A DNA stretch of 64,000 bases, taken from the NCBI RefSeq assembly GCF_022352215.1, contig NZ_JAKRWF010000001.1:1922001-1986000 (forward strand). The letters are read 5' to 3'. This DNA is from Flavihumibacter cheonanensis (lineage in GTDB: Bacteria; Bacteroidota; Bacteroidia; Chitinophagales; Chitinophagaceae). The translations under genes and the position numbers were made by a program. Below the pieces are notes generated by a model, which saw only the letters and a program-made list of their open reading frames with translations, had not been told where the DNA came from and did not search any database. This document shows, piece after piece, positions 1-64,000 of this stretch; position 1 is the stretch's first letter; the number at the start of each line of letters is the position of its first letter.

Positions 1-756
1 CGTTATTTTGACGTGGCTCTTAACCAGGATGGAGAGGCTGTAATAATCTGGCTGGATAACCGGAAAACAGGTAACCAGGAGGGTTCAGCATTATTTATGG
101 CAACTACTTACCAGCAGGAAGGTTTTCAGCAACAACATAAAATCAGTGAAACAACCTGCCAATGCTGCCGCACCAAGTTACTGATTGATCAACAAAACCG
201 GATTCATGTAGTTTACCGTGCTATCCTTCAGGACTCAATTCGGGATATGGTGCACCAGGTATCTACGGACGGAGGTAAAACATTCAGCACACCAAAACGT
301 ATTCATGAGGATAACTGGATCGTAAAAACCTGTCCTCATACAGGCCCGACTATGACCATCAATAGATCTGGTCTTCATTTTGCCTGGTATTCTGCCTCAC
401 CTAAGAAAGCAACTTATTTTACGAGCAGCCTGGATAACGGAAGCAGTTTTACAGGTTTCACAACCCTAAGTGAAACTGCAAGGCACCCACAAATACATAG
501 TTTGGCAAATCAGTTGATCGGAATTGTATGGGATGAAGTACTAAGAATGGGTGAAAAACCTGCAACCGGCATTGGTATGGAATGGAAAAGCAGGGAGGGT
601 AAAACGATTGGCAAATTTGCCCTGACCTCACCCGAGGAAATGGCTTCTTACCCGGTAATTCTGCCGCTGGAAGATGCATTTCTGGTTGCTTACCAGGTTA
701 AAACCTCTGCAGGTCAACGGATTGGATGGAAAATAGCAGTGCCCCCAACTCAATAA
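1..756 (+). CDS. Sialidase-like (BNR/Asp-box) protein, 5' end cut by window
   Basis: The reading frame is open from the first base, so the start lies to the left of the window and the apparent GTG at 13 is internal. The visible part resembles Bacteroidota exo-alpha-sialidase-type six-bladed propellers. It has an Asp-box-like stretch (STDGGKTFS) and a second one (SSLDNGSSF), separated by a strand with HFAWYS. A TCQCC cluster near visible residue 54 could bind a metal or form disulfides. This is a fold-level call: no catalytic arginine triad or tyrosine/glutamate pair could be assigned, so sialidase activity is not shown. The methyltransferase gene follows after 31 bases on the same strand. Confidence 0.6.
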   Translation, partial: RYFDVALNQDGEAVIIWLDNRKTGNQEGSALFMATTYQQEGFQQQHKISETTCQCCRTKLLIDQQNRIHVVYRAILQDSIRDMVHQVSTDGGKTFSTPKRIHEDNWIVKTCPHTGPTMTINRSGLHFAWYSASPKKATYFTSSLDNGSSFTGFTTLSETARHPQIHSLANQLIGIVWDEVLRMGEKPATGIGMEWKSREGKTIGKFALTSPEEMASYPVILPLEDAFLVAYQVKTSAGQRIGWKIAVPPTQ

Positions 757-787
757 GTCCTTAAATTAGATTTCGTACCTTTAACCA

Positions 788-1360
788 ATGTGGTTTAAGG
801 ACGATCCGGCTTTCCATACCTTGTATCCGGTTGAACTCAGCCAGATGGCAAGAAGGCATTGGACACCTTTGTTGGTAGCCAGAAAAGCAGCACGCTTCCT
901 GGTGACCCAACCCGGGGACCGAATACTTGATATTGGAAGTGGAGCAGGGAAGTTCTGCCTGGCAGCAGCCAGAGAATGCCCCCAGGGGAAATTCACAGGT
1001 ATCGAACAACGTCGCAACCTGGTAGAATATGCCAACCAGGCCCTTGAAATAACCGGTCTAACAAATGCCGAGTTTTTGCATGGAAACATTACCGACTTGA
1101 ATTTCAAGGACTTCGATCATTTTTATTTTTATAATTCTTTTTACGAGTATATCGTAGACAGTGAAAAAATAGATGATCAAATTTCTTTTTCAAGCGACTT
1201 ATTCAATTACTACAGTCATTATCTTTATAAACAATTGTGCAAAGCCCCTGAAGGTACCCGTTTGGTTACCTACCACAGTCTGGAAACGGAAATCCCTCCC
1301 TCTTTCCAACTGGTAGCCACAGAAATAAATGATCAATTAAAATTTTGGGTTAAACTGTAA
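788..1360 (+). CDS. Class I SAM-dependent methyltransferase
   Basis: This 190-residue protein has a Rossmann methyltransferase core. Motif I (DIGSGAGKF) lies at about residues 48-56, with an acidic residue (E73) ending the second strand, where the ribose of S-adenosylmethionine normally binds. The substrate is unknown; the remainder (many Tyr/Phe around 110-125, short C-terminus) matches no specific subfamily I recognise. The ATG at 788 is preceded by TACCTTTA at 776-783, four bases away, a promoter-like -7 element discussed in the findings. It is followed after 17 bases by a small unknown gene and may be co-transcribed with it. Confidence 0.75.
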   Translation: MWFKDDPAFHTLYPVELSQMARRHWTPLLVARKAARFLVTQPGDRILDIGSGAGKFCLAAARECPQGKFTGIEQRRNLVEYANQALEITGLTNAEFLHGNITDLNFKDFDHFYFYNSFYEYIVDSEKIDDQISFSSDLFNYYSHYLYKQLCKAPEGTRLVTYHSLETEIPPSFQLVATEINDQLKFWVKL

Positions 1361-1377
1361 AACCATTTGGTACTGTT

Positions 1378-1671
1378 ATGGCTAAAAACTTGGATGACTA
1401 CAGGTGTAAACTGGTTAGTAAAATTTTGCAGGCTCCAACAACAGATCATGTCACCCGCTATTTCAATGCGGCGATCAGGAGTCTGAAAGAACACAAAGTA
1501 AACGGATACGTTACAAAACGGTTCCTGGATAAAATTGAGCTGGAACTTGATTCCATCCAACCGGATCAATTAAACACTCAACAACTTTATAACCGGGAAA
1601 AAGCTTATCAGCTAACCGCTATCTGTAAACTCCAGCTCTTCCCCACTGCAACAATTCCTTCTATTGCATAA
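1378..1671 (+). CDS. Small conserved-looking hypothetical protein
   Basis: This 97-residue protein is not recognised. It is mostly predicted helical, rich in Lys, Leu, Gln and Asn, with no signal peptide, membrane segment or cysteine cluster. It sits 17 bases after the methyltransferase on the same strand, which suggests an operon. Its 3' end overlaps the convergent cupin gene by 11 bases. Codon use looks like its neighbours and no longer frame competes on either strand, so I think it is a real gene. Confidence 0.5.
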   Translation: MAKNLDDYRCKLVSKILQAPTTDHVTRYFNAAIRSLKEHKVNGYVTKRFLDKIELELDSIQPDQLNTQQLYNREKAYQLTAICKLQLFPTATIPSIA

Positions 1672-2209
1672 TACGTTCTGCTCCTACATGAGTTCTTCGG
1701 GAAATGTTGCCAAAATGTTTTTTGGGATATAATAAGGCATGTAGAAAGCGAACCAGGAACAAAGGAACAGATTTCAATCTGATTTCCTGCTTATACTTAT
1801 ATGCCAACCCGATTTTATGTTTTAAACTAAGATCCTTTTTCCCCTTCCCAAATTGCTTATTAGCCATGGCAAAACTTTCCCTCAAAAAACCGGCGGTATT
1901 TAGTGCGGGATATACCATCCAATCCAATTCAGTACAACCATCCTGCGCATTCCACATCGCATGCTCCTGAAAGGGTTCAATCTGAAATGAATGACCTGCT
2001 TTAACCCGGTCCAGTTTACCCTGGTGAAACAAGATTAATTCTCCACTGATAACAGAAAACTTTTCCTGCTGTGCAATATGATAATGTAAGGGTGGAGCAA
2101 TTCCTTTACCCCTGTATGACATACGCATTACCAGTTGTTCCTCCCCTTTGCCTTCTATCAGAAAAACGATTCGTTGTCCCGTTAATTTGTTTTCAATACA
2201 AACACTCAT
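1661..2209 (-). CDS. Cupin-domain protein
   Basis: The first 110 residues carry both cupin motifs in recognisable form: PPLHYHIAQQEKFSVISGEL, with two His and a Glu as metal ligands, then a Gly-rich turn and PFQEHAMWN with the last His. This is a single small beta-barrel of the RmlC-like cupin fold. The C-terminal 70 residues are helical and basic and resemble no named domain I recognise. Substrate and metal are unknown. The gene is convergent with the 97-residue protein and divergent from nothing nearby. The ATG at 2209 is the first in frame. Confidence 0.7.
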   Translation of the reverse strand: MSVCIENKLTGQRIVFLIEGKGEEQLVMRMSYRGKGIAPPLHYHIAQQEKFSVISGELILFHQGKLDRVKAGHSFQIEPFQEHAMWNAQDGCTELDWMVYPALNTAGFLRESFAMANKQFGKGKKDLSLKHKIGLAYKYKQEIRLKSVPLFLVRFLHALLYPKKHFGNISRRTHVGAERIMQ

Positions 2210-2288
2210 CCTTGAAATTTTCAGGCAAGATCAATCAACAGAAAAGCAGTTCAAACTACAAGCAGTATTAATTGAGAAAAACCTGTTA

Positions 2289-2963
2289 TCAGTTGCTATT
2301 CAACGGTTCCACTTTTCCATCTTCCAGTCTTTCGTAGCCACCCATTACTGTAAGGGAGCCCCTGGCTATCCTTTCTCTGATCACCGGTGAGGATTGAATA
2401 ATTTCCCGCACACCATGCTGAATATTGGCTTTTACAAAATGATCAAATATCTGATCTCCTTTAAGTTGTAAGGCCTTTATTTCGCTCTCAGCAGCAATGC
2501 TGTCCACAATTGTTTTCAGATGTCCGGATGCATGCTCCCCTTTCATATATGCACCAATCGCCCCACATCCTTCGTGACCAACTACCATTACCAGCGGCAC
2601 ATTTAAATGTTCTACTGCATATTCTATACTGCCCAGCTCAATATCTCCCATGATATTACCTGCTGTACGAATCACAAAAATATCACCTAAACCCTGGTCA
2701 AAAACCAGTTCAGGTGAAACCCGGCTATCTGAACAGGTAACAACTACTGCATACGGGTGTTGTCCTTTCGTCAACTCCTTTCTTCTCAACCTGGATTCAT
2801 CCGGATGAATAGGTTTATACTGCGTGTATCTTTTGTTTCCCTCTAGTAACCGCTCAACTGCAGCAGCAGCAGTTGGAGCGGAGGTAGTTTCCTTACCAGC
2901 ATCCGTTTGCAACGTACAAAAAACCAGCCAGCCGGTTAAAGCCAATAAAAGCATCTTTTTCAT
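2289..2963 (-). CDS. Exported beta-class carbonic anhydrase
   Basis: The protein reversibly hydrates CO2 with a catalytic zinc. The beta-class signature is complete: C77-x-D79-x-R81 (CSDSRV), and H130-x-x-C133 (GHEGCGA), giving the Cys-His-Cys zinc site and the Asp-Arg dyad. Residues 1-20 form a hydrophobic Sec signal (MKKMLLLALTGWLVF), so the mature enzyme should be periplasmic rather than cytosolic. A low-complexity TSAPTAAAA linker follows the signal. Total length of 224 is normal for the family plus a signal. The gene is divergent from the dnaE-like gene, with 116 bases between the two starts. Confidence 0.9.
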   Translation of the reverse strand: MKKMLLLALTGWLVFCTLQTDAGKETTSAPTAAAAVERLLEGNKRYTQYKPIHPDESRLRRKELTKGQHPYAVVVTCSDSRVSPELVFDQGLGDIFVIRTAGNIMGDIELGSIEYAVEHLNVPLVMVVGHEGCGAIGAYMKGEHASGHLKTIVDSIAAESEIKALQLKGDQIFDHFVKANIQHGVREIIQSSPVIRERIARGSLTVMGGYERLEDGKVEPLNSN

Positions 2964-3021
2964 GACTCAAAACTATTCAGTTGGCTACTGCCATTTTGTA
3001 ACCTCCATCACAAAAGCAGTT

Positions 3022-3053
3022 TTGTAATACTAATTTTTTTAGTATTTTTACAA
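3022..3053. promoter_or_regulatory. Inverted repeat upstream of the dnaE-dinB pair, candidate operator
   Basis: TTGTAA (3022-3027) pairs with TTACAA (3048-3053). Nested inside, AATACTAA (3026-3033) pairs with TTAGTATT (3039-3046) across five T. The combined element is an inverted repeat with a small bulge, 27 bases before the dnaE-like ATG. SOS mutasome genes are usually repressed by LexA-type proteins, so an operator is a reasonable guess, but no regulator is encoded here. The T-rich centre could instead be a divergent promoter or a terminator. Confidence 0.4.
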
Positions 3054-3056
3054 CCC

Positions 3057-3072
3057 TTCTTTCACGAAAGAA
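3057..3072. promoter_or_regulatory. Short perfect palindrome just before the dnaE-like start
   Basis: TTCTTTC (3057-3063) and GAAAGAA (3066-3072) are exact reverse complements around AC. The element ends 7 bases before the ATG at 3080, where it could hide the start in an mRNA hairpin or bind a repressor. Confidence 0.3.
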
Positions 3073-3079
3073 ACTTACC

Positions 3080-6000
3080 ATGTACCTCAACTGCAAAACC
3101 TATTTCAGCCTTCGATACGGCACGTTTTCGACACAGGAATTGGTAGATCTTGCCGAAAAAAACGGTATTGAATCACTTGCGCTGACCAATATCAACAATG
3201 TTTCAGATGCCTGGGATTTTTACAATTTGTGCCTGAAAAAAAACATCAAACCAATACTGGGCGTGGAGATTCGAAACAAGGACCGGTTTTGTTATGTATT
3301 ACTGGCACTTAATATTAATGGCTTTGAGCAGATCAACCAATTTCTTTCCTTTCATCTTCAGGAAGAACGGGCATTTCCTGAGCACCCGGGTGTAGATACA
3401 TTTTTTTCCAACCCTGATAACGTTGCCATTATCTATTCCATAGCATCCTTCTATCCTGAAAAATTAGCGAATCACGAATGGATTGGCATTCGCATGGACC
3501 AAATTACTAAATTATTTAGCTTTTCTGTTACCCGTTATCGCCATAAACTCATTGTTTTACAGCCGGTTAGTTTTTTGAACAAACGTTTTTTCAATGCCCA
3601 CCGCCTGTTAAGAGCAATTGACAACAATGTTCTTTTATCAAGACTTACTCCTGAACTCCAGGCCGGAGAAATAGAGATCTTCCAGTCGCCGGAAAAAATA
3701 CTGAAAGCATTTGCTCAATATCCGTTCATTATTACCAATACCTATCGATTGATGGAAGCCAGTTCTATCGAGATGGAGTTACACACAGATAAAAACAAAA
3801 AAACATTTAGTTCCACTCCTGAAGACGATCGTATGCTGTTGGAGAAATTAGCGATGGATGGCTGTGTATTGCGTTATGGCAGACGAAATAAAACCGCATT
3901 TGATCGGGTTAAAAAAGAATTGGCCATCATCAATCAGTTAGGCTTCAACTCCTATTTCCTTATCACCTGGGATATCATCCGTTATGCACAAAACCGGGGT
4001 TATTTTTATGTAGGAAGAGGTAGCGGTGCCAATTCCATTGTTGCTTTCTGCTTACAGATCACCGATGTAAACCCTATTGAACTCGATCTTTATTTCGAAC
4101 GATTCCTCAACCCACATCGCACTAGTCCGCCTGATTTTGACATTGATTTTTCCTGGCTTGATCGAGATGATGTGATTGACTATATCTTCAAACGATACGG
4201 CAAAAAACAAGTCGCCCTGCTGGGTATGGTTACCACTTTTCAATACAATGCATTGATTCGAGAATTGGGAAAAGTGTTCGGATTACCGAAAGGGGAAATA
4301 GATCAGTTGGCAACCAAAGGCTATTTTTCACGCTCTTCCGGTTTTGATCCGAAAAAAGCAGAAGATAAGATTCAGCAGCTCATCCTGCAATACGGACAGT
4401 TGCTTAAAAATTTCCCCAACCACCTCAGTATACATCCGGGTGGTATGTTGATCAGTGAAGCATCTATCTTTCAATACACTGGAGTTTTCATGCCTCCCAA
4501 GGGATTTCCAACTGCACAAATTGACATGTTTGTTGCGGAACAGATCGGCCTGTACAAATTGGATATTCTGAGTCAACGGGGATTGGGTCATATCAAGGAA
4601 GCCATTCGCATCGTGCGTGAAAATAAAAACATCAGCATTAATATTCACGAGATTGAAAAATTCAAAAAAGATCCGGGAGTTCGAAACCAGATCCGTTCTG
4701 TTCAAACGATTGGTTGTTTTTATATTGAGAGTCCGGCTATGCGCCAGTTACTCAAAAAGCTGGAATGTGATGATTACCTCACACTGGTAGCAGCAAGTTC
4801 CATTATACGCCCCGGAGTTGCCAGCAGCGGCATGATGAAAGCTTATATCGAACGTTACCACAAACCCGACTCCTTCGAATACATTCACCCCATCATGAAG
4901 GAATTACTCGAGGAAACCTATGGCATCATGGTATACCAGGAAGACGTGATTAAGGTAGCCCATCATTTTGCTGGTATTGATATGGGAGAAGCTGATATTC
5001 TTCGCAGGGCCATGAGCGGAAAATACAGAGGTAATCAGGAGATGATTCGCATCAAAGAAAACTTCTTTTCCAATTGTATGGAACGTGGTTATGATCCGGC
5101 GGTAATTGCAGAGGTATGGCGACAAATAGAAAGTTTTGGAGGATATAGTTTTTCCAAAGCACATTCTGCTTCTTTTGCAGTAGAGAGTTACCAGAGCCTT
5201 TATCTTAAAACCTATTACCCGCAGGAGTTCATGGTTGCAGTGATCAATAATTTTGGAGGGTTTTACAGTCGCGAGTTATATTTCTACGAACTCTCCAAAA
5301 CCGGTGCCACTATTCATGCACCCTGCATCAACAATAGCGACTGGTATACCTGCATAAAAGGACAGGATGTCTATACCGGATTTATTCATATCAAATCATT
5401 GGAACAGAAAGCAGCAGAACACCTGATTGAAGAAAGAAAAAGGGGTGGATACTACAAAAGCCTGGCAGACCTGGTGGAACGAAGCGCCATCGGAAAAGAA
5501 TCATTAAACTGCCTGATCCGATTGAATGCCTTTCGTTTCACAGGAAAAAGTAAAAAAGAACTACTTTGGGAAGCCAATCTCTGGCAGGAGCCTGCTAAAT
5601 CAAAGGAAAAACTGTTTCACCCGGCGTTGTTTGAAGAAGCACCAGTTAGTTTCCAACTACCGGAACTACCCGCTTATCCGCTGGAAGATTTATACGATGA
5701 GATGGAACTGCTCGATTTCCCCCTTTCCAACCCGTTTCCTTTGGCCGACACCGACCTGGATCAATACATTCCGGCCGCATTACTGGAGCAGTATAAAGGT
5801 AAAAAAATTACTGTTCTGGGTTATCTTATAACCTACAAGCCGGTGCGAACTATCAAAGGGGATCTGATGTGTTTCGGCACTTTCATAGATGCATCACTCA
5901 ACTGGCTTGATACCATTCATTTTCCGGATAGCCTTCAACGTTATCCCTTGCAGGGAAATGGATTCTATGCACTCACCGGAATTGTAGTGGAAGATTTTGG

Positions 6001-6100
6001 CGTACTCAACCTCGAAGTCTCATACCTGCAAAAAATCGGTCTCAAACCCCGCAACTCCCCTCAGGCAGCACAACCCCATCTCCTTCCTCCCACAGGCTAA
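3080..6100 (+). CDS. dnaE: DNA polymerase III alpha-like subunit (DnaE2/ImuC type)
   Basis: C-family DNA polymerase of 1006 residues, shorter than replicative DnaE (about 1150-1200) and in the range of the error-prone DnaE2/ImuC group. The palm is intact: PDFDIDF at 351-357 gives the catalytic pair D354 and D356, and LYKLDIL supplies the third Asp (D495). The GRGSGANS loop precedes it. The N-terminal PHP domain (1-200) is degenerate: where the metal-binding HxH motif should be it reads NCKTYFS, and ALTDH is replaced by ALTNI, so PHP proofreading is probably lost. A tandem HhH region and a C-terminal OB fold (about 920-985) follow. It is paired with dinB 52 bases downstream. Start is the ATG at 3080. 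Confidence 0.88.
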   Translation: MYLNCKTYFSLRYGTFSTQELVDLAEKNGIESLALTNINNVSDAWDFYNLCLKKNIKPILGVEIRNKDRFCYVLLALNINGFEQINQFLSFHLQEERAFPEHPGVDTFFSNPDNVAIIYSIASFYPEKLANHEWIGIRMDQITKLFSFSVTRYRHKLIVLQPVSFLNKRFFNAHRLLRAIDNNVLLSRLTPELQAGEIEIFQSPEKILKAFAQYPFIITNTYRLMEASSIEMELHTDKNKKTFSSTPEDDRMLLEKLAMDGCVLRYGRRNKTAFDRVKKELAIINQLGFNSYFLITWDIIRYAQNRGYFYVGRGSGANSIVAFCLQITDVNPIELDLYFERFLNPHRTSPPDFDIDFSWLDRDDVIDYIFKRYGKKQVALLGMVTTFQYNALIRELGKVFGLPKGEIDQLATKGYFSRSSGFDPKKAEDKIQQLILQYGQLLKNFPNHLSIHPGGMLISEASIFQYTGVFMPPKGFPTAQIDMFVAEQIGLYKLDILSQRGLGHIKEAIRIVRENKNISINIHEIEKFKKDPGVRNQIRSVQTIGCFYIESPAMRQLLKKLECDDYLTLVAASSIIRPGVASSGMMKAYIERYHKPDSFEYIHPIMKELLEETYGIMVYQEDVIKVAHHFAGIDMGEADILRRAMSGKYRGNQEMIRIKENFFSNCMERGYDPAVIAEVWRQIESFGGYSFSKAHSASFAVESYQSLYLKTYYPQEFMVAVINNFGGFYSRELYFYELSKTGATIHAPCINNSDWYTCIKGQDVYTGFIHIKSLEQKAAEHLIEERKRGGYYKSLADLVERSAIGKESLNCLIRLNAFRFTGKSKKELLWEANLWQEPAKSKEKLFHPALFEEAPVSFQLPELPAYPLEDLYDEMELLDFPLSNPFPLADTDLDQYIPAALLEQYKGKKITVLGYLITYKPVRTIKGDLMCFGTFIDASLNWLDTIHFPDSLQRYPLQGNGFYALTGIVVEDFGVLNLEVSYLQKIGLKPRNSPQAAQPHLLPPTG

Positions 6101-6105
6101 TTGTT

Positions 6106-6147
6106 TCTCACGTCTCACATTTCACGTTTCACCTTTCACCTTTCACT
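6106..6147. repeat. Heptad tandem repeat, copy 1 (between dnaE and dinB)
   Basis: Six head-to-tail 7-base units run from 6106 to 6147: TCTCACG, TCTCACA, TTTCACG, two TTTCACC and TTTCACT. The array begins 6 bases after the dnaE stop and ends 5 bases before the dinB ATG. Related heptads occur at 21008, 56858 and 62814. Confidence 0.75.
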
Positions 6148-6152
6148 TCTTT

Positions 6153-7304
6153 ATGTTCCATAGCCGCCATATCGCCCACCTTGATCTCGATGCCTTTTTT
6201 GTATCGGTTGAATGCCTGCGCAATACTGCCCTACGGGGAAAGCCACTGATTGTGGGAGGATCCGGTGACCGTGGAGTGGTTGCTGCCTGCAGTTACGAAG
6301 CACGCAGTTTTGGTATTCATAGCGCGATGCCAATGAAACTGGCCCGGCGCTTATGTCCGCAGGCTATAATTATTAGTGGCGATATGGAACAATACAGTTA
6401 TTATTCTAAACTCATCACCAGTATCATTGCTGAAAAAGTTCCGGTTTTTGAAAAATCCTCCATTGATGAGTTTTATATTGATCTCAGCGGTATGGAGAAA
6501 TACTTTGGCTGCAGCCTGTTCACGGCCGAATTAAAAAAAACAATTTTTAAAGAAAGTGGCTTGCCCATCTCCTATGCGCTGGCCAGTAACAAACTGATTA
6601 GTAAAGTAGGCACCAATGAAGTAAAACCCAACGGGCAATTGGAAATTCCTTTTGGTAATGAGAAGTCCTTTCTCGCACCGCTCGCCGTACAAAAGATGCC
6701 GGGAGTTGGAAAAGAAACGACCCAACTTTTGAATCGAATGGGAGTTGAGACAATCAAAACACTGAGTGAAATACCTGTACGACTCCTGCATAACCTGATG
6801 GGAAAAAGCGGACTGGAACTTTGGAAAAAGGCACAGGGAATGGATAATTCTCCGGTTGTACCATACCGTGAGCAGAAATCGATTTCAAGTGAAGAAACTT
6901 TTTCAAATGATACGATTGATATGCAGTTTCTCCAGCAGGAACTGGTACGGTTAACCGAAAAAATCACCTATGAATTACGCCAGCAAAATAAACTGACCGG
7001 TTGTGTCACCGTCAAAATCCGATACGCCAATTTTGATACTCATACCAAACAGGTATCTATACCTTACAGCAGTGCGGATCATATACTCATTTCAACTGCT
7101 AAACAATTATTTACTGCGTTATATGACCGTCGCTTATTGGTGCGACTCATTGGTGTACGTTTCACGCACCTGATACCAGGCAATCATCAGATCAATTTGT
7201 TTGAAGACAGCCAGGAATCCATCCGCCTTTACCAGGCGATTGACAGCATCAAAAATCGCTTTGGGGTACAAATCATCGGGCATGCTGCAGGCCAGCGGAA
7301 ATAG
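6153..7304 (+). CDS. dinB: Y-family DNA polymerase (Pol IV / DinB)
   Basis: Translesion polymerase of 383 residues. The catalytic acids are present: D11 and D13 in HLDLDAFF, and D105-E106 in SSIDEFYIDLSG, so it is an active DinB rather than a dead ImuB. The conserved YEARSFGIHSAMP segment follows (48-60), then thumb helix-hairpin-helix (KMPGVGKETTQLL) and the little-finger domain. NHQINLFED near the C-terminus is a good beta-clamp-binding peptide. I use the ATG at 6153; an in-frame extension to 5997 would overlap dnaE and translate the heptad repeat, so it is rejected. Pairing with a DnaE2-like enzyme suggests an inducible mutagenic repair module. The last 32 bases overlap the convergent gene. 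Confidence 0.93.
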   Translation: MFHSRHIAHLDLDAFFVSVECLRNTALRGKPLIVGGSGDRGVVAACSYEARSFGIHSAMPMKLARRLCPQAIIISGDMEQYSYYSKLITSIIAEKVPVFEKSSIDEFYIDLSGMEKYFGCSLFTAELKKTIFKESGLPISYALASNKLISKVGTNEVKPNGQLEIPFGNEKSFLAPLAVQKMPGVGKETTQLLNRMGVETIKTLSEIPVRLLHNLMGKSGLELWKKAQGMDNSPVVPYREQKSISSEETFSNDTIDMQFLQQELVRLTEKITYELRQQNKLTGCVTVKIRYANFDTHTKQVSIPYSSADHILISTAKQLFTALYDRRLLVRLIGVRFTHLIPGNHQINLFEDSQESIRLYQAIDSIKNRFGVQIIGHAAGQRK

Positions 7305-8508
7305 GTAATCCTGCGATCCCCAATCTCCTGCTTTCCCAATTCATCCCGGCAATACCCAGGAACAAACAAATTGCTGCAAAAAGCAACATTTCATTGGTAT
7401 AAGGAATCGCCCAGTAAAACATGGCAGTAATTCCCTGAGCCATTAACGTTAGTTCTGTCTGTAAAATTCCTGCAATGAATAACCGGCACCAGTTACTCAA
7501 TTGTCCGCCACGCATCGGCAGCAGGTTTTTCTCCATCATCCAGCCCAGCAGGAATAAACTCACAAAACCCAGTAAAACAAGGTGCAGATAACCGATCACA
7601 ACGGGTCTGTAAGCAAATGCATAATTACTTAACCCAGGTATTACTGATAAACTTTGAAGCAGAATCTTGATGCAAAAGGCCACCAGCGATAAAAACCAGA
7701 TCTGCTGAAGTCCTCTGTGTTGAATGGTTTGCTTTACCGCAGGATAAACTATCCGCAACATAAATACAACCAAAACTGGTTGAATCAGGGCGGCTATCCA
7801 GGCAGCAGTCAACATCCACAAGGGTAATCTCATCCATAGAGCCGACAGGAAATAGGAAGGGATCGATACCCATGCCAACCCGATCAACAGTTTAACCAGG
7901 CGATGCTGTGCGTCTGGAGAAAGCCGGGAAACCACGAGCGCCAATACCCCGAAGAGAAACCAACCATTGTACTGAAAATGCAGGTAAAAATAAATGGCAC
8001 CAAAATAGAGTTCCGCTTTATTAATATGATTCCCCATCAACCAGGCCAGGTAAAAAGTTCCCAGGGAAGACAATACAAGGAAAAGTACTGACCACCGGAT
8101 CAACCGAAATACCAATTGCCCTGATCGTGCAAGAAATTCCTCTTTCCAAACTTTGTAAGCAAACCACCAGCCAGCAAGAACGGATGCGGTAGAAAAAAAG
8201 ATGGATATCGGTCCATATCCCTGAAAAGGAAAACTCAATAACATTCCATAAGCAGTAGCGGTATAAATACCAAGCAGGGTATTATAGGTTTTTGCTTTCT
8301 GCTCCGGCAAGAGGCCAATGATAGCCCCCATCAAAAAGAGACTGATCCATCCGGCAAAAGCAAAATGCGAATGAGCATGTAATAAATGTTTGTGGTGAAT
8401 CCAGGGCAGGGGTAACAATATTTTCAATCGTAATACCAATCCCGCCAATGCTACCAGCAGCAGATTAAACAAAGCCAGCCGGATCCACTTGTTTGCCGTT
8501 GCATTCAT
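7273..8508 (-). CDS. Polytopic membrane protein resembling haem-copper oxidase subunit I
   Basis: A 411-residue protein with roughly ten to twelve transmembrane helices. It carries clustered histidines typical of haem-binding oxidase subunits: HHKHLLHAHSHF at 38-49 next to helix 2, HFQYNGWF in the middle and YLHLVLLGF in a late helix. I interpret it as a cytochrome-oxidase-subunit-I-like or NorB-like haem protein, not a complete oxidase: no partner subunit is encoded here. It lies directly downstream of the Crp/Fnr gene and next to the nos operon, so a role in electron flow or nitrogen-oxide metabolism is possible but is inference. I chose the ATG at 8508; a longer frame to 8562 adds 18 residues with poor character. 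It overlaps dinB by 32 bases tail to tail. Confidence 0.6.
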   Translation of the reverse strand: MNATANKWIRLALFNLLLVALAGLVLRLKILLPLPWIHHKHLLHAHSHFAFAGWISLFLMGAIIGLLPEQKAKTYNTLLGIYTATAYGMLLSFPFQGYGPISIFFSTASVLAGWWFAYKVWKEEFLARSGQLVFRLIRWSVLFLVLSSLGTFYLAWLMGNHINKAELYFGAIYFYLHFQYNGWFLFGVLALVVSRLSPDAQHRLVKLLIGLAWVSIPSYFLSALWMRLPLWMLTAAWIAALIQPVLVVFMLRIVYPAVKQTIQHRGLQQIWFLSLVAFCIKILLQSLSVIPGLSNYAFAYRPVVIGYLHLVLLGFVSLFLLGWMMEKNLLPMRGGQLSNWCRLFIAGILQTELTLMAQGITAMFYWAIPYTNEMLLFAAICLFLGIAGMNWESRRLGIAGLPISAGLQHAR

Positions 8509-8553
8509 ACCGGTTTTTGCTGCAAAAGAACACCGTGAAACCAACAAAAAAGA

Positions 8554-8565
8554 TGATCGCAATCA
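8554..8565. promoter_or_regulatory. TGA-N6-TCA half-palindrome upstream of the membrane protein
   Basis: TGA at 8554-8556 and TCA at 8563-8565 are separated by six bases, the core spacing of Crp/Fnr sites. It lies 46 bases before the ATG at 8508, but the flanks are not symmetric, so it is the weakest of the four sites. Confidence 0.25.
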
Positions 8566-8572
8566 GGTTCCA

Positions 8573-9187
8573 TTAATAAAAAACTTTCCCCCGCTGAATA
8601 GTAAGCCTTCCTCTTTCATGCAGGGTTCGAATGGTACGAATAACCGTTTCAACTCGTAAACCAGTCATATCCGCCAATTGCTGACGGGTTAGATGCAACT
8701 TGCAGGGTTTCTGTTCAATGCCCCTCAATCGCTTGTAATAGTTCAGCATGGTAGAGATTCGTTGCTCCGGATTATTATAAGCCAGTTCCCGTAATGTCAG
8801 GAATTTAAACCGAAGCCTTGATACCAGCAGTCTGGTAAAATTAAAATGGATATCGTAGTTGCTCCGGAGCATTTGGTGAAAATTGGTTTTGTGCAAACGA
8901 AGTAACACACAATCATCATCCGCAATGGCAGAAGCGGCATATGGCTGATCGTCAAAAAGAGGAAATTCTCCGAAGGATTCACCAGGCTCAATCATCACCT
9001 GGATAAATTCGCGGCCATCTTCATTGATGTTTACCCAACGCACCCTGCCCTCTACCAATTGATAATAAAAACAGGCAGCACCTCCTTCCATAAAGATCAG
9101 GTCACCTTTATTTACTTTCTTGAAAGTGGCACCGTAACTCAGCAGTGTTTCCTCGGAAATGAAAGCTGTTGACATGTTATTTGACAT
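8573..9187 (-). CDS. Crp/Fnr-family transcriptional regulator
   Basis: About 204 residues with the usual two-part layout: an N-terminal cyclic-nucleotide-binding-type beta roll (GDLIFMEGGAACFYYQLVEGRVRWV, PGESFGEFPLF) and a C-terminal winged helix (LTRQQLADMTGLRVETVIRTIRTL, then a wing rich in Arg). No cysteine cluster for an Fe-S centre is visible, so it is not a classical Fnr. Related dimeric regulators bind TGA-N6-TCA-like palindromes. Such palindromes occur twice in the 219-base gap to the divergent cytochrome c/nosZ operon, making this the likely local regulator. I prefer the ATG at 9187; a TTG at 9199 and an ATG at 9175 are alternatives. Confidence 0.88.
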   Translation of the reverse strand: MSNNMSTAFISEETLLSYGATFKKVNKGDLIFMEGGAACFYYQLVEGRVRWVNINEDGREFIQVMIEPGESFGEFPLFDDQPYAASAIADDDCVLLRLHKTNFHQMLRSNYDIHFNFTRLLVSRLRFKFLTLRELAYNNPEQRISTMLNYYKRLRGIEQKPCKLHLTRQQLADMTGLRVETVIRTIRTLHERGRLTIQRGKVFY

Positions 9188-9268
9188 TTCGTTCAACAAA
9201 TCTATTCACGGGGTTCTCGCAGAATCATGATAAATGTACTGAATCCGCTTGAGTTTGTCAGGCATTTC

Positions 9269-9284
9269 TGTGACTGCAATCACC
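9269..9284. promoter_or_regulatory. Crp-like palindrome TGTGA-N6-TCACC
   Basis: TGTGA (9269-9273), six bases, TCACC (9280-9284). It matches nine of ten positions of the E. coli CRP consensus arms. It lies between the divergent Crp/Fnr gene and the cytochrome c gene, 138 bases before the latter. Confidence 0.45.
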
Positions 9285-9324
9285 TATCCATATGATCTTC
9301 ATCAGTTTAGAACAATTCCTTGTA

Positions 9325-9346
9325 AAATATGACCCCAATCATATTT
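9325..9346. promoter_or_regulatory. Near-perfect Crp/Fnr-type operator before the nos operon
   Basis: AAATATGA (9325-9332) and TCATATTT (9339-9346) are exact reverse complements around a 6-base spacer, and the symmetry extends outwards (GTAA / TTAC) with a one-base bulge. The core is TGA-N6-TCA. It lies 61 bases before the cytochrome c ATG at 9407, a position suited to activation. The same core occurs before the fasciclin gene at 16671-16688. Confidence 0.6.
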
Positions 9347-9406
9347 ACCCGGATCACACTCAGCTAACATTGCATCATAATCTTTTGTACAATAAAATTA
9401 CTCACC

Positions 9407-9883
9407 ATGAAAAAGCTCCTTCTCCTCGCCGGCATTGCAGCACTGATTTATGCCTGTGGCGGTGGTACCCAGCAAGACAACACAGCTTCTGACGAAGCAA
9501 GCTCCTCTGCCAGCAGTTCTTCTACACCCGCCCCTTCAGACAACCCGGATGGTGTTGGTAAATTCAAAGATGTTCAGATACCGGAAAAATTGGATCCCGC
9601 CCTGGCAGACAAGGGACAATCTGTTTATGATGTTAAATGTTCTTCCTGTCACAAACTAAGTGATGAACGCCTGGTTGGTCCGGGTTGGAAAGATGTTACC
9701 AAACGAAATACCGCTGCCTGGATAATGAATTTCGTTACCAATGTCGACGAAATGCTGAATACCGATCCAAAAGCACAGGCACAATTGGAAATATGTCTGG
9801 TCAGAATGCCCAATCAAAACCTAAGCGATGAAGATGCCCGTAATGTGTATGAATTCATGCGCAAAAATGACGGGGTCCAATAA
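9407..9883 (+). CDS. Monohaem cytochrome c lipoprotein of the nos operon
   Basis: The 158-residue precursor has a lipoprotein-like signal (residues 1-17, ending IYAC) and a Ser/Ala/Pro-rich linker, then a class I cytochrome c domain. The haem-binding motif is C78-S-S-C81-H82. The distal Met is probably M134 in LVRMPNQNLS, followed by the C-terminal helix DEDARNVYEFMR. It should sit on the periplasmic face of a membrane. It is 24 bases upstream of nosZ, so it is the likely electron donor to the nitrous-oxide reductase, as seen in other clade II nos clusters; donor role is inference. The Crp/Fnr-type palindrome lies 61 bases upstream. Confidence 0.88.
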   Translation: MKKLLLLAGIAALIYACGGGTQQDNTASDEASSSASSSSTPAPSDNPDGVGKFKDVQIPEKLDPALADKGQSVYDVKCSSCHKLSDERLVGPGWKDVTKRNTAAWIMNFVTNVDEMLNTDPKAQAQLEICLVRMPNQNLSDEDARNVYEFMRKNDGVQ

Positions 9884-9907
9884 TACATCAACCCTAAAAC
9901 AACAAAC

Positions 9908-11911
9908 ATGAATGCGTTTCTCAAATTGAGCCTTGGAACGGCGGCATTGCTGGCCGTCGGTTTCCAGGCCTGTAAACCCAAAAACACCAGTTCCGCAGTT
10001 AGTGGCGATGCTGCTGTGAAAGCCTATGTTCCACCCGGAAAATACGATGAGTTTTACAACTTTGTTTCCGGAGGCTTTAGCGGACAATTAAGTGTTTATG
10101 GCCTTCCAAGCGGACGCCTGTTCCGTGTAATTCCCGTTTTTTCCGTTGACCCTGAAAAAGGCTGGGGGTATTCGGAAGAAACAAAACCCATGCTGATGAC
10201 TTCACACGGTTTTGTTCCCTGGGACGATCTGCACCATACTGAATTATCTCAGACCAATGGGGAAATCGATGGTCGCTGGGTTTTTGGTAATGCTAACAAT
10301 ACCCCCCGCGTAGCCCGCGTAGATTTAAAAACCTTCCGTACCGCGGAGATCATTGAGCTACCTAACAGCGCTGGTAACCACTCCTCCCCCTTCATTACAG
10401 AAAACACCGAATACGTGGTAGCGGGCACCCGATTCAGTGTTCCGGTTGACTATGCAAATGGAGATGTTCCCATCAGCACCTACAAGCAGAATTTCAAAGG
10501 CACCATCAGCTTTATCAGTGTTGGCAAAGAAGATGGTAAAATGGACATTGCTTTCCAGCTCCTGCTGCCGGGAGTAAACTTCGACCTTAGCCATGCCGGT
10601 AAAGGTCCGAGCCATGGCTGGTTCTTTTTCTCCTGCTATAATAGTGAACAGGCGAATTCACTGCTGGAAGTAAACGCTTCCCAGAAAGACAAGGACTTCA
10701 TTCTCGCCGTAAACTGGAAAAAAGCCGAAGAATACCTGAAAGCAGGAAAAGGCAAGAAAGAAAAAGTACGTTACGCCCGTAACACCTGGGATGAATCCAC
10801 TCATACCGGCAAACATGAAATACTTGAAGAAGTTACAGTATTGGATGCTGTAGCGCTTAAGGATATCTGTTACCTCATACCCTGTCCGAAATCACCACAC
10901 GGATGTGATGTGGACCCAACTGGTGAATACATAGTAGGTTCTGGTAAACTGGCTGCCCTGATCCCCGTATTTTCCTACACTAAAATGCAGAAAGCAATTG
11001 CAGCCAAAGCATTTGAAGGAGAATATGAAGGTATCCCTGTGATCAAGTACGAAGAAGCCCTGCATGGTGAAGTACAGAAGCCAGGTCTCGGTCCTTTGCA
11101 TACTGAATTTGATGGCAAAGGGAATGCTTATACTTCATTCTTTGTATCATCAGAAATAGTAAAATGGAACATCAAAGACCTGAAAGTATTGGACCGTGCT
11201 CCAACCTTCTATTCCATCGGGCACCTGAGTATTCCAGGTGGTGATAGTAAGAAACCGAATGCAAAATATGTGGTAGGATATAACAAAATCACTAAAGACC
11301 GTTATCTGCCTACCGGACCGGAGTTGGCTCAAAGTGCACAGATTTACGATATCAGTGGCGATAAAATGCAACTGATCAATGACTTCCCCACTATTGGTGA
11401 ACCACACTATGCACAATCCGCTCCTGCTGAACTGATCAGTAAGAACTCAGTAAAAATCTTCAAGATTGAAGAAAACAAACATCCTTATGTAGCCAAAGGC
11501 GAGAAAGAAAGTAAAGTGATTCGGGAAGGCAACAAAGTACATGTGTACATTACTGCCATTCGTTCTCACTTCTCTCCAGACAATATTGAAGGCGTGAAAG
11601 TAGGAGATGAAGTTTATTTCCACGTAACCAACCTGGAACAGGATTGGGACGTACCACATGGCTTTGCAGTAAAAGGTGCCAATAACGCTGAGTTGTTGAT
11701 CATGCCGGGTGAAACACAAACTCTCAAATGGGTACCTGAAAAAACCGGTATATTCCCGATTTACTGCACTGACTTCTGTAGTGCCCTGCACCAGGAAATG
11801 TCTGGTTATGTTCGGGTAAGTCCGAAAGGATCCAATGTTCCACTGACCTTTAGCCTCGGAAAAAACAGTTCCGATGCAATGTCAAAAGAGAACAATAGCA
11901 ATGGCCAATAA
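9908..11911 (+). CDS. nosZ: Nitrous-oxide reductase, clade II (Sec-dependent)
   Basis: Terminal denitrification enzyme reducing N2O to N2 at a CuZ cluster, with CuA as entry site. The 667-residue protein has a Sec/lipoprotein-like signal (about 1-22, ending FQAC) and lacks a twin-arginine motif, the hallmark of clade II. The seven-bladed propeller carries His motifs expected for CuZ (DDLHHTE, SHGWFF, SPHGCDVDP, GPLHTEF, GEPHYAQ). The C-terminal cupredoxin has the CuA ligands H584 (VPHGFAV), C620, C624, H628 and M631 (CTDFCSALHQEM). It follows cytochrome c by 24 bases. After the stop comes a strong hairpin, then nosL. Clade II enzymes often occur in bacteria that do not denitrify fully. Confidence 0.97.
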   Translation: MNAFLKLSLGTAALLAVGFQACKPKNTSSAVSGDAAVKAYVPPGKYDEFYNFVSGGFSGQLSVYGLPSGRLFRVIPVFSVDPEKGWGYSEETKPMLMTSHGFVPWDDLHHTELSQTNGEIDGRWVFGNANNTPRVARVDLKTFRTAEIIELPNSAGNHSSPFITENTEYVVAGTRFSVPVDYANGDVPISTYKQNFKGTISFISVGKEDGKMDIAFQLLLPGVNFDLSHAGKGPSHGWFFFSCYNSEQANSLLEVNASQKDKDFILAVNWKKAEEYLKAGKGKKEKVRYARNTWDESTHTGKHEILEEVTVLDAVALKDICYLIPCPKSPHGCDVDPTGEYIVGSGKLAALIPVFSYTKMQKAIAAKAFEGEYEGIPVIKYEEALHGEVQKPGLGPLHTEFDGKGNAYTSFFVSSEIVKWNIKDLKVLDRAPTFYSIGHLSIPGGDSKKPNAKYVVGYNKITKDRYLPTGPELAQSAQIYDISGDKMQLINDFPTIGEPHYAQSAPAELISKNSVKIFKIEENKHPYVAKGEKESKVIREGNKVHVYITAIRSHFSPDNIEGVKVGDEVYFHVTNLEQDWDVPHGFAVKGANNAELLIMPGETQTLKWVPEKTGIFPIYCTDFCSALHQEMSGYVRVSPKGSNVPLTFSLGKNSSDAMSKENNSNGQ

Positions 11912-11917
11912 TAAATT

Positions 11918-11944
11918 GAGAAGGCAGGCAATACCTGCCTTCTC
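11918..11944 (+). terminator. Intercistronic hairpin between nosZ and nosL
   Basis: GAGAAGGCAGG (11918-11928) and CCTGCCTTCTC (11934-11944) form an 11-bp perfect stem with a 5-base loop, followed by TTTAAAA. It starts 7 bases after the nosZ stop and ends 16 bases before nosL. The T run is short, so it probably acts as a partial terminator or 3'-end stabiliser, letting nosZ be made in excess over the maturation genes. Confidence 0.65.
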
Positions 11945-11959
11945 TTTAAAACACTGATC

Positions 11960-12976
11960 ATGAACACAAGGTTATCTCCAATTACCCGAATCATCAGCCT
12001 GGTATCTGCAATTTCTTTGGTACTGGTATTTTTTCTTCCGATCTGGAGAATTGACCTGGTTGCACCACAATACCCTGAAGGTCTTTTTCTGCAGATCCAT
12101 GCAGGTAAAATTGGAGGCGATATAGATGTGATCAATGGACTCAATCACTATATCGGAATGAAACATATTGAAGAAAAAGACTTTGTTGAATTCCAGGTAC
12201 TACCCTATATTATCCTCACCATTGCCGCTTTTGGGTTACTAACAGCAATCATTAACCGTAAATGGTTTTATTTCAGCTGGTTTGGATTTCTCTTATTATT
12301 TGGTATTGTAGCCATGCTTGATTTTTATCACTGGCTCTATAATTACGGACACAACCTGGATCCGGCTGCCGCTATTAAGGTACCCGGACAATCCTATCAG
12401 CCCCCCCTGCTCGGCTACAAGCAGTTACTCAATTTCGGAGCCTACTCTATGCCCGATATCGGGGGTTGGATATTTGTAGTAGTGGGTATTTTACTGCTGA
12501 TCGGAGGATGGCTTGAGCTAAAAGCTATCAGAAAAAAACGCAGTATCGGACCTGCATTTCTCTTACTGCTGACCAGCAGCTTTTTCTTCACTGGTTGTGC
12601 CAGTGGACCTCAACCAATTCCCTATGGCAAGCAGGAATGCAATTATTGCAAAATGACATTGATGAATCAACAATTTGGAACTGAATTGCTTTCCGATAAA
12701 GGCAAACCCTTTTATTTCGATGATCTTACCTGCCTCATTGAATACATCCGTGAAGGTTCTCCCGGTACTGCCGGAGCTTACCAGGCATACATGAGTGATT
12801 ATGAACGTCCGGGGAACTTGCTGGAACTGGACAAGGCTTTTCTTTTCCAGTCGGATGAAATCCGGGGCCCTATGGGTGGCACCATTGTGGCTTTCTCTAC
12901 AGATGCAGCAAGACAAAAATTCAGTGCCTCCAAATCCGGAAAAAATACATCCTGGAAAGAACAAGTTCAGCCATGA
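11960..12976 (+). CDS. nosL: Membrane domain fused to NosL copper chaperone
   Basis: 338 residues in two parts. Residues 1-195 form a membrane domain with about four helices (10-28, 80-97, 103-122, 168-186) and a large periplasmic loop. Residues 215-335 are a NosL domain, the Cu(I) donor for NosZ, with the copper motif C227-N-Y-C230-K-M232. Between them sits FLLLLTSSFFFTGC (200-213), which looks exactly like a lipoprotein signal with its lipobox cysteine C213. The fusion may therefore have arisen by joining a membrane-protein gene to a lipoprotein nosL gene, and the hydrophobic stretch may now be a further transmembrane helix. The stop overlaps the nosD start (ATGA). Confidence 0.85.
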   Translation: MNTRLSPITRIISLVSAISLVLVFFLPIWRIDLVAPQYPEGLFLQIHAGKIGGDIDVINGLNHYIGMKHIEEKDFVEFQVLPYIILTIAAFGLLTAIINRKWFYFSWFGFLLLFGIVAMLDFYHWLYNYGHNLDPAAAIKVPGQSYQPPLLGYKQLLNFGAYSMPDIGGWIFVVVGILLLIGGWLELKAIRKKRSIGPAFLLLLTSSFFFTGCASGPQPIPYGKQECNYCKMTLMNQQFGTELLSDKGKPFYFDDLTCLIEYIREGSPGTAGAYQAYMSDYERPGNLLELDKAFLFQSDEIRGPMGGTIVAFSTDAARQKFSASKSGKNTSWKEQVQP

Positions 12977-14205
12977 TTCGTCTCTTTTATATAATTATTT
13001 GTGCACAATTGATAGTACTCCTGCCGGCACAGGCAGCTGAACACCTGGTGAAACCCGGAGAGTCGATTCAGGCTGCCATCAATAAAGCATCCAAAGGCGA
13101 TCTGATTAAAGTACTTCCTGGCACGTACCGGGAAAAAGGAATACTTATCAATAAGCAACTCGTATTGCAGGGAATTGGTTACCCGGTACTGGATGGAGAG
13201 AATAAATACGAAGTAGTAACTATTACAGCAGATCATGTGGTAGTGCAGGGGTTCGAAATTATTCGTTCCGGTTACAGCAGCATGGATGAATTGGCAGCCG
13301 TTCGAATTAAACAGGCCTCCTATGTGGGAATCCGAAATAACCGGTTACGCGAAAATTTTTTTGGCATTTATTGCCAGCATGCCTCTTTCAGCCTGATCGC
13401 CCATAATGATATCACCAGCACAGGTGGCAGTGAACTGGAAGCAGGTAATGGCATCCATGCCTGGAAAAGTAACCATCTCGTTATTGATGGAAATTTCATC
13501 AGCGGCCATCGGGATGGTATCTATTTTGAGTTTGTAACCGAGTCTACTATTACCAACAACAAAAGTCATCAGAATATCCGGTATGGTTTACATTTTATGT
13601 TTTCTCACCAGGATATTTACACCAATAACACATTCAGTGAAAATGGAGCAGGTGTTGCGGTTATGTACAGCCGGCAGGTAACCATGATTCGCAATCATTT
13701 CCTGGATAACTGGGGTAGCGCAGCATATGGAATTTTGCTTAAGGAAATTTCAGACAGCTATGCCGCATACAATGAATTTTCCCGCAATACGGCGGCAATC
13801 TACATGGAAGGATCCAGCCGACTGATCATATTCGCCAACCGTTTTTTGCAGAATGGATATGGCATTCGCATCCAGGCGTCCTGTGATAACAATGTTATCC
13901 GTAAAAACAATTTCATCGCCAACAGTTTTGATATTGCTACCAATGGAAGCCTGGTTCTAAATAGTTTTAATGAAAATTACTGGGACAAATACGAAGGGTA
14001 TGATTTAAACCGGGATGGTATGGGAGATATCCCTTACCGCCCACTCAGCCTCTTTGCCCTGATCGTGGAACGTAACAACAGTGCTATGATGTTATTTCGC
14101 AGCCCAATGGTGGGTTTACTGGAAAAAGCGGAAAAAATCATGCCCGGCATTACTCCGGAAAAACTGAAAGACAATCAACCCAGTATGAAACCCTTCCCGT
14201 TATGA
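12973..14205 (+). CDS. nosD: NosD, periplasmic maturation factor
   Basis: The 410-residue protein begins with a Sec signal (1-21, ending AQAA). The mature part is a right-handed parallel beta-helix built of repeated turns (for example NGIHAWKSNHLVIDGNFIS, NNKSHQNIRYGLHFMFS, YNEFSRNTAAIYMEGS), ending in NYWDKYEGYDLNRDGMGDIPYRP, which is characteristic of NosD. NosD works with NosF and NosY to deliver sulfur and copper for CuZ assembly. The gene overlaps nosL by 4 bases and nosF by 4 bases, so translation of the three is probably coupled. Confidence 0.95.
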   Translation: MIRLFYIIICAQLIVLLPAQAAEHLVKPGESIQAAINKASKGDLIKVLPGTYREKGILINKQLVLQGIGYPVLDGENKYEVVTITADHVVVQGFEIIRSGYSSMDELAAVRIKQASYVGIRNNRLRENFFGIYCQHASFSLIAHNDITSTGGSELEAGNGIHAWKSNHLVIDGNFISGHRDGIYFEFVTESTITNNKSHQNIRYGLHFMFSHQDIYTNNTFSENGAGVAVMYSRQVTMIRNHFLDNWGSAAYGILLKEISDSYAAYNEFSRNTAAIYMEGSSRLIIFANRFLQNGYGIRIQASCDNNVIRKNNFIANSFDIATNGSLVLNSFNENYWDKYEGYDLNRDGMGDIPYRPLSLFALIVERNNSAMMLFRSPMVGLLEKAEKIMPGITPEKLKDNQPSMKPFPL

Positions 14206-14921
14206 TTATCGCAACCAATGTACAGAAAAAGTTCGGTCGACTGGTAGCTCTTGACAGCATCAGCCTGAGTTGTAATAAAGGACAGACCATCGCCCTGATC
14301 GGGCCAAACGGTTCGGGTAAAACCACCTTTATCAAATGTCTTTTGGGCATGGTTATTCCCGATAGTGGATTTATTACCGTTAACCAGGAAAACATACATC
14401 GCACCTGGGAATACCGGCAACATATAGGTTATATGCCCCAGATCAGCCGCTTCCCGGATAATATGACCATTGAACAGGTCATTGACATGGTGAGGGATAT
14501 TCGATATAAACCCGGACAAGAACTGGATGAAGAATTAATAGAGGCATTTGATCTGACTCGTATGTATGGTAAACGCATGAGAACACTGTCAGGCGGAACA
14601 CGTCAGAAAGTAAGTGCATGTCTTGCTTTTTTATTCAAACCGGATATCCTCATACTGGATGAGCCAACTGCCGGACTTGATCCTGTTGCAAGCGAACTGC
14701 TGAAAGCCAAAATCTTAAAAGAAAAAGCAAAGGGAAAACTAACCCTTATCACCTCCCATGTGCTAAGTGACCTGGACGACCTGGTATCGGAGCTTATTTA
14801 TCTGCAGGATGGGCAACTCCGGTTTCATGAATCGGTTGCTGAATTGCAGAAAAAAACCGGGCAAGCCAAACTGAATAAGGTGATGGCACAAATCATGTTA
14901 CAAAAAACGGCACAACGATGA
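14202..14921 (+). CDS. nosF: NosF, ABC transporter ATPase
   Basis: The 239-residue ATPase of the NosDFY complex powers CuZ maturation. It has Walker A GPNGSGKTT (34-42), signature LSGGTRQK, Walker B ILILDEPTAGLDP and the switch His in LITSHVLSDLDD. The start overlaps nosD and the stop overlaps nosY by 4 bases (ATGA type). Length and motif order are standard for NosF/CcmA-type subunits. Confidence 0.95.
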   Translation: MIIATNVQKKFGRLVALDSISLSCNKGQTIALIGPNGSGKTTFIKCLLGMVIPDSGFITVNQENIHRTWEYRQHIGYMPQISRFPDNMTIEQVIDMVRDIRYKPGQELDEELIEAFDLTRMYGKRMRTLSGGTRQKVSACLAFLFKPDILILDEPTAGLDPVASELLKAKILKEKAKGKLTLITSHVLSDLDDLVSELIYLQDGQLRFHESVAELQKKTGQAKLNKVMAQIMLQKTAQR

Positions 14922-15685
14922 AAAAGATTATTAAATACAGCCTGCTCGATATATTAAGGAATCGTGTAATCCTGGCTTATACAATCTTGCTGGCTGTTGT
15001 CAGTATCAGTTTATTCCTGATGGAAGACAACCCTGCAAAAGCGGTCATGAGCCTTATGAATATCAGTTTGCTGATTGTACCGCTTGTAAGCAGCATTTTC
15101 TGTACCATCTATTTGTATAACAGTGCTGAATTCATTGAACTATTGGTTGCTCAGCCAATCCGCCGGTCGCGTTTGCTTTGGGGTGTTTACCTTGGTATGA
15201 TTACCGCATTACTGATCGCACTGATCCTGGGAATCGGATTACCTCTTTTGATACTACAACCCACTATATCCGGACTCAGTCTTTTTCTTACTAGCGCAGC
15301 CCTGACCATTGTGTTTTCCTCGCTGGCCACACTTTCGGCTGTACTTACGCGTGATAAAGCAAAGGGTATTGGCGTATCCCTCCTTTTATGGTTTTATTTT
15401 ACTTTTATTTACGATGGAATTGTATTGCTGGTTTTGTTCCAAATGGCAGACTATCCACTGGAAACAACCATGATTGGTATGAGTATGCTGAACCCCATTG
15501 ACCTCGGTAGAATCGGAATGTTGATACAGCTCGACATTTCTGCCATGATGGGATTAACCGGTGCATTGTTCCAGGACTTCTTTGGAAATGGATTGGGTGC
15601 CGTACTGGTAATTCTGGTAATGATGGGCTGGATGACTCTTCCTATCCTATTTGCGATTCGTAGGTTTAAAAACAAGGACCTTTAA
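14918..15685 (+). CDS. nosY: NosY, ABC transporter permease
   Basis: The 255-residue inner-membrane permease has about six helices (for example 17-35, 48-68, 95-115, 125-145, 155-178, 228-246) and the ABC-2 type topology of NosY. Between helices is the typical FIELLVAQPIRRSRLLWG coupling segment near residues 69-88. It forms the membrane part of the NosDFY machine with the ATPase encoded just upstream. The truncated haemoglobin gene follows after 14 bases, so the transcript probably continues. Confidence 0.93.
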   Translation: MKKIIKYSLLDILRNRVILAYTILLAVVSISLFLMEDNPAKAVMSLMNISLLIVPLVSSIFCTIYLYNSAEFIELLVAQPIRRSRLLWGVYLGMITALLIALILGIGLPLLILQPTISGLSLFLTSAALTIVFSSLATLSAVLTRDKAKGIGVSLLLWFYFTFIYDGIVLLVLFQMADYPLETTMIGMSMLNPIDLGRIGMLIQLDISAMMGLTGALFQDFFGNGLGAVLVILVMMGWMTLPILFAIRRFKNKDL

Positions 15686-15699
15686 ACAACTGCATCGAG

Positions 15700-16095
15700 A
15701 TGAAAAAAGATATTACTAACCGTTCGGATATTGAATTATTGATCAATCGTTTTTATGATCAGGTAAAAGCAAATGATCAGATCGGTCATTTCTTTACTAC
15801 AGACAGGAAGGTAAATTGGGAACACCATCTGCCAATTATGTATAACTTTTGGGAAAACATTTTATTTTATACCGGGCAGTACAATGGAAATCCTATGGCT
15901 GTGCATAAACAATTACATCAGGAATTTCCGCTAAGCAGGGAAGATTTTGCGGAATGGCTACAACTGTTTAAAAACACAGCAGATGTGTTATTTGAGGGAG
16001 AGAATACAGAATTAATAAAACAACGAGCGCAATCAATTGCGCTCGTTATGGAACTCAAAATTGTTCATGGTAACAACACCTCATCAATCACATGA
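15700..16095 (+). CDS. Group III truncated haemoglobin
   Basis: This 131-residue globin has a 2-on-2 fold of the group III (P) type. A conserved N-terminal DIELLINRFYDQVKANDQIGHFF leads into a helix with WEHHLPIMYNFWENILFYTG. The proximal haem ligand is H69 or H73 (MAVHKQLHQEFPL), followed by the FAEWLQLF helix. Globins of this group bind O2 and NO and are linked to nitrosative stress. Here it is the last gene of the nos operon, 14 bases after nosY, so NO scavenging or O2 handling around N2O respiration is plausible but unproven. Its 3' end overlaps the convergent fasciclin gene by 31 bases and contains a 26-base palindrome. Confidence 0.88.
   Translation: MKKDITNRSDIELLINRFYDQVKANDQIGHFFTTDRKVNWEHHLPIMYNFWENILFYTGQYNGNPMAVHKQLHQEFPLSREDFAEWLQLFKNTADVLFEGENTELIKQRAQSIALVMELKIVHGNNTSSIT
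16022..16047. repeat. 26-base perfect palindrome inside the globin gene
   Basis: AACGAGCGCAAT (16022-16033) and ATTGCGCTCGTT (16036-16047) are exact reverse complements around CA. It lies in the last 75 bases of the globin coding region, encoding part of QRAQSIALVME. There is no T run after it, so an intrinsic terminator is unlikely. Confidence 0.7.
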
Positions 16096-16613
16096 ATGAT
16101 GCCGTTACTGGCCGGTACTGAAGCCAGAATGGTTGCTTTCCCGTTCACCATCACTTTTCCATCTTTTACTGAAATCGTGATATTACCACCATTTGCCTGA
16201 CCCAATATCTGACCATCATTCATCAGATCGGTTTTAATTACGCCCACATACACATGGTATTGAAGAATGTTTTCCAGGTCAGCTTTGCTGGATGGTTGCA
16301 TTAATTTATCCAGTGTTCCGGTGGGCAATTTGTCAAATGCTGCATTCGTGGGAGCAAAAACAGTGAAGGGTCCAGCGTTGGAAAGTACATCTACCAATCC
16401 GGCTGCCTGCACCGCTTTCACCAGTGTGGAATGATCTGCACTTCCAATTGCCACTTTTACAATGTCTTTCTGGGAATCATCGTCCTTAACGGCAGATTGT
16501 CCGCTTAGCGGCGTCTCAACGGCGGCTGCGGCAGCATTGTCAGAAGCGGCCTGGTCGCCGCAGGAATGCATCAGGAAGGATGCTCCAATCAGGAGGGGAA
16601 TCCAATTTCTCAT
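16065..16613 (-). CDS. Fasciclin (FAS1) domain lipoprotein
   Basis: The 182-residue protein has a lipoprotein signal (1-17) with lipobox LMHSC, C18 being lipidated, then an Ala/Asp-rich linker. One FAS1 domain follows (about 55-182), with the first conserved block DHSTLVKAVQAAGLVDVLSNAGPFTVFAPTNAAF and the second at the end (NGIIHVIDEVLLP). FAS1 domains mediate surface adhesion, and the exact role here is unknown. The gene overlaps the globin gene tail to tail, and a TGA-N6-TCA palindrome like the one before the nos operon lies 58 bases upstream of its start, suggesting shared control. Confidence 0.9.
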   Translation of the reverse strand: MRNWIPLLIGASFLMHSCGDQAASDNAAAAAVETPLSGQSAVKDDDSQKDIVKVAIGSADHSTLVKAVQAAGLVDVLSNAGPFTVFAPTNAAFDKLPTGTLDKLMQPSSKADLENILQYHVYVGVIKTDLMNDGQILGQANGGNITISVKDGKVMVNGKATILASVPASNGIIHVIDEVLLP

Positions 16614-16670
16614 ACTGTTATTTTTAGGGTGTATTGAATAATCTAAACTATTACACCCGGTTTATATCTA

Positions 16671-16688
16671 TTATGATTCTGGTCATAA
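16671..16688. promoter_or_regulatory. Crp/Fnr-type palindrome before the fasciclin gene
   Basis: TTATGA (16671-16676), TTCTGG, TCATAA (16683-16688): perfect 6-base arms with a 6-base spacer. The core ATGA-N6-TCAT is the same as in the 9325-9346 site. It ends 58 bases upstream of the fasciclin ATG (16613). Confidence 0.55.
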
Positions 16689-16689
16689 C

Positions 16690-16719
16690 AAAAAAAAGCA
16701 GGTAGTAGAAACTACCCGC
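16690..16719 (-). terminator. Intrinsic terminator of the transposase-derived gene
   Basis: Read on the minus strand: GCGGGTAGT, loop TTCT, ACTACCTGC, then eight T. It begins 29 bases after the stop codon of the minus-strand gene at 16749-17393, giving that gene its own transcript end. Confidence 0.85.
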
Positions 16720-16748
16720 GTTCACACACATGAGAAATAAAGAAATTT

Positions 16749-17393
16749 TTATTGCATATGCACTTCGTGCAAAGGATGCTTATTTATAAGTTGAAGCAGT
16801 TTTGCCTGCATATTTTCATTTCGATGATTATACCTGAATTCACATTCCTTGATATGCAGGTAGAGGGTGTTCCGGTTTACTCCGCGAAATTTCATCAGTC
16901 TGTTTCGGGTTAAGCCCCAAAAGCCTGAAATTTCATCTCCATTGGTCGTAGCACCGGCTGCAAGCATATCTCTTCTGTATAATCGCCAGTTATTGAAATC
17001 AGCAACTGCCTGAATGCTTTGCATTTCTGAACCCGGCTGGCCATTGTGCTGCTTTTGCCAGTTCAGCAAATGTTCTTTAGTTATATTTTCCAATCCAGTC
17101 GCATACACATGACCGTTATGACGAGTAAATCCGAAATAAGAGGTTTTAGGTAATCCGCTTAACGATCCCTTCAGAGAAACGACATTTTCAGGTAACTGGT
17201 GTGCAGGAAATGCATCTTCACAAAATTGTGCCAATCTCGTACGGATCAGTTTCAGGTAAGCATTTACCGTAACACGGCTCACACCTGTAATGGCAGCAAT
17301 TTGGGTAGCAGTTAAGTCTTCGCAGAAATAATGTAAAATCTCCCTGCATTTTCTTTCTGAAAGGTGTGCTCCTTTCAACATTCTATTTTTCAT
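16749..17393 (-). CDS. Transposase-derived protein (IS1595/IS1016-like), probably catalytically dead
   Basis: The 214-residue protein starts with a helix-turn-helix (TATQIAAITGVSRVTVNAYLKLI, about 28-50). It ends with RLMKFRGVNRNTLYLHIKECEFRYNHR, the C-terminal signature of IS1595/IS1016-type transposases. A remnant strand pair (TSYFGFTRHNGHVYATGL) also matches. However, the place of the first acidic residue (usually VDESYFGG) reads VVSLKGSLSG, and the central D-T-Y-x-S-Y block is replaced by unrelated sequence, so the DDE triad seems lost. The frame is nevertheless open and the gene has its own terminator; no terminal inverted repeats were found. This suggests a domesticated DNA-binding protein or a slowly decaying one. 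Confidence 0.65.
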   Translation of the reverse strand: MKNRMLKGAHLSERKCREILHYFCEDLTATQIAAITGVSRVTVNAYLKLIRTRLAQFCEDAFPAHQLPENVVSLKGSLSGLPKTSYFGFTRHNGHVYATGLENITKEHLLNWQKQHNGQPGSEMQSIQAVADFNNWRLYRRDMLAAGATTNGDEISGFWGLTRNRLMKFRGVNRNTLYLHIKECEFRYNHRNENMQAKLLQLINKHPLHEVHMQ

Positions 17394-17542
17394 CGAGATA
17401 GGTTTGGTTTGCAGAATTTATACGAAACGATTCGGAGATAAATATCTACAGAACCACTAACACAAAAAACCTAATTATACACCAGTGGGAATAATACAGG
17501 ATGAACAGACTGATCAAGATGTTAGAAAAAAGTGAAGACCTG

Positions 17543-19609
17543 TTAATACGCCAGCAACTGGCCTATTCGTCCCCTTAGTTTTTCAGCAGATGGAAGCATA
17601 GCCGCCTCCAATGCTGCATTCATGGGAACAGCGGGTAAGTTCAATGCGCCCATCACGTCAACCGGAGCATCCAACCATTGAAAACAGGTTTTACTGATCC
17701 GGCCAGCCAGGGCTTCAGCGAATGAATTATTTTGTTGCTCCTCTGTAAGCACCAGGCATTTCCCATGTTGTTTGACGGTATTATATACCAATTCCTCATC
17801 CAGGGGAAACAGGCAACGAAGATCAATCACCTCCACTTGTCCCGGGAAATGCATGGCAGCTGCTTTAGCCCAATAAACCCCCATTCCATAGGTGATAATA
17901 CAACAGGAATCTCCCTGCATAACAGTTTGTTTGAAAGCAGGCAAAGCAATTCTTGCTTTGCCAAGTGGAATGCGGTAATCAGCTCCGGGCTCGGGCTGTT
18001 TGGCAGCTTCTGTTCCCGGCACTTTGCTCCAGTACAGCCCTTTATGTTCCAGCATCACTACCGGATTGGGATCCAGGAAAGCAGCTTTCATCAATCCTTT
18101 CATATCGGCTGCATTGGAAGGATAAACCACCTTAATTCCTTTAATGCTCAACAGGGTGGATTCAATACTTCCACTATGATACGGTCCGCCGCCGCCATAA
18201 GCCCCCACCGGCACCCGGATCAGGGTTTGAACAGGAAATTTCCCGCAGCTCAAATAGGACGATTTTGAGATTTCAGAAACCAGCTGGTTGAGTCCGGGAT
18301 AAATATAATCGGCAAACTGAACTTCCACGATGGGTTTCAACCCAACTGCACTCATTCCGGAAGTAGAGCCTATTATGTATGCTTCCTGGATCGCAGTATT
18401 GAATACCCGATGATCACCAAATTGTTCCGCAAGCGTCGCAGCTTCGCGGAAAACACCGCCCAGCCTGCGGCCTACATCCTGTCCATATAAAACTGCTTCT
18501 GGAAATTCTTCCATGATTTCACGGATGGCAAAAAGGGCAGCATCCACCATGTTGATCTTTTCTGCTTTTGTTGTTTCGCGCTGACCGGTTTCTATAGTAA
18601 CAGCAGTGGGTACAAATACATGTGATTGAACATTAACGGGATCAGGATCTGCAGCCTCAACTGCCTGCTGAAAAGCCAACCGCACTTCCTGCTCAGCGGA
18701 TTTGTCGATGTCAGCAAGTTCATCCATTGATACACCTGCGGCCAACAGTCGTTCTCTTAGCAAGGGGCCGGGATCTCTCAGGGCATGCATTTCCAGGTCC
18801 TTTTCCGTTCGGTAGAATTCTTTTCGCACTCCGCTTGTATGATGCCCCAGCAAGGGAACATTTGCCTGAATCAGCCAGGGGGACCGATCCCTTCGGATGC
18901 TTTCAGTTACCTCCTGAAATAAATTGTAGCAGGCTTCAAAATCACTGCCATCCACCCGCGCCCTTGACATTCCGGGAAAACCCGCAGCATATTCATAGGC
19001 ATCCATTACCCTGGATTCATCGGCTGATACGCTTATACCCCACCGATTGTCCTGGACCAGGTAAAGAATTGGTAATTTTTTGAGTACGGCAAACTGAAAA
19101 GCTTCGCTTACTTCTCCCTCTGTAACACTGGCATCACCTAATGAACACACCACCAAGGGCATTTTGCCGTTGCTGGTCCTAGTAAGTTTTTCGGGAAGGT
19201 GGGCTTCCAGGTATTGTATACCCTGGGCAATACCGGTAGTTGGAATCACCTGCATGCCTGTGGCACTACTTTGTTGTATGATGGTAGGTTTGTCATCCCC
19301 CCTGTAACCGGGATGCGAGTAATAGGCCCTGCCCCCGGTAAACGGATCGGCAGCTTTTGCCAGCAATTGCAACATCAGTTCATAGGGACTGAACCCCAAT
19401 CCAAGCAACAAACTTTCATCCCGATAATAGGGACTCACATAATCAGCCGGGTCCAACAAATAAGAAATAGCCAGCTGCACTGCCTCGTGTCCTCTTGAAG
19501 TACTGTGTACGTATTTACAGATATTCCTATGTTGTTCATAGGTGGCCGCCATATGTTTGGCCTGGCAAATGTGCCTATACGCTTTAACCAACAATTCCTG
19601 TCCGTTCAT
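17543..19609 (-). CDS. Fused alpha-beta E1 subunit of a 2-oxo acid dehydrogenase
   Basis: The 688-residue protein joins both E1 chains of the branched-chain/2-oxo acid dehydrogenase type. The N-terminal half (1-335) has the alpha-chain folds: GHEAVQLAISY, YYRDESLLLGLG and the thiamine-diphosphate motif GDASVTEGE (158-166) through QDNRWGIS. The C-terminal half (350-688) is the beta chain: LYGQDVGRRLGGVFREA, FNTAIQEAYIIGSTSGMSAVGLKPIVEVQFADYI and the GAYGGGGPYHSGSIES loop. It decarboxylates a branched-chain or other 2-oxo acid and passes the acyl group to E2 lipoyl domains; no E2 or E3 gene is in this window. Fused E1 proteins are common in Bacteroidota. Confidence 0.9.
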   Translation of the reverse strand: MNGQELLVKAYRHICQAKHMAATYEQHRNICKYVHSTSRGHEAVQLAISYLLDPADYVSPYYRDESLLLGLGFSPYELMLQLLAKAADPFTGGRAYYSHPGYRGDDKPTIIQQSSATGMQVIPTTGIAQGIQYLEAHLPEKLTRTSNGKMPLVVCSLGDASVTEGEVSEAFQFAVLKKLPILYLVQDNRWGISVSADESRVMDAYEYAAGFPGMSRARVDGSDFEACYNLFQEVTESIRRDRSPWLIQANVPLLGHHTSGVRKEFYRTEKDLEMHALRDPGPLLRERLLAAGVSMDELADIDKSAEQEVRLAFQQAVEAADPDPVNVQSHVFVPTAVTIETGQRETTKAEKINMVDAALFAIREIMEEFPEAVLYGQDVGRRLGGVFREAATLAEQFGDHRVFNTAIQEAYIIGSTSGMSAVGLKPIVEVQFADYIYPGLNQLVSEISKSSYLSCGKFPVQTLIRVPVGAYGGGGPYHSGSIESTLLSIKGIKVVYPSNAADMKGLMKAAFLDPNPVVMLEHKGLYWSKVPGTEAAKQPEPGADYRIPLGKARIALPAFKQTVMQGDSCCIITYGMGVYWAKAAAMHFPGQVEVIDLRCLFPLDEELVYNTVKQHGKCLVLTEEQQNNSFAEALAGRISKTCFQWLDAPVDVMGALNLPAVPMNAALEAAMLPSAEKLRGRIGQLLAY

Positions 19610-19666
19610 AGTGATGCGATGGTTCGCAAATATAAACGAACAGTTGTTAGTAATGTTTGGCGGGGC

Positions 19667-20278
19667 TTACTTTATTTCGATGTTAAACATCTCTGCGTCT
19701 TCCAGGATGCCTTCCAGTTCATCGCCCACAACACATTCCCCTACGCCGGCGGGAGTACCCGTAAATATGAGGTCGCCAATGTTTACAGAGAAATAGTTGG
19801 ATATATGAGCTACAATACTATCAAAATTGAAGATCATGTTACTGGAATGACCTTCCTGTACCAATTCCTTATTCTTCAGCAGTTTGAAATGAATATCCTT
19901 TTTATTCTTCAGGTCTGCCAGGTTCACCCATTTCCCAATTACTGCTGAATTATCCCAGGCTTTGGCTTTCTCCCAGGGAAGTCCTTTCTCTTTTAATTCA
20001 TTCTGTATATCCCTTGCAGTAAAATCGATACCTACCGTTACCGCATCATAATACTTGCTGGCATAACGGTCCTGGATGTATTTTCCATTTTTGCAAATCC
20101 GCAAAACAAGTTCACACTCATAGTGCAACTCATTGGTAAATTCAGGATAGTAAAATGGAGTGTGCGTTTGCAGGAGTGCACTCTTGGGTTTCATAAAAAT
20201 CACCGGCTCATCGGGCACTTCGTTGCCCAGTTCTTTGGCATGCGCCACATAGTTACGGCCTATGCAGAATATTTTCAT
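19667..20278 (-). CDS. Fumarylacetoacetate hydrolase family protein
   Basis: About 203 residues. The FAH-type fold is clear: MKIFCIGRNYVAHAKELGNEVPDEPVIFMKPKSALL at the start, the metal-site Glu residues in HYECELVLRI, and GDLIFTGTPAGVGECVVGDELEG near the end. Members hydrolyse or decarboxylate small acyl-pyruvate-like acids with Mg2+ and include acylpyruvases; the precise substrate cannot be told. I use the ATG at 20278; a GTG two codons upstream is less likely. It is transcribed toward the E1 gene with 57 bases between them. Confidence 0.88.
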   Translation of the reverse strand: MKIFCIGRNYVAHAKELGNEVPDEPVIFMKPKSALLQTHTPFYYPEFTNELHYECELVLRICKNGKYIQDRYASKYYDAVTVGIDFTARDIQNELKEKGLPWEKAKAWDNSAVIGKWVNLADLKNKKDIHFKLLKNKELVQEGHSSNMIFNFDSIVAHISNYFSVNIGDLIFTGTPAGVGECVVGDELEGILEDAEMFNIEIK

Positions 20279-20412
20279 ATTCACTACAGGGTTTAATGAT
20301 TAAATAATCACTGGTTTGGTTGGGACGTTACTCCCCGGAATTTGATAGGGATACCGGAATCACAGGCAGGTTTACCTGATGGAGAGCGAAAATAACCATT
20401 CATATGCATAAA

Positions 20413-20991
20413 TCATAACTTGTATTCCACATTATTGAAATGATTCATGGTATTTGCCAACCCGGCAAGCACAAAGGATTCAATTATAGGGATGGTTTTA
20501 TCAATCTTCATTCGGATCAGGGATGCTTCTTCAGAAGTCCATTTACCCAGCACATAATCTACCTGACGGCCCTTCGGATAATCATTTCCAATACCAAATC
20601 TAAGTCGCGGGTAGGCCGTTGTCCCTAATTGCTCCTGGATACTCTTCAAGCCATTGTGGCCCCCATCACTGCCCGCCCCTCTGATCCTGCTTTTTTCCAG
20701 TGGCAGTGCCAGCTCATCTAAAATCACGAATACCTGTTCTACCGGGATTTTTTCTTTATCCATCCAGTATTTCACTGCCTTACCGCTCAGATTCATATAG
20801 GTAGATGGCTTGAGCAGTACCAGGGATTTACCTTTCAGTTTCATTTCAGCAACATCACCCAACCGGTCGGTTCGAAAGCTTACCCCATGTTTTTCTGCCA
20901 GTGCATCCACCACATCAAACCCGATATTATGGCGGGTATGTGCGTATTCTGCTCCAATATTACCTAAACCAACAATGAGAAACTTGTTCAT
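20413..20991 (-). CDS. pth: Peptidyl-tRNA hydrolase
   Basis: This 192-residue enzyme releases tRNA from stalled peptidyl-tRNA. The N-terminal FLIVGLGNIGAEYAHTRHNIGF contains the catalytic His (H21, equivalent to E. coli H20) and N11. LLKPSTYMNLSGKAV and DELALPLEKSRIRGAGSDGGHNGLKSI follow in the usual order, with the GIG..P block after them. It lies downstream of rplY and prs on the same strand but after a strong terminator. A TATCTTCG element ends 4 bases before the ATG, which suggests its own promoter and a leaderless mRNA. Confidence 0.97.
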   Translation of the reverse strand: MNKFLIVGLGNIGAEYAHTRHNIGFDVVDALAEKHGVSFRTDRLGDVAEMKLKGKSLVLLKPSTYMNLSGKAVKYWMDKEKIPVEQVFVILDELALPLEKSRIRGAGSDGGHNGLKSIQEQLGTTAYPRLRFGIGNDYPKGRQVDYVLGKWTSEEASLIRMKIDKTIPIIESFVLAGLANTMNHFNNVEYKL

Positions 20992-20995
20992 GGCG

Positions 20996-21003
20996 CGAAG
21001 ATA
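20996..21003 (-). promoter_or_regulatory. -7 promoter element of pth, almost touching the ATG
   Basis: Minus strand TATCTTCG, one mismatch from the Bacteroidota TAnnTTTG box, followed by CGCC and then the ATG. No clear -33 TTG lies about 20 bases upstream because the heptad repeat occupies it. Confidence 0.4.
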
Positions 21004-21007
21004 AGAA

Positions 21008-21040
21008 GGTGAGACGTCAGACGTGAGATGTGAGACGAGA
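21008..21040. repeat. Heptad tandem repeat, copy 2 (upstream of pth)
   Basis: On the plus strand GGTGAGA, CGTCAGA, CGTGAGA, TGTGAGA, CGAGA, that is TCTSACG units read on the minus strand. It lies 17 bases upstream of the pth ATG, between pth and the rplY terminator. Confidence 0.75.
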
Positions 21041-21053
21041 GCCGGGAAAAATC

Positions 21054-21080
21054 AAAAGCACCGGGGATACCGGTGCTTTT
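21054..21080 (-). terminator. Intrinsic terminator of the prs-rplY transcript
   Basis: AAAAGCACCGG (21054-21064) and CCGGTGCTTTT (21070-21080) form a perfect 11-bp stem with a 5-base loop. On the minus strand it starts 24 bases after the rplY stop and ends in TTTTGATTTTT. Confidence 0.85.
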
Positions 21081-21104
21081 GTATGAGTTGAATAATCAAT
21101 TCGA

Positions 21105-21689
21105 TTATTTCTTGCCTTTTTCTGCAGCAGCTTCTTCCTGCTTCAGCTGACGGGTCATTACGATTGAAGCAACCGGAATACGGGGAGACATCAGAATCTC
21201 CATATTCTCAGTCTTTACATCCTGGATCCGTACGTTTTCGTTCAATTCCAGATTGGTAATGTCCAGCTCGATACTTTCTTTCAGGTACTTAGGCAGTGTC
21301 TTTACTTTTAGTGCCTTCACTTTAACTACCAGACGACCACCGGCTTTAACACCAGCAGGTGAACCAGTCAGGTGAAGTGGGAGTTGTGCAATTACCGGCT
21401 TATTTTCCACCAGTTCCTGTAAATCCACGTGGGTAAGTGCATCACTCACTTTGTCAAATTGCATGTCCTTCAGGATGCATTTGTAGCTTTTGCCATCAAT
21501 GGTTACCTCTGCAAGGTTGAATTCAGCGGTATACACCAGTGGCTTGAAAGCCTTGGCCGGAGCAACGAAATTAATTTCCTGCTCACCTCCGTAAATTACA
21601 CCTGGCACTTGTCCCTCAGAGCGAAGTTGGCGGGTGGCCTTTTTCCCGGTTTCGGTCCTGAGTTGTCCTTCGATTGTAATTGTTTTCAT
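21105..21689 (-). CDS. rplY: 50S ribosomal protein L25 (CTC/TL5 form)
   Basis: The 194-residue long form of L25 binds 5S rRNA through its N-terminal domain (MKTITIEGQLRTETGKKATRQLRSEGQVPGVIYGG, then HVDLQEL near residue 87). The C-terminal beta domain (about 95-180) includes GVKAGGRLVVKVKALKVKTLPKYL and the end is Ala/Glu/Lys-rich. It is co-directional with prs 31 bases upstream, the common prs-rplY-pth order. The leader before its ATG is A/T-rich without a Shine-Dalgarno sequence. Confidence 0.96.
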   Translation of the reverse strand: MKTITIEGQLRTETGKKATRQLRSEGQVPGVIYGGEQEINFVAPAKAFKPLVYTAEFNLAEVTIDGKSYKCILKDMQFDKVSDALTHVDLQELVENKPVIAQLPLHLTGSPAGVKAGGRLVVKVKALKVKTLPKYLKESIELDITNLELNENVRIQDVKTENMEILMSPRIPVASIVMTRQLKQEEAAAEKGKK

Positions 21690-21720
21690 TTTGTTTTATT
21701 TAATAATAATTAAGCACGAT

Positions 21721-22689
21721 TTAGTCTCTGTTCAGCTCAGCATCCCGCTGTTCCTTTAATTGCGAATGAATGAACAGGCTGGTAATACTTCTTTGTTCAA
21801 ATGCATTTCGCAATGCCACTGCAAACAGATTGGCGACTGATAAAACTTTTATCTTATCTACCTGCTGCTTCAACGGGATTGTATCACAAACTACCAGTTC
21901 CTCCAACACACTGCCTGCAATATTCTCGTAGGCTTTCCCACTCAATACCGGATGTGTACACATAGCCCGCACGGTAGTAGCACCTTTCTCCTTAAGCAAC
22001 CCGGCACTTTTTGCAAGTGTTCCTCCGGTATCACATATATCATCAATCAGGATCACATTCTTATCTGTCACGTCTCCAATCACCACCATACTTGCTATCT
22101 CATTTGCCCGTTTCCGGTGCTTATCACAAATCACCATTTCAGCATTGAAATAACTGGCAATTTCCCGGATCCTGTTTGCACTACCCACGTCAGGGGCCGC
22201 AAAGGTAAGGTTTTCCAGTTTTAGTTGCTCTATATAAGGTATAAAAATTACCGAGCTGTCGAGGTGGTCTACTGGGATATCAAAATAACCCTGAATTTGT
22301 GGCGCATGCAGGTCCATGGTAATTACCCGGTCGGCCCCCGCCGCTGTTAACATATTGGCTATCAACTTACTGCCTATAGCCACCCGGGGCTTGTCCTTCC
22401 GATCCTGGCGGGCATATCCGTAGTAAGGAATTACAGCAATCACCTTATAGGCAGATGCACGACGGGCTGCATCGATCATCAGGAGCAATTCCATCAGGTT
22501 GTCTGAAGGTGCAAACGTGCTCTGCACCAGGAAAACAACATCCCCCCTGATACTTTCCTGGTAAACCGGTTGAATCTCTCCGTCGCTGAATTTCTGGATA
22601 TTAATCCTGCCTAATGGAATTCCGTAGCTGTTGGCGATTTTTTCAGCCAGGTACTGCGAGCCGGTACCGGAGAAGATTTTTGCAGTCAT
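21721..22689 (-). CDS. prs: Ribose-phosphate pyrophosphokinase
   Basis: This enzyme makes PRPP from ribose-5-phosphate and ATP, feeding purine, pyrimidine, His and Trp synthesis. The 322 residues include the N-terminal FSDGEIQPVYQESIRGDVVFLVQST, the catalytic YGYARQDRK loop, the Mg/ATP site DLHAPQIQGYFDIPVDHL and the PRPP-binding loop ILIDDICDTGGTL. It is the first gene of prs-rplY. A TATCTTCG box lies 18 bases before its ATG. Confidence 0.97.
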   Translation of the reverse strand: MTAKIFSGTGSQYLAEKIANSYGIPLGRINIQKFSDGEIQPVYQESIRGDVVFLVQSTFAPSDNLMELLLMIDAARRASAYKVIAVIPYYGYARQDRKDKPRVAIGSKLIANMLTAAGADRVITMDLHAPQIQGYFDIPVDHLDSSVIFIPYIEQLKLENLTFAAPDVGSANRIREIASYFNAEMVICDKHRKRANEIASMVVIGDVTDKNVILIDDICDTGGTLAKSAGLLKEKGATTVRAMCTHPVLSGKAYENIAGSVLEELVVCDTIPLKQQVDKIKVLSVANLFAVALRNAFEQRSITSLFIHSQLKEQRDAELNRD

Positions 22690-22707
22690 AGAAGAAAATT
22701 CTTGCGG

Positions 22708-22715
22708 CGAAGATA
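22708..22715 (-). promoter_or_regulatory. Candidate -7 promoter element of prs
   Basis: Minus strand TATCTTCG with an 18-base stretch to the prs ATG at 22689. It is the same octamer as before pth. No convincing -33 box was seen. Confidence 0.3.
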
Positions 22716-22760
22716 AAGAGTTGAAGTTGACACTCCGCCCAGTAGAGCAAGAATTTGAAC

Positions 22761-22794
22761 AAAAAACGAAAAGGGGACTACCATTGGCGTCCCC
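22761..22794 (-). terminator. Intrinsic terminator after the small membrane protein gene
   Basis: On the minus strand GGGGAC, a 10-base loop and GTCCCC are followed by TTTTCGTTTTTT. It begins 26 bases after the stop of the 66-residue gene, supporting that gene as transcribed. Confidence 0.75.
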
Positions 22795-22820
22795 TCTTCT
22801 ACCTGTCTACATTAACGAAT

Positions 22821-23021
22821 TTATCGCGACGCAACCACCTGCGGAGCCGCCTGGCTGGCAGATACCGTTTTCAGGGTGCCGATCGGTTCGGTACGATTCT
22901 GAAACGCGTGAAAAATCGCAGAGCAAATAAAAATGGAAAAGAATAAGGCTACCACGTAGATTCCTATGCAAAATAGCATGGATTGGAATCCGCCTAATAC
23001 GTTGAAAGTACGGGAATTCAT
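22821..23021 (-). CDS. Small single-pass membrane protein, unknown function
   Basis: A 66-residue protein with one hydrophobic segment (about 17-38, MLFCIGIYVVALFFSIFICSAI) between a short polar N-terminus and a 28-residue tail ending SQAAPQVVASR. I do not recognise it. It is judged real because it starts with a good ATG and a strong intrinsic terminator follows 26 bases after its stop. It lies between prs and the divergent radC, with 96 bases to the radC start. Confidence 0.6.
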   Translation of the reverse strand: MNSRTFNVLGGFQSMLFCIGIYVVALFFSIFICSAIFHAFQNRTEPIGTLKTVSASQAAPQVVASR

Positions 23022-23117
23022 AGTTTACTGGTTTTAGTTTTTCTACAAAAAAGGATCATTGGATAAAAGGGTTAAAACCCTGTTTCAAGACATAAAAATA
23101 TTCATTAATCTTACTTC

Positions 23118-23810
23118 ATGCAAGCGCAGAACCACTCAATTAAATCATGGGCAAAAGACGATCGGCCACGCGAAAAACTACTTAGTAAAAGTCCGATGCA
23201 ACTCAGCGATGCGGAACTGATTGCCCTCTTACTGAATCATGGCAACAAGGAAAAAACAGCCCTGGATATGGCAAGGGAATTGCTTCAACTCGGTCAAAAC
23301 AACCTGTTTGAACTTGGTAAGCTATCCGTATTTGAATTGATGAAAGTGAAAGGAATCGGAAAGGCAAAAGCAGTAACGATTGCAGCTGCCATGGAATTGG
23401 CTAAACGCCGCCAACTCAGCCAGGCGGTGGAACTTAAAGCCATTACCGGGAGCCGGGATGTAGCGGCTTTTTTGCAACAACAATTCGGCGATTACCGGCA
23501 TGAAATATTTATCGTACTGTTCCTTAACAGAGCCAACAAAATCAAACACAAGGAAATCATTAGTAGCGGTGGCTTAACAGGAACAGTAGCAGACCCCCGA
23601 ATCATCATGAGAAAAGCCATTGAACAGGATGCAGTAGCTCTCATTCTATGCCACAATCATCCTTCCGGAAATCTGCACCCCTCCAAGGCAGATGAAGAAC
23701 TTACCCGTAAAATCAGGGAAGCTGCTTTGCTATTGGACATCCGGGTACTAGACCACCTGATTGTTAGTCAGGATGGGTATTTCAGCTTTGCAGATGAAGG
23801 ATTGATCTGA
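23118..23810 (+). CDS. radC: RadC family JAB-domain protein
   Basis: The 230-residue protein has an N-terminal helix-hairpin-helix (MKVKGIGKAKAVTI, 75-88) and a C-terminal JAMM metalloprotease-like domain. The zinc motif is HNHPSGNLHPSKAD, with H179, H181 and D192, and a Glu in HKEIISSGG upstream. RadC proteins are conserved but their proposed DNA-repair role is disputed. It starts 96 bases from the divergent small membrane protein and ends 2 bases before the convergent DUF3467 gene. Confidence 0.95.
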   Translation: MQAQNHSIKSWAKDDRPREKLLSKSPMQLSDAELIALLLNHGNKEKTALDMARELLQLGQNNLFELGKLSVFELMKVKGIGKAKAVTIAAAMELAKRRQLSQAVELKAITGSRDVAAFLQQQFGDYRHEIFIVLFLNRANKIKHKEIISSGGLTGTVADPRIIMRKAIEQDAVALILCHNHPSGNLHPSKADEELTRKIREAALLLDIRVLDHLIVSQDGYFSFADEGLI

Positions 23811-23812
23811 TA

Positions 23813-24127
23813 TCAGGCTTGCGCCGCAGGTCCGCCAAAATTCATTGGAACCTGAATCTCTTCCAGGTCTTTAATATCACCATTCACTTCCTCAAATCGA
23901 TCTATATTTTCAATCAGGGCTTTCATGAATCGCTTGGCATGCTGGGGGGTAAGAATAATTCTGGACTTCACTCTGCTTTTTGGAGTACCGGGCATCACAT
24001 TTACAAAATCAATTACAAATTCTGCATGGGAATGTGTGATGATTGCCAGATTCGCATATTCCCCTTCAGCCATCTCTTCGGATATTTCAATATTTAACTG
24101 GTTCTGCTGATTGTTCGTATTATCCAT
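23813..24127 (-). CDS. DUF3467 family protein
   Basis: A 104-residue cytoplasmic protein matching the small Bacteroidota DUF3467 family: NIEISEEMAEGEYANLAIITHSHAEFVIDFVNVMPGTPKSRVKSRIILTPQHAKRFMKALIENI. The function of the family is unknown. Its stop is 2 bases from the convergent radC stop and the outer-membrane HHH protein is downstream on the same strand, 46 bases away. Confidence 0.85.
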   Translation of the reverse strand: MDNTNNQQNQLNIEISEEMAEGEYANLAIITHSHAEFVIDFVNVMPGTPKSRVKSRIILTPQHAKRFMKALIENIDRFEEVNGDIKDLEEIQVPMNFGGPAAQA

Positions 24128-24173
24128 GATACAGTATTAAAGATCAAAAGTACTATTTGTTGGCAAACTGCCT

Positions 24174-26207
24174 TTACCAATCAAGTATAAGCTGAAATTT
24201 CCACTCCGAACGCCGGTTGCCGGGAATTTCATCCCATCCTGAACCCATGGAATCCTGGTTGTACAAACGGGTCTGCGACCATCGAATCCACCATTTCAAT
24301 CCGCCCGCAGCCAACCAGTTAATCTTCCATTTTCCTTGCCACTGCAGGTAATAGCGCAATCCCTGATCAAAAAACGCAGGAATGGAATAACTGTAGAGCA
24401 GATCCCGTTCATAGCTATAAATACGGGTCTCATATCCATCCGTTCTGAACAAGTGAATCCTTGATGAAAACTGCCAATTTCTTTTTGGTACAGCCCATTT
24501 ACTATCACCATAGAATCCCCAACCGGATTGAGAACCGTTCGCTTTTTTGTAAAAGACCATATCCAACCTGGCACTGATCAACAGATTTTTGGTTGCAGTA
24601 CGCTGCACATGCAGCCGCAGATTTTCCTGCGCAACCGGAACAATTGAATTGGTAAAGCCAGCAAGTATATTTTCAGGTTTAGCCTGCATCCGGAAATAAC
24701 CATAAATCAGCCAGGCACGTCTTTTTTCCCATTGAACCAGCAATCTCGCTTCTCTCCCACTACCCGGAGCATCTGCCCGAAACCGTAACCAGGGAAACCG
24801 AAACCAATCTGCATACAGTTGTATCTGCCAGCCTTTCGCCGGCCTGATTTCAAGGCTGGTATAGATTCCCTCCTCGTTTCGTACAGCAGCCTGTTCTGTT
24901 AGTGCATTTGCAAATACTGCATGATAGGAAGGCTGAAAATTCCGGTATACCAATGTCCAGTCAAGCCGTTTATCAATACTTGCCAGCATACCCTGCACTA
25001 TCCCAAATCCCTTACCACCCCTTGCAACTTCACCAAAGAGAAAAAACTGCTTTTTACCCCAATTGTAATCGATGGACTGATGAACAGAGGATTGACCTCT
25101 GAAATAATACTGAGAATACGGAGCTTCCCTGGGATGCCAGGGAAGCGAAAATCGTTGATACAATTGATTCCAACCAATTCGCAAATTACCCGTTTGATAC
25201 CAGAGTATAGAACCTGTTACCAATTCCCCAAGTTGTTTTCTTCCTGCAATTTCTGAAACGCTTCGATGATAACCAGAAGTGGACAAACTACTGAATGCAA
25301 CCGCCTCCTCATTTTCGCGAATAATAGTGGCGGTTTTTTTTCGGTTAGATATCCATGTTAGTAGCTCCCAATTACCTTTTGCCAGGTGAACTGCTGCTCC
25401 TCTGAAAAAATTGATTTCACCCGCTGAACGGTATGCTTTCAATAATGGTCCCTGTCTAAAAACGCCTGCTCCCGCAGCTCCCTTCCCAAAAGCCATTCCC
25501 TGCCATACCACCAACCCTTGTCCCGCATTCACTGAAAAATCACCCAGCGCAACTGCTTTGAGGGCTCTCCTGCCTCTGATAAACAATTGAAAGCCGGTAA
25601 AATCAGCCGGATAAAGCAACTGCTTCCCAAAAGATTCTCCGGCATCTTTTTCCATACTAAATCCAGCCTGGATCATCCGGTTGAACTGGTATCCATACCG
25701 TACAAAAATCCGTTGTGGTGAGCCTGCATAATTTCGGTTACCCACACTATCCTTCTCAAAGCCTTTTGCTTTTTGTACTACCGAGCTGGTCCTGAATAAT
25801 AACTGATGCGACCCCTCTTGAAATAGGTCTCCAAGCCTCCTATTGCCGGATGACCTCGGTGTGAAATCAAGCACGGTTATCAATTGCAAAATGAGTTGTT
25901 TATTCCAATAGGGAATTGCTTGTAATTCATATTTATTTGCGGGAAAGCCGAAGAGCCGAACATAATTCAGATAGGCATTGATTTGCAGGGGATTTAAACC
26001 GAACAAGCCTAACTGTTCTGCCGTTAACCTGCTTATTGGTATGGGTTTGCGTTTTAGTTCTTCCCATTCCAGCAGTTGCTCATCCAGTTCCGGCACATGT
26101 TCCTGTTGTTCCGCGACTTGCTCCCATTGACGTTCTGTTGCCTCTTCTTCCTGTGCAACAGCAACTTGACAAAACAGCATCAAGATCAGGATGGCTACCT
26201 TATTCAT
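24174..26207 (-). CDS. Helix-hairpin-helix protein with outer-membrane-type C-terminal part
   Basis: About 677 residues with a Sec signal (MNKVAILILMLFCQVAVAQ). Residues about 30-110 are acidic, followed by a helix-hairpin-helix-like segment (ISRLTAEQLGLFGLNPLQINAYLNYVRLFG). The rest (about 130-677) is a chain of aromatic-rich alternating strands ending in the C-terminal Phe/Trp-type strand FQLILDW, typical of an outer-membrane beta-barrel. ComEA-type HhH combined with a barrel is known as an unnamed Bacteroidota family; the function is unknown. I use the ATG at 26207, which overlaps the upstream gene by 8 bases; the longer frame to 26264 lacks a signal peptide. Confidence 0.65.
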   Translation of the reverse strand: MNKVAILILMLFCQVAVAQEEEATERQWEQVAEQQEHVPELDEQLLEWEELKRKPIPISRLTAEQLGLFGLNPLQINAYLNYVRLFGFPANKYELQAIPYWNKQLILQLITVLDFTPRSSGNRRLGDLFQEGSHQLLFRTSSVVQKAKGFEKDSVGNRNYAGSPQRIFVRYGYQFNRMIQAGFSMEKDAGESFGKQLLYPADFTGFQLFIRGRRALKAVALGDFSVNAGQGLVVWQGMAFGKGAAGAGVFRQGPLLKAYRSAGEINFFRGAAVHLAKGNWELLTWISNRKKTATIIRENEEAVAFSSLSTSGYHRSVSEIAGRKQLGELVTGSILWYQTGNLRIGWNQLYQRFSLPWHPREAPYSQYYFRGQSSVHQSIDYNWGKKQFFLFGEVARGGKGFGIVQGMLASIDKRLDWTLVYRNFQPSYHAVFANALTEQAAVRNEEGIYTSLEIRPAKGWQIQLYADWFRFPWLRFRADAPGSGREARLLVQWEKRRAWLIYGYFRMQAKPENILAGFTNSIVPVAQENLRLHVQRTATKNLLISARLDMVFYKKANGSQSGWGFYGDSKWAVPKRNWQFSSRIHLFRTDGYETRIYSYERDLLYSYSIPAFFDQGLRYYLQWQGKWKINWLAAGGLKWWIRWSQTRLYNQDSMGSGWDEIPGNRRSEWKFQLILDW

Positions 26208-27000
26208 GTTTTTTGGAAGTTTTGTTAGTATTCCACACAAGGCCGAACCCTGATTTCCAACCAATCATTGGATACCGAATGGCCTGAACAATCAACCAGC
26301 AGTTACCCAACCGATAGCTTTGTTCCCATGCTATAAAATCAGGACGAATTTGCCAGTACATTCTCAGAAAAGCGCGATCCAACAAATTATACTGCAAGCT
26401 GATCCCGGTTTGGATCAGTTGCTTACCATTGTAGCCTGCAAAGAATTCAGTTGATACCTGATCAGACCAGCACTGGCGGGCATTGAGCTGAAAATGATCT
26501 TTACCCAGCGTTGAACTACTCTTCAGGAAGAGTATTGAAAGGCGCTGTTGCCTTGAATCTACAGCAACTGAAATACCGGCCACCCATTGATGGTTTGCTT
26601 TAACAGCCTGAATTTTCTGGTTGTGGTATTGAAAAAGCAATCCAAGTTTCCAGTGAACATTATCTGAATGCATAGTTCCCAGTCCGCGCCCATATGCAAT
26701 ACCTATTTCCTGTTCCTTAAATTGATCTTTTCCAGTGCTGGACAACCTAACACCAATTCCGGCTTTTCCATGAAGAGGCAATGAACCGGCAGCAACTATT
26801 CTTCTGGTAATAGCGATATCTGTAAACTGATTGGCAAAAACAGACAATGAAGCAGTTGAACTACTGTCTGACAACAAACCCGGAGACACGAACGCAGTTG
26901 CGGGACTGAAAAAAAGAGGGTTCCCCAGCCCTGACGTTTCCTGGCAGAAAACCGGCAGACTAAGGAACCATCCACACACACAACCTATCACTGCTCTCAT
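26200..27000 (-). CDS. Putative outer-membrane beta-barrel protein
   Basis: The 266-residue protein has a signal peptide (MRAVIGCVCGWFLSLPVFCQ) and about twelve amphipathic strands with aromatic ends. There are features of PorP/SprF-like barrels (GVRLSSTGKDQFKEQEIGIAYGRGLG, LGLLFQYHNQKI), but I cannot assign it firmly to that family. It overlaps the HhH-barrel gene by 8 bases and the two are probably translated together. The pair may form one outer-membrane complex; that is inference. Confidence 0.5.
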   Translation of the reverse strand: MRAVIGCVCGWFLSLPVFCQETSGLGNPLFFSPATAFVSPGLLSDSSSTASLSVFANQFTDIAITRRIVAAGSLPLHGKAGIGVRLSSTGKDQFKEQEIGIAYGRGLGTMHSDNVHWKLGLLFQYHNQKIQAVKANHQWVAGISVAVDSRQQRLSILFLKSSSTLGKDHFQLNARQCWSDQVSTEFFAGYNGKQLIQTGISLQYNLLDRAFLRMYWQIRPDFIAWEQSYRLGNCWLIVQAIRYPMIGWKSGFGLVWNTNKTSKKHE

Positions 27001-27093
27001 GCTGCAAAATCCAACAAAGACAAATAGTAGTCAAGCGTGAAATGACGGTAAACAGTAAAGTGAAATAACCTATTAAGTTCCATGTTGCTTAAA

Positions 27094-27122
27094 TAAAAAA
27101 ACCTCCGTAAAACGGAGGTTTT
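27094..27122 (-). terminator. Intrinsic terminator of the SusCD operon
   Basis: ACCTCCG (27101-27107) and CGGAGGT (27113-27119) around a 5-base loop. On the minus strand a T run follows (27094-27100). It lies 25 bases after the stop of the DUF1735 lipoprotein. Confidence 0.85.
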
Positions 27123-27143
27123 AAAAATGATCGCCGACCAGGA

Positions 27144-28112
27144 TTAACGATCACCAGTTCTTTTCATCGTCCAGTCAAAATACACACGGATATGTGGAGG
27201 CGTGGGTATAGAAGCAGGTTGATACATGAAGAATTTAACCTTAATTGTTTTGGTAGCCGGGTCATAGAAGTTTTCACCAGTTGGATCAAGACCAGCCGAT
27301 CTCCCGTTCGCTGAAGGCTGACCATAAATATTGGTCACCTTTATTATCTTGTTGGTAGCAGGATCAAATTCAAATACTGGTGAGTATGCTCCGTATCCGG
27401 AAACATCAGCTCCACTCATAATGGGAATGAAATAGTTTACCCAATAATCCGGATCATAACCATCAACTGTGTTTGCACCGGAAGTAATCAAGTGGTAATT
27501 CATCGGGAATAAGCCACCAAGTGCAGCTGCTTCATCCTTCATGGTTCCAGTTACTTCATATGCTCCATCCCATTCATTCTTTACAAGCACTTTTACGAAG
27601 GCTGTTTTTGATTCCGAGATTTTGCCATTACCATCAATGCTGGTGATGGTCAAAGGGAAAGCATACTGCTTGGAAAAATCAAGCTTGGTTGCATCGGTTA
27701 AAGTAAAATTAATCGGCGCTGCAAACTGCCCTGCTGCCATATTGATGGTAAAACCATCCGCACCGGCAGGAATATCCGTCGTATACAAATTCGATGGAAG
27801 CAATTCATATTCTGTATCATTTTCTTCGTTATAGGCATCCATATACGCCTGATCGAAAGAAACCTTTACAGTTGTAGGTGAATTTAAAGCCGCTTCTGAA
27901 GGAGCATCTTTCCGAATGTCAACCAGCAAAGCTGTCTGAGGAGCACTCAACGCATCGAACGCAAGTACTTTTTCTCCTGCATTCAACATTTTAACAATAA
28001 CATCTCCTTTTCCCTGGGAACTCGGCCATTCTTCTCCGCGCTCACAGGAACTTAAAAACGCTGCACCAGCGATTAAGCCCAGAGATAACAGTTTATTTAT
28101 TTTGATATTCAT
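27144..28112 (-). CDS. DUF1735 domain lipoprotein of the SusCD operon
   Basis: The 322-residue protein has a lipoprotein signal with lipobox LSSC at about residues 20-23, then a BT_3987-type N-terminal domain (LVDIRKDAPSEAALNSPTTVKVSFDQAYMDAYNEENDTEYELLP, followed by NFTLTDATKLDFSKQYAFPLTITS). The C-terminal part has a lipocalin-like region (YEVTGTMKDEAA, ending YFDWTMKRTG). These surface lipoproteins commonly accompany SusC/SusD pairs and often bind carbohydrate or glycoprotein. It is the last gene of the operon, with a terminator after it. Confidence 0.85.
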   Translation of the reverse strand: MNIKINKLLSLGLIAGAAFLSSCERGEEWPSSQGKGDVIVKMLNAGEKVLAFDALSAPQTALLVDIRKDAPSEAALNSPTTVKVSFDQAYMDAYNEENDTEYELLPSNLYTTDIPAGADGFTINMAAGQFAAPINFTLTDATKLDFSKQYAFPLTITSIDGNGKISESKTAFVKVLVKNEWDGAYEVTGTMKDEAAALGGLFPMNYHLITSGANTVDGYDPDYWVNYFIPIMSGADVSGYGAYSPVFEFDPATNKIIKVTNIYGQPSANGRSAGLDPTGENFYDPATKTIKVKFFMYQPASIPTPPHIRVYFDWTMKRTGDR

Positions 28113-28149
28113 ATCCTATAGTTTTAATTGATTGCGTTAAAAAGCAATT

Positions 28150-29607
28150 TTATTTATCCCACCACATGCGGGAATCCTGTGTATCACCACCCTGCAATCT
28201 GCCGGCAGCTTCTGTTACAGCATCATTATTAGTACCATACTCACCTGTTCCATAAACAAACCGTCTTGGGATTTGCTTGGTGGTATTGGTAGCATACTGG
28301 GCCGGAGTTAATTCAGGGAAACCTGTCCTTCTCCATTCAGCCCATGCCTGCATACCATCCGGGTACATAGCGAGCCATTTTTGGGTACCAATTTTCTTAA
28401 GATGATCTGTTGCTCCATAAGCCACACCGGATTGCGACAGATAACTTGTTACTGCAGCACCACTATACCCCCACTGTGCCATACTGGCGGTAACTGCGGC
28501 ATTATACAATTCCTGTGCATTTTCAGATGTCCATCCTCTTTCGGCTGCTTCAGCACGCGCGAAGAGAACAGTTGCTGCATTCATGATGATTACATCTTCT
28601 GCATCGCTGATAGATTGTCCATCCAGTACAAGTCCCCATCCTGGAGCAACTGCAATCGCATTCGGACGGTCCAGCCCATAAGGAAAACCTACTTCTGATG
28701 TTCCGTAATCATTAATGCGAGGATCATCCAAACCGGAGAGTGTATTGGTCATAGTACTGCTGATCGCATCGTCAATACGAGAACTTACAACATAAGAAAC
28801 ATACCAGGGATTCTGATAAGCTCCACCGGGGAAATCAATCTTTGCATTATCAGCATTGGTTTCAATGGAACCAGCGGGGTGATTCAATGCTGCAGCAAAT
28901 TCAGTAGCAGCCAAACCACCAGCATTTGGATAAACTTTACTCATCCGCAGTGCCATTTGCATACGAATGGAATTTGCAAAGCGCTTCCATTTTGCTGTGT
29001 TACCATTAAAAATGATATCACCTCTCATTCCTAAGCCATTGTCAAACTGATCAACAGCTTCGCGAAGTTCCTTCAACAAGTCAGCATAAATCGATTCCTG
29101 GGTATCATACTTTGGAAGCGGATTGCCCTGCAATGCTTCAGAATAAGGAACATCACCCCAACGATCCGTGATGGTCCAGAATGCATATGCTTTCAAAATT
29201 CTGGCAGTGGCAATCTGATTGGCATTGGAACCGGATACGGAAACAATATTCTTGGTTGCTTCATCTGTATTCTGGTTGATGATGTTTTGCAGATCATACA
29301 GGAATCCGGAATAATTTCCTGTGAACTCCAATTGAGGTACACCATAAAGCGAAGCCTCCGGGTATTGGGTTTCAGAAAAATATTGTGCATAATAACCCGG
29401 ACGGGTATACGCTGAAATTGCCAGACCACCTTCACGTCCGCCCAATTCTGCTACCGCCCTTGTAAACAAGGCACCGGTCACCGGTACAGGAGTACCATTG
29501 GGGTTCGTGTTGGTGTCTTCAAAATCCTTTATTTTATCACACCCTGTTAGCCAAACAGACGCTGCTGTTGCTGTTGCAAGGAGCATTTTACTATATATTC
29601 TTTTCAT
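28150..29607 (-). CDS. SusD/RagB-like nutrient-binding lipoprotein (SusD-like_2 type)
   Basis: The 485-residue protein has a lipoprotein signal (MKRIYSKMLLATATAASVWLTGC; C23 lipidated) followed by an all-alpha SusD-type fold with NTNPNGTP at the start and the WAEWRRTGFPELTP C-terminal signature. It binds the substrate at the cell surface for the SusC channel encoded just upstream. The signature DTQDSRMWWDK end is typical of the SusD-like_2 family, found mostly with non-starch glycans or peptides. The substrate cannot be inferred because no glycoside hydrolase is in the operon. Confidence 0.92.
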   Translation of the reverse strand: MKRIYSKMLLATATAASVWLTGCDKIKDFEDTNTNPNGTPVPVTGALFTRAVAELGGREGGLAISAYTRPGYYAQYFSETQYPEASLYGVPQLEFTGNYSGFLYDLQNIINQNTDEATKNIVSVSGSNANQIATARILKAYAFWTITDRWGDVPYSEALQGNPLPKYDTQESIYADLLKELREAVDQFDNGLGMRGDIIFNGNTAKWKRFANSIRMQMALRMSKVYPNAGGLAATEFAAALNHPAGSIETNADNAKIDFPGGAYQNPWYVSYVVSSRIDDAISSTMTNTLSGLDDPRINDYGTSEVGFPYGLDRPNAIAVAPGWGLVLDGQSISDAEDVIIMNAATVLFARAEAAERGWTSENAQELYNAAVTASMAQWGYSGAAVTSYLSQSGVAYGATDHLKKIGTQKWLAMYPDGMQAWAEWRRTGFPELTPAQYATNTTKQIPRRFVYGTGEYGTNNDAVTEAAGRLQGGDTQDSRMWWDK

Positions 29608-29640
29608 AATCTTCTGTTTTTGAGTGAAACCTGGTTTGGA

Positions 29641-32600
29641 TTAGAAATTGAGTTTAAGGTTTACACCAATTGAACGGGTGCCAGGCATCTGTCCATTTTC
29701 ACCATAGGTATTGCTGATTTCAGAAGGATCGAAATCTCTGGTTTCAGCATAAATCAACCAGGGATTTCTGGCAACTATAGAGAAGTTAGCACCAGTGAGT
29801 ACTTTACCCAATCCCATTTTGTCTACATTGAAACGGTAGCCTAAGCTCAATTCACGCAGCTTTACAAAAGTCAGGTCATAAACACTGTTTTCAGAAATAC
29901 GGCTGGACTGGAACTGATGATAATAAGTCTGAGCATCTACATAGAAGGTAACTGCTTTACCGTCCGCATCTACTCCATCAACGCGAACACCACCACCATC
30001 TTCAACAGCATCCCGAACAGGATTACCCTTATCGTTCAGGGCTGCAGTTTTAGCAGTCAGACCAGAGAAAGAACCCCAGAAATCAGACAGAGAGAAGAAC
30101 TTACCGCCCTTCTGGAAGTCAATGTTAATGTTCATGTAGAAATTTTTGTATCCGATTGTGTTTTGAACACCACCTGTATAATCAGGTAATACAGAACCAA
30201 AGTTTACTTCTGGTTCGCGTACAAAAAGGCCACTTGCATTCAATTGAGGAACACCGTTGATACGTTTGAAACCAGGACCAAATAACTGCCCCCATGGTTT
30301 TCCAACTGCATTTACCACATAAGCGGCATAACTACCTGCAAAAGCTCCGGAAGCATTGGTGATTCTCTTCAGATCACCTGCCAGAGCTTCAACCTGGTTT
30401 TCCATCAAACGGGCAAATGTTCCGGTAATTTCCCAATTGAAATCTTTGGTACGAACGGGTGTAACATTGAGGAGCACCTCAATACCTTTTTTGGAAATCT
30501 CACCTGCGTTTGTCAACAGGGAAGTAAATCCACCTGCACCATTGGTAGTAATATCCAGCGGAATTTCTTTAACTGTACCATCCCAGTAAGTGAAGCTGAA
30601 TCCAAATCGGTTTTTAAAGAATTTCATATCCAGACCTAACTCACGCTGAGTAGTTACAGAACCTCTGATTGCAGGATCAATCAGACGATTAGGAGTTCCC
30701 ATCAGGAAGTTACCATTCCACTGGTTCTGAGAAATGCCATAGTTAAATCCGGTAAGATAAGGATCAATTGTTTTTGGAATCTCACCCCAGGAAGCACGCA
30801 ACTTACCAAACGAAATAAAGGGAGCAGCATCACGAAGCAGATCGCTGAACACAAAACTACCTCCCACTGATTTACTCAGGATACCATTATCAGTTGGTGG
30901 TAAGGTAGAATAATAGTCCTGGCGGAAGGTGAAGTCAACAAACAACATATTTCTCCATCCGATATCACCTCTTACAAACCCGGAACGGTATTTGGAATTT
31001 TCTCTGTAGTTACCGTAAGAAATGGGATTTTTAGAGTTGGACAAAGCAAAGAAATCAGGAACGTTCAGACCATTTACAGTACTTGCAGAGATGTCTTTAT
31101 AGGACGTACGCATGATATCGAAACCAAGGTTACCATTAAAGCTGAAGTCTTTTAACTTTTTAGAATAAGACAACAAACCTTCGAAGTTATCGCGGTTGCT
31201 ATAGGTTTCAGACGTACCATATCCTGCTTTAGCACCCGACTGGGTAGCGCTGCTTTCAACGATTGAATAGGTCTTATTCTCCGTGAAAGTTGTCAGCTGA
31301 TTCTTGCGGTAAGTAAACTTAACTTTTAAATCATTGGTGATCTTATAAGCAAGTGAGATATCTCCATACAAACGATCCCGGTTATTGATATTATTTATGT
31401 TATCAAAATAGGAGTAGAAATTATACCAATAGTTACCACCATAGAAATTAAGTGGGTTAGAAGCACTGTACGCATCCGGGTTCTTATGGTTCCAGCTTGC
31501 CAGGGCTCCCTGTGGAGAACGAAGATCTCTCAACTCTTTCAGGATGTCCATGTCCAGATTACGATGAAACCACTGGTTAAAGGATCCGGTTGAGTTGTTG
31601 GAATAACCATCATCAAATTGTCCTTCTGTTTTCTGGTTGAGGTAGGTAATATTGGTTCCCAGTGTCAGTCTGCTGGTGATATCCACTGTACTGAACACGG
31701 AGAGGTTATTCCGTTTCATGCTGGAAGTAGGAATAAGTCCCTGAATATTCAGATTGGTATAAGAAACCCGAATTGAATAGTTGTCTCCAGCTTTGGACAA
31801 ACTAACGTTGTTGTTCACGGAAACACCTGTGTTATAAAAATCTCTTGAATTGGTAGACTGCGGAGTCAGTTTCGCAGTTTTGTATGAATACTGAGATCCG
31901 GGATACCAGGCATACCAGGGAATATATTCCTGGCCAACCATTCTGGGTCCCCAGCTCGCATCATCCGAATAATCATGGTAGTATTTGCCATCCAGCGCTT
32001 TCCACTCTTCCGGATGGTTTGCCTGCCATTTGTATTGCATAAGGTCGCTTACACCACCACCAGCATAGCTATTCTGGTAATCGGGCAGAATATAAATTTT
32101 ATCCAGGGTTACGCCAGTGTTTAATTCCACACCGATACCCCGCTGGTTTTTCTTAGCCCTTTTTGTTGTGATTACAATGGCACCACCCGCACCTTGTGCT
32201 CCGAAAATGGCAGCAGAAGCAGGACCTTGCAATACACTAAGGTCTTCAATATCATCGGGGTTGATATCACCCGCTGAACCACTTGGCATAATGGTACCAT
32301 CAACAACGTATAATACGTTGGACCCGCCAACCAGTTCCGACTCACCTCTTAAACGAACCTGTGCATAACCGTTAGCACCCAGTTTAGCAGCCGACTGGCT
32401 TCTAACCTGTACACCAGCTACTTTCCCTGCCAGAGCATTGTTTACATCCGGCTGACGGATAGTATTCAGCTTCTCGTCTGAAATAGTTTGTACCGTAGAA
32501 CTTGTACTGCGCTGGGTCCTCTTAATGTTATATGCCCCAGTTACCACAACTTCCTGTAACCCCTGCTCACCGGAGGATTCCAGTGAAACTGTTACAAGGT

Positions 32601-32859
32601 TTTGCTGATTAATTGTAATTGTGTTTGTTTTCTGCCCAATCGCGGAAACTTCCAATACGTCTCCGGTTTTTACCCGAATCGTAAATACACCATTAACATC
32701 TGCAGAAACTCCAGTGGTACTTCCCTTTACTTTAACTGTTGCGTAAGGCACAGGATTGCCCTTATCATCAACAATCTTCCCCGTAACCGGACGGGTCTGG
32801 CCAAATGCCAATGAACAGCAAAGAGACCCGACCACCAGGAGTGATAGGATTTTTCTCAT
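29641..32859 (-). CDS. SusC/RagA family TonB-linked outer-membrane protein
   Basis: The 1072-residue protein has a signal peptide (1-20), an N-terminal carboxypeptidase-regulatory-like domain (22-105, TGKIVDDKGNPVPYATVKVKGSTTGVSADVNG), the TonB box/plug (VVVTGAYNIKRTQRSTSSTVQTIS, then NALAGKVAGVQVRS, GSNVLYVVDGTIM) and a 22-stranded beta-barrel ending in NLKLNF. It is the TonB-dependent transporter of the SusCD pair. The three-gene operon SusC-SusD-DUF1735 is transcribed on the minus strand with 33 and 37 base gaps. Confidence 0.95.
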   Translation of the reverse strand: MRKILSLLVVGSLCCSLAFGQTRPVTGKIVDDKGNPVPYATVKVKGSTTGVSADVNGVFTIRVKTGDVLEVSAIGQKTNTITINQQNLVTVSLESSGEQGLQEVVVTGAYNIKRTQRSTSSTVQTISDEKLNTIRQPDVNNALAGKVAGVQVRSQSAAKLGANGYAQVRLRGESELVGGSNVLYVVDGTIMPSGSAGDINPDDIEDLSVLQGPASAAIFGAQGAGGAIVITTKRAKKNQRGIGVELNTGVTLDKIYILPDYQNSYAGGGVSDLMQYKWQANHPEEWKALDGKYYHDYSDDASWGPRMVGQEYIPWYAWYPGSQYSYKTAKLTPQSTNSRDFYNTGVSVNNNVSLSKAGDNYSIRVSYTNLNIQGLIPTSSMKRNNLSVFSTVDITSRLTLGTNITYLNQKTEGQFDDGYSNNSTGSFNQWFHRNLDMDILKELRDLRSPQGALASWNHKNPDAYSASNPLNFYGGNYWYNFYSYFDNINNINNRDRLYGDISLAYKITNDLKVKFTYRKNQLTTFTENKTYSIVESSATQSGAKAGYGTSETYSNRDNFEGLLSYSKKLKDFSFNGNLGFDIMRTSYKDISASTVNGLNVPDFFALSNSKNPISYGNYRENSKYRSGFVRGDIGWRNMLFVDFTFRQDYYSTLPPTDNGILSKSVGGSFVFSDLLRDAAPFISFGKLRASWGEIPKTIDPYLTGFNYGISQNQWNGNFLMGTPNRLIDPAIRGSVTTQRELGLDMKFFKNRFGFSFTYWDGTVKEIPLDITTNGAGGFTSLLTNAGEISKKGIEVLLNVTPVRTKDFNWEITGTFARLMENQVEALAGDLKRITNASGAFAGSYAAYVVNAVGKPWGQLFGPGFKRINGVPQLNASGLFVREPEVNFGSVLPDYTGGVQNTIGYKNFYMNINIDFQKGGKFFSLSDFWGSFSGLTAKTAALNDKGNPVRDAVEDGGGVRVDGVDADGKAVTFYVDAQTYYHQFQSSRISENSVYDLTFVKLRELSLGYRFNVDKMGLGKVLTGANFSIVARNPWLIYAETRDFDPSEISNTYGENGQMPGTRSIGVNLKLNF

Positions 32860-33089
32860 GTCGTGTTAGTTTTAGAATTTGCTGCTAATTTAAGAAGCAA
32901 ACTAATTGTTAAATTTAATTAACAAGATAAATTAAGGTATTTATTACATTTTTTGCGGTTATTTATACATATTTATTAAAATTGCATTAGAGATATAGCC
33001 CAAATAGCTCTAATATTCTTACTATTTTCTTAGAATATTATAACGACAATTACTCCCAAATCTCATTTTTTACTCCCCCGCCACGCCTT

Positions 33090-33097
33090 TACCTTTG
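33090..33097 (+). promoter_or_regulatory. -7 promoter element of folD, 4 bases before the ATG
   Basis: TACCTTTG is a perfect TAnnTTTG box. It is followed by CGCC and the ATG at 33102. TTTT at 33066-33069, 20 bases upstream, may be a weak -33 box. With this box, transcription would begin at or next to the start codon. Confidence 0.45.
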
Positions 33098-33101
33098 CGC
33101 C

Positions 33102-33977
33102 ATGCAAATTCTAGATGGTCAATTGGTGTCCCGGGCCACCAAGGATGAATTAAAGCTGAAAGTAGCCCAGCTGGTCACAGAAGGTAAAAAAATCCCTCAC
33201 CTGGCCGCCGTTTTGGTAGGTTCCAATGGAGCAAGTGAAACTTATGTTGGTGCCAAAGTGAAAGCCTGCGGGGAAATCGGCTTCAAATCCACACTTATCC
33301 GGCTGGAGGAAGATATCAGCGAAAACAAATTACTGTCTGTTATCGATGACCTTAACCTGGATCAGGATATTGATGGCATCCTCGTGCAATTGCCCCTTCC
33401 CAAGCATATTTCAGATGAAAAAGTGATCAATACAATTCTTCCCTCTAAAGATGTGGATGGCTTCCATCCCGCCAATGTGGGTAAAATGGTGCAAGGCCTC
33501 GATACCTTTATTCCGGCAACTCCTTACGGGATCATGCTTATGCTGGAACATTATAAAATAGAAACCAAAGGCAAACATGCCGTGGTGATAGGCAGAAGTA
33601 ATATTGTAGGGCGCCCGATGAGCATCCTGCTCAGTCAATCTGCCCCCTATGGCAATTGCACTGTTACTATTACCCATTCACATACCAAAAATCTAGCAGA
33701 AATCTGCCGGTCTGCGGATATTATAGTGGCAGCTCTTGGTATCCCGGAATTTGTTAAAGAAGATATGGTTAAAGAGGGCGCTATCCTTATTGATGTTGGC
33801 ATCACCCGGGTACCGGATGCTTCCAAAAAATCAGGATTCGCACTGAAAGGGGATGTTGATTTTAAAAACGTTTCTCCCAAGTGTAGCTTTATCACCCCCG
33901 TACCCGGTGGTGTTGGTCCGATGACCATAGCGGCACTGATGAAAAACACGTTCAAAGCATGCATAGACAAATTATGA
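33102..33977 (+). CDS. folD: Bifunctional methylenetetrahydrofolate dehydrogenase/cyclohydrolase
   Basis: This enzyme interconverts 5,10-methylene- and 10-formyl-tetrahydrofolate with NADP+. The 291 residues show [23 protein letters not shown], the cyclohydrolase motif near [20 protein letters not shown] and the NADP site [19 protein letters not shown], ending [19 protein letters not shown]. All are standard. It stands alone between the SusCD operon (divergent) and queE. The only in-frame ATG close to the conserved N-terminus is used. Confidence 0.97.
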
Positions 33978-34045
33978 ATTATGAGTTGAGAAGTTTGAAT
34001 TCATTCTCAGTTCCTAATTCATAATTCCTAATTCATAATTCATAC
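33971..34045. repeat. AT-rich inverted repeat between folD and queE
   Basis: ATTATGAATTATGAGTTGAG (33971-33990) is partly reverse-complementary to the 34001-34044 stretch with its repeated CTAATTCATAATTC units, around TTTGAATTCA. The left arm includes the folD stop codon (33975-33977). The direct unit AATTCATAATTC also repeats in the right arm. It may form a hairpin at the folD 3' end. Confidence 0.6.
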
Positions 34046-34054
34046 TTCCATATC

Positions 34055-34648
34055 ATGCTTCCCATAATGGAATCATTCTATACCCTCCAGGGCGAGGGAT
34101 TTCACCAGGGCCGCGCAGCCTATTTTGTGCGGCTGGGGGGCTGTGATGTAGGTTGTGTCTGGTGTGATGTAAAAGAAAGCTGGGATGCATCCAAACATCC
34201 ACAGCAGGCAGTAGCTGAAATTGTAAAGGGAGCATTGGAACATCCGGGCAGGCTGGCCGTAATTACCGGAGGAGAGCCCCTGCTCTACAACCTGGATGAA
34301 CTCACCCTGGCATTGCGAAAGGAAGGTTTCGAAACCAATATAGAAACATCCGGCTCCAGCCCTCTTAGTGGGTATTGGGACTGGATCTGCCTTTCCCCCA
34401 AAAAGTTCAAATTTCCCCTTCCCGAAGTCATAGCTGCTGCTCATGAATTAAAGGTGGTGATCTTCAACAAGACCGATTTTGTCTGGGCTGAAAAATATGC
34501 AGCGCAAGTTTCTCCTACCTGTAAATTGTACCTGCAACCCGAATGGGATAAACAGTCGGAAATGCTGCCACTCATAATTGACTACATTAAGGCGCATCCC
34601 CAGTGGGAACTCAGCATCCAGAGTCACAAATTCATAAATGTACCATAA
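34055..34648 (+). CDS. queE: 7-carboxy-7-deazaguanine synthase (QueE)
   Basis: Radical SAM enzyme of queuosine/7-deazaguanine synthesis, ring-contracting carboxytetrahydropterin to CDG. The 197 residues are short, as in the clade with a compact core. The cluster motif is C30-DVG-C34-VW-C37, a C-x3-C-x2-C variant, and ITGGEPLL is the SAM motif. The gene is not next to queD (62844), so the pathway genes are dispersed in this window. It follows folD after 77 bases of repeat. Confidence 0.92.
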   Translation: MLPIMESFYTLQGEGFHQGRAAYFVRLGGCDVGCVWCDVKESWDASKHPQQAVAEIVKGALEHPGRLAVITGGEPLLYNLDELTLALRKEGFETNIETSGSSPLSGYWDWICLSPKKFKFPLPEVIAAAHELKVVIFNKTDFVWAEKYAAQVSPTCKLYLQPEWDKQSEMLPLIIDYIKAHPQWELSIQSHKFINVP

Positions 34649-34652
34649 AGCA

Positions 34653-34683
34653 TTGGGTACCTGCATAAAATGGCCTAAATTTC
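34653..34683 (+). promoter_or_regulatory. Promoter of the OmpA-family gene
   Basis: TTG at 34653-34655, a 20-base spacer, then TAAATTTC at 34676-34683, one mismatch from TAnnTTTG. The box ends 7 bases before the ATG at 34691, giving at most a very short leader. Confidence 0.4.
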
Positions 34684-34690
34684 GTTTGCT

Positions 34691-36625
34691 ATGCATATGC
34701 AGTTTAAATCCAATCTTCTTTGCCTGTTGGCAATCATATTATTTATAAGCTTGAGCCCCCTGCAGGCACAGGTTTATAATCCGGGTAAAGTAAATAACAA
34801 GGCACTGAAGCTGTATCAGAAAGCCATGGAACAGGCCGAAGAAGGTTATTTTCCGGAAGGCATCAAAACCTTACAGGAAGCAGTCAAAATTGATCCCCAG
34901 TTCGCAGATGCCTGGCTCTCCATCGCCGGCATGTACGGTGAACTCAAAAATTATGAACAGGCGGTGCTCAATTATGAAAAGGCACAAAGCATCGACAGCA
35001 GTTATTTCCGCGATTATAATCTTCCCTACTCTATCAACCTGGCCGGATTGGGTAGATTCCAGGATGCATTAAAAGCAGTGAATCGCTTCATGACCATCAA
35101 CGACCTGAATGAATCCAGTCAACGGGCTTCTTCCTACCGCCGCAAAACCTATTTGTTTGCACTGGAGCAGGCTGCAAAACCGGAGCTATCCTCCTATAGA
35201 TTCACCCCGCTGAATATGGGGGACTCAGTCAACAGCACCGTATCAGAATACTATCCGGCACTCACCATAGATAACCAGCAACTGGTATTCACCCGCCGCG
35301 TGGGTAACCGAAATGAGGATTTTTTTGAAACCCGCAAATCCGGTGAAGGCTGGAGCTCAGCCAAAGGATTAACAGGCCAGATCAATTCCAACCTCAATGA
35401 AGGCGCGCAGTCCATCTCACTCGATGGCCAGTGGCTGATCTTTACCGGCTGTAATTTCCCGGACAGCTATGGTAGTTGCGATCTGTATATTTCCTATAAT
35501 ACACCGGCCGGCTGGACAGAACCACAAAACCTTGGGCCCAAAATCAACACCGAATTCTGGGAATCTGCTCCCAGCCTTTCACCAGATCGCCGCGATCTCT
35601 ATTTTGCCAGTCGCAGACCCGATGGCTTTGGTGGCAGCGATATCTGGGTAAGTCATCGTTTACCCAATGGTCGCTGGAGTGAACCTGAAAACCTCGGACC
35701 AGAAATTAATACCAGCGGCGATGAAAGCTGTCCATTTATCCATGCCGATAACCAAAGCCTCTATTTTACGTCCAACGGTTTATCTGGTTATGGAGGAGAT
35801 GACCTATTTGTTGCCAGAAAAGGTCCGAAAGGCAGTTTCTCACTTCCCCAAAACCTGGGATACCCCATCAACACGATTGAAAATGAAGGCAGCCTGGTCA
35901 TCACAGCAGATGGTACTACGGCCTACTACGCAAGTGACCGGGCGGATAGCAGAGGAGGTCTCGATCTTTATACTTTTACCATGCGCGAAGGCGTTCGCCC
36001 AACCAAAACCATCTGGATCAGAGGAACCGTTCGCGACAGTAAAACCAAAAAAGGCCTTCCATCTGCAGTTGAACTAACGGATATCAGTACCCGACAGGTA
36101 ATCAGCCTCGTGGAAACAGATGAAACCGGTAATTACCTGATCACCTTACCAACCGGTAGAGATTACGCGTTTAATGTAAACCGTAAAGGCTACCTGTTTT
36201 ATTCAGAGAGTTTTCAGTTAAGTCAACGTGCCCCCGATTCCACCTATGTGATTGATATCGAATTACAGCCCATTACAAAAGATGCCAGTATTATACTTAA
36301 GAACATTTTTTACGAAACCGGTAGTAAAGAGTTAAATACTTCTTCTGAAGTAGAACTGGATAAACTCGTACAGCTGCTGAAAGACAATCCAAGTTTACGA
36401 ATCCAGATTAATGGTCACACCGATGCAGTTGGTAAAGCATCCGACAACCTGGCACTTTCCAATGCAAGGGCACAGGCTGTTGTGGACTACCTTGTCAAAA
36501 ATGGCATCCAGGCGGCCCGTCTGAGCTTTAAAGGATTTGGCGCAACCCAGCCTATTGCTGACAACAACACAGAAGAAGGCAGGGCCAAAAACAGGAGAAC
36601 AGAGGTGAAAGTAACCAGCGAATAA
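34691..36625 (+). CDS. OmpA-family protein with TPR, PD40-type propeller and peptidoglycan-binding domain
   Basis: The 644-residue protein has a signal (about 3-28, LLCLLAIILFISLSPLQAQ) and TPR helices (about 35-160, GIKTLQEAVKIDPQFADAWLSIAGMYGELKNYEQAVLNYEKA). A PD40/WD40-type propeller follows (about 170-430, repeats such as FTGCNFPDSYGSCDLYIS, SRRPDGFGGSDIWVS, TSNGLSGYGGDDLFVA), then a carboxypeptidase-like beta domain (about 440-525). The C-terminus is an OmpA peptidoglycan-binding domain (NGHTDAVGKASDNLALSNARAQAV). Such proteins anchor outer-membrane complexes to the wall in Bacteroidota, and related ones work with the type IX system (PorE-like); which complex is not known. dprA follows after 58 bases. 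Confidence 0.88.
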   Translation: MHMQFKSNLLCLLAIILFISLSPLQAQVYNPGKVNNKALKLYQKAMEQAEEGYFPEGIKTLQEAVKIDPQFADAWLSIAGMYGELKNYEQAVLNYEKAQSIDSSYFRDYNLPYSINLAGLGRFQDALKAVNRFMTINDLNESSQRASSYRRKTYLFALEQAAKPELSSYRFTPLNMGDSVNSTVSEYYPALTIDNQQLVFTRRVGNRNEDFFETRKSGEGWSSAKGLTGQINSNLNEGAQSISLDGQWLIFTGCNFPDSYGSCDLYISYNTPAGWTEPQNLGPKINTEFWESAPSLSPDRRDLYFASRRPDGFGGSDIWVSHRLPNGRWSEPENLGPEINTSGDESCPFIHADNQSLYFTSNGLSGYGGDDLFVARKGPKGSFSLPQNLGYPINTIENEGSLVITADGTTAYYASDRADSRGGLDLYTFTMREGVRPTKTIWIRGTVRDSKTKKGLPSAVELTDISTRQVISLVETDETGNYLITLPTGRDYAFNVNRKGYLFYSESFQLSQRAPDSTYVIDIELQPITKDASIILKNIFYETGSKELNTSSEVELDKLVQLLKDNPSLRIQINGHTDAVGKASDNLALSNARAQAVVDYLVKNGIQAARLSFKGFGATQPIADNNTEEGRAKNRRTEVKVTSE

Positions 36626-36683
36626 CCGTTTTTTCACGCTTGCTCAGCTCCTTCCCCAGAACTAAATTGGCGGAAAGAAATCT

Positions 36684-37790
36684 ATGGAAGAGGAAAAGTA
36701 TTGCCAGGTTGCACTGACCAGGGTAGGATCTGTCGGTTATGTACATGCGAAGCTCTTACTGGAACATTTCGGATCTGCCAAAGCCATCTTCTCCGCCTCT
36801 GTCCGGGAACTCCAGGCTATTGAAGGAATTGGTCCGCAACGTGCCAGGCAAATCAGGGAATATGCAGGCTTTCCTGAATGTCAAAAACTGGTGCAGCAAT
36901 CCGAAGCCAAAGGGATACGACTGATCGGCTATGGAGATCCTGATTTTCCGGCTTCTCTGAAAGAATGTTATGATCCACCCAGTTTACTTTATTATTCAGG
37001 AACTGTGTCTCTCAACCTACCGCGAACTGTTGCAATAATTGGTACCCGCAACCATACCGAATATGGCAGACAGCTTACGCAACAATTGGTAAAAGAATTC
37101 GCGGCACATAATATCTGCATCATCAGTGGAATGGCCTATGGAATTGATGGTCTGGCGCACAGAACTGCGCTGGAACAGAATTGTACTACCATCGGCGTGC
37201 TGGCACATGGGTTGGATCATATCTATCCCTCTGCCCATACAGGAATGGCAAAAGAAATCCTTAAAAGTGGAGGTGCTTTACTGACAGAATTCCCCATTGG
37301 CACCAAAGCACAACGCCATCATTTTCCAATTCGCAATCGAATTGTAGCAGGTATCAGTAAAGCGGTTATTGTAATTGAAACCGGCATACGGGGAGGTAGT
37401 GTAATTACTGCAGGTATGGCCAATAGTTACAATATTCCGGTGTTTGTACTTCCCGGCAGGTTGTCTGATAAATCCAGTGCCGGATGCAACCGGATGGTAC
37501 GCGATCAGAAAGCTATCCTGTTTACCAGCGTTTCAGATTTTCTCGAAGAAATGCAATGGAAGGAGAAAGAAAGCGGTTCCAGGCAGCCTGTTCAGCTCGG
37601 ATTACTACCTGACCTCGACCCCTCCTCCACCCTGCTGGTTCACCTATTGGGAAAACATGGCATATTACCTCTTGATCAGTTGTACATTTTAAGCGGACTG
37701 GAATCCGGTACCGCCGCTAAAGCCATTCTCGACCTGGAATTAAGTGGTGTTATCAAATTATTACCCGGCAGAAGATATACACTTTCCTGA
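36684..37790 (+). CDS. dprA: DNA-processing protein DprA
   Basis: DprA/Smf protects incoming ssDNA and loads RecA in natural transformation. The 368 residues have an N-terminal SAM/HhH-like segment ([33 protein letters not shown]), the Rossmann core with [47 protein letters not shown] and [19 protein letters not shown], and a C-terminal winged helix ([18 protein letters not shown]). Other competence genes are not seen here. It is 58 bases after the OmpA-family gene. Confidence 0.95.
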
Positions 37791-37812
37791 GCAGGGGGTG
37801 GCGGGACAAAAA

Positions 37813-37845
37813 TTTGGGACATACCCTGGCGGCATCCTATCTTTG
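37813..37845 (+). promoter_or_regulatory. Promoter of guaB with -7 box next to the ATG
   Basis: TTTG (37813-37816), 21-base spacer, TATCTTTG (37838-37845): both boxes match the Bacteroidota sigma-ABfr consensus exactly. The ATG at 37849 comes 3 bases after the -7 box, so the transcript should begin at or inside the start codon. Confidence 0.6.
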
Positions 37846-37848
37846 CAC

Positions 37849-39351
37849 ATGGCAACAAGAAAGACCACTCCCCGAAAACTCGATTTATCCCACAAATTTT
37901 TTGGTGAAGGCCTGACCTTCGATGATGTGCTCCTGGTTCCCGCTTATTCAGAAGTGTTACCAAGAGAGGTTTCCATTCGTTCCAAACTCACACGCACCAT
38001 TTCTCTACAGATCCCCATGCTCTCAGCAGCCATGGATACTGTTACAGAAGCGCAGCTGGCAATTGCACTGGCCAGAGAAGGCGGAATTGGTATGCTTCAT
38101 AAAAATATGAGCATTGAACGCCAGGCTGAACAGGTACGCAAGGTAAAACGTAGCGAAAGTGGCATGATCCTCGACCCGGTAACTTTATCACCGGATGCAA
38201 CCATAGGTGACGCACTTCGCCTGATGAAAGAAAACAAAATTGGCGGTATTCCGATTGTTGATAAGAATAATAAACTGGTAGGTATACTCACCAACCGAGA
38301 TCTTCGGTTTGAAACAGCCAAGGCGAAAAAAGTGAGCGAGGTGATGACAAAAGACCGGCTGGTTACTGCACCTGAAGGAACCGACATGAAAAAAGCGGAA
38401 AAAATCCTTCAGCAACATAAAATTGAAAAACTGCCGGTAGTAAGGAAGGATGGCAAACTAGCCGGACTTATCACTTACCGCGACATCCTGCAATTGCATA
38501 GTTTTCCACATGCCAACAAAGATTCCTTTGGTCGACTGGTAGTTGGCGCAGCGGTAGGTATTACCAAAGACATGCTTGACCGAGTGGCTGCCCTCCAGCA
38601 TGTAGGTGTGGATGTAATCACCCTTGATTCTGCACATGGTCATACCAGGGGCGTAATGGAAGCAGTAAAAAACATCAAAAAGAATTTTAAAGAATTACAG
38701 GTAATAGCAGGGAATGTAGGTACAGCCGACGGAGCAAGAGCCCTGGCAGAAGCAGGTGCTGATTGCATAAAAGTGGGTATTGGTCCGGGTTCCATTTGCA
38801 CCACCCGCATCGTTGCCGGTGCTGGTGTTCCACAACTTACCGCAATAATGGAAGCCTACAGCACTCTTCAACCAATGGGCATTCCTCTTATTGCTGATGG
38901 AGGCATCCGGTATACCGGTGACATGGTGAAAGCACTGGCAGCCGGAGCCAGTTGCGTAATGATGGGTAGTGTGTTTGCCGGAGTTGAAGAAAGTCCGGGC
39001 GAAACCATCATTTACGAAGGCCGGAAATTCAAGGAATACCGGGGTATGGGCTCTATCGGGGCCATGTCCCAGGGTTCAAGCGACCGCTATTTTCAGGATG
39101 TGGAAGACGATATTAAAAAACTGGTTCCGGAAGGTATTGAAGGACGAGTTGCTTATAAGGGCCACCTGAAAGAAGTAGTTGCCCAGTTTGTAGGTGGTCT
39201 GCGTGCAGGCATGGGATATTGCGGAGCAAAAGATCTGGAAACCCTTCAAAAAACAGCCCGCTTCACTAAGATCACAAATGCCGGCATGAAGGAAAGCCAC
39301 GCGCATGATGTGGATATCACGAAAGAAGCTCCTAACTATAGCAGGAAATAA
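37849..39351 (+). CDS. guaB: Inosine-5'-monophosphate dehydrogenase
   Basis: This enzyme commits IMP to guanine nucleotide synthesis with NAD+. The 500-residue protein has the N-terminal [17 protein letters not shown], two CBS domains (about 100-225, [30 protein letters not shown]), the catalytic loop GPGSICTTR with C317, the [17 protein letters not shown] motif, and EGRVAYKG near the flap. I place the start at the ATG 37849: an in-frame extension to 37744 would be part of the dprA 3' end read in another frame. It overlaps no other gene and has its own promoter (see the 37813-37845 entry). Confidence 0.97.
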
Positions 39352-39380
39352 TTAAAGAGGGATGAACTATTTTCGTTGGA

Positions 39381-40991
39381 ATGAAGAAGTTTCATCCCTT
39401 TCTTTTATCTGTTGCAAGCGGACTTTTATTAGCAGCAGCATGGCCACCCATGCCAACCACCCTGCTGATTTTTATAGCCTTTGTTCCTCTTTTTTACCTG
39501 CTTGAGCAGGGACCATCCAAATTCGCCTTCGTTGCCTGGTCCTTTCTTTCCATGCTGATCTGGAACAGCATTACTACCTGGTGGATCTGGAACTCCACAG
39601 ATGTTGGTGCAATAGGCGCCATTATTGCCAATTCCGCTTTCATGAGCCTTCCCTGGCTTGCCTTCTACAATGTTCACCAGCGATTGGGTACCAAATTCAG
39701 TTACTGGGCTTTCCTTGCCTGCTGGATGACCTTTGAATATATCCATCTCAACTGGGAACTAAGCTGGCCCTGGCTAACCCTCGGAAATGTTTTTGCCAAT
39801 ACCACCAACTGGATTCAGTGGTACGAATTCACAGGCACATCCGGTGGTACGCTCTGGGTATTACTTGTAAACATATTGTTCTTCCGAAAACTCATTCAAC
39901 TTCCTCATGCTTCCCGTCCTCAGTTAAAGCCGGCAGGAAGCTTACTGCTTATCGCCATTGGTGTACCTGTTGCGATTTCTTTTGTGGTAAAAAATTTCAC
40001 CCTAAGCAAGGAAGAAACAACCATCACCAATCAAAAAAACACAGTAGTTGTTCAGCCCAACATTGATCCCTATGCGAAATTTTTTCCTGGCACACAGGAG
40101 CAGCAACTACAACAATTAATCAGGCTAAGTGAAGCTGCCATTGACAGCCAGACGGTACTGGTAGTTTGGCCAGAAACAGCCATCAATTCACCCAATGGTC
40201 TGGATGAAGCACGATTAAGACAGAACAGTTCCCTGGAACCGATCTGGAACTTTTTAAGCAGGCACCCTAAGATCAGGCTCTTGTCTGGTATTGAAGCATA
40301 CGGATTTTTGCCTGAGGATACGGAATCCCCCTATGCTCGTCCCATTCCCGGTTCCAATCTGAAATACGAAGCCTATAACACGGCTGCCCTGCTCGACAGT
40401 TCGGGTATCCTTAGCCGTTACCACAAGTCCAAACTGGTACCCGGAGTAGAAACCCTCCCTTCTTTCCTTCGCTTTTTAGATAAATGGTTTGAACAGTTTG
40501 GAGGTACTACCGGAGGTTATGCCAAACAGGAGGAAAGAACCGTACTGGTGGATCAAAACAGCGGGCTGGCTATCGCCCCTGCTATTTGTTATGAATCCAT
40601 TTATGGAGATTTCATGACAGGATTTTTCAGAAACAGGGCAAACGTTATGGTTATTATTACAAATGATGGCTGGTGGGGAAATACTGCCGGACATAAACAA
40701 CACCTCGCCTACGCGCGTTTGCGTGCCATCGAAACCCGTCGCTGGGTGGTCAGAAGTGCTAACACAGGCATCAGCGCCTTTATTGACCCCTACGGAACCA
40801 TTGTACAGCAACAGGGATGGGATTCTTCTGCAACCATTAAGCAAGCAATTCAACCAATCGACAAACAAACCCTGTTTGTTCGATTCGGCGATTGGATCTC
40901 CTGGATTATGATTGTGTTATCAATTCTCCTGGTTTCCTGGTCGAGCATTGTATATTTAACCAGGAAGAAAACTGCTAAAACCACTACCTGA
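39381..40991 (+). CDS. lnt: Apolipoprotein N-acyltransferase
   Basis: This enzyme adds the third acyl chain to lipoproteins in the inner membrane. The 536 residues have about six N-terminal helices and a C-terminal nitrilase domain with the catalytic triad E265 (VVWPETAIN), K349 (HKSKLVPGVE) and C403 (AICYESIYG), and NDGWWGNTAGHKQHLAYARLRAIE in between. Lipoproteins are abundant in this window, which fits. The stop shares one base with the start of the next gene (TGATG). A TATTTTCG box ends 5 bases before the ATG, again very close. Confidence 0.95.
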   Translation: MKKFHPFLLSVASGLLLAAAWPPMPTTLLIFIAFVPLFYLLEQGPSKFAFVAWSFLSMLIWNSITTWWIWNSTDVGAIGAIIANSAFMSLPWLAFYNVHQRLGTKFSYWAFLACWMTFEYIHLNWELSWPWLTLGNVFANTTNWIQWYEFTGTSGGTLWVLLVNILFFRKLIQLPHASRPQLKPAGSLLLIAIGVPVAISFVVKNFTLSKEETTITNQKNTVVVQPNIDPYAKFFPGTQEQQLQQLIRLSEAAIDSQTVLVVWPETAINSPNGLDEARLRQNSSLEPIWNFLSRHPKIRLLSGIEAYGFLPEDTESPYARPIPGSNLKYEAYNTAALLDSSGILSRYHKSKLVPGVETLPSFLRFLDKWFEQFGGTTGGYAKQEERTVLVDQNSGLAIAPAICYESIYGDFMTGFFRNRANVMVIITNDGWWGNTAGHKQHLAYARLRAIETRRWVVRSANTGISAFIDPYGTIVQQQGWDSSATIKQAIQPIDKQTLFVRFGDWISWIMIVLSILLVSWSSIVYLTRKKTAKTTT

Positions 40992-41755
40992 TGCATTACC
41001 AGCTTATTGGAACCGGAAAACCTGTGGTATTAATCCATGGGTTTGGAGAAGACAGTCGCATTTGGAAACAACAACTTGAATTCCTTGACTCACACTGCCA
41101 ACTCATCCTACCGGATTTACCGGGAACAGGGCAAACAGAACCAGAATCAGAACTTACCATGGAATCCATGGCAACCGGTATCCGGGATATACTCGATAAA
41201 GAGAAAATCGATAGCTGTATTTTACTAGGGCATTCTATGGGCGGTTATATCAGCCTGGCTTTTGCTGAATTATACCCGGACAGAATCAATGGTCTCGGTT
41301 TATTGCATTCCAGTGCATTCGCAGACAGTGAGGCAAAAATAGAAACACGGCGTAAGAGCATAGCCTTTATCAAAAAACAGGGATCCCTCCCCTACCTGGA
41401 AGCCTCCACACCCAATTTGTTTGCAGAAGAAAATCGGTTACCCATGACCGGTTTAATAAGTGACCTGGTAGCCCGGCATGCTTACATAAAACCGGAATCA
41501 CTGGCAGCCTTTTTAGAAGCCATGATGGCCCGGCCCGACAGAACGCATATCCTGAAGAAGGCCAATTTCCCGGTCTTGTTTATTGTTGGCAGGGGGGATC
41601 AGGCAGTACCTTTTACAGACTCCATGCAACAGGTATATCTCCCTGATTTGTCCTATATTTATATACTTGAAAAGTCCGGGCACATGGGTATGCTGGAAGA
41701 AACCGAAAGCTTCAATCAGGCACTAGTTGATTTTATTTCCAGCACACCGATGTAG
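40991..41755 (+). CDS. Alpha/beta hydrolase
   Basis: A 254-residue cytosolic hydrolase of the alpha/beta fold: HG (HGFGEDSRIW, oxyanion region), nucleophile elbow GHSMGG (S82) and the catalytic Asp/His in VGRGDQAVPF and KSGHMGMLEE. The substrate is unknown; the family holds esterases and C-C hydrolases. Start and stop of lnt overlap by one base (TGATG), so translation is coupled and it may be co-transcribed with lnt. No metal or cofactor motif is visible. Confidence 0.9.
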   Translation: MHYQLIGTGKPVVLIHGFGEDSRIWKQQLEFLDSHCQLILPDLPGTGQTEPESELTMESMATGIRDILDKEKIDSCILLGHSMGGYISLAFAELYPDRINGLGLLHSSAFADSEAKIETRRKSIAFIKKQGSLPYLEASTPNLFAEENRLPMTGLISDLVARHAYIKPESLAAFLEAMMARPDRTHILKKANFPVLFIVGRGDQAVPFTDSMQQVYLPDLSYIYILEKSGHMGMLEETESFNQALVDFISSTPM

Positions 41756-41772
41756 TCAGTTAACCATTTTAA

Positions 41773-44424
41773 ATGAAAACAATCGGTATACTGCTGTTGG
41801 TGTTGTTTGGGATAAGCTCTGCTGCATTAGCTGCGCATATTCGGGGGGGTGAGTTAACATACCGATACCTGGGTGCCGGTACCCAACCAAATACCTCGAG
41901 GTATGAACTGACACTCAAATTATATGTCGATTGTAGTGCGCGGGGTGAAGGCCAACTGGACGGTAGTGTATCCTTTAGTATTTTCAGAAAGACAGGTGGC
42001 ATCAGTCTGCTGCAAAGCGTTACTGCTCCTTTTACCAATGAGCAGCGAATTGAATACGATCCCAATTCCAACCCCTGTATTCTCAACCCACCAACTGATA
42101 TTTGTTACCGCCTTCGTTATTATACTGTTGTGGTAACCTTGCCTGACTCAGACGATGGCTATTCTGTTGCTTTCCAGCGCTGTTGCCGGATTGACAACAT
42201 CCGAAATGTAGCAGGAAACAGTGGTGATGTAGGAGCTACCTACTCCTGTGAAATACCAGGCACCAGGGCGCTGAATGATGCATTGAATAACTCCAGTCCC
42301 AGCTTTAACCCAAATGATGCCATTGCCATTTGTGTAGGCACCAATTTCACGTTCGACTTTTCAGCAGAAGATCAGGACGGCGATTCATTGGCTTATGAAT
42401 TCTGTAATGCATTTGTAGGGGGCGGACGCGAACCAGGTGTATGTGTAACCTGTACTTCTCCCAATCCAACTTCCAATCCACCACACTCTTCCATCAATTA
42501 CAGGGGAGGTTTCAATGGAACCAACCCACTGGGTGGATCTGTCAGCATCAACCGGAACACCGGACTGATGACAGGAGTAGCCCCTAATGCAGTGGGGCAA
42601 TATGTAGTTACTGCCTGTGTTCGGGAATACCGACGGGGCATATTAATCAACACGCATCGAAAAGATATTCATATATCTGTTTCTAACTGCCAGCCTTTAA
42701 GAGCCTTCCTGGACCCGGATTATAGTTTTTGCGACGATTTTAATGTGACCTTTCAAAACGGGCAGGCGAATCCTGCAGGAGCTGTTTATATCTGGAATTT
42801 CGGAGACGGTTCCGATAATGATACGGTTTCAACTGCACTGGGACAAATACAGCACCAATATGCTGATTCCGGCACCTACACTGTTAAATTAAAAGTTTTA
42901 TTAGCCGGCGGACAGTGTGTGGATTCAACTACCACACTGGCCAAAGTATATCCCGGATTCTTCCCCGGTTTTACTTTCTTAGGTTCCTGCCTGCTTACCC
43001 CTTTCAGCTTTGTTGATACCACCAGGAGCCGATATGGAACAGTGAACAAATGGGCCTGGAATTTTGGCGATGAAACAACCGATACCGATGTTGCTACTAT
43101 TCGCAATCCTTCTTATAAGTTCAACTCCCTGGGAATAAAGACTGTAACCTTACAAGTGGAAAGTGACAAAGGCTGCAGGGGTACAGCTACAGTCCAGGTA
43201 GAAGTCCGGGATCGCCCCAACCTGGTATTACCTTTTAAAGACACATTGATTTGCAGTATTGATCAGTTGCCTCTGATAGCCACGGCACCAGGGACTTTAA
43301 ACCCAGTTTTCACCTGGACGCCCAATTACAATATTCGGTTTGCAAACACCCCCAACCCTATTGTGGAACCTAAAGTAACCACCACTTACAGGGTGAATCT
43401 GAATGATAATGGCTGTACTGCAAATGACTCTATCCGCGTTCGGGTAGTTGATCAGGTTACGTTAAGTACAGCTCCTGATACAACCATTTGTCTGACTGAC
43501 CCTGTTCCCCTTGCTGCATTTGGTGATGGCTTACGCTATGAATGGACGCCCGCAGCTGACCTGGATGATCCTACCAGTCGAACACCTTTTGCAATTCCAA
43601 CTGCCACAACAACCTACTCTGTAACTGCCCGGATTGGTGGCTGTTCAGCAACTGACCAGATTACCGTGCGTGCAGTACCCTATCCGGGTGCAGATGCCGG
43701 AGAAGACCGGTTTATTTGTTATCTCGATTCCACCCTGCTAATTGGAACTATACAGGGAGCCTTCTTCAATTGGTCGCCGCAAAGCACATTGCTGGATGCT
43801 AATACACTTACCCCAATTGCCCTGCCACGATTCAGTACCCGGTATGTACTGACCGTTACTGATACTATTGGCTGCCCCAAACCCGGAAGAGATACTGTTT
43901 TGGTTGGTGTACGCCCCCCTGTACCCGCTTTTGCAGGAAATGATACGGCTATTGTTGTCGGACAACCACTCCAATTGAATGCCACAGGCGGAGCTATTTA
44001 TCGCTGGGAGCCTTCAACAGGATTAACAGACCCCTTTATTTCGAACCCGGTTGCCAATATCACCCAGAACCAAACGTATATCGTAAGGGTTTCAACTCCT
44101 GAAGATTGTTTTGCGCTGGATACTATCAATGTAACTGTATTTACTACTGCACCTGATATTTTCGTCCCTAATGCCTTTACGCCGGGTAAAGCTACCAACC
44201 CTATTTTCCGTCCCATTCCGGTAGGTATTGCCCAAATTGACTATTTCAGGGTATTTAACCGATGGGGACAAATGGTTTATAGCAGCTCGAGTTCCGGAGG
44301 TGGCTGGGATGGCAAGGTAGGAGGGCGAGACCAGGGTACAGATACCTATGTATGGATGGTGCAGGGTCGTGATTATACAGGAAAAGTAATTTTCAAAAAA
44401 GGAACTGTAGTTCTGATACGGTAA
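41773..44424 (+). CDS. PKD-domain protein with T9SS type B (CHU_C-like) sorting domain
   Basis: The 883-residue protein has a signal (1-21, LLVLFGISSAALAAHIRGGELTY). A large N-terminal segment precedes two PKD-like domains (about 330-400 with WNFGDGSDNDTVSTALG, and 420-485 with WAWNFGDETTDT). Four Cys-containing beta-sandwich repeats follow (485-800, each like DTTICLTDPVPLAA). The end (about 795-883) is the gliding-motility-associated C-terminal domain: DIFVPNAFTPG, FNRWGQMVYSS, WDGKVGGRDQGTDTYVWMV, GTVVLIR. That domain sends proteins through the type IX secretion system, for which sprA is encoded below. Likely a cell-surface adhesin; ligand unknown. Confidence 0.9.
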   Translation: MKTIGILLLVLFGISSAALAAHIRGGELTYRYLGAGTQPNTSRYELTLKLYVDCSARGEGQLDGSVSFSIFRKTGGISLLQSVTAPFTNEQRIEYDPNSNPCILNPPTDICYRLRYYTVVVTLPDSDDGYSVAFQRCCRIDNIRNVAGNSGDVGATYSCEIPGTRALNDALNNSSPSFNPNDAIAICVGTNFTFDFSAEDQDGDSLAYEFCNAFVGGGREPGVCVTCTSPNPTSNPPHSSINYRGGFNGTNPLGGSVSINRNTGLMTGVAPNAVGQYVVTACVREYRRGILINTHRKDIHISVSNCQPLRAFLDPDYSFCDDFNVTFQNGQANPAGAVYIWNFGDGSDNDTVSTALGQIQHQYADSGTYTVKLKVLLAGGQCVDSTTTLAKVYPGFFPGFTFLGSCLLTPFSFVDTTRSRYGTVNKWAWNFGDETTDTDVATIRNPSYKFNSLGIKTVTLQVESDKGCRGTATVQVEVRDRPNLVLPFKDTLICSIDQLPLIATAPGTLNPVFTWTPNYNIRFANTPNPIVEPKVTTTYRVNLNDNGCTANDSIRVRVVDQVTLSTAPDTTICLTDPVPLAAFGDGLRYEWTPAADLDDPTSRTPFAIPTATTTYSVTARIGGCSATDQITVRAVPYPGADAGEDRFICYLDSTLLIGTIQGAFFNWSPQSTLLDANTLTPIALPRFSTRYVLTVTDTIGCPKPGRDTVLVGVRPPVPAFAGNDTAIVVGQPLQLNATGGAIYRWEPSTGLTDPFISNPVANITQNQTYIVRVSTPEDCFALDTINVTVFTTAPDIFVPNAFTPGKATNPIFRPIPVGIAQIDYFRVFNRWGQMVYSSSSSGGGWDGKVGGRDQGTDTYVWMVQGRDYTGKVIFKKGTVVLIR

Positions 44425-44443
44425 CCACAAAGGACTTTTTTAC

Positions 44444-45202
44444 ATGAAACATATTGCATTGATTACTGGTGCCAGCTCCGGATTTGGCTGGGCTACCGCC
44501 AGAAAACTGGCAGAAAAAGGATATGATCTGATTTTAACAGGCCGGAGAGGCGATCGGCTGCAAGCTTTGGAAACAGAGCTGCATAATATGTTCGGCACAA
44601 AATGCCGGTTGCTGGTAGTTGATGTACGCGATAAGAAAACAGTATTCCAACAAGTAGAAAGCCTGGAAGATAACTGGAAGAAGATTGATTTATTGATTAA
44701 TAATGCAGGGCTGGCACTAGGAAGGGACTATTTTGATGAAGCCGACATGGATGATTGGGAAACCATGATCGATACCAACCTGAAAGGAGTTATTTATATG
44801 ACCCGCGCTGTGCTGCCCCATATGATCGCGCACAATAAAGGGCATATCATCAATATGGGCTCCATAGCCGGCAAAGAGATTTACGAAAAAGGTAATGTGT
44901 ACTGTGCTTCCAAACATGCGCTGGATGCCCTCTCCAGGTCCATGCGGGTGGATTTACTGCGGCATGGCATAAAGGTTACAGCCATTCATCCGGGAGCCGC
45001 AGAAACCGAGTTTTCCAAAGTGCGGTTTAAAGGGGACTCCGAGAAAGCAGATGCTGTGTACACGGGCTTTAAACCCCTTGATGCTGAAGACATTGCGGAA
45101 ACCATCTGGTTCTGCGCGAGCCAGCCTGCCCATGTTTGTATCAACGACCTGGAAATTACCTGCACAGCACAGGCCAATGCTTATCTTTTCCATAAAGAAT
45201 AA
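44444..45202 (+). CDS. Short-chain dehydrogenase/reductase
   Basis: The 252-residue classical SDR has the NAD(P) site TGASSGFG (8-15), NNAG at about 86-89, and the Ser-Tyr-Lys triad (GSIAGKEIYEKGNVYCASKHA, about 138-158). TGRRGDR after strand 2 suggests NADP preference. The sequence resembles the YdfG/3-hydroxy acid dehydrogenase group, but the substrate is not certain. Gene spacing of 19 bases to the PKD protein suggests a common transcript, though the functions are unrelated. Confidence 0.93.
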   Translation: MKHIALITGASSGFGWATARKLAEKGYDLILTGRRGDRLQALETELHNMFGTKCRLLVVDVRDKKTVFQQVESLEDNWKKIDLLINNAGLALGRDYFDEADMDDWETMIDTNLKGVIYMTRAVLPHMIAHNKGHIINMGSIAGKEIYEKGNVYCASKHALDALSRSMRVDLLRHGIKVTAIHPGAAETEFSKVRFKGDSEKADAVYTGFKPLDAEDIAETIWFCASQPAHVCINDLEITCTAQANAYLFHKE

Positions 45203-45344
45203 AAAACCAGCCGTCTTACAATAGCAGCCCCATCCTGACGTTTATTTCTGGAATTCCAAACCCTGTTCAAATCCAGCCTGGTTTTTGTGGTAAGTAAGCA
45301 GTCCAACAACCATGGTATCGATTTGATAAATGAAAACTGTTAGG

Positions 45345-45842
45345 ATGAAAAACCTTATTTTTTCTGCCTTCACCATGGCGGCCATTGCCCTAACCGGCAC
45401 TACACAAGCCCAGGACCTGATCCGGCAGCAGACCTGCCAGACCCAATCGGTCCAGCACCAAATCGACAGTTTAAAACGGTATTATTCTGCCCATGGATTT
45501 TCCCTGATGAGAGAAGCCAGCATGCAGATGGAAAGCCAGTATGAAATGCCCATCATCGTTCCCCTTACCCAGGGAGAATGGTATAGTTTTGTATATGTTG
45601 GAAACCCGGAATCAAGGTTACATGAAGTACGTATGTACGACTACATGGAGAAAATGGTGATCTACCGGAAAAATCTGAAAAAGGATCCCTCTGCCAACGT
45701 CATTAATTTCACTTACGAACCGGTAGCCAGTGAATATCATATCATCAAGCCCGTCCAGATTAACAACAAACAAAAGGACCTCTGCGGATATGTGATGTTA
45801 TTCAAACGAACTGATAAACGAACTGCCACCACTGGCAAATAA
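45345..45842 (+). CDS. Small secreted protein of unknown function
   Basis: About 165 residues with a clear Sec signal (MKNLIFSAFTMAAIALTGTTQAQ) and a soluble domain: a Gln-rich helix (QTCQTQSVQHQIDSLKRYY), then mixed strands with QMESQYEMPIIVPLTQGEWYSFVYVG. I do not recognise the family. Two starts are possible: the ATG at 45345 used here, or 45330 with five more residues. A strong terminator follows 6 bases after the stop, so the gene ends its own transcript. Confidence 0.6.
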   Translation: MKNLIFSAFTMAAIALTGTTQAQDLIRQQTCQTQSVQHQIDSLKRYYSAHGFSLMREASMQMESQYEMPIIVPLTQGEWYSFVYVGNPESRLHEVRMYDYMEKMVIYRKNLKKDPSANVINFTYEPVASEYHIIKPVQINNKQKDLCGYVMLFKRTDKRTATTGK

Positions 45843-45847
45843 AAACC

Positions 45848-45878
45848 AAAGAGGCCTGGATCAAATCCTGGCCTCTTT
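45848..45878 (+). terminator. Intrinsic terminator after the small secreted protein
   Basis: AAAGAGGCC (45848-45856) pairs with GGCCTCTTT (45870-45878), with inner GGAT / ATCC pairs and a 3-base loop, followed by AGTT. A long hairpin, strong on both strands. Confidence 0.85.
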
Positions 45879-45973
45879 AGTTAAACCAACCGTCCTGCAA
45901 TAATTTTTAGCGTTGCTATACAACAAAAGTACCCACTAATTAAAGCCTGAACAATACCCTAATGTGGTTATTT

Positions 45974-46561
45974 CTAACTGTCCAACATTGAATTCAATTT
46001 GATCCAATCCTGTAGGATAGCCATTTCTTTTTTGATGCCTTTGCGGATTTGCTGAATCATAATAAATGCGCCTGGTGGTACACTTGCGCAACATAAAACC
46101 GTTAACCACAAAGGAGCATGCCGGCTGAATTCAGGCATAAGCAAATAGAAACCAACCAGGTAAATCACTACTATGGATATCGTAACCGGCCCATGCACAA
46201 ATTTCCTAAAGCTACGATAACGAATGGTCGCTTTTGTATAGGCTTCTGCAGACAACCAGGTTTTGATACTTCTAGCTTTCTGTATACTGAATCCTTCTAT
46301 CAGAATTCTGAATAGCAGGGTGCCAATCATCAATCCTACTCCCGTTTTACCAGCAACTGTTGAATACGGATACCAGCGCACCAGGAACAAATAAATAAAA
46401 AGCACCGTGCAACTCAGTATCACAATAGTTGCGTATTGTGATACAAGACTCGCATTTCTTTTTGCAGTTGCCTGTTTTGACCAATCCGTATGCATTGATT
46501 CTTTCGCCTCCGATTGTTCCTTTTTCCAGGACTGTTTCCATTCAAATAATTCATCCTGCAT
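45974..46561 (-). CDS. Membrane protein encoded with an ECF sigma factor
   Basis: A 195-residue protein with a cytoplasmic N-terminal 45 residues (basic and acidic helix) and about four membrane helices (45-62, 70-88, 122-140, 148-168). It is encoded right after the sigma factor with an 11-base overlap. That position is typical of anti-sigma factors, but no zinc-type anti-sigma motif (H-x3-C-x2-C) is present, so it is a candidate regulator of the sigma factor only by context. Confidence 0.55.
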   Translation of the reverse strand: MQDELFEWKQSWKKEQSEAKESMHTDWSKQATAKRNASLVSQYATIVILSCTVLFIYLFLVRWYPYSTVAGKTGVGLMIGTLLFRILIEGFSIQKARSIKTWLSAEAYTKATIRYRSFRKFVHGPVTISIVVIYLVGFYLLMPEFSRHAPLWLTVLCCASVPPGAFIMIQQIRKGIKKEMAILQDWIKLNSMLDS

Positions 46562-47054
46562 GGCGTAGTAATTTTTTTATTCGTTCTTTTATCCGGTGAA
46601 TTTTAACCCTGAGTGTCGCCTCACTGATACCCATAACCGAAGCGATCTGATCGTATTCAAGTTCATCCAGCACCATCATTATTATAAGCCGGTCTACTTC
46701 TGCCAGTTGTCCGATGGCACGATACAACTCACTAACCTGCTCCTGCCCTTTTACAGTTGCTTCAGTATCCTGATCCCTTATATTTTCAAGATGTTCAGGA
46801 GCCAGTCCGGCTTTCATTCCCGGCTTTCGTAAATATTGCAAACAACTATTTACAGTGATCCGATAGATCCAGGTCTTGTAGTTGGCTTCTCCCCTGAATT
46901 TTGATAAGGCATTCCATACGTTGATAAAAACGTCGTGGGCAAGATCTTCAGCCAATGCCAGATCACCGTTTAAAAAACCGGTACAGACCTGCTTTACCAT
47001 GGGAGCATAGTCCCTGTACAACTGATCAAATAGATTGCTGAACTGCCTGCTCAT
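46551..47054 (-). CDS. ECF-type RNA polymerase sigma factor
   Basis: About 167 residues with regions 2 (FDQLYRDYAPMVKQVCTGFLNGDLALAEDLAHDVFINVWNALSKFRGEANYKTWIYRITVN) and 4 (LPEQ-like region EVDRLIIMMVLDELEYDQIASVMGISEATLRVKIHRIKERI). The start at 47054 gives an ATGA overlap with the stop of the upstream hydrolase gene, so they are coupled; a longer ATG at 47090 is possible. Promoter targets are unknown. Signal could come from the downstream membrane protein. Confidence 0.92.
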   Translation of the reverse strand: MSRQFSNLFDQLYRDYAPMVKQVCTGFLNGDLALAEDLAHDVFINVWNALSKFRGEANYKTWIYRITVNSCLQYLRKPGMKAGLAPEHLENIRDQDTEATVKGQEQVSELYRAIGQLAEVDRLIIMMVLDELEYDQIASVMGISEATLRVKIHRIKERIKKLLRHAG

Positions 47055-47887
47055 TTGGAAAAATACTGTTGTATGTTGCGGGCCATCCATTCAAATTCAT
47101 CAAACATGATAAAGTGCCTGCTTTTATCTGCTATGAGAATTTCTTTGTTTGATAAAGCTTCGTATTGTTTGTTGTAATTTTTTTCAATCATCTCCCTGTT
47201 AGGAAAGCCAGCGCCCAATATTAGTACTGGTGCTTTAATAGATGGCAGTACCGGTCTTAGATCCAGCTTCAACAAATCAGTGTATCCAAATACATATACT
47301 TTCCGATCGGCTTTCAACATCCAGTTGGTAATGCTGTCTGCTTTTTCCTTCGACTGGGTCATATTTGATGACATACCCGCCGCCATTTTTTTAAAAGGTT
47401 CCGCCTGCATTTCCAATAACTGTTTATTATACGGACTAATATACTTTATCTGCTCCGCTTTCACTCCCGGCATCATCACCTCCCGCATACAGGGAATGGC
47501 ATCCACCAGCACAACTTTTGTTATTCTATCCGGAAGTAGCGCCGCCAGATCAGTTGCCAGGTTGCCCCCCATGCTATGCCCAACCAGGTATACTTTTTTA
47601 AGCTTCTGGCTCTTTACATAATCAACCAATCCGTCTCTGACTGCTGAATACCAGGGTGTATCAATGGCCGCAGTACCAGCAAAGCCGGCATAAGTAATAA
47701 AATGTGAGCTATATCCTTTTCCCAGGAAGGCTGCTGTTTCATGCCAGATGCTGCCCGGACAGCCAAAGCCCGGCAGATAAATAACCGGCGTTCCTTTTCC
47801 TGATTTTTCAACCTGAATGGCAGGAGCCTGACCCAACACCAGCGTTATCTGAAAAACAAAAACAATTGCTATAAGTATCGATTTCAT
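47051..47887 (-). CDS. Exported alpha/beta hydrolase
   Basis: About 278 residues with a signal peptide (MKSILIAIVFVFQITLVLGQ) and the alpha/beta hydrolase core: YLPGFGCPGSIWHETAAFL (oxyanion) and nucleophile elbow GHSMGGNLA. It contains a helical cap and a late His (DKSRHFIMFDEFEWM). The substrate is unknown. It is the first gene of the operon hydrolase-sigma-membrane protein, so the sigma factor may answer to an envelope signal processed with this enzyme; that is inference. I use the ATG at 47887; an in-frame extension to 48043 would overlap sprA and lacks a signal. Confidence 0.85.
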   Translation of the reverse strand: MKSILIAIVFVFQITLVLGQAPAIQVEKSGKGTPVIYLPGFGCPGSIWHETAAFLGKGYSSHFITYAGFAGTAAIDTPWYSAVRDGLVDYVKSQKLKKVYLVGHSMGGNLATDLAALLPDRITKVVLVDAIPCMREVMMPGVKAEQIKYISPYNKQLLEMQAEPFKKMAAGMSSNMTQSKEKADSITNWMLKADRKVYVFGYTDLLKLDLRPVLPSIKAPVLILGAGFPNREMIEKNYNKQYEALSNKEILIADKSRHFIMFDEFEWMARNIQQYFSK

Positions 47888-47945
47888 GGAATTCATTTTC
47901 CACTTTGATACAGGCCAAAGCAAATTGTTACACCCCCTAAAAAAT

Positions 47946-50900
47946 TTATTGCTGGGCCAGGGAAATCCGGATCTGCAATCCGGCCCTGGTGGTGGTAATC
48001 GGAGCCGATGTAGATATTTTTGGAATGGTTCTGCGCTGATCAAAGAAGAGTCGCAGGTTCACCCGGTTATTCAATACATAATCAATAGAAGGCGAAATGG
48101 TAATCACTTTCTGACCAGCTGTTGGCAAGGCAGCTTCCTGGTCAAGGCGACTATTAGCGGTTGCATCATCCCGTAAGCCCAGGTCCAGTCGCATGTTCAG
48201 ATCATTTGACAATTCCTTGGAAGCCTGTTTGCTTCCTGGCAGTTTCACCTTGAAAGGAAGGTTCACACCTCTCTTCCTCCAGCCTACTCCCAGTGTAAAT
48301 TCTTCCGATCGCGCTTCACTTAACTGGAAGTCGATCAGACTCAGACTCAACTGTCGGCTCTTTTTATATTCAAAGCGCAGGGTGAGTTGGTTGGTGAATT
48401 GCATATCAATATCCAGGAAGGGAGCAAAGGCCTCGGAAATAGAAATATTCGGTACCAGGAAATAAGGATAGAAGTTACCGGTAGCCGTATCAATAAAACC
48501 AGGCGCATTCAATGCCAGCGGATCCGCAAAGAGCAGGTTGTTATTGAAACTGTTCATGCTGAGGTTGCTGTTATACGCATGCGTCAGGGTTACATTGGTA
48601 AAGGTTTTTTCAAGTCCCGGTATTCTGGTGAGCCCAGTATACGTTACCCGCCAGTTGGGCTTGGGCAGAATATTTCGGAAAGGATTGGATCGCACACTGC
48701 TGTTATCCTGTTCAATCAAAGAAATCGATTGAGGGTCTTTGTTTGTGTATGCTGCAATGAAGGAAGGTATTAATACATCCTGGGCATACCTGCTATAACC
48801 TGTATAAAAGCCATCCGACAACCGTTGTTCTGTAGGATCCAATTGCTGCCAGTAAGGATTCTTGGTTGCATTCCGCTCACTCAAAATGATCCGGTTCTCC
48901 TGGAAACGTTTAAAGGTTTCCGTTACCTCATTGGGTTGGAATTTTCCAAACAGGGTCTGATAGGAAATGTAACTCACATTAAAGGAGCCTGCTACATAAG
49001 GACTCAGTCTTGCAAAACTTCCATTACCCACAGTGTCTTTATACAATTCCGAATAATTCTTTCCAAACGACTTATCCAGGTTCAGGTCAATCATCAGATC
49101 CCGTACCGGCATCAATTGTGCGGTTATGCTTAACCGTTGGTTAAAGTCCTGCCGGTTCAGATTATTTAATAGTGGGTTATTAGTAATGAGTCCCCTTCGC
49201 GCGAAATCATTGATAAAGGAGGTATCCGGTTGCTTTCCAAAAACAAATCCCCAGCCCGGTGCAGTGGTTCGAGTATTCATGCCCAGGAATTTGGTACTGT
49301 CCGTATAACCCGCCAGTGAAGTGGATCCAGTTTCACTGTATTGCACACTTACCCGTTTCACGGAAGTTATAATTCTTCCAACGATTTTTACGACTGTTCC
49401 TATCTCCGGCAAGTCATTCGGATCCCGCTTGATTTTCAATTTTCCTCTCTTGGTACGAACCGTATCCGGAGCAGGCTTCGCAGCTGATTTATCTGGTTTA
49501 GGTGCATCCCAGTCGATGGCGCGCAACCACCTTGATTTTGCATACAACCTCGTAAAATCCAGTTCCGCCGCCATGTTTTTCTCCTGTCCATTCGATATGA
49601 AATTTCCCAGGCTCTTGGCAAACTCATCCTGCGAAGCTGTCAGCCAGTTGTAACGGGCCGTATAGCCTACTCTCACTGTAGTCCAGTCGAGCAGCGGTAC
49701 CTTTGCAGTTGGTAAGGTATAGGTAATATTGGCCGACTGATCATAGGTTGTATTACGTCCTCCTCTCCAGAACAATTGCCACATGCGCCGGCGTTCTCTT
49801 TGATCCAGTCTGCCTGAATCTTCGTCTACCCTTGCCCGGTTGACCGCAGTAAAATCAATATTCAGCGACCGGGTCAGATCCCAGCGCAAATTATAATAAC
49901 GATCAAAAGTGAAGTACTTGTCGTAGGTTTCAGGAATGATGCCTTTGGGTCCTCCCACATTACGCGGACGAATTGCTCCAAACTGACGATTCACATCTGC
50001 CCTGAAGCTTAATAAAGAAGGCGCATAGTTCAGGTTAAACTCTTTCACCAGGTCGTACCATTTGGATGGTCCCTTGAACTTTTTCTTAAAGGGTTCCCAG
50101 TATTTTGGAGTGCCAACGTAATTGTATCCCAATCCCGCCCGGTGTTTGGCCATCTCTTCTGATTCAATCAAGGGACTGAAACGTTCCACCTTGGTATAGG
50201 AATAACTTACATCAAAATTCTCTACACTGTAGATCTTCTGTTTTTTCCCAGAAGTATTGAGTTTACGAACATTGGTAAAATTGACTGTTTTAGTTGTAGT
50301 CACATCTACAGCATCCTGGCGGATAGAATCCCGGTCGGAGCCACTGGCAGCGTCCAGTTTGTCTTTCAGCTTTACATCCAGATCGTAGGGATCATATTCA
50401 GGCGTCAATACAGTTTGAGAATAGCCCGCATAAACCGGAATACTCATACCTGCTTTTTCAGGCAGCAGTTTTCCCAGTTCCAGGTTGGTGGCCGCATCAA
50501 ACTGTGTAAAGTTTTCGCGACTCCTTTCATTTACTCTCTGCTCCAGGTTACCAAATCCGATACTGCGTGCAGCAGCAGATAAAGAAACAGTTCCCAGATC
50601 CGCCAGTTTGATATCAACCCGGCCGGTAGCAGCCCAACCACCACTCTCATCCAATGATGACAAACGCAATTCGTTGAACCAAACTTCGGAACATACAGGC
50701 GCACCAGAATTATTCACAATTCCAAGGAACATACCTCTCACTTCACCCAGGTTCGGGTTACCAAAGATGGCATAGGTTTTTCCATCTTCATCTGTTTCAG
50801 AATAATAGAGATTGTTCTGCGTGGAATTATTTCTGCTCAGCTTTAGATTGATCAAGCGCTGAATGGATAGGTTCAACTCATTTTGTTGAGGCCAAACGAT

Positions 50901-53900
50901 ATCTGCCTGCGAATCGGTATATCGTCCGAATGGTGTAACCTTAAGGGGTATGCGAATTTCGTAATAGTTGCCTACGAAATCATTACCTATCCGGATCACG
51001 GCAGAAAGATCATTGTCTTGCACAGCAGGAGAGCCAACCACACTTTCCGCATGCACAAACATTTTCATCTGACCATACTGACGCAAATCCAGGTTCATCG
51101 TTTTGAAAACCCCGCGACCATCTCTGCTTGGAAGATTACAGAGCTTCATACTCATAGCCTGTTCGTTCTGCAGGATGTTAACGTTGTTATTACTTAATTG
51201 CTGAACACGCAGAATGCCAGGAGGGATCAGATAGTTCACTGGCTGACGGGAACCATTCTCTTCCACATTCACAGCCAGCACATTAAATTCGGTAGGTGAA
51301 TTTGCAGGTAGTGGTTTATAGGTACCTGTTGTATCCAGTTCAAAAGCAAAGCGACGCCATTGGTTCCGCACCAGTTCCAGTTTGGCAAAACGGGTTACAA
51401 CAGAATCTTCAAAGCCGGTCAGGAACATCCGAATAAAACGAATCGATTTAAAGTCCGGAATATTTCCCACTTTCTGTTCATACTCAGCAATTGGAATGCG
51501 GAAGAGATACCATTTCCGCTGAGGGCCTTCACCTGCAATAATGCGTTCATCCGTAATATAATTCTGTCCCACTACCAGGTCCTGCGGACGCAGGTTCACA
51601 CGATACTGAAAATATTCTTCCAGTTCATTCAGGGTGTTATCGCGGTTCAGGTCTTCCTGATCAGGATATAGAGTGAATGCGGTTGTTACAGTTGAGTTCG
51701 CTGCCGCGATGGGTGAGTTGCCATGCGGATTATTGATGTTCTTATATCGCGCCAGGATGTCGCCCTCCGGGTTATTGTAAAAATCATCTCTGTAATTGCG
51801 GAAGTTGTCATTTGCAGGATCCGCCAATGCCTGTTGATAAGCAGGTGAGTTGGTTCCAAAATTAGCAGCCAGCTGATTCAGGTAAGCATTGAACTTTCTG
51901 CGCTCTGCATCATCATCCAAACCATCGAAACCAACATCCTGGAAGGGTCGGTCGGTAGGATCGTTGCTGAAGGCTGTTGTTACTTGGATCGGGTTATTAG
52001 GTGTATTTCCCCAGGCAGAACTGGAGTCAACAGTTGCCTGAATATTGGGAGTTGGTAAACCATTTTCAAAAAACCTGCGACCATCGCGCAGCACATCTTC
52101 TGAAATATTACCCAGGTTGAAATAGAGTTGACCACCATTGCTGTTGGGATTATCCAGAAAAGGATCCTGCATCCAGAATTCAATGAACTCCACATTACCG
52201 GTTTCAAAATCCACCTGGTCCAGGCCTCGCATGATACCACCCCAACGTTGTTCAGGATTCAGTAGTTTACCATTGGCATTGACACTTCCCGGTCTTGCAT
52301 CAAAGTTATACGGACCACGATCTCTTGGATAATAAGCCAGGTCGAACGTAATCAATTGGGCGGTTCCAAAATCAGGTGTTCGCGCAGGGAATAATTGGTT
52401 TTGCGTTACAGCGCGGATCTTGGGATCCAGGAAATAATCATTCGGGAAAAAGGAAGTCAGCGGGTTATTCGGTGCCCTGCGATCCTGCAGGTTGGGTTCA
52501 ATATTGTACCAGGCCAGCTTGGCACGATTATACCCATAGGCCAATGAATCAGTCAGTTCACCTTCGGGGAACAAACCATTTCCCTGTGGAGTTGAAGCCA
52601 GGGTCCAGTTGATCAGCGGGAAGCGAAGATCAATACTATTACGCGTGCCTTCAAAATCATCTACATAAATAAGTCCGCTCTCTCCCTTACCGATCTGTGG
52701 TGGGTGACCCGGTTTCAGAATAGCTCCCTCACCATAAGCGGTGATGGTACTCATTTCCGTGGTCTTATAAAAAGGGATTTTATCCAGCCATCGGGTGAGT
52801 CGGGGTGCTTCGGCCCTGTAACTGAAATCCAATCCATACATGGTATTGCGGATCGGATCCTCATTGTAATTCATTTTGGTGAAGAAGGGGCGTTCACCCA
52901 AGCGTACGATTTGTCCCCCAATGGTAAAGGATTCCTTCACAGTGTTGATGGCCATATAATCCCACCGGACCCCCATATAATTTCGTTGCTGTATGCCGAA
53001 AGTGGCATTGTTCTCAAAGCCTACCTGAACCGGTATGCCGGAATTGAGAATTGCCTGGTTGATGATCTTTACGGAACCCAGGTTATAATCCACCATGTAA
53101 TCTATACCTTCTACGAGCGTACGACCACCAGATGTAACAGTAACCGATCCCTGCGGCACATTGAATGCGCCCAGCGGGATATCAGAAGTTGCCTGTCCCT
53201 TTGCTGTACCACTGATGATGAAACGATCCAGGTTCGCATAGGTTTTGGCAATCTCTTTAATGGTATCATAGAGTGGAAGGAAAAGATATTTATCCTTGAT
53301 TTCCTGTGGCACGCCCTGGAAGGCAACACTGTCGAGGTCGCGACCAAAAGGCTCCAGGAAAGGAAAGATAATTCTTGCCTGGTTGGATATCACAGTAAAG
53401 CCTTCAATATAGTCAAAGACCCCATCGGGTTGAGGGTCCCGGTTATTATTAAGGCGGTCGAGGTTTAAGATTGTAATAAGAGGTATGCCGGTTCTGGGAC
53501 CTTCAGGCAGATAGCGTTTGGTACCCAGACTGGGCTCTTCATATAATACGTTGAGTTTGAAATCTGCCGGCTGCACACTTGAGATATAACCTCCATCCCG
53601 CGTACGCAGAGCATACACGTTTTTCATCATGAGGTCGAAAATGGGAAGGGTGGTTCGCTGGGAAGTTGCTTTCAGCATTTTCAGGAACAACACTTTGGGA
53701 TTACCTGCAATGATGGCGGTGGTATCGGGAGGCACATCCTGCGAAAATTCACCCACCTGGTAGATCTTGCCATTGTAGCTGTACTGAAACGCGATACCCA
53801 ATACCTCATCTGGCTGAAGAGGTTGGCTCAGGGATAGAAAACCAACCTGTGGATTGAAATAATAATCATTGGGACCTAGTTTCCGGGCAAAGGTTTTTTC

Positions 53901-55169
53901 AAAATCCTGTACGGGACGTAAACCCAAACTACCCAGTTTACCGGTAACTGTTGCCGATCGCCTACTGGCGGGGTCAGAAACCAGGGCCTGGTACAAACCA
54001 TTCACCGTATTGGAGGGTAGGGAATCAGGTGTTACGGGGGTTGGGAAATTAAAAGGAAAACGCTCACCCAGATCAGCCAGTGCTACGATATCGCGGGTTT
54101 CGGTAGTAGCACCATTCCGGTTGGTAACCCACACTTCGAGGCGCAGAATATTCACGAGGGAGTTCACAGCAGGCAGACTGCCCATCGCCCTGTTATAATT
54201 TTTACGGAAGAATTGCGACATCAGGAAGTGCCGGTTTTCTTCGTAATCATTGATTTTAAATTCAAAATTGGTGGTAGCAGCTCCTCCAACCAATCCGAGT
54301 GATTGCCTTTGCGCTCTTTGGTTAGCCAGGATACCGGTAATAAATAATTTACCAAATTGTAGCTGGGTTTTGATACCAAAAAGGGATTGCGCTCCCGGAA
54401 TCAAAGAGCCCTTTGTAGAAAAAGATACGTTACCAGCTTCAATCCGTTTGATGATTTCATCCGGGCCGCCGGTATAATCCAGTTTGAGCTGGTTTTCAAA
54501 ATCGAAATTGGCCTGGGTATTATAGGTGATAGGCAATTTCATCTTATTGCCAATATTCCCCAGCACACTCAGGTTGGCATTCATATCAAAATCGAAACCA
54601 CCATTTCTACGGGCTCTTTCAGGAAGGGTTGGGTTTTTGATGTTTTGTCCCTGGTAGCCGGCGATAATATCAACATTACCCATAGGCCGTACATCCACCT
54701 TCCCCCCGCCAAATATGCGGTTGAAGAAAGATTCGGAAACCGACAATTTGGGTTTGATGTTTTTTCTGTTCAGGCTGCTCAGTACATCAGCCCTTTGGCG
54801 GAAATAATCCCGTTCCTGGATAGCTGCCCGGTACCGGAGATACTCCTCAAACGTCATGTAGGTAGGCGTCCGGTAGTATTTATCACCAATTTTCTCGACA
54901 ATGAAATACTGCCGGGTAATCGGATCGTACTCAACAGATTTATTGATGTTTGAAGGATCGTTCAGGTCGAAGGGGTTTTTTCGGATGCCCTGCTCTGCGC
55001 GGCGGTCTTCCAGGGGGAAGCGTAGGGTGTCAGGAGCTTTAACCCCAGGAACCTTTGGAACTGTGTCTTGCGGATTGCGTGAGGAATCCTGCTGCGAATA
55101 TCCAGGCAATCCCGGGCAAAGAAATGCCAGGATCATAGAAATGATCAGTAGGAGACGCCCACCATGCAT
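47946..55169 (-). CDS. sprA: SprA, type IX secretion system translocon protein
   Basis: At about 2407 residues this is the largest gene in the window. SprA is the 36-strand outer-membrane channel of the T9SS. The N-terminus has a signal (MHGGRLLLIISMILAFLCPGLPGYSQQ), then repeated SprA-type beta domains with conserved segments (VRPMGNVDIIAGYQGQNIKNPTLPERARRNGGFDFDMN, SMKLCNLPSRDGRGVFKTMN, GNPNLGEVRGMFLGI, and the C-terminal RAGLQIRISLAQQ). It is encoded after ruvA, the conserved ruvA-sprA order of Bacteroidota. I use the ATG at 55169; a GTG five codons earlier is in frame. Confidence 0.96.
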   Translation of the reverse strand: MHGGRLLLIISMILAFLCPGLPGYSQQDSSRNPQDTVPKVPGVKAPDTLRFPLEDRRAEQGIRKNPFDLNDPSNINKSVEYDPITRQYFIVEKIGDKYYRTPTYMTFEEYLRYRAAIQERDYFRQRADVLSSLNRKNIKPKLSVSESFFNRIFGGGKVDVRPMGNVDIIAGYQGQNIKNPTLPERARRNGGFDFDMNANLSVLGNIGNKMKLPITYNTQANFDFENQLKLDYTGGPDEIIKRIEAGNVSFSTKGSLIPGAQSLFGIKTQLQFGKLFITGILANQRAQRQSLGLVGGAATTNFEFKINDYEENRHFLMSQFFRKNYNRAMGSLPAVNSLVNILRLEVWVTNRNGATTETRDIVALADLGERFPFNFPTPVTPDSLPSNTVNGLYQALVSDPASRRSATVTGKLGSLGLRPVQDFEKTFARKLGPNDYYFNPQVGFLSLSQPLQPDEVLGIAFQYSYNGKIYQVGEFSQDVPPDTTAIIAGNPKVLFLKMLKATSQRTTLPIFDLMMKNVYALRTRDGGYISSVQPADFKLNVLYEEPSLGTKRYLPEGPRTGIPLITILNLDRLNNNRDPQPDGVFDYIEGFTVISNQARIIFPFLEPFGRDLDSVAFQGVPQEIKDKYLFLPLYDTIKEIAKTYANLDRFIISGTAKGQATSDIPLGAFNVPQGSVTVTSGGRTLVEGIDYMVDYNLGSVKIINQAILNSGIPVQVGFENNATFGIQQRNYMGVRWDYMAINTVKESFTIGGQIVRLGERPFFTKMNYNEDPIRNTMYGLDFSYRAEAPRLTRWLDKIPFYKTTEMSTITAYGEGAILKPGHPPQIGKGESGLIYVDDFEGTRNSIDLRFPLINWTLASTPQGNGLFPEGELTDSLAYGYNRAKLAWYNIEPNLQDRRAPNNPLTSFFPNDYFLDPKIRAVTQNQLFPARTPDFGTAQLITFDLAYYPRDRGPYNFDARPGSVNANGKLLNPEQRWGGIMRGLDQVDFETGNVEFIEFWMQDPFLDNPNSNGGQLYFNLGNISEDVLRDGRRFFENGLPTPNIQATVDSSSAWGNTPNNPIQVTTAFSNDPTDRPFQDVGFDGLDDDAERRKFNAYLNQLAANFGTNSPAYQQALADPANDNFRNYRDDFYNNPEGDILARYKNINNPHGNSPIAAANSTVTTAFTLYPDQEDLNRDNTLNELEEYFQYRVNLRPQDLVVGQNYITDERIIAGEGPQRKWYLFRIPIAEYEQKVGNIPDFKSIRFIRMFLTGFEDSVVTRFAKLELVRNQWRRFAFELDTTGTYKPLPANSPTEFNVLAVNVEENGSRQPVNYLIPPGILRVQQLSNNNVNILQNEQAMSMKLCNLPSRDGRGVFKTMNLDLRQYGQMKMFVHAESVVGSPAVQDNDLSAVIRIGNDFVGNYYEIRIPLKVTPFGRYTDSQADIVWPQQNELNLSIQRLINLKLSRNNSTQNNLYYSETDEDGKTYAIFGNPNLGEVRGMFLGIVNNSGAPVCSEVWFNELRLSSLDESGGWAATGRVDIKLADLGTVSLSAAARSIGFGNLEQRVNERSRENFTQFDAATNLELGKLLPEKAGMSIPVYAGYSQTVLTPEYDPYDLDVKLKDKLDAASGSDRDSIRQDAVDVTTTKTVNFTNVRKLNTSGKKQKIYSVENFDVSYSYTKVERFSPLIESEEMAKHRAGLGYNYVGTPKYWEPFKKKFKGPSKWYDLVKEFNLNYAPSLLSFRADVNRQFGAIRPRNVGGPKGIIPETYDKYFTFDRYYNLRWDLTRSLNIDFTAVNRARVDEDSGRLDQRERRRMWQLFWRGGRNTTYDQSANITYTLPTAKVPLLDWTTVRVGYTARYNWLTASQDEFAKSLGNFISNGQEKNMAAELDFTRLYAKSRWLRAIDWDAPKPDKSAAKPAPDTVRTKRGKLKIKRDPNDLPEIGTVVKIVGRIITSVKRVSVQYSETGSTSLAGYTDSTKFLGMNTRTTAPGWGFVFGKQPDTSFINDFARRGLITNNPLLNNLNRQDFNQRLSITAQLMPVRDLMIDLNLDKSFGKNYSELYKDTVGNGSFARLSPYVAGSFNVSYISYQTLFGKFQPNEVTETFKRFQENRIILSERNATKNPYWQQLDPTEQRLSDGFYTGYSRYAQDVLIPSFIAAYTNKDPQSISLIEQDNSSVRSNPFRNILPKPNWRVTYTGLTRIPGLEKTFTNVTLTHAYNSNLSMNSFNNNLLFADPLALNAPGFIDTATGNFYPYFLVPNISISEAFAPFLDIDMQFTNQLTLRFEYKKSRQLSLSLIDFQLSEARSEEFTLGVGWRKRGVNLPFKVKLPGSKQASKELSNDLNMRLDLGLRDDATANSRLDQEAALPTAGQKVITISPSIDYVLNNRVNLRLFFDQRRTIPKISTSAPITTTRAGLQIRISLAQQ

Positions 55170-55229
55170 GCGAAAAATGCCCACAGTTTTTTCCCAGGTA
55201 ATTAGTTAGGTAGAACTCCTGCTATAGGC

Positions 55230-55814
55230 TTAGAGGTTTTTAAGTGCTGATTTGATAATTTCTTCTACTTTGTCAGAACCTGGGTGTAATTGCATAGACT
55301 TACGGAGTGCTACTTCAGCCGCCGGACGAGCAATTCCAAGTGCCAACAAAGCATTTAACGCATCGGTTTCTGCTGTATTGCCTATTGACACTGAATTATT
55401 TAGATCCAACGACTGCTTGGTGAATTTATCTCGAAGTTCGAGAATTATTCTCTCTGCAGATTTCTTGCCAATTCCTTTGACAGACTCCAATTGTTTCGCA
55501 TTTCCCTGGATAATAGCCCTTGAAATTTCTTCCGGTTTCAGGGAAGAGAGCATCATCCTGGCGGTGGAAGCACCAACTCCATTCACCCCCAGCAGCTGTA
55601 AAAACATATCTTTTTCGGCTGTAGTGGCAAATCCATAAAGCAGGTGGGCATCTTCCCGAACCTGGAGGTGAGTATACAACATGCCCTGGGTTTTACCCTG
55701 AATTTCACCATACGTGTTTAACGATATAAAGACCTCATATCCAACTCCCTGAACATCAATATGAACAAAAGTGGGTGTAAGAAGCGTGAAATTCCCCTTG
55801 AGAAAAGCGATCAT
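55230..55814 (-). CDS. ruvA: Holliday junction DNA helicase subunit RuvA
   Basis: The 194-residue protein has domain I (MIAFLKGNFTLLTPTFVHIDVQGVGYEVFISLNTYG), two HhH motifs in domain II (FLQLLGVNGVGASTARMMLSSL, LESVKGIGKKSAERIILELRD) and the C-terminal domain III (ALNALLALGIARPAAEVALRKSM) that contacts RuvB. It guides branch migration at Holliday junctions. The canonical MIAxLKG start is at 55814; a TTG three codons upstream is in frame and rejected. sprA follows after 60 bases. Confidence 0.97.
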   Translation of the reverse strand: MIAFLKGNFTLLTPTFVHIDVQGVGYEVFISLNTYGEIQGKTQGMLYTHLQVREDAHLLYGFATTAEKDMFLQLLGVNGVGASTARMMLSSLKPEEISRAIIQGNAKQLESVKGIGKKSAERIILELRDKFTKQSLDLNNSVSIGNTAETDALNALLALGIARPAAEVALRKSMQLHPGSDKVEEIIKSALKNL

Positions 55815-55869
55815 AGGCTGCAAAATAAACTATTACCCCTAAATTTGTGCCGCTTTTGAAATTAAACGC

Positions 55870-56862
55870 ATGACCAAAAAAATTACAGCCGCCATTACAG
55901 CCGTAGGCGGTTTTGTTCCCGAGGATAAGTTAACCAACGCTGACCTCGAGAAAATGGTTGACACCAACGACGAATGGATCCGTACCAGAACTGGCATTTC
56001 CGAAAGAAGAATTTTACGTGGTGAAGGCAAAGCTACTTCCGATATGGCGGTACCTGCTGTATTGGATTTGCTGAGTAAAAGGGGGATGAAACCCGAAGAA
56101 ATCGACTGTCTGATTGTAGCAACTGTTACTCCCGATATGGTTTTCCCGGCTACTGCCAACATTGTTTGCGACAAGATTGGCGCAGTAAATGCCTGGGGTT
56201 ATGATATGAGTGCGGCCTGTTCAGGCTTTCTTTTCGCGCTTACAACAGGGGCCATGTATATTGAAAGTGGCCGGTACAAAAATGTGGTGGTTGTGGGTGC
56301 CGATAAAATGAGTGCCATTGTAGATTATACCGATCGTAATACCTGTGTTCTGTTTGGGGATGGAGCCGGCGCGGTGCTGCTGGAACCGGACGAAGAAGGA
56401 TATGGTATCCTTGACAGTCTGCTTCGAACAGATGGAAGTGGTCGCCATTTCCTGAACATGAAAGCCGGAGGATCAGCCTATCCTGCTACTATCGAAACAG
56501 TTACCAACCGCGAACATTTTGCTTTCCAGGAAGGTAAAACTGTTTTCAAATTTGCGGTAAAGGGTATGGCTGATATAAGTGCCGACCTGCTGGAAAAAAA
56601 TAAGTTAACTGGTGCTGATATCGCCTGGCTGGTACCCCACCAGGCCAACCTGCGTATTATTGATGCCACTGCAGAACGCATGGGTCTTGATAAGGAAAAA
56701 GTGATGATCAATATTCAGCGCTACGGAAATACCACCGCAGCTACTATTCCGCTCTGTTTATGGGAATGGCAGGATCAACTGAAAAAAGACGACCTGCTGG
56801 TATTTGCTGCCTTTGGGGGTGGATTTACCTGGGGCGCGACGTTGGTGAGATGGAAGATGTGA
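55870..56862 (+). CDS. fabH: Beta-ketoacyl-ACP synthase III
   Basis: This enzyme condenses acyl-CoA with malonyl-ACP to begin fatty acid synthesis. The 330 residues are standard, with catalytic C117 ([11 protein letters not shown]), H257 (PHQANLRI) and N287 (YGNTTAAT). It is divergent from ruvA with 55 bases between the starts. TAAATTTG at 55840-55847 is a possible -7 box, 22 bases before the ATG. The last codons and stop lie inside the heptad inverted repeat at 56858. fabD of the same pathway is at 61260. Confidence 0.97.
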
Positions 56863-56995
56863 AACGTCAGACGTGAGACGTGAGACAGGAAACAAAGGAG
56901 AAGGGAGACAAGGGTGAAAGGGGTTCCCCTTCTCCTTAGTCTCCTTCGCCTCCTTTGTCTCCTTCGTTTCACGTCTCACGTCTGACATCTCACTT
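56858..56995. repeat. Heptad repeat, copy 3: long inverted repeat after fabH
   Basis: Plus-strand heptads (TGTGAAA, CGTCAGA, two CGTGAGA) at 56858-56885 are mirrored by their reverse complements (TTTCACG, TCTCACG, TCTGACA, TCTCACT) at 56967-56994. Between them lie GGAG-type 9-base units and their complements (CTCCTTAGT, CTCCTTCGC, CTCCTTTGT, CTCCTTCGT at 56932-56967), centred on AAGGGG TT CCCCTT. The whole stretch could fold into one imperfect stem of about 65 bases, and it begins in the fabH stop codon. Confidence 0.75.
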
Positions 56996-57060
56996 TTTTG
57001 CCTTTCGGGTGATTTTCTCCGTCCATTCGACCTCTTTTTTCTAACCAGTCAGTCAATTAC

Positions 57061-57141
57061 AACCGTTCCGGCACTCTTATTTCATTGTTCTCGAACCGTC
57101 CGTGAAGCGTCAGTGAATTGTTCCGCAACCGTTCCACTAAT
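57061..57141. repeat. Degenerate 33-base tandem repeat
   Basis: AACCGTTCC or AACCGTCC occurs at 57061, 57094 and 57127, spaced exactly 33 bases apart, each of the later two preceded by ATTGTTC and two or three bases. The middle of the unit is poorly conserved. The exact period and the second conserved block make chance unlikely. This and the flanking repeats fill the 454-base gap 56863-57316, the only gene-free stretch over 300 bases in the window. Confidence 0.5.
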
Positions 57142-57267
57142 CTCCAGACATTAAGCTATATTCAAAGTAATTTTTAACCTCTCAATAAAATCAGGTGGTC
57201 AGATATCTTCCATTCTTCCATTCCTCCTTTTCTCCATCTTCCTAAGCCCATCTTCCATCCCTCCCGT

Positions 57268-57312
57268 CTCCTTTGCTTCCTTTGTCTCCTTTGCCTCCTT
57301 TGCCTCCTCTTC
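57268..57312. repeat. 9-base tandem repeat before the nucleoid-protein gene end
   Basis: Five 9-base units: CTCCTTTGC, TTCCTTTGT, CTCCTTTGC, CTCCTTTGC, CTCCTCTTC. The same unit occurs inside the inverted repeat at 56932-56967. The array ends 5 bases before the stop of the 57317-58363 gene. Confidence 0.7.
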
Positions 57313-57316
57313 CATA

Positions 57317-58363
57317 CTAGGCCTCCTCATCAAAGTACAACTTGTAATACTTCTTCCCTACCGTCTCATCATAACCGCGTTCCAGGAGGTCGCGGCGACC
57401 ATGGATGTACACATGGAAATTCTTGTCGAGTTTGAGCACCGACTTAAATACTTTCTGCTGTTTCTTTACAGCAGCCAGGTGGATATCAAATTCTTCATCA
57501 ATCACATAGTTGCGATTGGCTTCAAAATGTCGTTTATAATCCATGAAACTGTCCACCACCTCGGGGTGATGAATCACTTCATCTGCAAATTCCTGGAGAT
57601 TGAACTGCTCCTTCGACTTGAAATAATCCATTGACTTATTCAGCAGATCAATCTGATCGGATTTACTTACTTCAAATTTCTCGGCATACTCTTTCTCAAT
57701 AAAGAGTTTGCAAAGTCCCAATGCCTGGTTGGTATGGTGGTAGCTATCCGTATAAGGCTGTACCTGTAAAAACTCACTGATCCAGTATTGGGTATCGTTC
57801 TGTTTATTGGTCGTATCCACCACCAGCACTTTATATCCTTCCGCTTCATTTTCCCGGATGATCAGACAACCCTTATCCAGCTTATTGATATTGATGCCAT
57901 CCTCGGCCGCCAACTCCCAGCCACCCGCATGCGAAAACACTTTCAGGAAGGTTTCCTTGGTTTCAGATTTAAATAAGCCCAATGCTTTCTTTTCTTCCCC
58001 ATCCACTAACAACTTATCAAACAACACCACATACAATTCCCCTTCCTTTACTCTTGCATGCGTGGATTTCTGATAGAGCAACTGTGCAAGGAAAACTGAT
58101 ACTTTCTGAAAACTACCCGGATCATCAAAAATCTTTTTGGCATATTGGTATACATCATTCAGCTCCAGATCGCTGATATGTGTAAAATGATAAACATCGT
58201 GTTCATTGAAGGGAGCCAGGAAATAGCGGGTCAATAATCCTCGTACAATTTCATCATTAAGCGTAAGTGTGTTAGGCGAAAGTTGCAATGCTTCCCCGCG
58301 GGTCGGATTTCCTACTTTATGAACGATCGCTTTTTCCAGCGTAACGGCATCAATTCCTGTCAT
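57317..58363 (-). CDS. Nucleoid-associated protein (37-kDa, NdpA-like)
   Basis: A 348-residue cytoplasmic protein of the NdpA/YejK-type family: it starts with AVTLEKAIVHKVGNPTRGEALQLSPNTL, has NKLDKGCLIIRENEAEGYKVLVVDTTNKQNDTQYWISEFLQVQPYTDSYHHTNQALGLCKLFIEKEYA in the middle, and ends KKYYKLYFDEEA. The family is found bound to bacterial nucleoids but its role is unclear. Its ATG overlaps the upstream stop (ATGA), so the two genes are translated together. Confidence 0.88.
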   Translation of the reverse strand: MTGIDAVTLEKAIVHKVGNPTRGEALQLSPNTLTLNDEIVRGLLTRYFLAPFNEHDVYHFTHISDLELNDVYQYAKKIFDDPGSFQKVSVFLAQLLYQKSTHARVKEGELYVVLFDKLLVDGEEKKALGLFKSETKETFLKVFSHAGGWELAAEDGININKLDKGCLIIRENEAEGYKVLVVDTTNKQNDTQYWISEFLQVQPYTDSYHHTNQALGLCKLFIEKEYAEKFEVSKSDQIDLLNKSMDYFKSKEQFNLQEFADEVIHHPEVVDSFMDYKRHFEANRNYVIDEEFDIHLAAVKKQQKVFKSVLKLDKNFHVYIHGRRDLLERGYDETVGKKYYKLYFDEEA

Positions 58364-58911
58364 GGCGCGAAGATAGCGCCTTTGGTATTTTTTTCCTGCA
58401 GGGTTCGCTGTGCGGTAAGCTCTCGGTAGCGGGATTTAAACCGCGACCATAAATCATAGGAAGAAAGCCGGCTGTATTGATCAGGAACCGAACCCATGGT
58501 CACGAATTGCTTTACAAATGGGCCCTGGAAAAAGCCCACAGCGCCCCATCTGATCCGGTCATCCTGCAGCGCAGGGTATTCGATTACGTATTGTTCGGTA
58601 CAAACCACCTGGTCGCGGTCGAGATAATACACCTCCAGGTATTCTATAGTATCGACAAAATAATGGATCTCAAAAATCACCACTCTTCCCTCGGAAACAG
58701 TGTAATGCCAGGTTTCCCGGATGGGGCGATCATCAGTGAGGAATTTGTTGATATGAAAAGTCTGTTGTGAAACCAGGGATAAGCTATCCGCTTTGTGCAC
58801 CAACTCATCAATCCGGCTGCGCCAGTCGAATCGTTGTGCAACTGCTTCCTTACACCAAAAATTGCCGACAACAAGTAGCAGCAACCATACCCGGAAAAAT
58901 CCCCTTTTCAT
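58360..58911 (-). CDS. Exported protein of unknown function
   Basis: A 183-residue protein with a signal peptide (MKRGFFRVWLLLLVVGNFWCKEAVAQ), then a soluble part with repeated Tyr- and Val-rich strands (WHYTVSEGRVVIFEIHYFVDTIEYLEVYYLD). I do not recognise the family. The stop overlaps the ATG of the nucleoid-associated protein by 4 bases. The last codons happen to form TATCTTCGCGCC, the same string as before pth, which could be chance because it is coding. Confidence 0.6.
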   Translation of the reverse strand: MKRGFFRVWLLLLVVGNFWCKEAVAQRFDWRSRIDELVHKADSLSLVSQQTFHINKFLTDDRPIRETWHYTVSEGRVVIFEIHYFVDTIEYLEVYYLDRDQVVCTEQYVIEYPALQDDRIRWGAVGFFQGPFVKQFVTMGSVPDQYSRLSSYDLWSRFKSRYRELTAQRTLQEKNTKGAIFAP

Positions 58912-58951
58912 AACACGCCATTTGCTTTCCGTAAGGTACGAAAATTACACA

Positions 58952-59449
58952 CTATTTATTCAGGCCCCGCGACCAGACAATAAAGTCGGTTGCCGGGATA
59001 TCGGTAACTCCCAACTGCCGTAAAATGGTGACCAGTTGACCCCGGTGATAGGTGCCATGGTTGAATAAATGCATGAGGAGATGCGAATAAGAACTCTCAT
59101 ACGACAGCCCCTTTAAGTTGGTGTAGGAAAAAACTTCGTTCAATTTTGCTTCAGAGGTTGATTCCAGCCATTCTTTCCAAACATGCCCCTGCATCAGCAA
59201 GGCTTCTGCTCCTTTCAACGGATGTTCATGAAAGTTTTTACTAGGGATAAACATTTCCGTTTTACCCTGGATGCGCTGCCACCAAAGCGATTCGGCATCC
59301 CACATATGCAACAATGTTTTTAACAGGGAGGGGAAACTGCTGGTTATCTCCTTTGTCCAGCTCTCTTCGTTCAGGTTTTTGATACAACCATATAGCTGTT
59401 CATTGGCCCAAATATGATAAGCGGCATATTCCAGTAAAAGGGTCTTCAT
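58952..59449 (-). CDS. DinB-family (DUF664-like) protein
   Basis: A 165-residue four-helix DinB-fold protein, not the polymerase. It has the metal-site pattern of His residues: YHIWANEQLYGCI near the N-terminus, TLLHMWDAESLWW, and LLMHLFNHGTYHRGQLVTILRQLG at the end, giving a His-His-His metal triad. Members include bacillithiol- and mycothiol-related transferases, but the substrate here is unknown. The gene is divergent from the PLP enzyme with 42 bases between starts. Confidence 0.92.
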   Translation of the reverse strand: MKTLLLEYAAYHIWANEQLYGCIKNLNEESWTKEITSSFPSLLKTLLHMWDAESLWWQRIQGKTEMFIPSKNFHEHPLKGAEALLMQGHVWKEWLESTSEAKLNEVFSYTNLKGLSYESSYSHLLMHLFNHGTYHRGQLVTILRQLGVTDIPATDFIVWSRGLNK

Positions 59450-59491
59450 GGTTTTCAGTTAATTTTACTAAAATTAAAGCCTGATTCACAT

Positions 59492-60718
59492 ATGTCGAGT
59501 AAAGATTTTAAGATGAAAGGAAGTAGTACGGTAGCCGTTCATGGCGGAAATGAACCCGATCCTATGTATTCCCATATCACACCGATTTATGCAAGTTCCA
59601 CTTTCTATTTTGATACCGCTGAGCAAGGCATGGAGCGATTTGCCGGTGAAGACAAAACACAGATTTATACCAGACTTGGCAACCCCGGATTCAAAGTGGC
59701 AGAACAAAAAATTGCTGCCCTGGAAGCACATGGAATTAGCGGGCAGGATGGCCAACCCCTTCAATTGAAAGCCCTGTTACATGCAAGCGGACAGGCGGCT
59801 ATGTCCACCCTGTTTTTATCTACCTGCAAACCGGGCGATAAAATCCTGACACATTTTTCTTTATATGGTGGCACCCAGGAATTGCTGACCAAAGTAGTGG
59901 AAGAGCACCAAATCGAAATCATTGTTGCCGATTTGCGCAATCCTGATCTGGCTGCGAAAGCAATGGAAACACCAGGTATCCGGCTGGTTCATATTGAAAC
60001 GCCTGCCAATCCAACGTTGAGCTGTGTGGACATCAGCCTGATAAGCGAGATGGCAAAACAAAAGGGATACCTTGTTTCGGTTGATAACACATTTGCAAGC
60101 CCTTATCTGCAGCAACCATTCAAATATCCCGGAGTTGATTTTGTGTTTCATTCCACCACCAAATACCTGAATGGGCATGGTTCTGCTATTGGCGGCGTTC
60201 TACTGGGAAGAGACCTTGAGTTCATGAAAACCAAAGTCTGGAAATGGCATGTATTGCTTGGCGGCAATGCCAATCCCTTTGATTGTTACCTGTTGATCCA
60301 GGGAATGAAAACACTCGAATTACGCATGGACAGACATTGCGCTAATGCCATGGCTGTTGCAGAATATCTTGAGAAACATCCGCAGGTGGAGAAAGTAATG
60401 TTTACAGGATTACCATCGCATCCGGATCATGCCATCGCAAAAAAGCAGATGAAAAATTTTGGAGGCATGCTAAGTTTCGAAGTGAAAAGCGGAATTGAAG
60501 CAGGTGTTCGCTTTATTAACCGATTACAACTCTGCACCAGGGCAGTTTCATTAGGCACGCTCGATACACTGGTATCTCACCCGGCATCCATGTCGCATGT
60601 TGGAGTACCAAAAGCTGAAAGAGAATCCTACGGCATTACGGATGGGTTGATCCGCATGAGTGTGGGCATTGAAAACATCGAAGACATCCTGACTGATCTG
60701 GAACAGGCATTGCAATAA
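59492..60718 (+). CDS. Cys/Met-metabolism PLP enzyme (gamma-family)
   Basis: The 408-residue fold-type I enzyme of the cystathionine gamma-synthase/gamma-lyase family has the PLP lysine K224 in HSTTKYLNGHG, SVDNTFASPYLQQP ahead of it, and the YTRLGNPGFKVAEQKIAALE segment. Motifs fit methionine gamma-lyase or O-acetylhomoserine sulfhydrylase equally; the residues that decide the reaction cannot be read with confidence. A GNAT gene follows after 16 bases on the same strand. The start used is the first ATG after the divergent promoter region. Confidence 0.88.
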   Translation: MSSKDFKMKGSSTVAVHGGNEPDPMYSHITPIYASSTFYFDTAEQGMERFAGEDKTQIYTRLGNPGFKVAEQKIAALEAHGISGQDGQPLQLKALLHASGQAAMSTLFLSTCKPGDKILTHFSLYGGTQELLTKVVEEHQIEIIVADLRNPDLAAKAMETPGIRLVHIETPANPTLSCVDISLISEMAKQKGYLVSVDNTFASPYLQQPFKYPGVDFVFHSTTKYLNGHGSAIGGVLLGRDLEFMKTKVWKWHVLLGGNANPFDCYLLIQGMKTLELRMDRHCANAMAVAEYLEKHPQVEKVMFTGLPSHPDHAIAKKQMKNFGGMLSFEVKSGIEAGVRFINRLQLCTRAVSLGTLDTLVSHPASMSHVGVPKAERESYGITDGLIRMSVGIENIEDILTDLEQALQ

Positions 60719-60734
60719 TTATTAAACTATAACG

Positions 60735-61181
60735 ATGATCACTATACGAAGAGCGGTTGAATCTGATTGTCCGCGTTTACTCGAGTTAATTAAGGAGCTG
60801 GCCCTGTATGAAAAAGCGCCGGAAGAAGTAACTGTTACCCTGGAACATTTCACAAAAAGTGGTTTTGGCGATCAACCTGTCTGGTGGGCCTTTGTAGCCG
60901 AAGAAAATGGCGTAGTGCAGGGATTTGCGCTGTATTATATCCGGTACAGCACCTGGAAGGGACAACGCATGTACCTGGAAGATATCCTGGTAACGGAATC
61001 GATGCGAGGTAAAGGACTCGGCAAATTATTATTTGACCGGTTGATTGAAGAAGCCAAAGAGAAGGGATTGAATGGAATCGTTTGGCAGGTACTAGAATGG
61101 AATGAACCTGCTATCAATTTCTATAAAAAATATAATGCTTCCTTCGACCCGGAATGGGTTAACTGTTCTATCTCCGTTTAA
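60735..61181 (+). CDS. GNAT N-acetyltransferase (diamine acetyltransferase-like)
   Basis: The 148-residue acetyltransferase has the acetyl-CoA site V/RGKGLGKLLFDRLIEEA (motif A, about 95-112). The YEKAPEEVTVTLEHFTKSGFG segment and the EDILVTESMRGKGLG order resemble the spermidine/spermine acetyltransferase branch. Acceptor unknown. It follows the PLP enzyme after 16 bases and ends just before the terminator hairpin at 61191. Confidence 0.9.
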   Translation: MITIRRAVESDCPRLLELIKELALYEKAPEEVTVTLEHFTKSGFGDQPVWWAFVAEENGVVQGFALYYIRYSTWKGQRMYLEDILVTESMRGKGLGKLLFDRLIEEAKEKGLNGIVWQVLEWNEPAINFYKKYNASFDPEWVNCSISV

Positions 61182-61190
61182 AAAGAAAAT

Positions 61191-61233
61191 CCGCCATGGC
61201 GAATCACCGGACCGGTGCTTTTCTCCATGGCGG
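61191..61233. terminator. Bidirectional terminator between GNAT and fabD
   Basis: CCGCCATGG (61191-61199) and CCATGGCGG (61225-61233) form a 9-bp stem, with an inner CACCGG / CCGGTG pair. On the plus strand AAAGTTTTTG follows; on the minus strand ATTTTCTTTTTA. It lies between the convergent ends of the GNAT and fabD genes, serving both. Confidence 0.8.
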
Positions 61234-61259
61234 AAAGTTTTTGTCTCCTCTTCCATGCC

Positions 61260-62150
61260 TCAGCTAATTCCTTCCACCGCTACCGTCTTATCAATCTTTC
61301 CGATCAATCCCTGTAATACTTTACCCGGACCCACCTCGGTAAATTTAGAGGCTCCATCCTGGATCATCGCCTGCACACTTTGTGTCCAGCGAACTGCTCC
61401 AGTTAATTGTTGAATCAGGTTTTGTTTGATTTCATCTTTATCGATCACGGCTCTTGCAACCACATTCTGGTAAACAGGACAAACAGGCGTTTGAAATTTC
61501 ATGGCTTCGATCGCATCTTTTAGTTCCTGGCGGGCGGGCTCCATCAAAGGAGAATGGAAAGCGCCACCAACAGGCAACACCAGTGCGCGTTTGGCTCCTG
61601 CTGCTTTCATTTGTTCACAAGCCAGTTCAATACCGTTTACAGAACCGCTGATCACTAATTGACCAGGACAATTATAATTGGCGGGAACAACAATTTCACC
61701 AGATTCTTCTTGTACGCGGGCGCAGACCTCTTCCACTTTTGCATCGTCTAAGCCGAGCACAGCCGCCATTGTGGAAGGTTGCAATTCGCAGGCCTTTTGC
61801 ATTGCAAGGGCGCGAATCGAAACAAGCTGAAGGCCATCTTCAAAGTTCAGGACACCATTTGCTACCAATGCAGAAAATTCACCCAGTGAATGACCTGCAA
61901 CCATATCCGGCTTGTTCTGTTCAATACCCTTATAGGCAATTACTGAATGCAGAAATACTGCAGGCTGAGTAACTTTTGTTTGTCTGAGATCTTCATCTGT
62001 ACCAGAAAAAAGAATATCGGAGATTCTGAAGCCAAGAATTTCATTGGCTTGTTCAAATAACTTTTTAGCAAAGGCACTGTTTTCATAATGCTCTTTACCC
62101 ATCCCCGGAAACTGAGATCCCTGTCCGGGAAAAACATAAGCATGCTTCAT
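61260..62150 (-). CDS. fabD: Malonyl-CoA:ACP transacylase
   Basis: This enzyme loads malonate onto acyl carrier protein. The 296 residues show the start FPGQGSQFPGMGKE, the nucleophile elbow GHSLGEFSAL (S88), and FHSPLM with the catalytic His. It lies downstream of folE on the minus strand after 36 bases and may be part of the queD-folE-fabD unit. fabH of the same pathway is at 55870, separately transcribed. Confidence 0.97.
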   Translation of the reverse strand: MKHAYVFPGQGSQFPGMGKEHYENSAFAKKLFEQANEILGFRISDILFSGTDEDLRQTKVTQPAVFLHSVIAYKGIEQNKPDMVAGHSLGEFSALVANGVLNFEDGLQLVSIRALAMQKACELQPSTMAAVLGLDDAKVEEVCARVQEESGEIVVPANYNCPGQLVISGSVNGIELACEQMKAAGAKRALVLPVGGAFHSPLMEPARQELKDAIEAMKFQTPVCPVYQNVVARAVIDKDEIKQNLIQQLTGAVRWTQSVQAMIQDGASKFTEVGPGKVLQGLIGKIDKTVAVEGIS

Positions 62151-62186
62151 ATAGGCGGTTCTAGTTAGACCGCAAAAATAATCAGA

Positions 62187-62783
62187 TCAGCTCAGTTTGG
62201 AAGAAATCAATTTTGTGAACTCACTCCTGGTTTCTGACTTTTCAAATTCTCCCCAGAAAGCCGAGGTAGTAGTAACGGAGTTTTGTTTTTGCACACCCCG
62301 CATCATCATACACAGGTGTTTGGCTTCAATAACAACCGCTACACCAATAGGATTCAGTGATTCTTTGATGGCATTCAGAATTTGCGAGGTCAATCTTTCC
62401 TGCACCTGCAGTCTCCTGCTATATACGTCCACCACACGGGCGATCTTACTCAAACCAGTGATATAACCATTGGGGATATACGCGATATGTGCTTTACCAA
62501 AAAAGGGCAACATATGGTGTTCGCACATGCTGAACAGCTCGATATCTTTCACGATAATCATCTCACTAACATCTTCATGAAATTTGGCAGATTCGAGGAT
62601 GGCTTTGGCGTCCATCTGGTATCCCTGGGTAAGATATTGCATTGCTTTCGCTACCCGTTCTGGAGTTTTGAGCAACCCCTCACGTTCAGGATTTTCTCCC
62701 AAAAGGGCCAACGATTCACGGTAATTTTCAATCAGTCCGGAGGTTATTTTGTCTTCGTACTGTTCAACTTTTTGATATGCCAT
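62187..62783 (-). CDS. folE: GTP cyclohydrolase I
   Basis: This enzyme makes dihydroneopterin triphosphate for folate and, through QueD, queuosine. The 198 residues contain the zinc ligands C and H in [20 protein letters not shown], and the second Cys in [15 protein letters not shown]. The [11 protein letters not shown] segment is typical of the type I enzyme. It lies 60 bases after queD on the same strand, so the two share a substrate flow: QueD uses the folE product. Confidence 0.97.
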
Positions 62784-62813
62784 TACTTAGTGTTTTTGAA
62801 TTTAATTTGAATG

Positions 62814-62841
62814 TCTGACGTCTCACGTCTGACGTCTCACC
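62814..62841. repeat. Heptad tandem repeat, copy 4 (between folE and queD)
   Basis: Four units, TCTGACG, TCTCACG, TCTGACG, TCTCACC, at 62814-62841, ending 2 bases before the queD stop. This is the cleanest copy of the TCTSACG heptad. Confidence 0.8.
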
Positions 62842-62843
62842 TC

Positions 62844-63260
62844 CTACTTCCCCGGATAATCCACAAAATTTCGTTCCGTTTCATACAGCCGGATACCCAG
62901 TTCATGTTTCGGATCAATATGTGGGCGCAACAATTCGTAGATCACAATCGCAATATTTTCAGCAGTTGGATTTCTTTCTTTGAAATATGGCGTGTCGAGG
63001 TTCAGGTTGCGGTGATCAAACAATTGAAGTACTTCGCGATTAATGATATCCGACAACTGCTTCATGTCTATTACAAATCCAGTTGCGGAATCCGGCTCAC
63101 CCAGCACTTTAACCTCTAATTCATAGTTGTGACCATGAAAATGAGGATAACTGCATTTACCAAAAACCGAAAAATTCTGTGCATCGTCCCAATCAGCCCG
63201 AAACAACCTGTGTGCTGCATTAAAATGTTCCTTCCTGTAAACGGCCACTTTGTTTGACAT
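62844..63260 (-). CDS. queD: 6-carboxytetrahydropterin synthase (QueD)
   Basis: This enzyme converts dihydroneopterin triphosphate to 6-carboxytetrahydropterin, the QueE substrate. The 138 residues include the zinc His residues in HFNAAHRL and HFHGHNYELEV, and the catalytic Cys in FGKCSYPHFHGH. The C-terminal HELGIRLYETERNFVDYPG is standard. I use the ATG at 63260; a TTG two codons earlier is in frame. It is the first gene of the queD-folE-fabD unit. Confidence 0.95.
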   Translation of the reverse strand: MSNKVAVYRKEHFNAAHRLFRADWDDAQNFSVFGKCSYPHFHGHNYELEVKVLGEPDSATGFVIDMKQLSDIINREVLQLFDHRNLNLDTPYFKERNPTAENIAIVIYELLRPHIDPKHELGIRLYETERNFVDYPGK

Positions 63261-63414
63261 CTCCAACCTGTTTAATAATTGTTGCTGGAAAGTTTAACAG
63301 AACAGAATTCAATTTGTTCAGAAATTGATAAAAAGCTGGTCTGATTGCCTTACAAAGCTAGTCATTCGGTAGGATTTATCAGGATTCCCGACATTTGCGG
63401 CAAACTATTCAGGA

Positions 63415-64000
63415 ATGCATTGTTTACTGGTTGCGGCCACTGCCGCCGAAATCACTCCTTTTACAGAACACCTGGCTCAGACAGATAAACTGATTCATAT
63501 TGATTTTGATGTGGATATCCTGATAACCGGGGTAGGCTCTGTTGCCACCACTTATGCTCTGACACGGTACCTCCAGCACAAACGTCCCGAGTTGATCATA
63601 CAGGCTGGGGTAGCCGGCAGTTTTGACCCCAAGGTTCCTACCGGGACAGTTTACGCGGTTCAGAAAGAAATCATTGCAGACATGGGAGCCGTTGAAAAAC
63701 AGGGATTTGCGAACGTATTTGAGCTGGGACTGGCAAATCCGAATGAAGCCCCGTTTAAGAGATCCTGGCTGACCAACCCGAATACTACCCTGCTGAAAAG
63801 AAGCCGGCTTAAAAAAGTGAATGCCATCACGGTGAATGAGATCTCTACTTCCAAAAAAAGAATCCAGTACTACCAGGAGGCCTACCAGCCAGCGCTTGAA
63901 TCCATGGAAGGGGCAGCTTTTCATTATGTATGCCTGCAGGAGAATATTCCTTTCATGCAACTAAGAAGCATCTCCAATACGGTTGGTGTTCGGAATAAAA
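63415..64000 (+). CDS. mqnB: Futalosine hydrolase, 3' end cut by window
   Basis: The frame opens at the ATG 63415 and runs off the right edge without a stop, so about 195 residues are seen. The protein is an MTA/SAH nucleosidase-like hydrolase: LITGVGSVATTYALTRYL and LIIQAGVAGSFDP near the start, IADMGAVEKQGF, and ALESMEGAAFHYVCLQENIPFMQLRSISN with the Glu that contacts the ribose. MqnB frees dehypoxanthine futalosine from futalosine in the alternative menaquinone pathway. This indicates the futalosine route for menaquinone, as in many Bacteroidota. Its start is 154 bases from the divergent queD start. Confidence 0.85.
   Translation, partial: MHCLLVAATAAEITPFTEHLAQTDKLIHIDFDVDILITGVGSVATTYALTRYLQHKRPELIIQAGVAGSFDPKVPTGTVYAVQKEIIADMGAVEKQGFANVFELGLANPNEAPFKRSWLTNPNTTLLKRSRLKKVNAITVNEISTSKKRIQYYQEAYQPALESMEGAAFHYVCLQENIPFMQLRSISNTVGVRNK

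Follow-up and report, generated by a model that had tools for sequence, protein, structure and literature searches.

Bacteroidota that carry clade II NosZ are considered important sinks of N2O, and our search of the open-access literature found nothing on the control of N2O reductase in these organisms. Among better-described Crp/Fnr-type regulators, CRP contacts the phosphate of cAMP through R82 and S83, FNR proper has cysteines for an oxygen-labile 4Fe-4S cluster, and the DNR consensus is TTGAT-N4-ATCAA. At class II promoters of Escherichia coli CRP the operator is centered at -41.5, which is the geometry of activator contact. In rhizobia, the FixL-FixJ-FixK low-oxygen cascade links a PAS histidine kinase to a Crp-type output, in the vicinity of cbb3 oxidase genes. 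Here we analyzed a 64-kb stretch of the Flavihumibacter cheonanensis genome (the window), in which a Crp/Fnr-type gene lies beside a nos cluster.

Several described systems resemble this locus in part. In proteobacterial denitrifiers, the DNR and NnrR regulons likewise have Crp/Fnr-type regulators without FNR cysteines, and they comprise nos, dnrN, and nnrS and, in Brucella melitensis, also the copper receptor nosA; however, they belong to another phylum, fasciclin is not named in the relevant excerpts of that source, and the NnrR operator is ctTTGcgnnnncgCAAag, whereas the operator predicted here is TATGAY-N4-RTCATA (PMC1274295). NssA, NssB, and NssC of Wolinella succinogenes and their Nitrosophilus labii homologs are likewise Crp/Fnr proteins associated with clade II nosZ and an N-oxide response, but in the relevant parts of these sources the pattern used to look for their sites was TTGA-N6-TCAA, up to 2 mismatches being allowed, distances to the start vary between promoters, and two Nitrosophilus regulator genes adjoin nap and nor, not nosZ (PMC6682613, PMC11539149). 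A sediment fosmid scaffold carries a Crp/Fnr gene, called nnrR, beside clade II nosZ, much as here; in the pertinent sections of that report this is one clade II scaffold only, assigned to the CFB group in the text and to Gammaproteobacteria in the table, the clade II scaffolds are enriched in Rrf2-type regulators, and no operators are given (PMC6264515). In the open-access literature we recognized no report of the operators described below, of fasciclin under nosZ control, or of a receiver-Crp fusion in Bacteroidota.

Genes of the nos locus and the neighboring Crp/Fnr-type gene

The nos operon runs on the forward strand. It begins with a cytochrome c with a lipoprotein-like signal (9407 to 9883; PF00034), which also precedes nosZ in relatives, followed by a nosZ of the Sec-dependent, clade II type (9908 to 11911; TIGR04246, 935.2 bits, cut-off 625), a membrane protein-NosL fusion (11960 to 12976; PF05573 at residues 224 to 334), nosD (12973 to 14205; TIGR04247, 425.8 bits, cut-off 300), and the ABC ATPase gene nosF (14202 to 14921; PF00005, with gene order matching relatives). 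A nosY-like membrane subunit (14918 to 15685) was named by position and conservation, the NCBIfam search having returned no match, and the final gene encodes a truncated globin (15700 to 16095; PF01152, 25.6 bits, cut-off 21) that is present in most relatives' nos loci. A fasciclin-domain lipoprotein (PF02469, 122 bits) is encoded on the reverse strand at 16065 to 16613; its C18 is kept in all 43 sequences.

Also on the reverse strand, at 7273 to 8508 (ATG at 8508), is a gene whose product had no match in Pfam/NCBIfam, COX1 included, up to an E value of 0.001, and whose family had no sequence match to solved structures up to an E value of 1. Its structural model (pLDDT 92.6) aligns with CcoN (8smr_E; Z 34.9, rmsd 3.3, 401 residues, 12% identity) and with cNOR (4xyd_A; Z 33.7), pointing to a predicted haem-copper oxidase subunit I fold. 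Members of the COX1 sequence family have a complete set of histidines for haem and CuB; here H46, H48, H177, and H309 (411-residue numbering) are invariant in 27 sequences.

The regulator gene (8573 to 9187, reverse strand; start at 9187 or 9175) had been placed between the two best palindromes in the initial annotation, but it lies between the sites at 8554 and 9271. Its product, with an N-terminal cNMP_binding and a C-terminal HTH_Crp_2 domain, belongs to the Crp/Fnr superfamily (PF00027, 73.5 bits; PF13545, 37.4 bits; both above cut-off). It is neither CRP nor FNR proper: the NCBIfam CRP model scores 61.4 bits against a cut-off of 266, the consensus profile, aligned with CRP, has Y and P in place of R82 and S83, so that there is no sign of cAMP binding, and no cysteine is invariant or nearly invariant among 16 sequences. 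The recognition helix TGLRVETVIR is nearly unchanged in relatives (E is present in all 55 sequences, and I and R in all 56). Compared with E. coli CRP, E181 and R185 are kept, while R180 is V here.

Predicted operators and promoter geometry

The initial annotation proposed a local Crp/Fnr regulon marked by four TGA-N6-TCA sites. All four were recovered by pattern scan inside the noted intervals (8554 to 8565, 9271 to 9282, 9330 to 9341, and 16674 to 16685), and the two best do have longer arms, AAATATGA-N6-TCATATTT at 9325 to 9346 and TTATGA-N6-TCATAA at 16671 to 16688. The count was wrong, however: eight such sites lie within 8554 to 16688, including three inside open reading frames (ORFs; 10240, 10792, and 12319) and an overlooked intergenic site at 9293 to 9304, exactly 22 bp after the one at 9271. 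With the chance rate of the core at about 1 per 2.8 kb, not the assumed 4 kb, the argument from site number fails. Across the window we counted 25 cores, compared with 22.8 ± 4.8 after shuffling, so the bare core is not enriched window-wide, and we rejected its density as evidence. This near-random rate is what would be expected if a short core had matched by chance and persisted in relatives solely through the similarity of whole regions.

The evidence for operators comes instead from placement and conservation. We predict a main nos operator at 9328 to 9343 (forward strand; TATGACCCCAATCATA) and a fasciclin operator at 16672 to 16687 (reverse strand; TATGACCAGAATCATA), both from the core scan and long arms, and a Crp-type operator for the haem-copper-fold gene at 8554 to 8565 (reverse strand) from the core scan. 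The distances to the ATG, 66 to 77 bp for nos and 61 to 72 bp for fasciclin, agree with the roughly 60 bases first claimed. Three of the four noted sites (8554, 9330, and 16674) have the Bacteroidota -7 box TAnnTTTG at one fixed distance, each with one mismatch: TTCTTTTG at 8523 to 8530 (reverse strand), TAACATTG at 9365 to 9372 (forward strand), and TAGTTTAG at 16643 to 16650 (reverse strand). When a box with no more than 1 mismatch was required to start 30 bases from the center, only these three of the 25 window sites and the one at 10792 were retained, and the 10792 box, inside nosZ and facing backwards, is taken as chance. In the relevant part of a study of Flavobacterium psychrophilum the TAnnTTTG box spans -12 to -5 (PMC9723704). 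With the start position taken from that box placement in another species, a box at offset 30 puts the operator center at -41.5, as in class II Crp-dependent promoters; the promoters here differ from those of E. coli CRP in having the Bacteroidota -7 box, not a -10 box.

The same spacing recurs in relatives. Among 95 sites pooled from related loci, before cytochrome c-nosZ, fasciclin, and the haem-copper-fold gene, the box (at most 1 mismatch) is at offset 30 in 61, with no more than 3 at every other offset, and is absent from offset 30 at the remaining 34. By gene, it was found at 28 of 53 cytochrome c sites, 14 of 20 fasciclin sites, and 19 of 22 haem-copper-fold sites in other loci, and for the last gene also in L058 and L059. 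The regulator gene may itself have a weak promoter of this kind (9197 to 9240, reverse strand), with a degenerate site at 9227 to 9240 and an exact box, TAGATTTG, at 9197 to 9204; autoregulation in the window is possible on this match to the combined operator-plus-box pattern with 2 mismatches.

Genome-wide, ATGAY-N4-RTCAT occurs 22 times in 4.84 Mb (reversed control, 14), 19 times inside ORFs. The three intergenic sites precede nos, fasciclin, and a TonB-receptor operon, all within 20.1 kb, and they alone have the -7 box, the other 19 having at least 3 mismatches both ways; equal density of the full motif elsewhere, which would have spoken against a local regulon, was thus not seen. The combined pattern with 2 mismatches allowed gave 23 matches (control, 15), 5 of them in the 20.1 kb where 0.1 was expected. 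Exact core plus exact box gave 26 matches in six genomes (reversed control, 0), but we rejected it as a genome-wide finder: it has only 2 matches in this genome and none at the nos locus, because each of the four boxes in this genome departs from the consensus at one position. The TonB-receptor operon with its operator lies 3.5 kb left of the window; its box distance is kept in L159, L160, L162, and one weak case among 30 loci, and the operon is probably a further regulon member.

Conservation in relatives and association with the local regulator

Among 394 genomes, 127 have both crp and nosZ, 90 nosZ alone, 10 crp alone, and 167 neither; 12 weak nosZ matches (E value above 1e-6) had been dropped from 229 to leave 217 nosZ-positive genomes. 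We worked through the 229 genomes that matched nosZ in descending order of similarity, passing over some, and used 60 loci; the 90 nosZ-positive genomes lacking a Crp match at about 1e-25 or better supplied 20 more, whose nosZ is more distant on average. In 61 nos loci the density of ATGAY-N4-RTCAT is 0.747 per kb between ORFs and 0.025 per kb within them (ORFs being simple open frames, not curated genes), while five control patterns give 0 to 0.007 per kb between ORFs. In 33 of 38 loci, in-operon fasciclin genes excluded, TGA-N6-TCA lies no more than 150 bp ahead of fasciclin, compared with 35 of 338 control ORFs. The haem-copper-fold gene has sites in the same place in relatives, often ATGAY-N4-RTCAT; the window, L058, and L059 were scored as misses in the count for this gene because the ORF was taken to start at an upstream TTG, and site and box are present in all three.

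The prediction that relatives with the same locus would conserve the sites is thus borne out by ORF density and by the fasciclin and cytochrome c counts. We consider chance matches a very remote explanation: the sites are kept where proteins are often only 40 to 60% identical, no offset other than 30 has a comparable count, and the contrast between and within ORFs is strong while control patterns stay near zero.

The sites also track the regulator gene. A strong site precedes cytochrome c in 50 of 57 loci with crp (a match above 30% identity within 11 kb of nosZ) and in 6 of 24 without it (L087, L102, L110, L195, L199, and L200), leaving 7 of the 57 with crp and no such site; by genus the figures are 23 of 25 and 5 of 17. 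The species are related, so Fisher values are overstated, and in the five genera that mix both kinds of locus support for the association is thin. Among 80 relatives of the regulator, 60 have nosZ in the locus, and a strong site precedes crp in 46 of the 76 with at least 300 bp upstream; outside the family, L321, L323, L324, L330, and L331 have neither nosZ nor a strong site. After identical stretches were counted once, 130 boxed strong sites in relatives became 112, before the haem-copper-fold gene (34), cytochrome c (30), fasciclin (17), crp (12), globin (1), other genes (15), or none (3). Four of the other genes were scanned: two encode ScdA/RIC, one a hemerythrin, and one a sub-threshold Usp.

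The association, together with the near-unchanged recognition helix, upholds the neighboring Crp/Fnr protein as the best candidate regulator, and sites, conservation, and fixed box distance together support a local regulon that unites nos with fasciclin and the haem-copper-fold gene. We give a probability of about 75% to a local activator regulon in which this protein would bind TATGAY-N4-RTCATA operators (the 8554 variant, 9328 to 9343, 16672 to 16687, and the TonB-operon site). Centered at -41.5, the operators would replace the -33 element and recruit RNA polymerase by class II activation. The genes activated would be those for N2O reductase and the cytochrome, maturation factors, and globin of its operon, together with the fasciclin and haem-copper-fold genes; uptake across the outer membrane, putatively of copper, by the TonB receptor would probably be induced as well. 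The signal may be a nitrogen oxide, probably NO. Regulators of the DNR/NnrR type are activated by NO, lack FNR cysteines, and control denitrification and NO-repair genes; boxed or sited genes here include nos, globin, and the haem-copper-fold gene, and RIC in some relatives. That the protein instead represses from these operators is improbable. A protein bound where the -33 element would be could equally obstruct polymerase, and excerpts on N. labii infer that a Crp/Fnr regulator acts negatively on nosZ (PMC11539149), but a repressor would tolerate other positions, whereas one -41.5 distance, that of activator contact, is fixed in three different promoters.

A 22-bp pair and a receiver-Crp fusion

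The remaining noted site, at 9271, does not belong with the other three. It is half of a pair of TGA-N6-TCA sites 22 bp apart (9271 to 9282 and 9293 to 9304), and we therefore rejected the grouping of all four sites as a single class; the one-regulon proposal is supported for 8554, 9330, and 16674. The pair pattern has 114 matches in 10 genomes (reversed control, 0); for the genomes G000, G173, and G231, 38 pairs were counted and 28 of these annotated. The pair is a second, family-wide element, different from the single sites. It is centered at -78.5 and -100.5 at this nos promoter and at -41.5 and -63.5 in relatives without the local regulator. The flanks differ as well: 31 of 33 single sites combine A-1 with T+1, as do 11 of 94 pair halves and 83 of 553 background sites.

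A candidate reader of the pair is a protein that unites receiver and Crp parts, with a PAS histidine kinase and cbb3 oxidase genes nearby. It shares the PAS histidine kinase and Crp-type output by cbb3 genes with FixL-FixJ-FixK but has receiver and Crp in one protein and sites as 22-bp pairs. Its recognition helix has the same E-x-x-I-R residues as that of the local Crp, and the fusion might recognize that core too. In this genome, ccoN and ccoI lie downstream of pairs, and a box faces each gene. The tie between pairs and the fusion protein is indirect: control of the fusion gene by pairs was not supported, since 8 of 11 loci lack a pair before it and in the other 3, from two genomes, no box faces the gene.

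We also weighed whether this one-piece response regulator reads all the sites, the local Crp being otherwise employed. The common helix residues, the pairs and boxes at ccoN and ccoI, the strong site kept in loci without crp, and the fusion gene in the fetched stretch of 9 of those 24 nos loci are consistent with this. It is nevertheless unlikely, given the differing flanks, single sites that track the local Crp gene, the fusion gene in 0 of 56 stretches with crp, and the core scan, which showed no pair before the window's fasciclin and haem-copper-fold genes. Keeping the local Crp as reader of the single sites, the pair would be a second input to the nos promoter, perhaps read by the fusion as part of a low-oxygen response.

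Together these results provide a predicted operator with its exact position in the promoter, name a candidate regulator, and single out a few genes that are probably controlled together, including a fasciclin lipoprotein, a haem-copper-fold protein unmatched in Pfam, and a TonB receptor that may import copper. For the Chitinophagaceae, and perhaps other Bacteroidota, we tentatively suggest, at slightly less than even odds, that a receiver-Crp regulator at phased 22-bp pairs (-41.5/-63.5, often facing both ways) runs low-oxygen respiration and that the nos operon was rewired, perhaps repeatedly, by a dedicated nitrogen-oxide Crp whose operator took -41.5, leaving the Flavihumibacter pair at -78.5/-100.5, so that N2O reductase would gate both signals. 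With the fixed-distance and 22-bp pair rules, both this regulon and the wider low-oxygen regulon can be predicted across many genomes.

Gene plan and putative operator sites of the nos cluster

At its left end the nos cluster carries a leftward pair, a haem-copper-fold gene (7273-8508, minus strand) and a local Crp/Fnr gene (crp; 8573-9187, minus strand), followed rightward by genes for cytochrome c, NosZ, a NosL fusion, NosD, NosF, NosY and a truncated globin; a leftward fasciclin gene lies to the right of the globin. NosZ is of the clade II type (TIGR04246, 935 bits). The same plan recurs in most of 60 nos loci compared within the family (Chitinophagaceae), with variations: some place fasciclin inside the operon, in others crp lies together with the haem-copper-fold gene at the opposite end, and a few lack crp. 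The haem-copper-fold product, a membrane protein of 411 aa, has the oxidase subunit I fold (Z of 34.9 to CcoN) and four histidines invariant among 27 sequences, with no sequence match in Pfam, NCBIfam, or solved structures; the usual companion of its gene, beside nos, is the local crp. NosL (11960-12976) has an N-terminal membrane domain as its fusion partner, and its match is in two pieces in some relatives. To the left of the cluster (3080-7304), translations indicate a DnaE-like polymerase ORF (1,006 aa) overlapping a Y-family polymerase-like ORF.

The initial annotation cited four TGA-N6-TCA sites (8554, 9271, 9330, and 16674) and read them as one Crp/Fnr regulon. All four are present, but the interval 8554-16688 contains eight such cores; those omitted are three in ORFs and one intergenic core at 9293-9304, exactly 22 bp after 9271. 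Over the window the bare core occurs at chance frequency. Across 61 loci, the longer ATGAY-N4-RTCAT ("strong site") is found 100 times between ORFs versus 25 within them (0.747 versus 0.025 per kb), and five control patterns occur between ORFs of the same loci at 0 to 0.007 per kb. Conservation in relatives with the same locus bears the sites out: the 300 bp preceding cytochrome c contain a strong site in 56/81 loci, and TGA-N6-TCA occurs within 150 bp before fasciclin (33/38 loci, fasciclin with its own promoter) and the haem-copper-fold gene (31/53), compared with 35 of 338 control ORFs drawn from those loci. Even 8554, the weakest cited site, has counterparts before the haem-copper-fold gene of relatives, many of them strong sites. 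The one-regulon reading stands for three sites but not for 9271, which is half of a separate 22-bp pair; the original observation was correct, though under-read.

Predicted promoter geometry and the candidate local regulator

Offsets were counted from the operator centre to the first base of the Bacteroidota −7 box, taken as TAnnTTTG with no more than one mismatch. For 61 of the 95 strong sites the box lies at offset 30 (cytochrome c, 28/53; fasciclin, 14/20; haem-copper-fold gene, 19/22), and every other offset accounts for at most 3 of the 95. The window's own boxes, each with one mismatch, are TAACATTG for nos (9365-9372), TAGTTTAG for fasciclin (16643-16650), and TTCTTTTG for the haem-copper-fold gene (8523-8530). 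Because this box is placed at −12 to −5 in Flavobacterium psychrophilum (PMC9723704), the predicted operator centre is −41.5, the position of a class II activator.

The local Crp protein is 99% identical to its homologue in Flavihumibacter sp., 80% in F. stibioxidans, and 76% in F. profundi, values that assign the window to Flavihumibacter or its close vicinity in the Chitinophagaceae. Its recognition helix, TGLRVETVIR, stays nearly constant while whole-protein identity drops to ∼40%, which fits the operator being kept. An alignment of relatives reveals no conserved cysteines, and cAMP contacts are absent from a profile alignment to CRP. Motif base 3 has been linked to residue 180, and base 6 to residue 181 (PMC1274295); by that rule, as described there, V180 and E181 of the local Crp agree with a TGA core that no G precedes. 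A strong site precedes cytochrome c in 50/57 loci with crp versus 6/24 without it (by genus, 23/25 versus 5/17). Among 394 genomes, 127 have crp and nosZ together, 90 nosZ alone, and 10 crp alone. Of 80 loci with Crp relatives, 60 carry nosZ; in several from outside the family, nosZ and a strong site upstream of crp are both missing, and the tie is looser beyond close relatives.

A second, paired element and its candidate reader

The pair (9271-9282 and 9293-9304 in the window) follows the pattern TGA-N6-TCA-N10-TGA-N6-TCA. Among the 63 close pairs that precede nos, 29 are spaced by 22 bp; with one mismatch allowed, a gap of 10 occurs 50 times and any other gap at most 6. Ten genomes yield 114 matches (8 in the source genome) against 0 for the reversed control, and the pair is a family-wide element. 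In the source genome and two others, 27 of 28 annotated pairs lie between ORFs, and neighbouring translations resemble glutamyl-tRNA reductase, ferrochelatase, and Hsp20. Flanks of single sites differ from those of pair halves. In loci without crp, an offset-30 box follows the pair toward nos in 15/15 and away from nos in 13/15; with crp, the box is 67 from the pair in 9/13, as the single site fills the −41.5 slot.

Two more pairs in the source genome lie upstream of the cbb3 oxidase genes ccoN and ccoI, a box facing each. Their cluster (locus L209, 4843-16374) also encodes a PAS histidine kinase and a receiver-cNMP-HTH_Crp fusion, an arrangement resembling a one-piece FixJ-FixK. A full-length homologue of the fusion occurs in 9/24 fetched nos loci without crp versus 0/56 with it. 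No pair precedes the fusion gene in 8 of 11 loci, and in the remaining 3 no box faces it. The fusion as reader of the pair is suggestive only.

Reach of the probable regulon and its possible signal

The source genome contains 22 strong sites (reversed control, 14), 19 of them within ORFs. Rather than being evenly spread, the intergenic ones fall only at nos, fasciclin, and, at C110:1918550 (3.45 kb left of the window), a TonB operon. The offset-30 box is confined to these three; in each of the remaining 19, at least three box mismatches are seen in both orientations. The third operator (locus L158, 10551-14757) stands upstream of genes for a small protein that contains cysteine, a TonB-dependent receptor, and a BNR-repeat protein. 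Copper is the metal of N2O reductase. Since, in addition, the NnrR regulon predicted for Brucella includes the copper receptor gene nosA (PMC1274295), this operon, probably a further member of the regulon, may serve copper uptake. Among 30 loci examined, an offset-30 box precedes the TonB operon in L159 (source genome), L160, and L162, plus a weak case, L179; in others a strong site or 22-bp pair lies elsewhere upstream. Operator and box combined, with two mismatches allowed, match 23 times (control, 15), and five matches fall in one 20.1-kb stretch (0.1 expected), preceding the TonB operon, nos, fasciclin, the haem-copper-fold gene, and crp. A separate two-mismatch boxed site (L376, C164:634463) is flanked by the gene of another Crp paralogue and by a metallo-beta-lactamase-type ORF, sulfur-dioxygenase-like in translation, and perhaps marks another small Crp regulon.

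Two of four scanned genes behind boxed strong sites in relatives encode ScdA_N and hemerythrin-domain (RIC-type) proteins, and translations indicate more in a few further loci; they keep company with globin and the haem-copper-fold protein. As such genes are typical company of NO-responsive Crp/Fnr regulons in the account of PMC1274295, our best guess is that the local Crp would respond to NO. Crp/Fnr control of nos is already known; new here are a predicted operator, its predicted fixed class II geometry, and a putative second, paired element in Bacteroidota.
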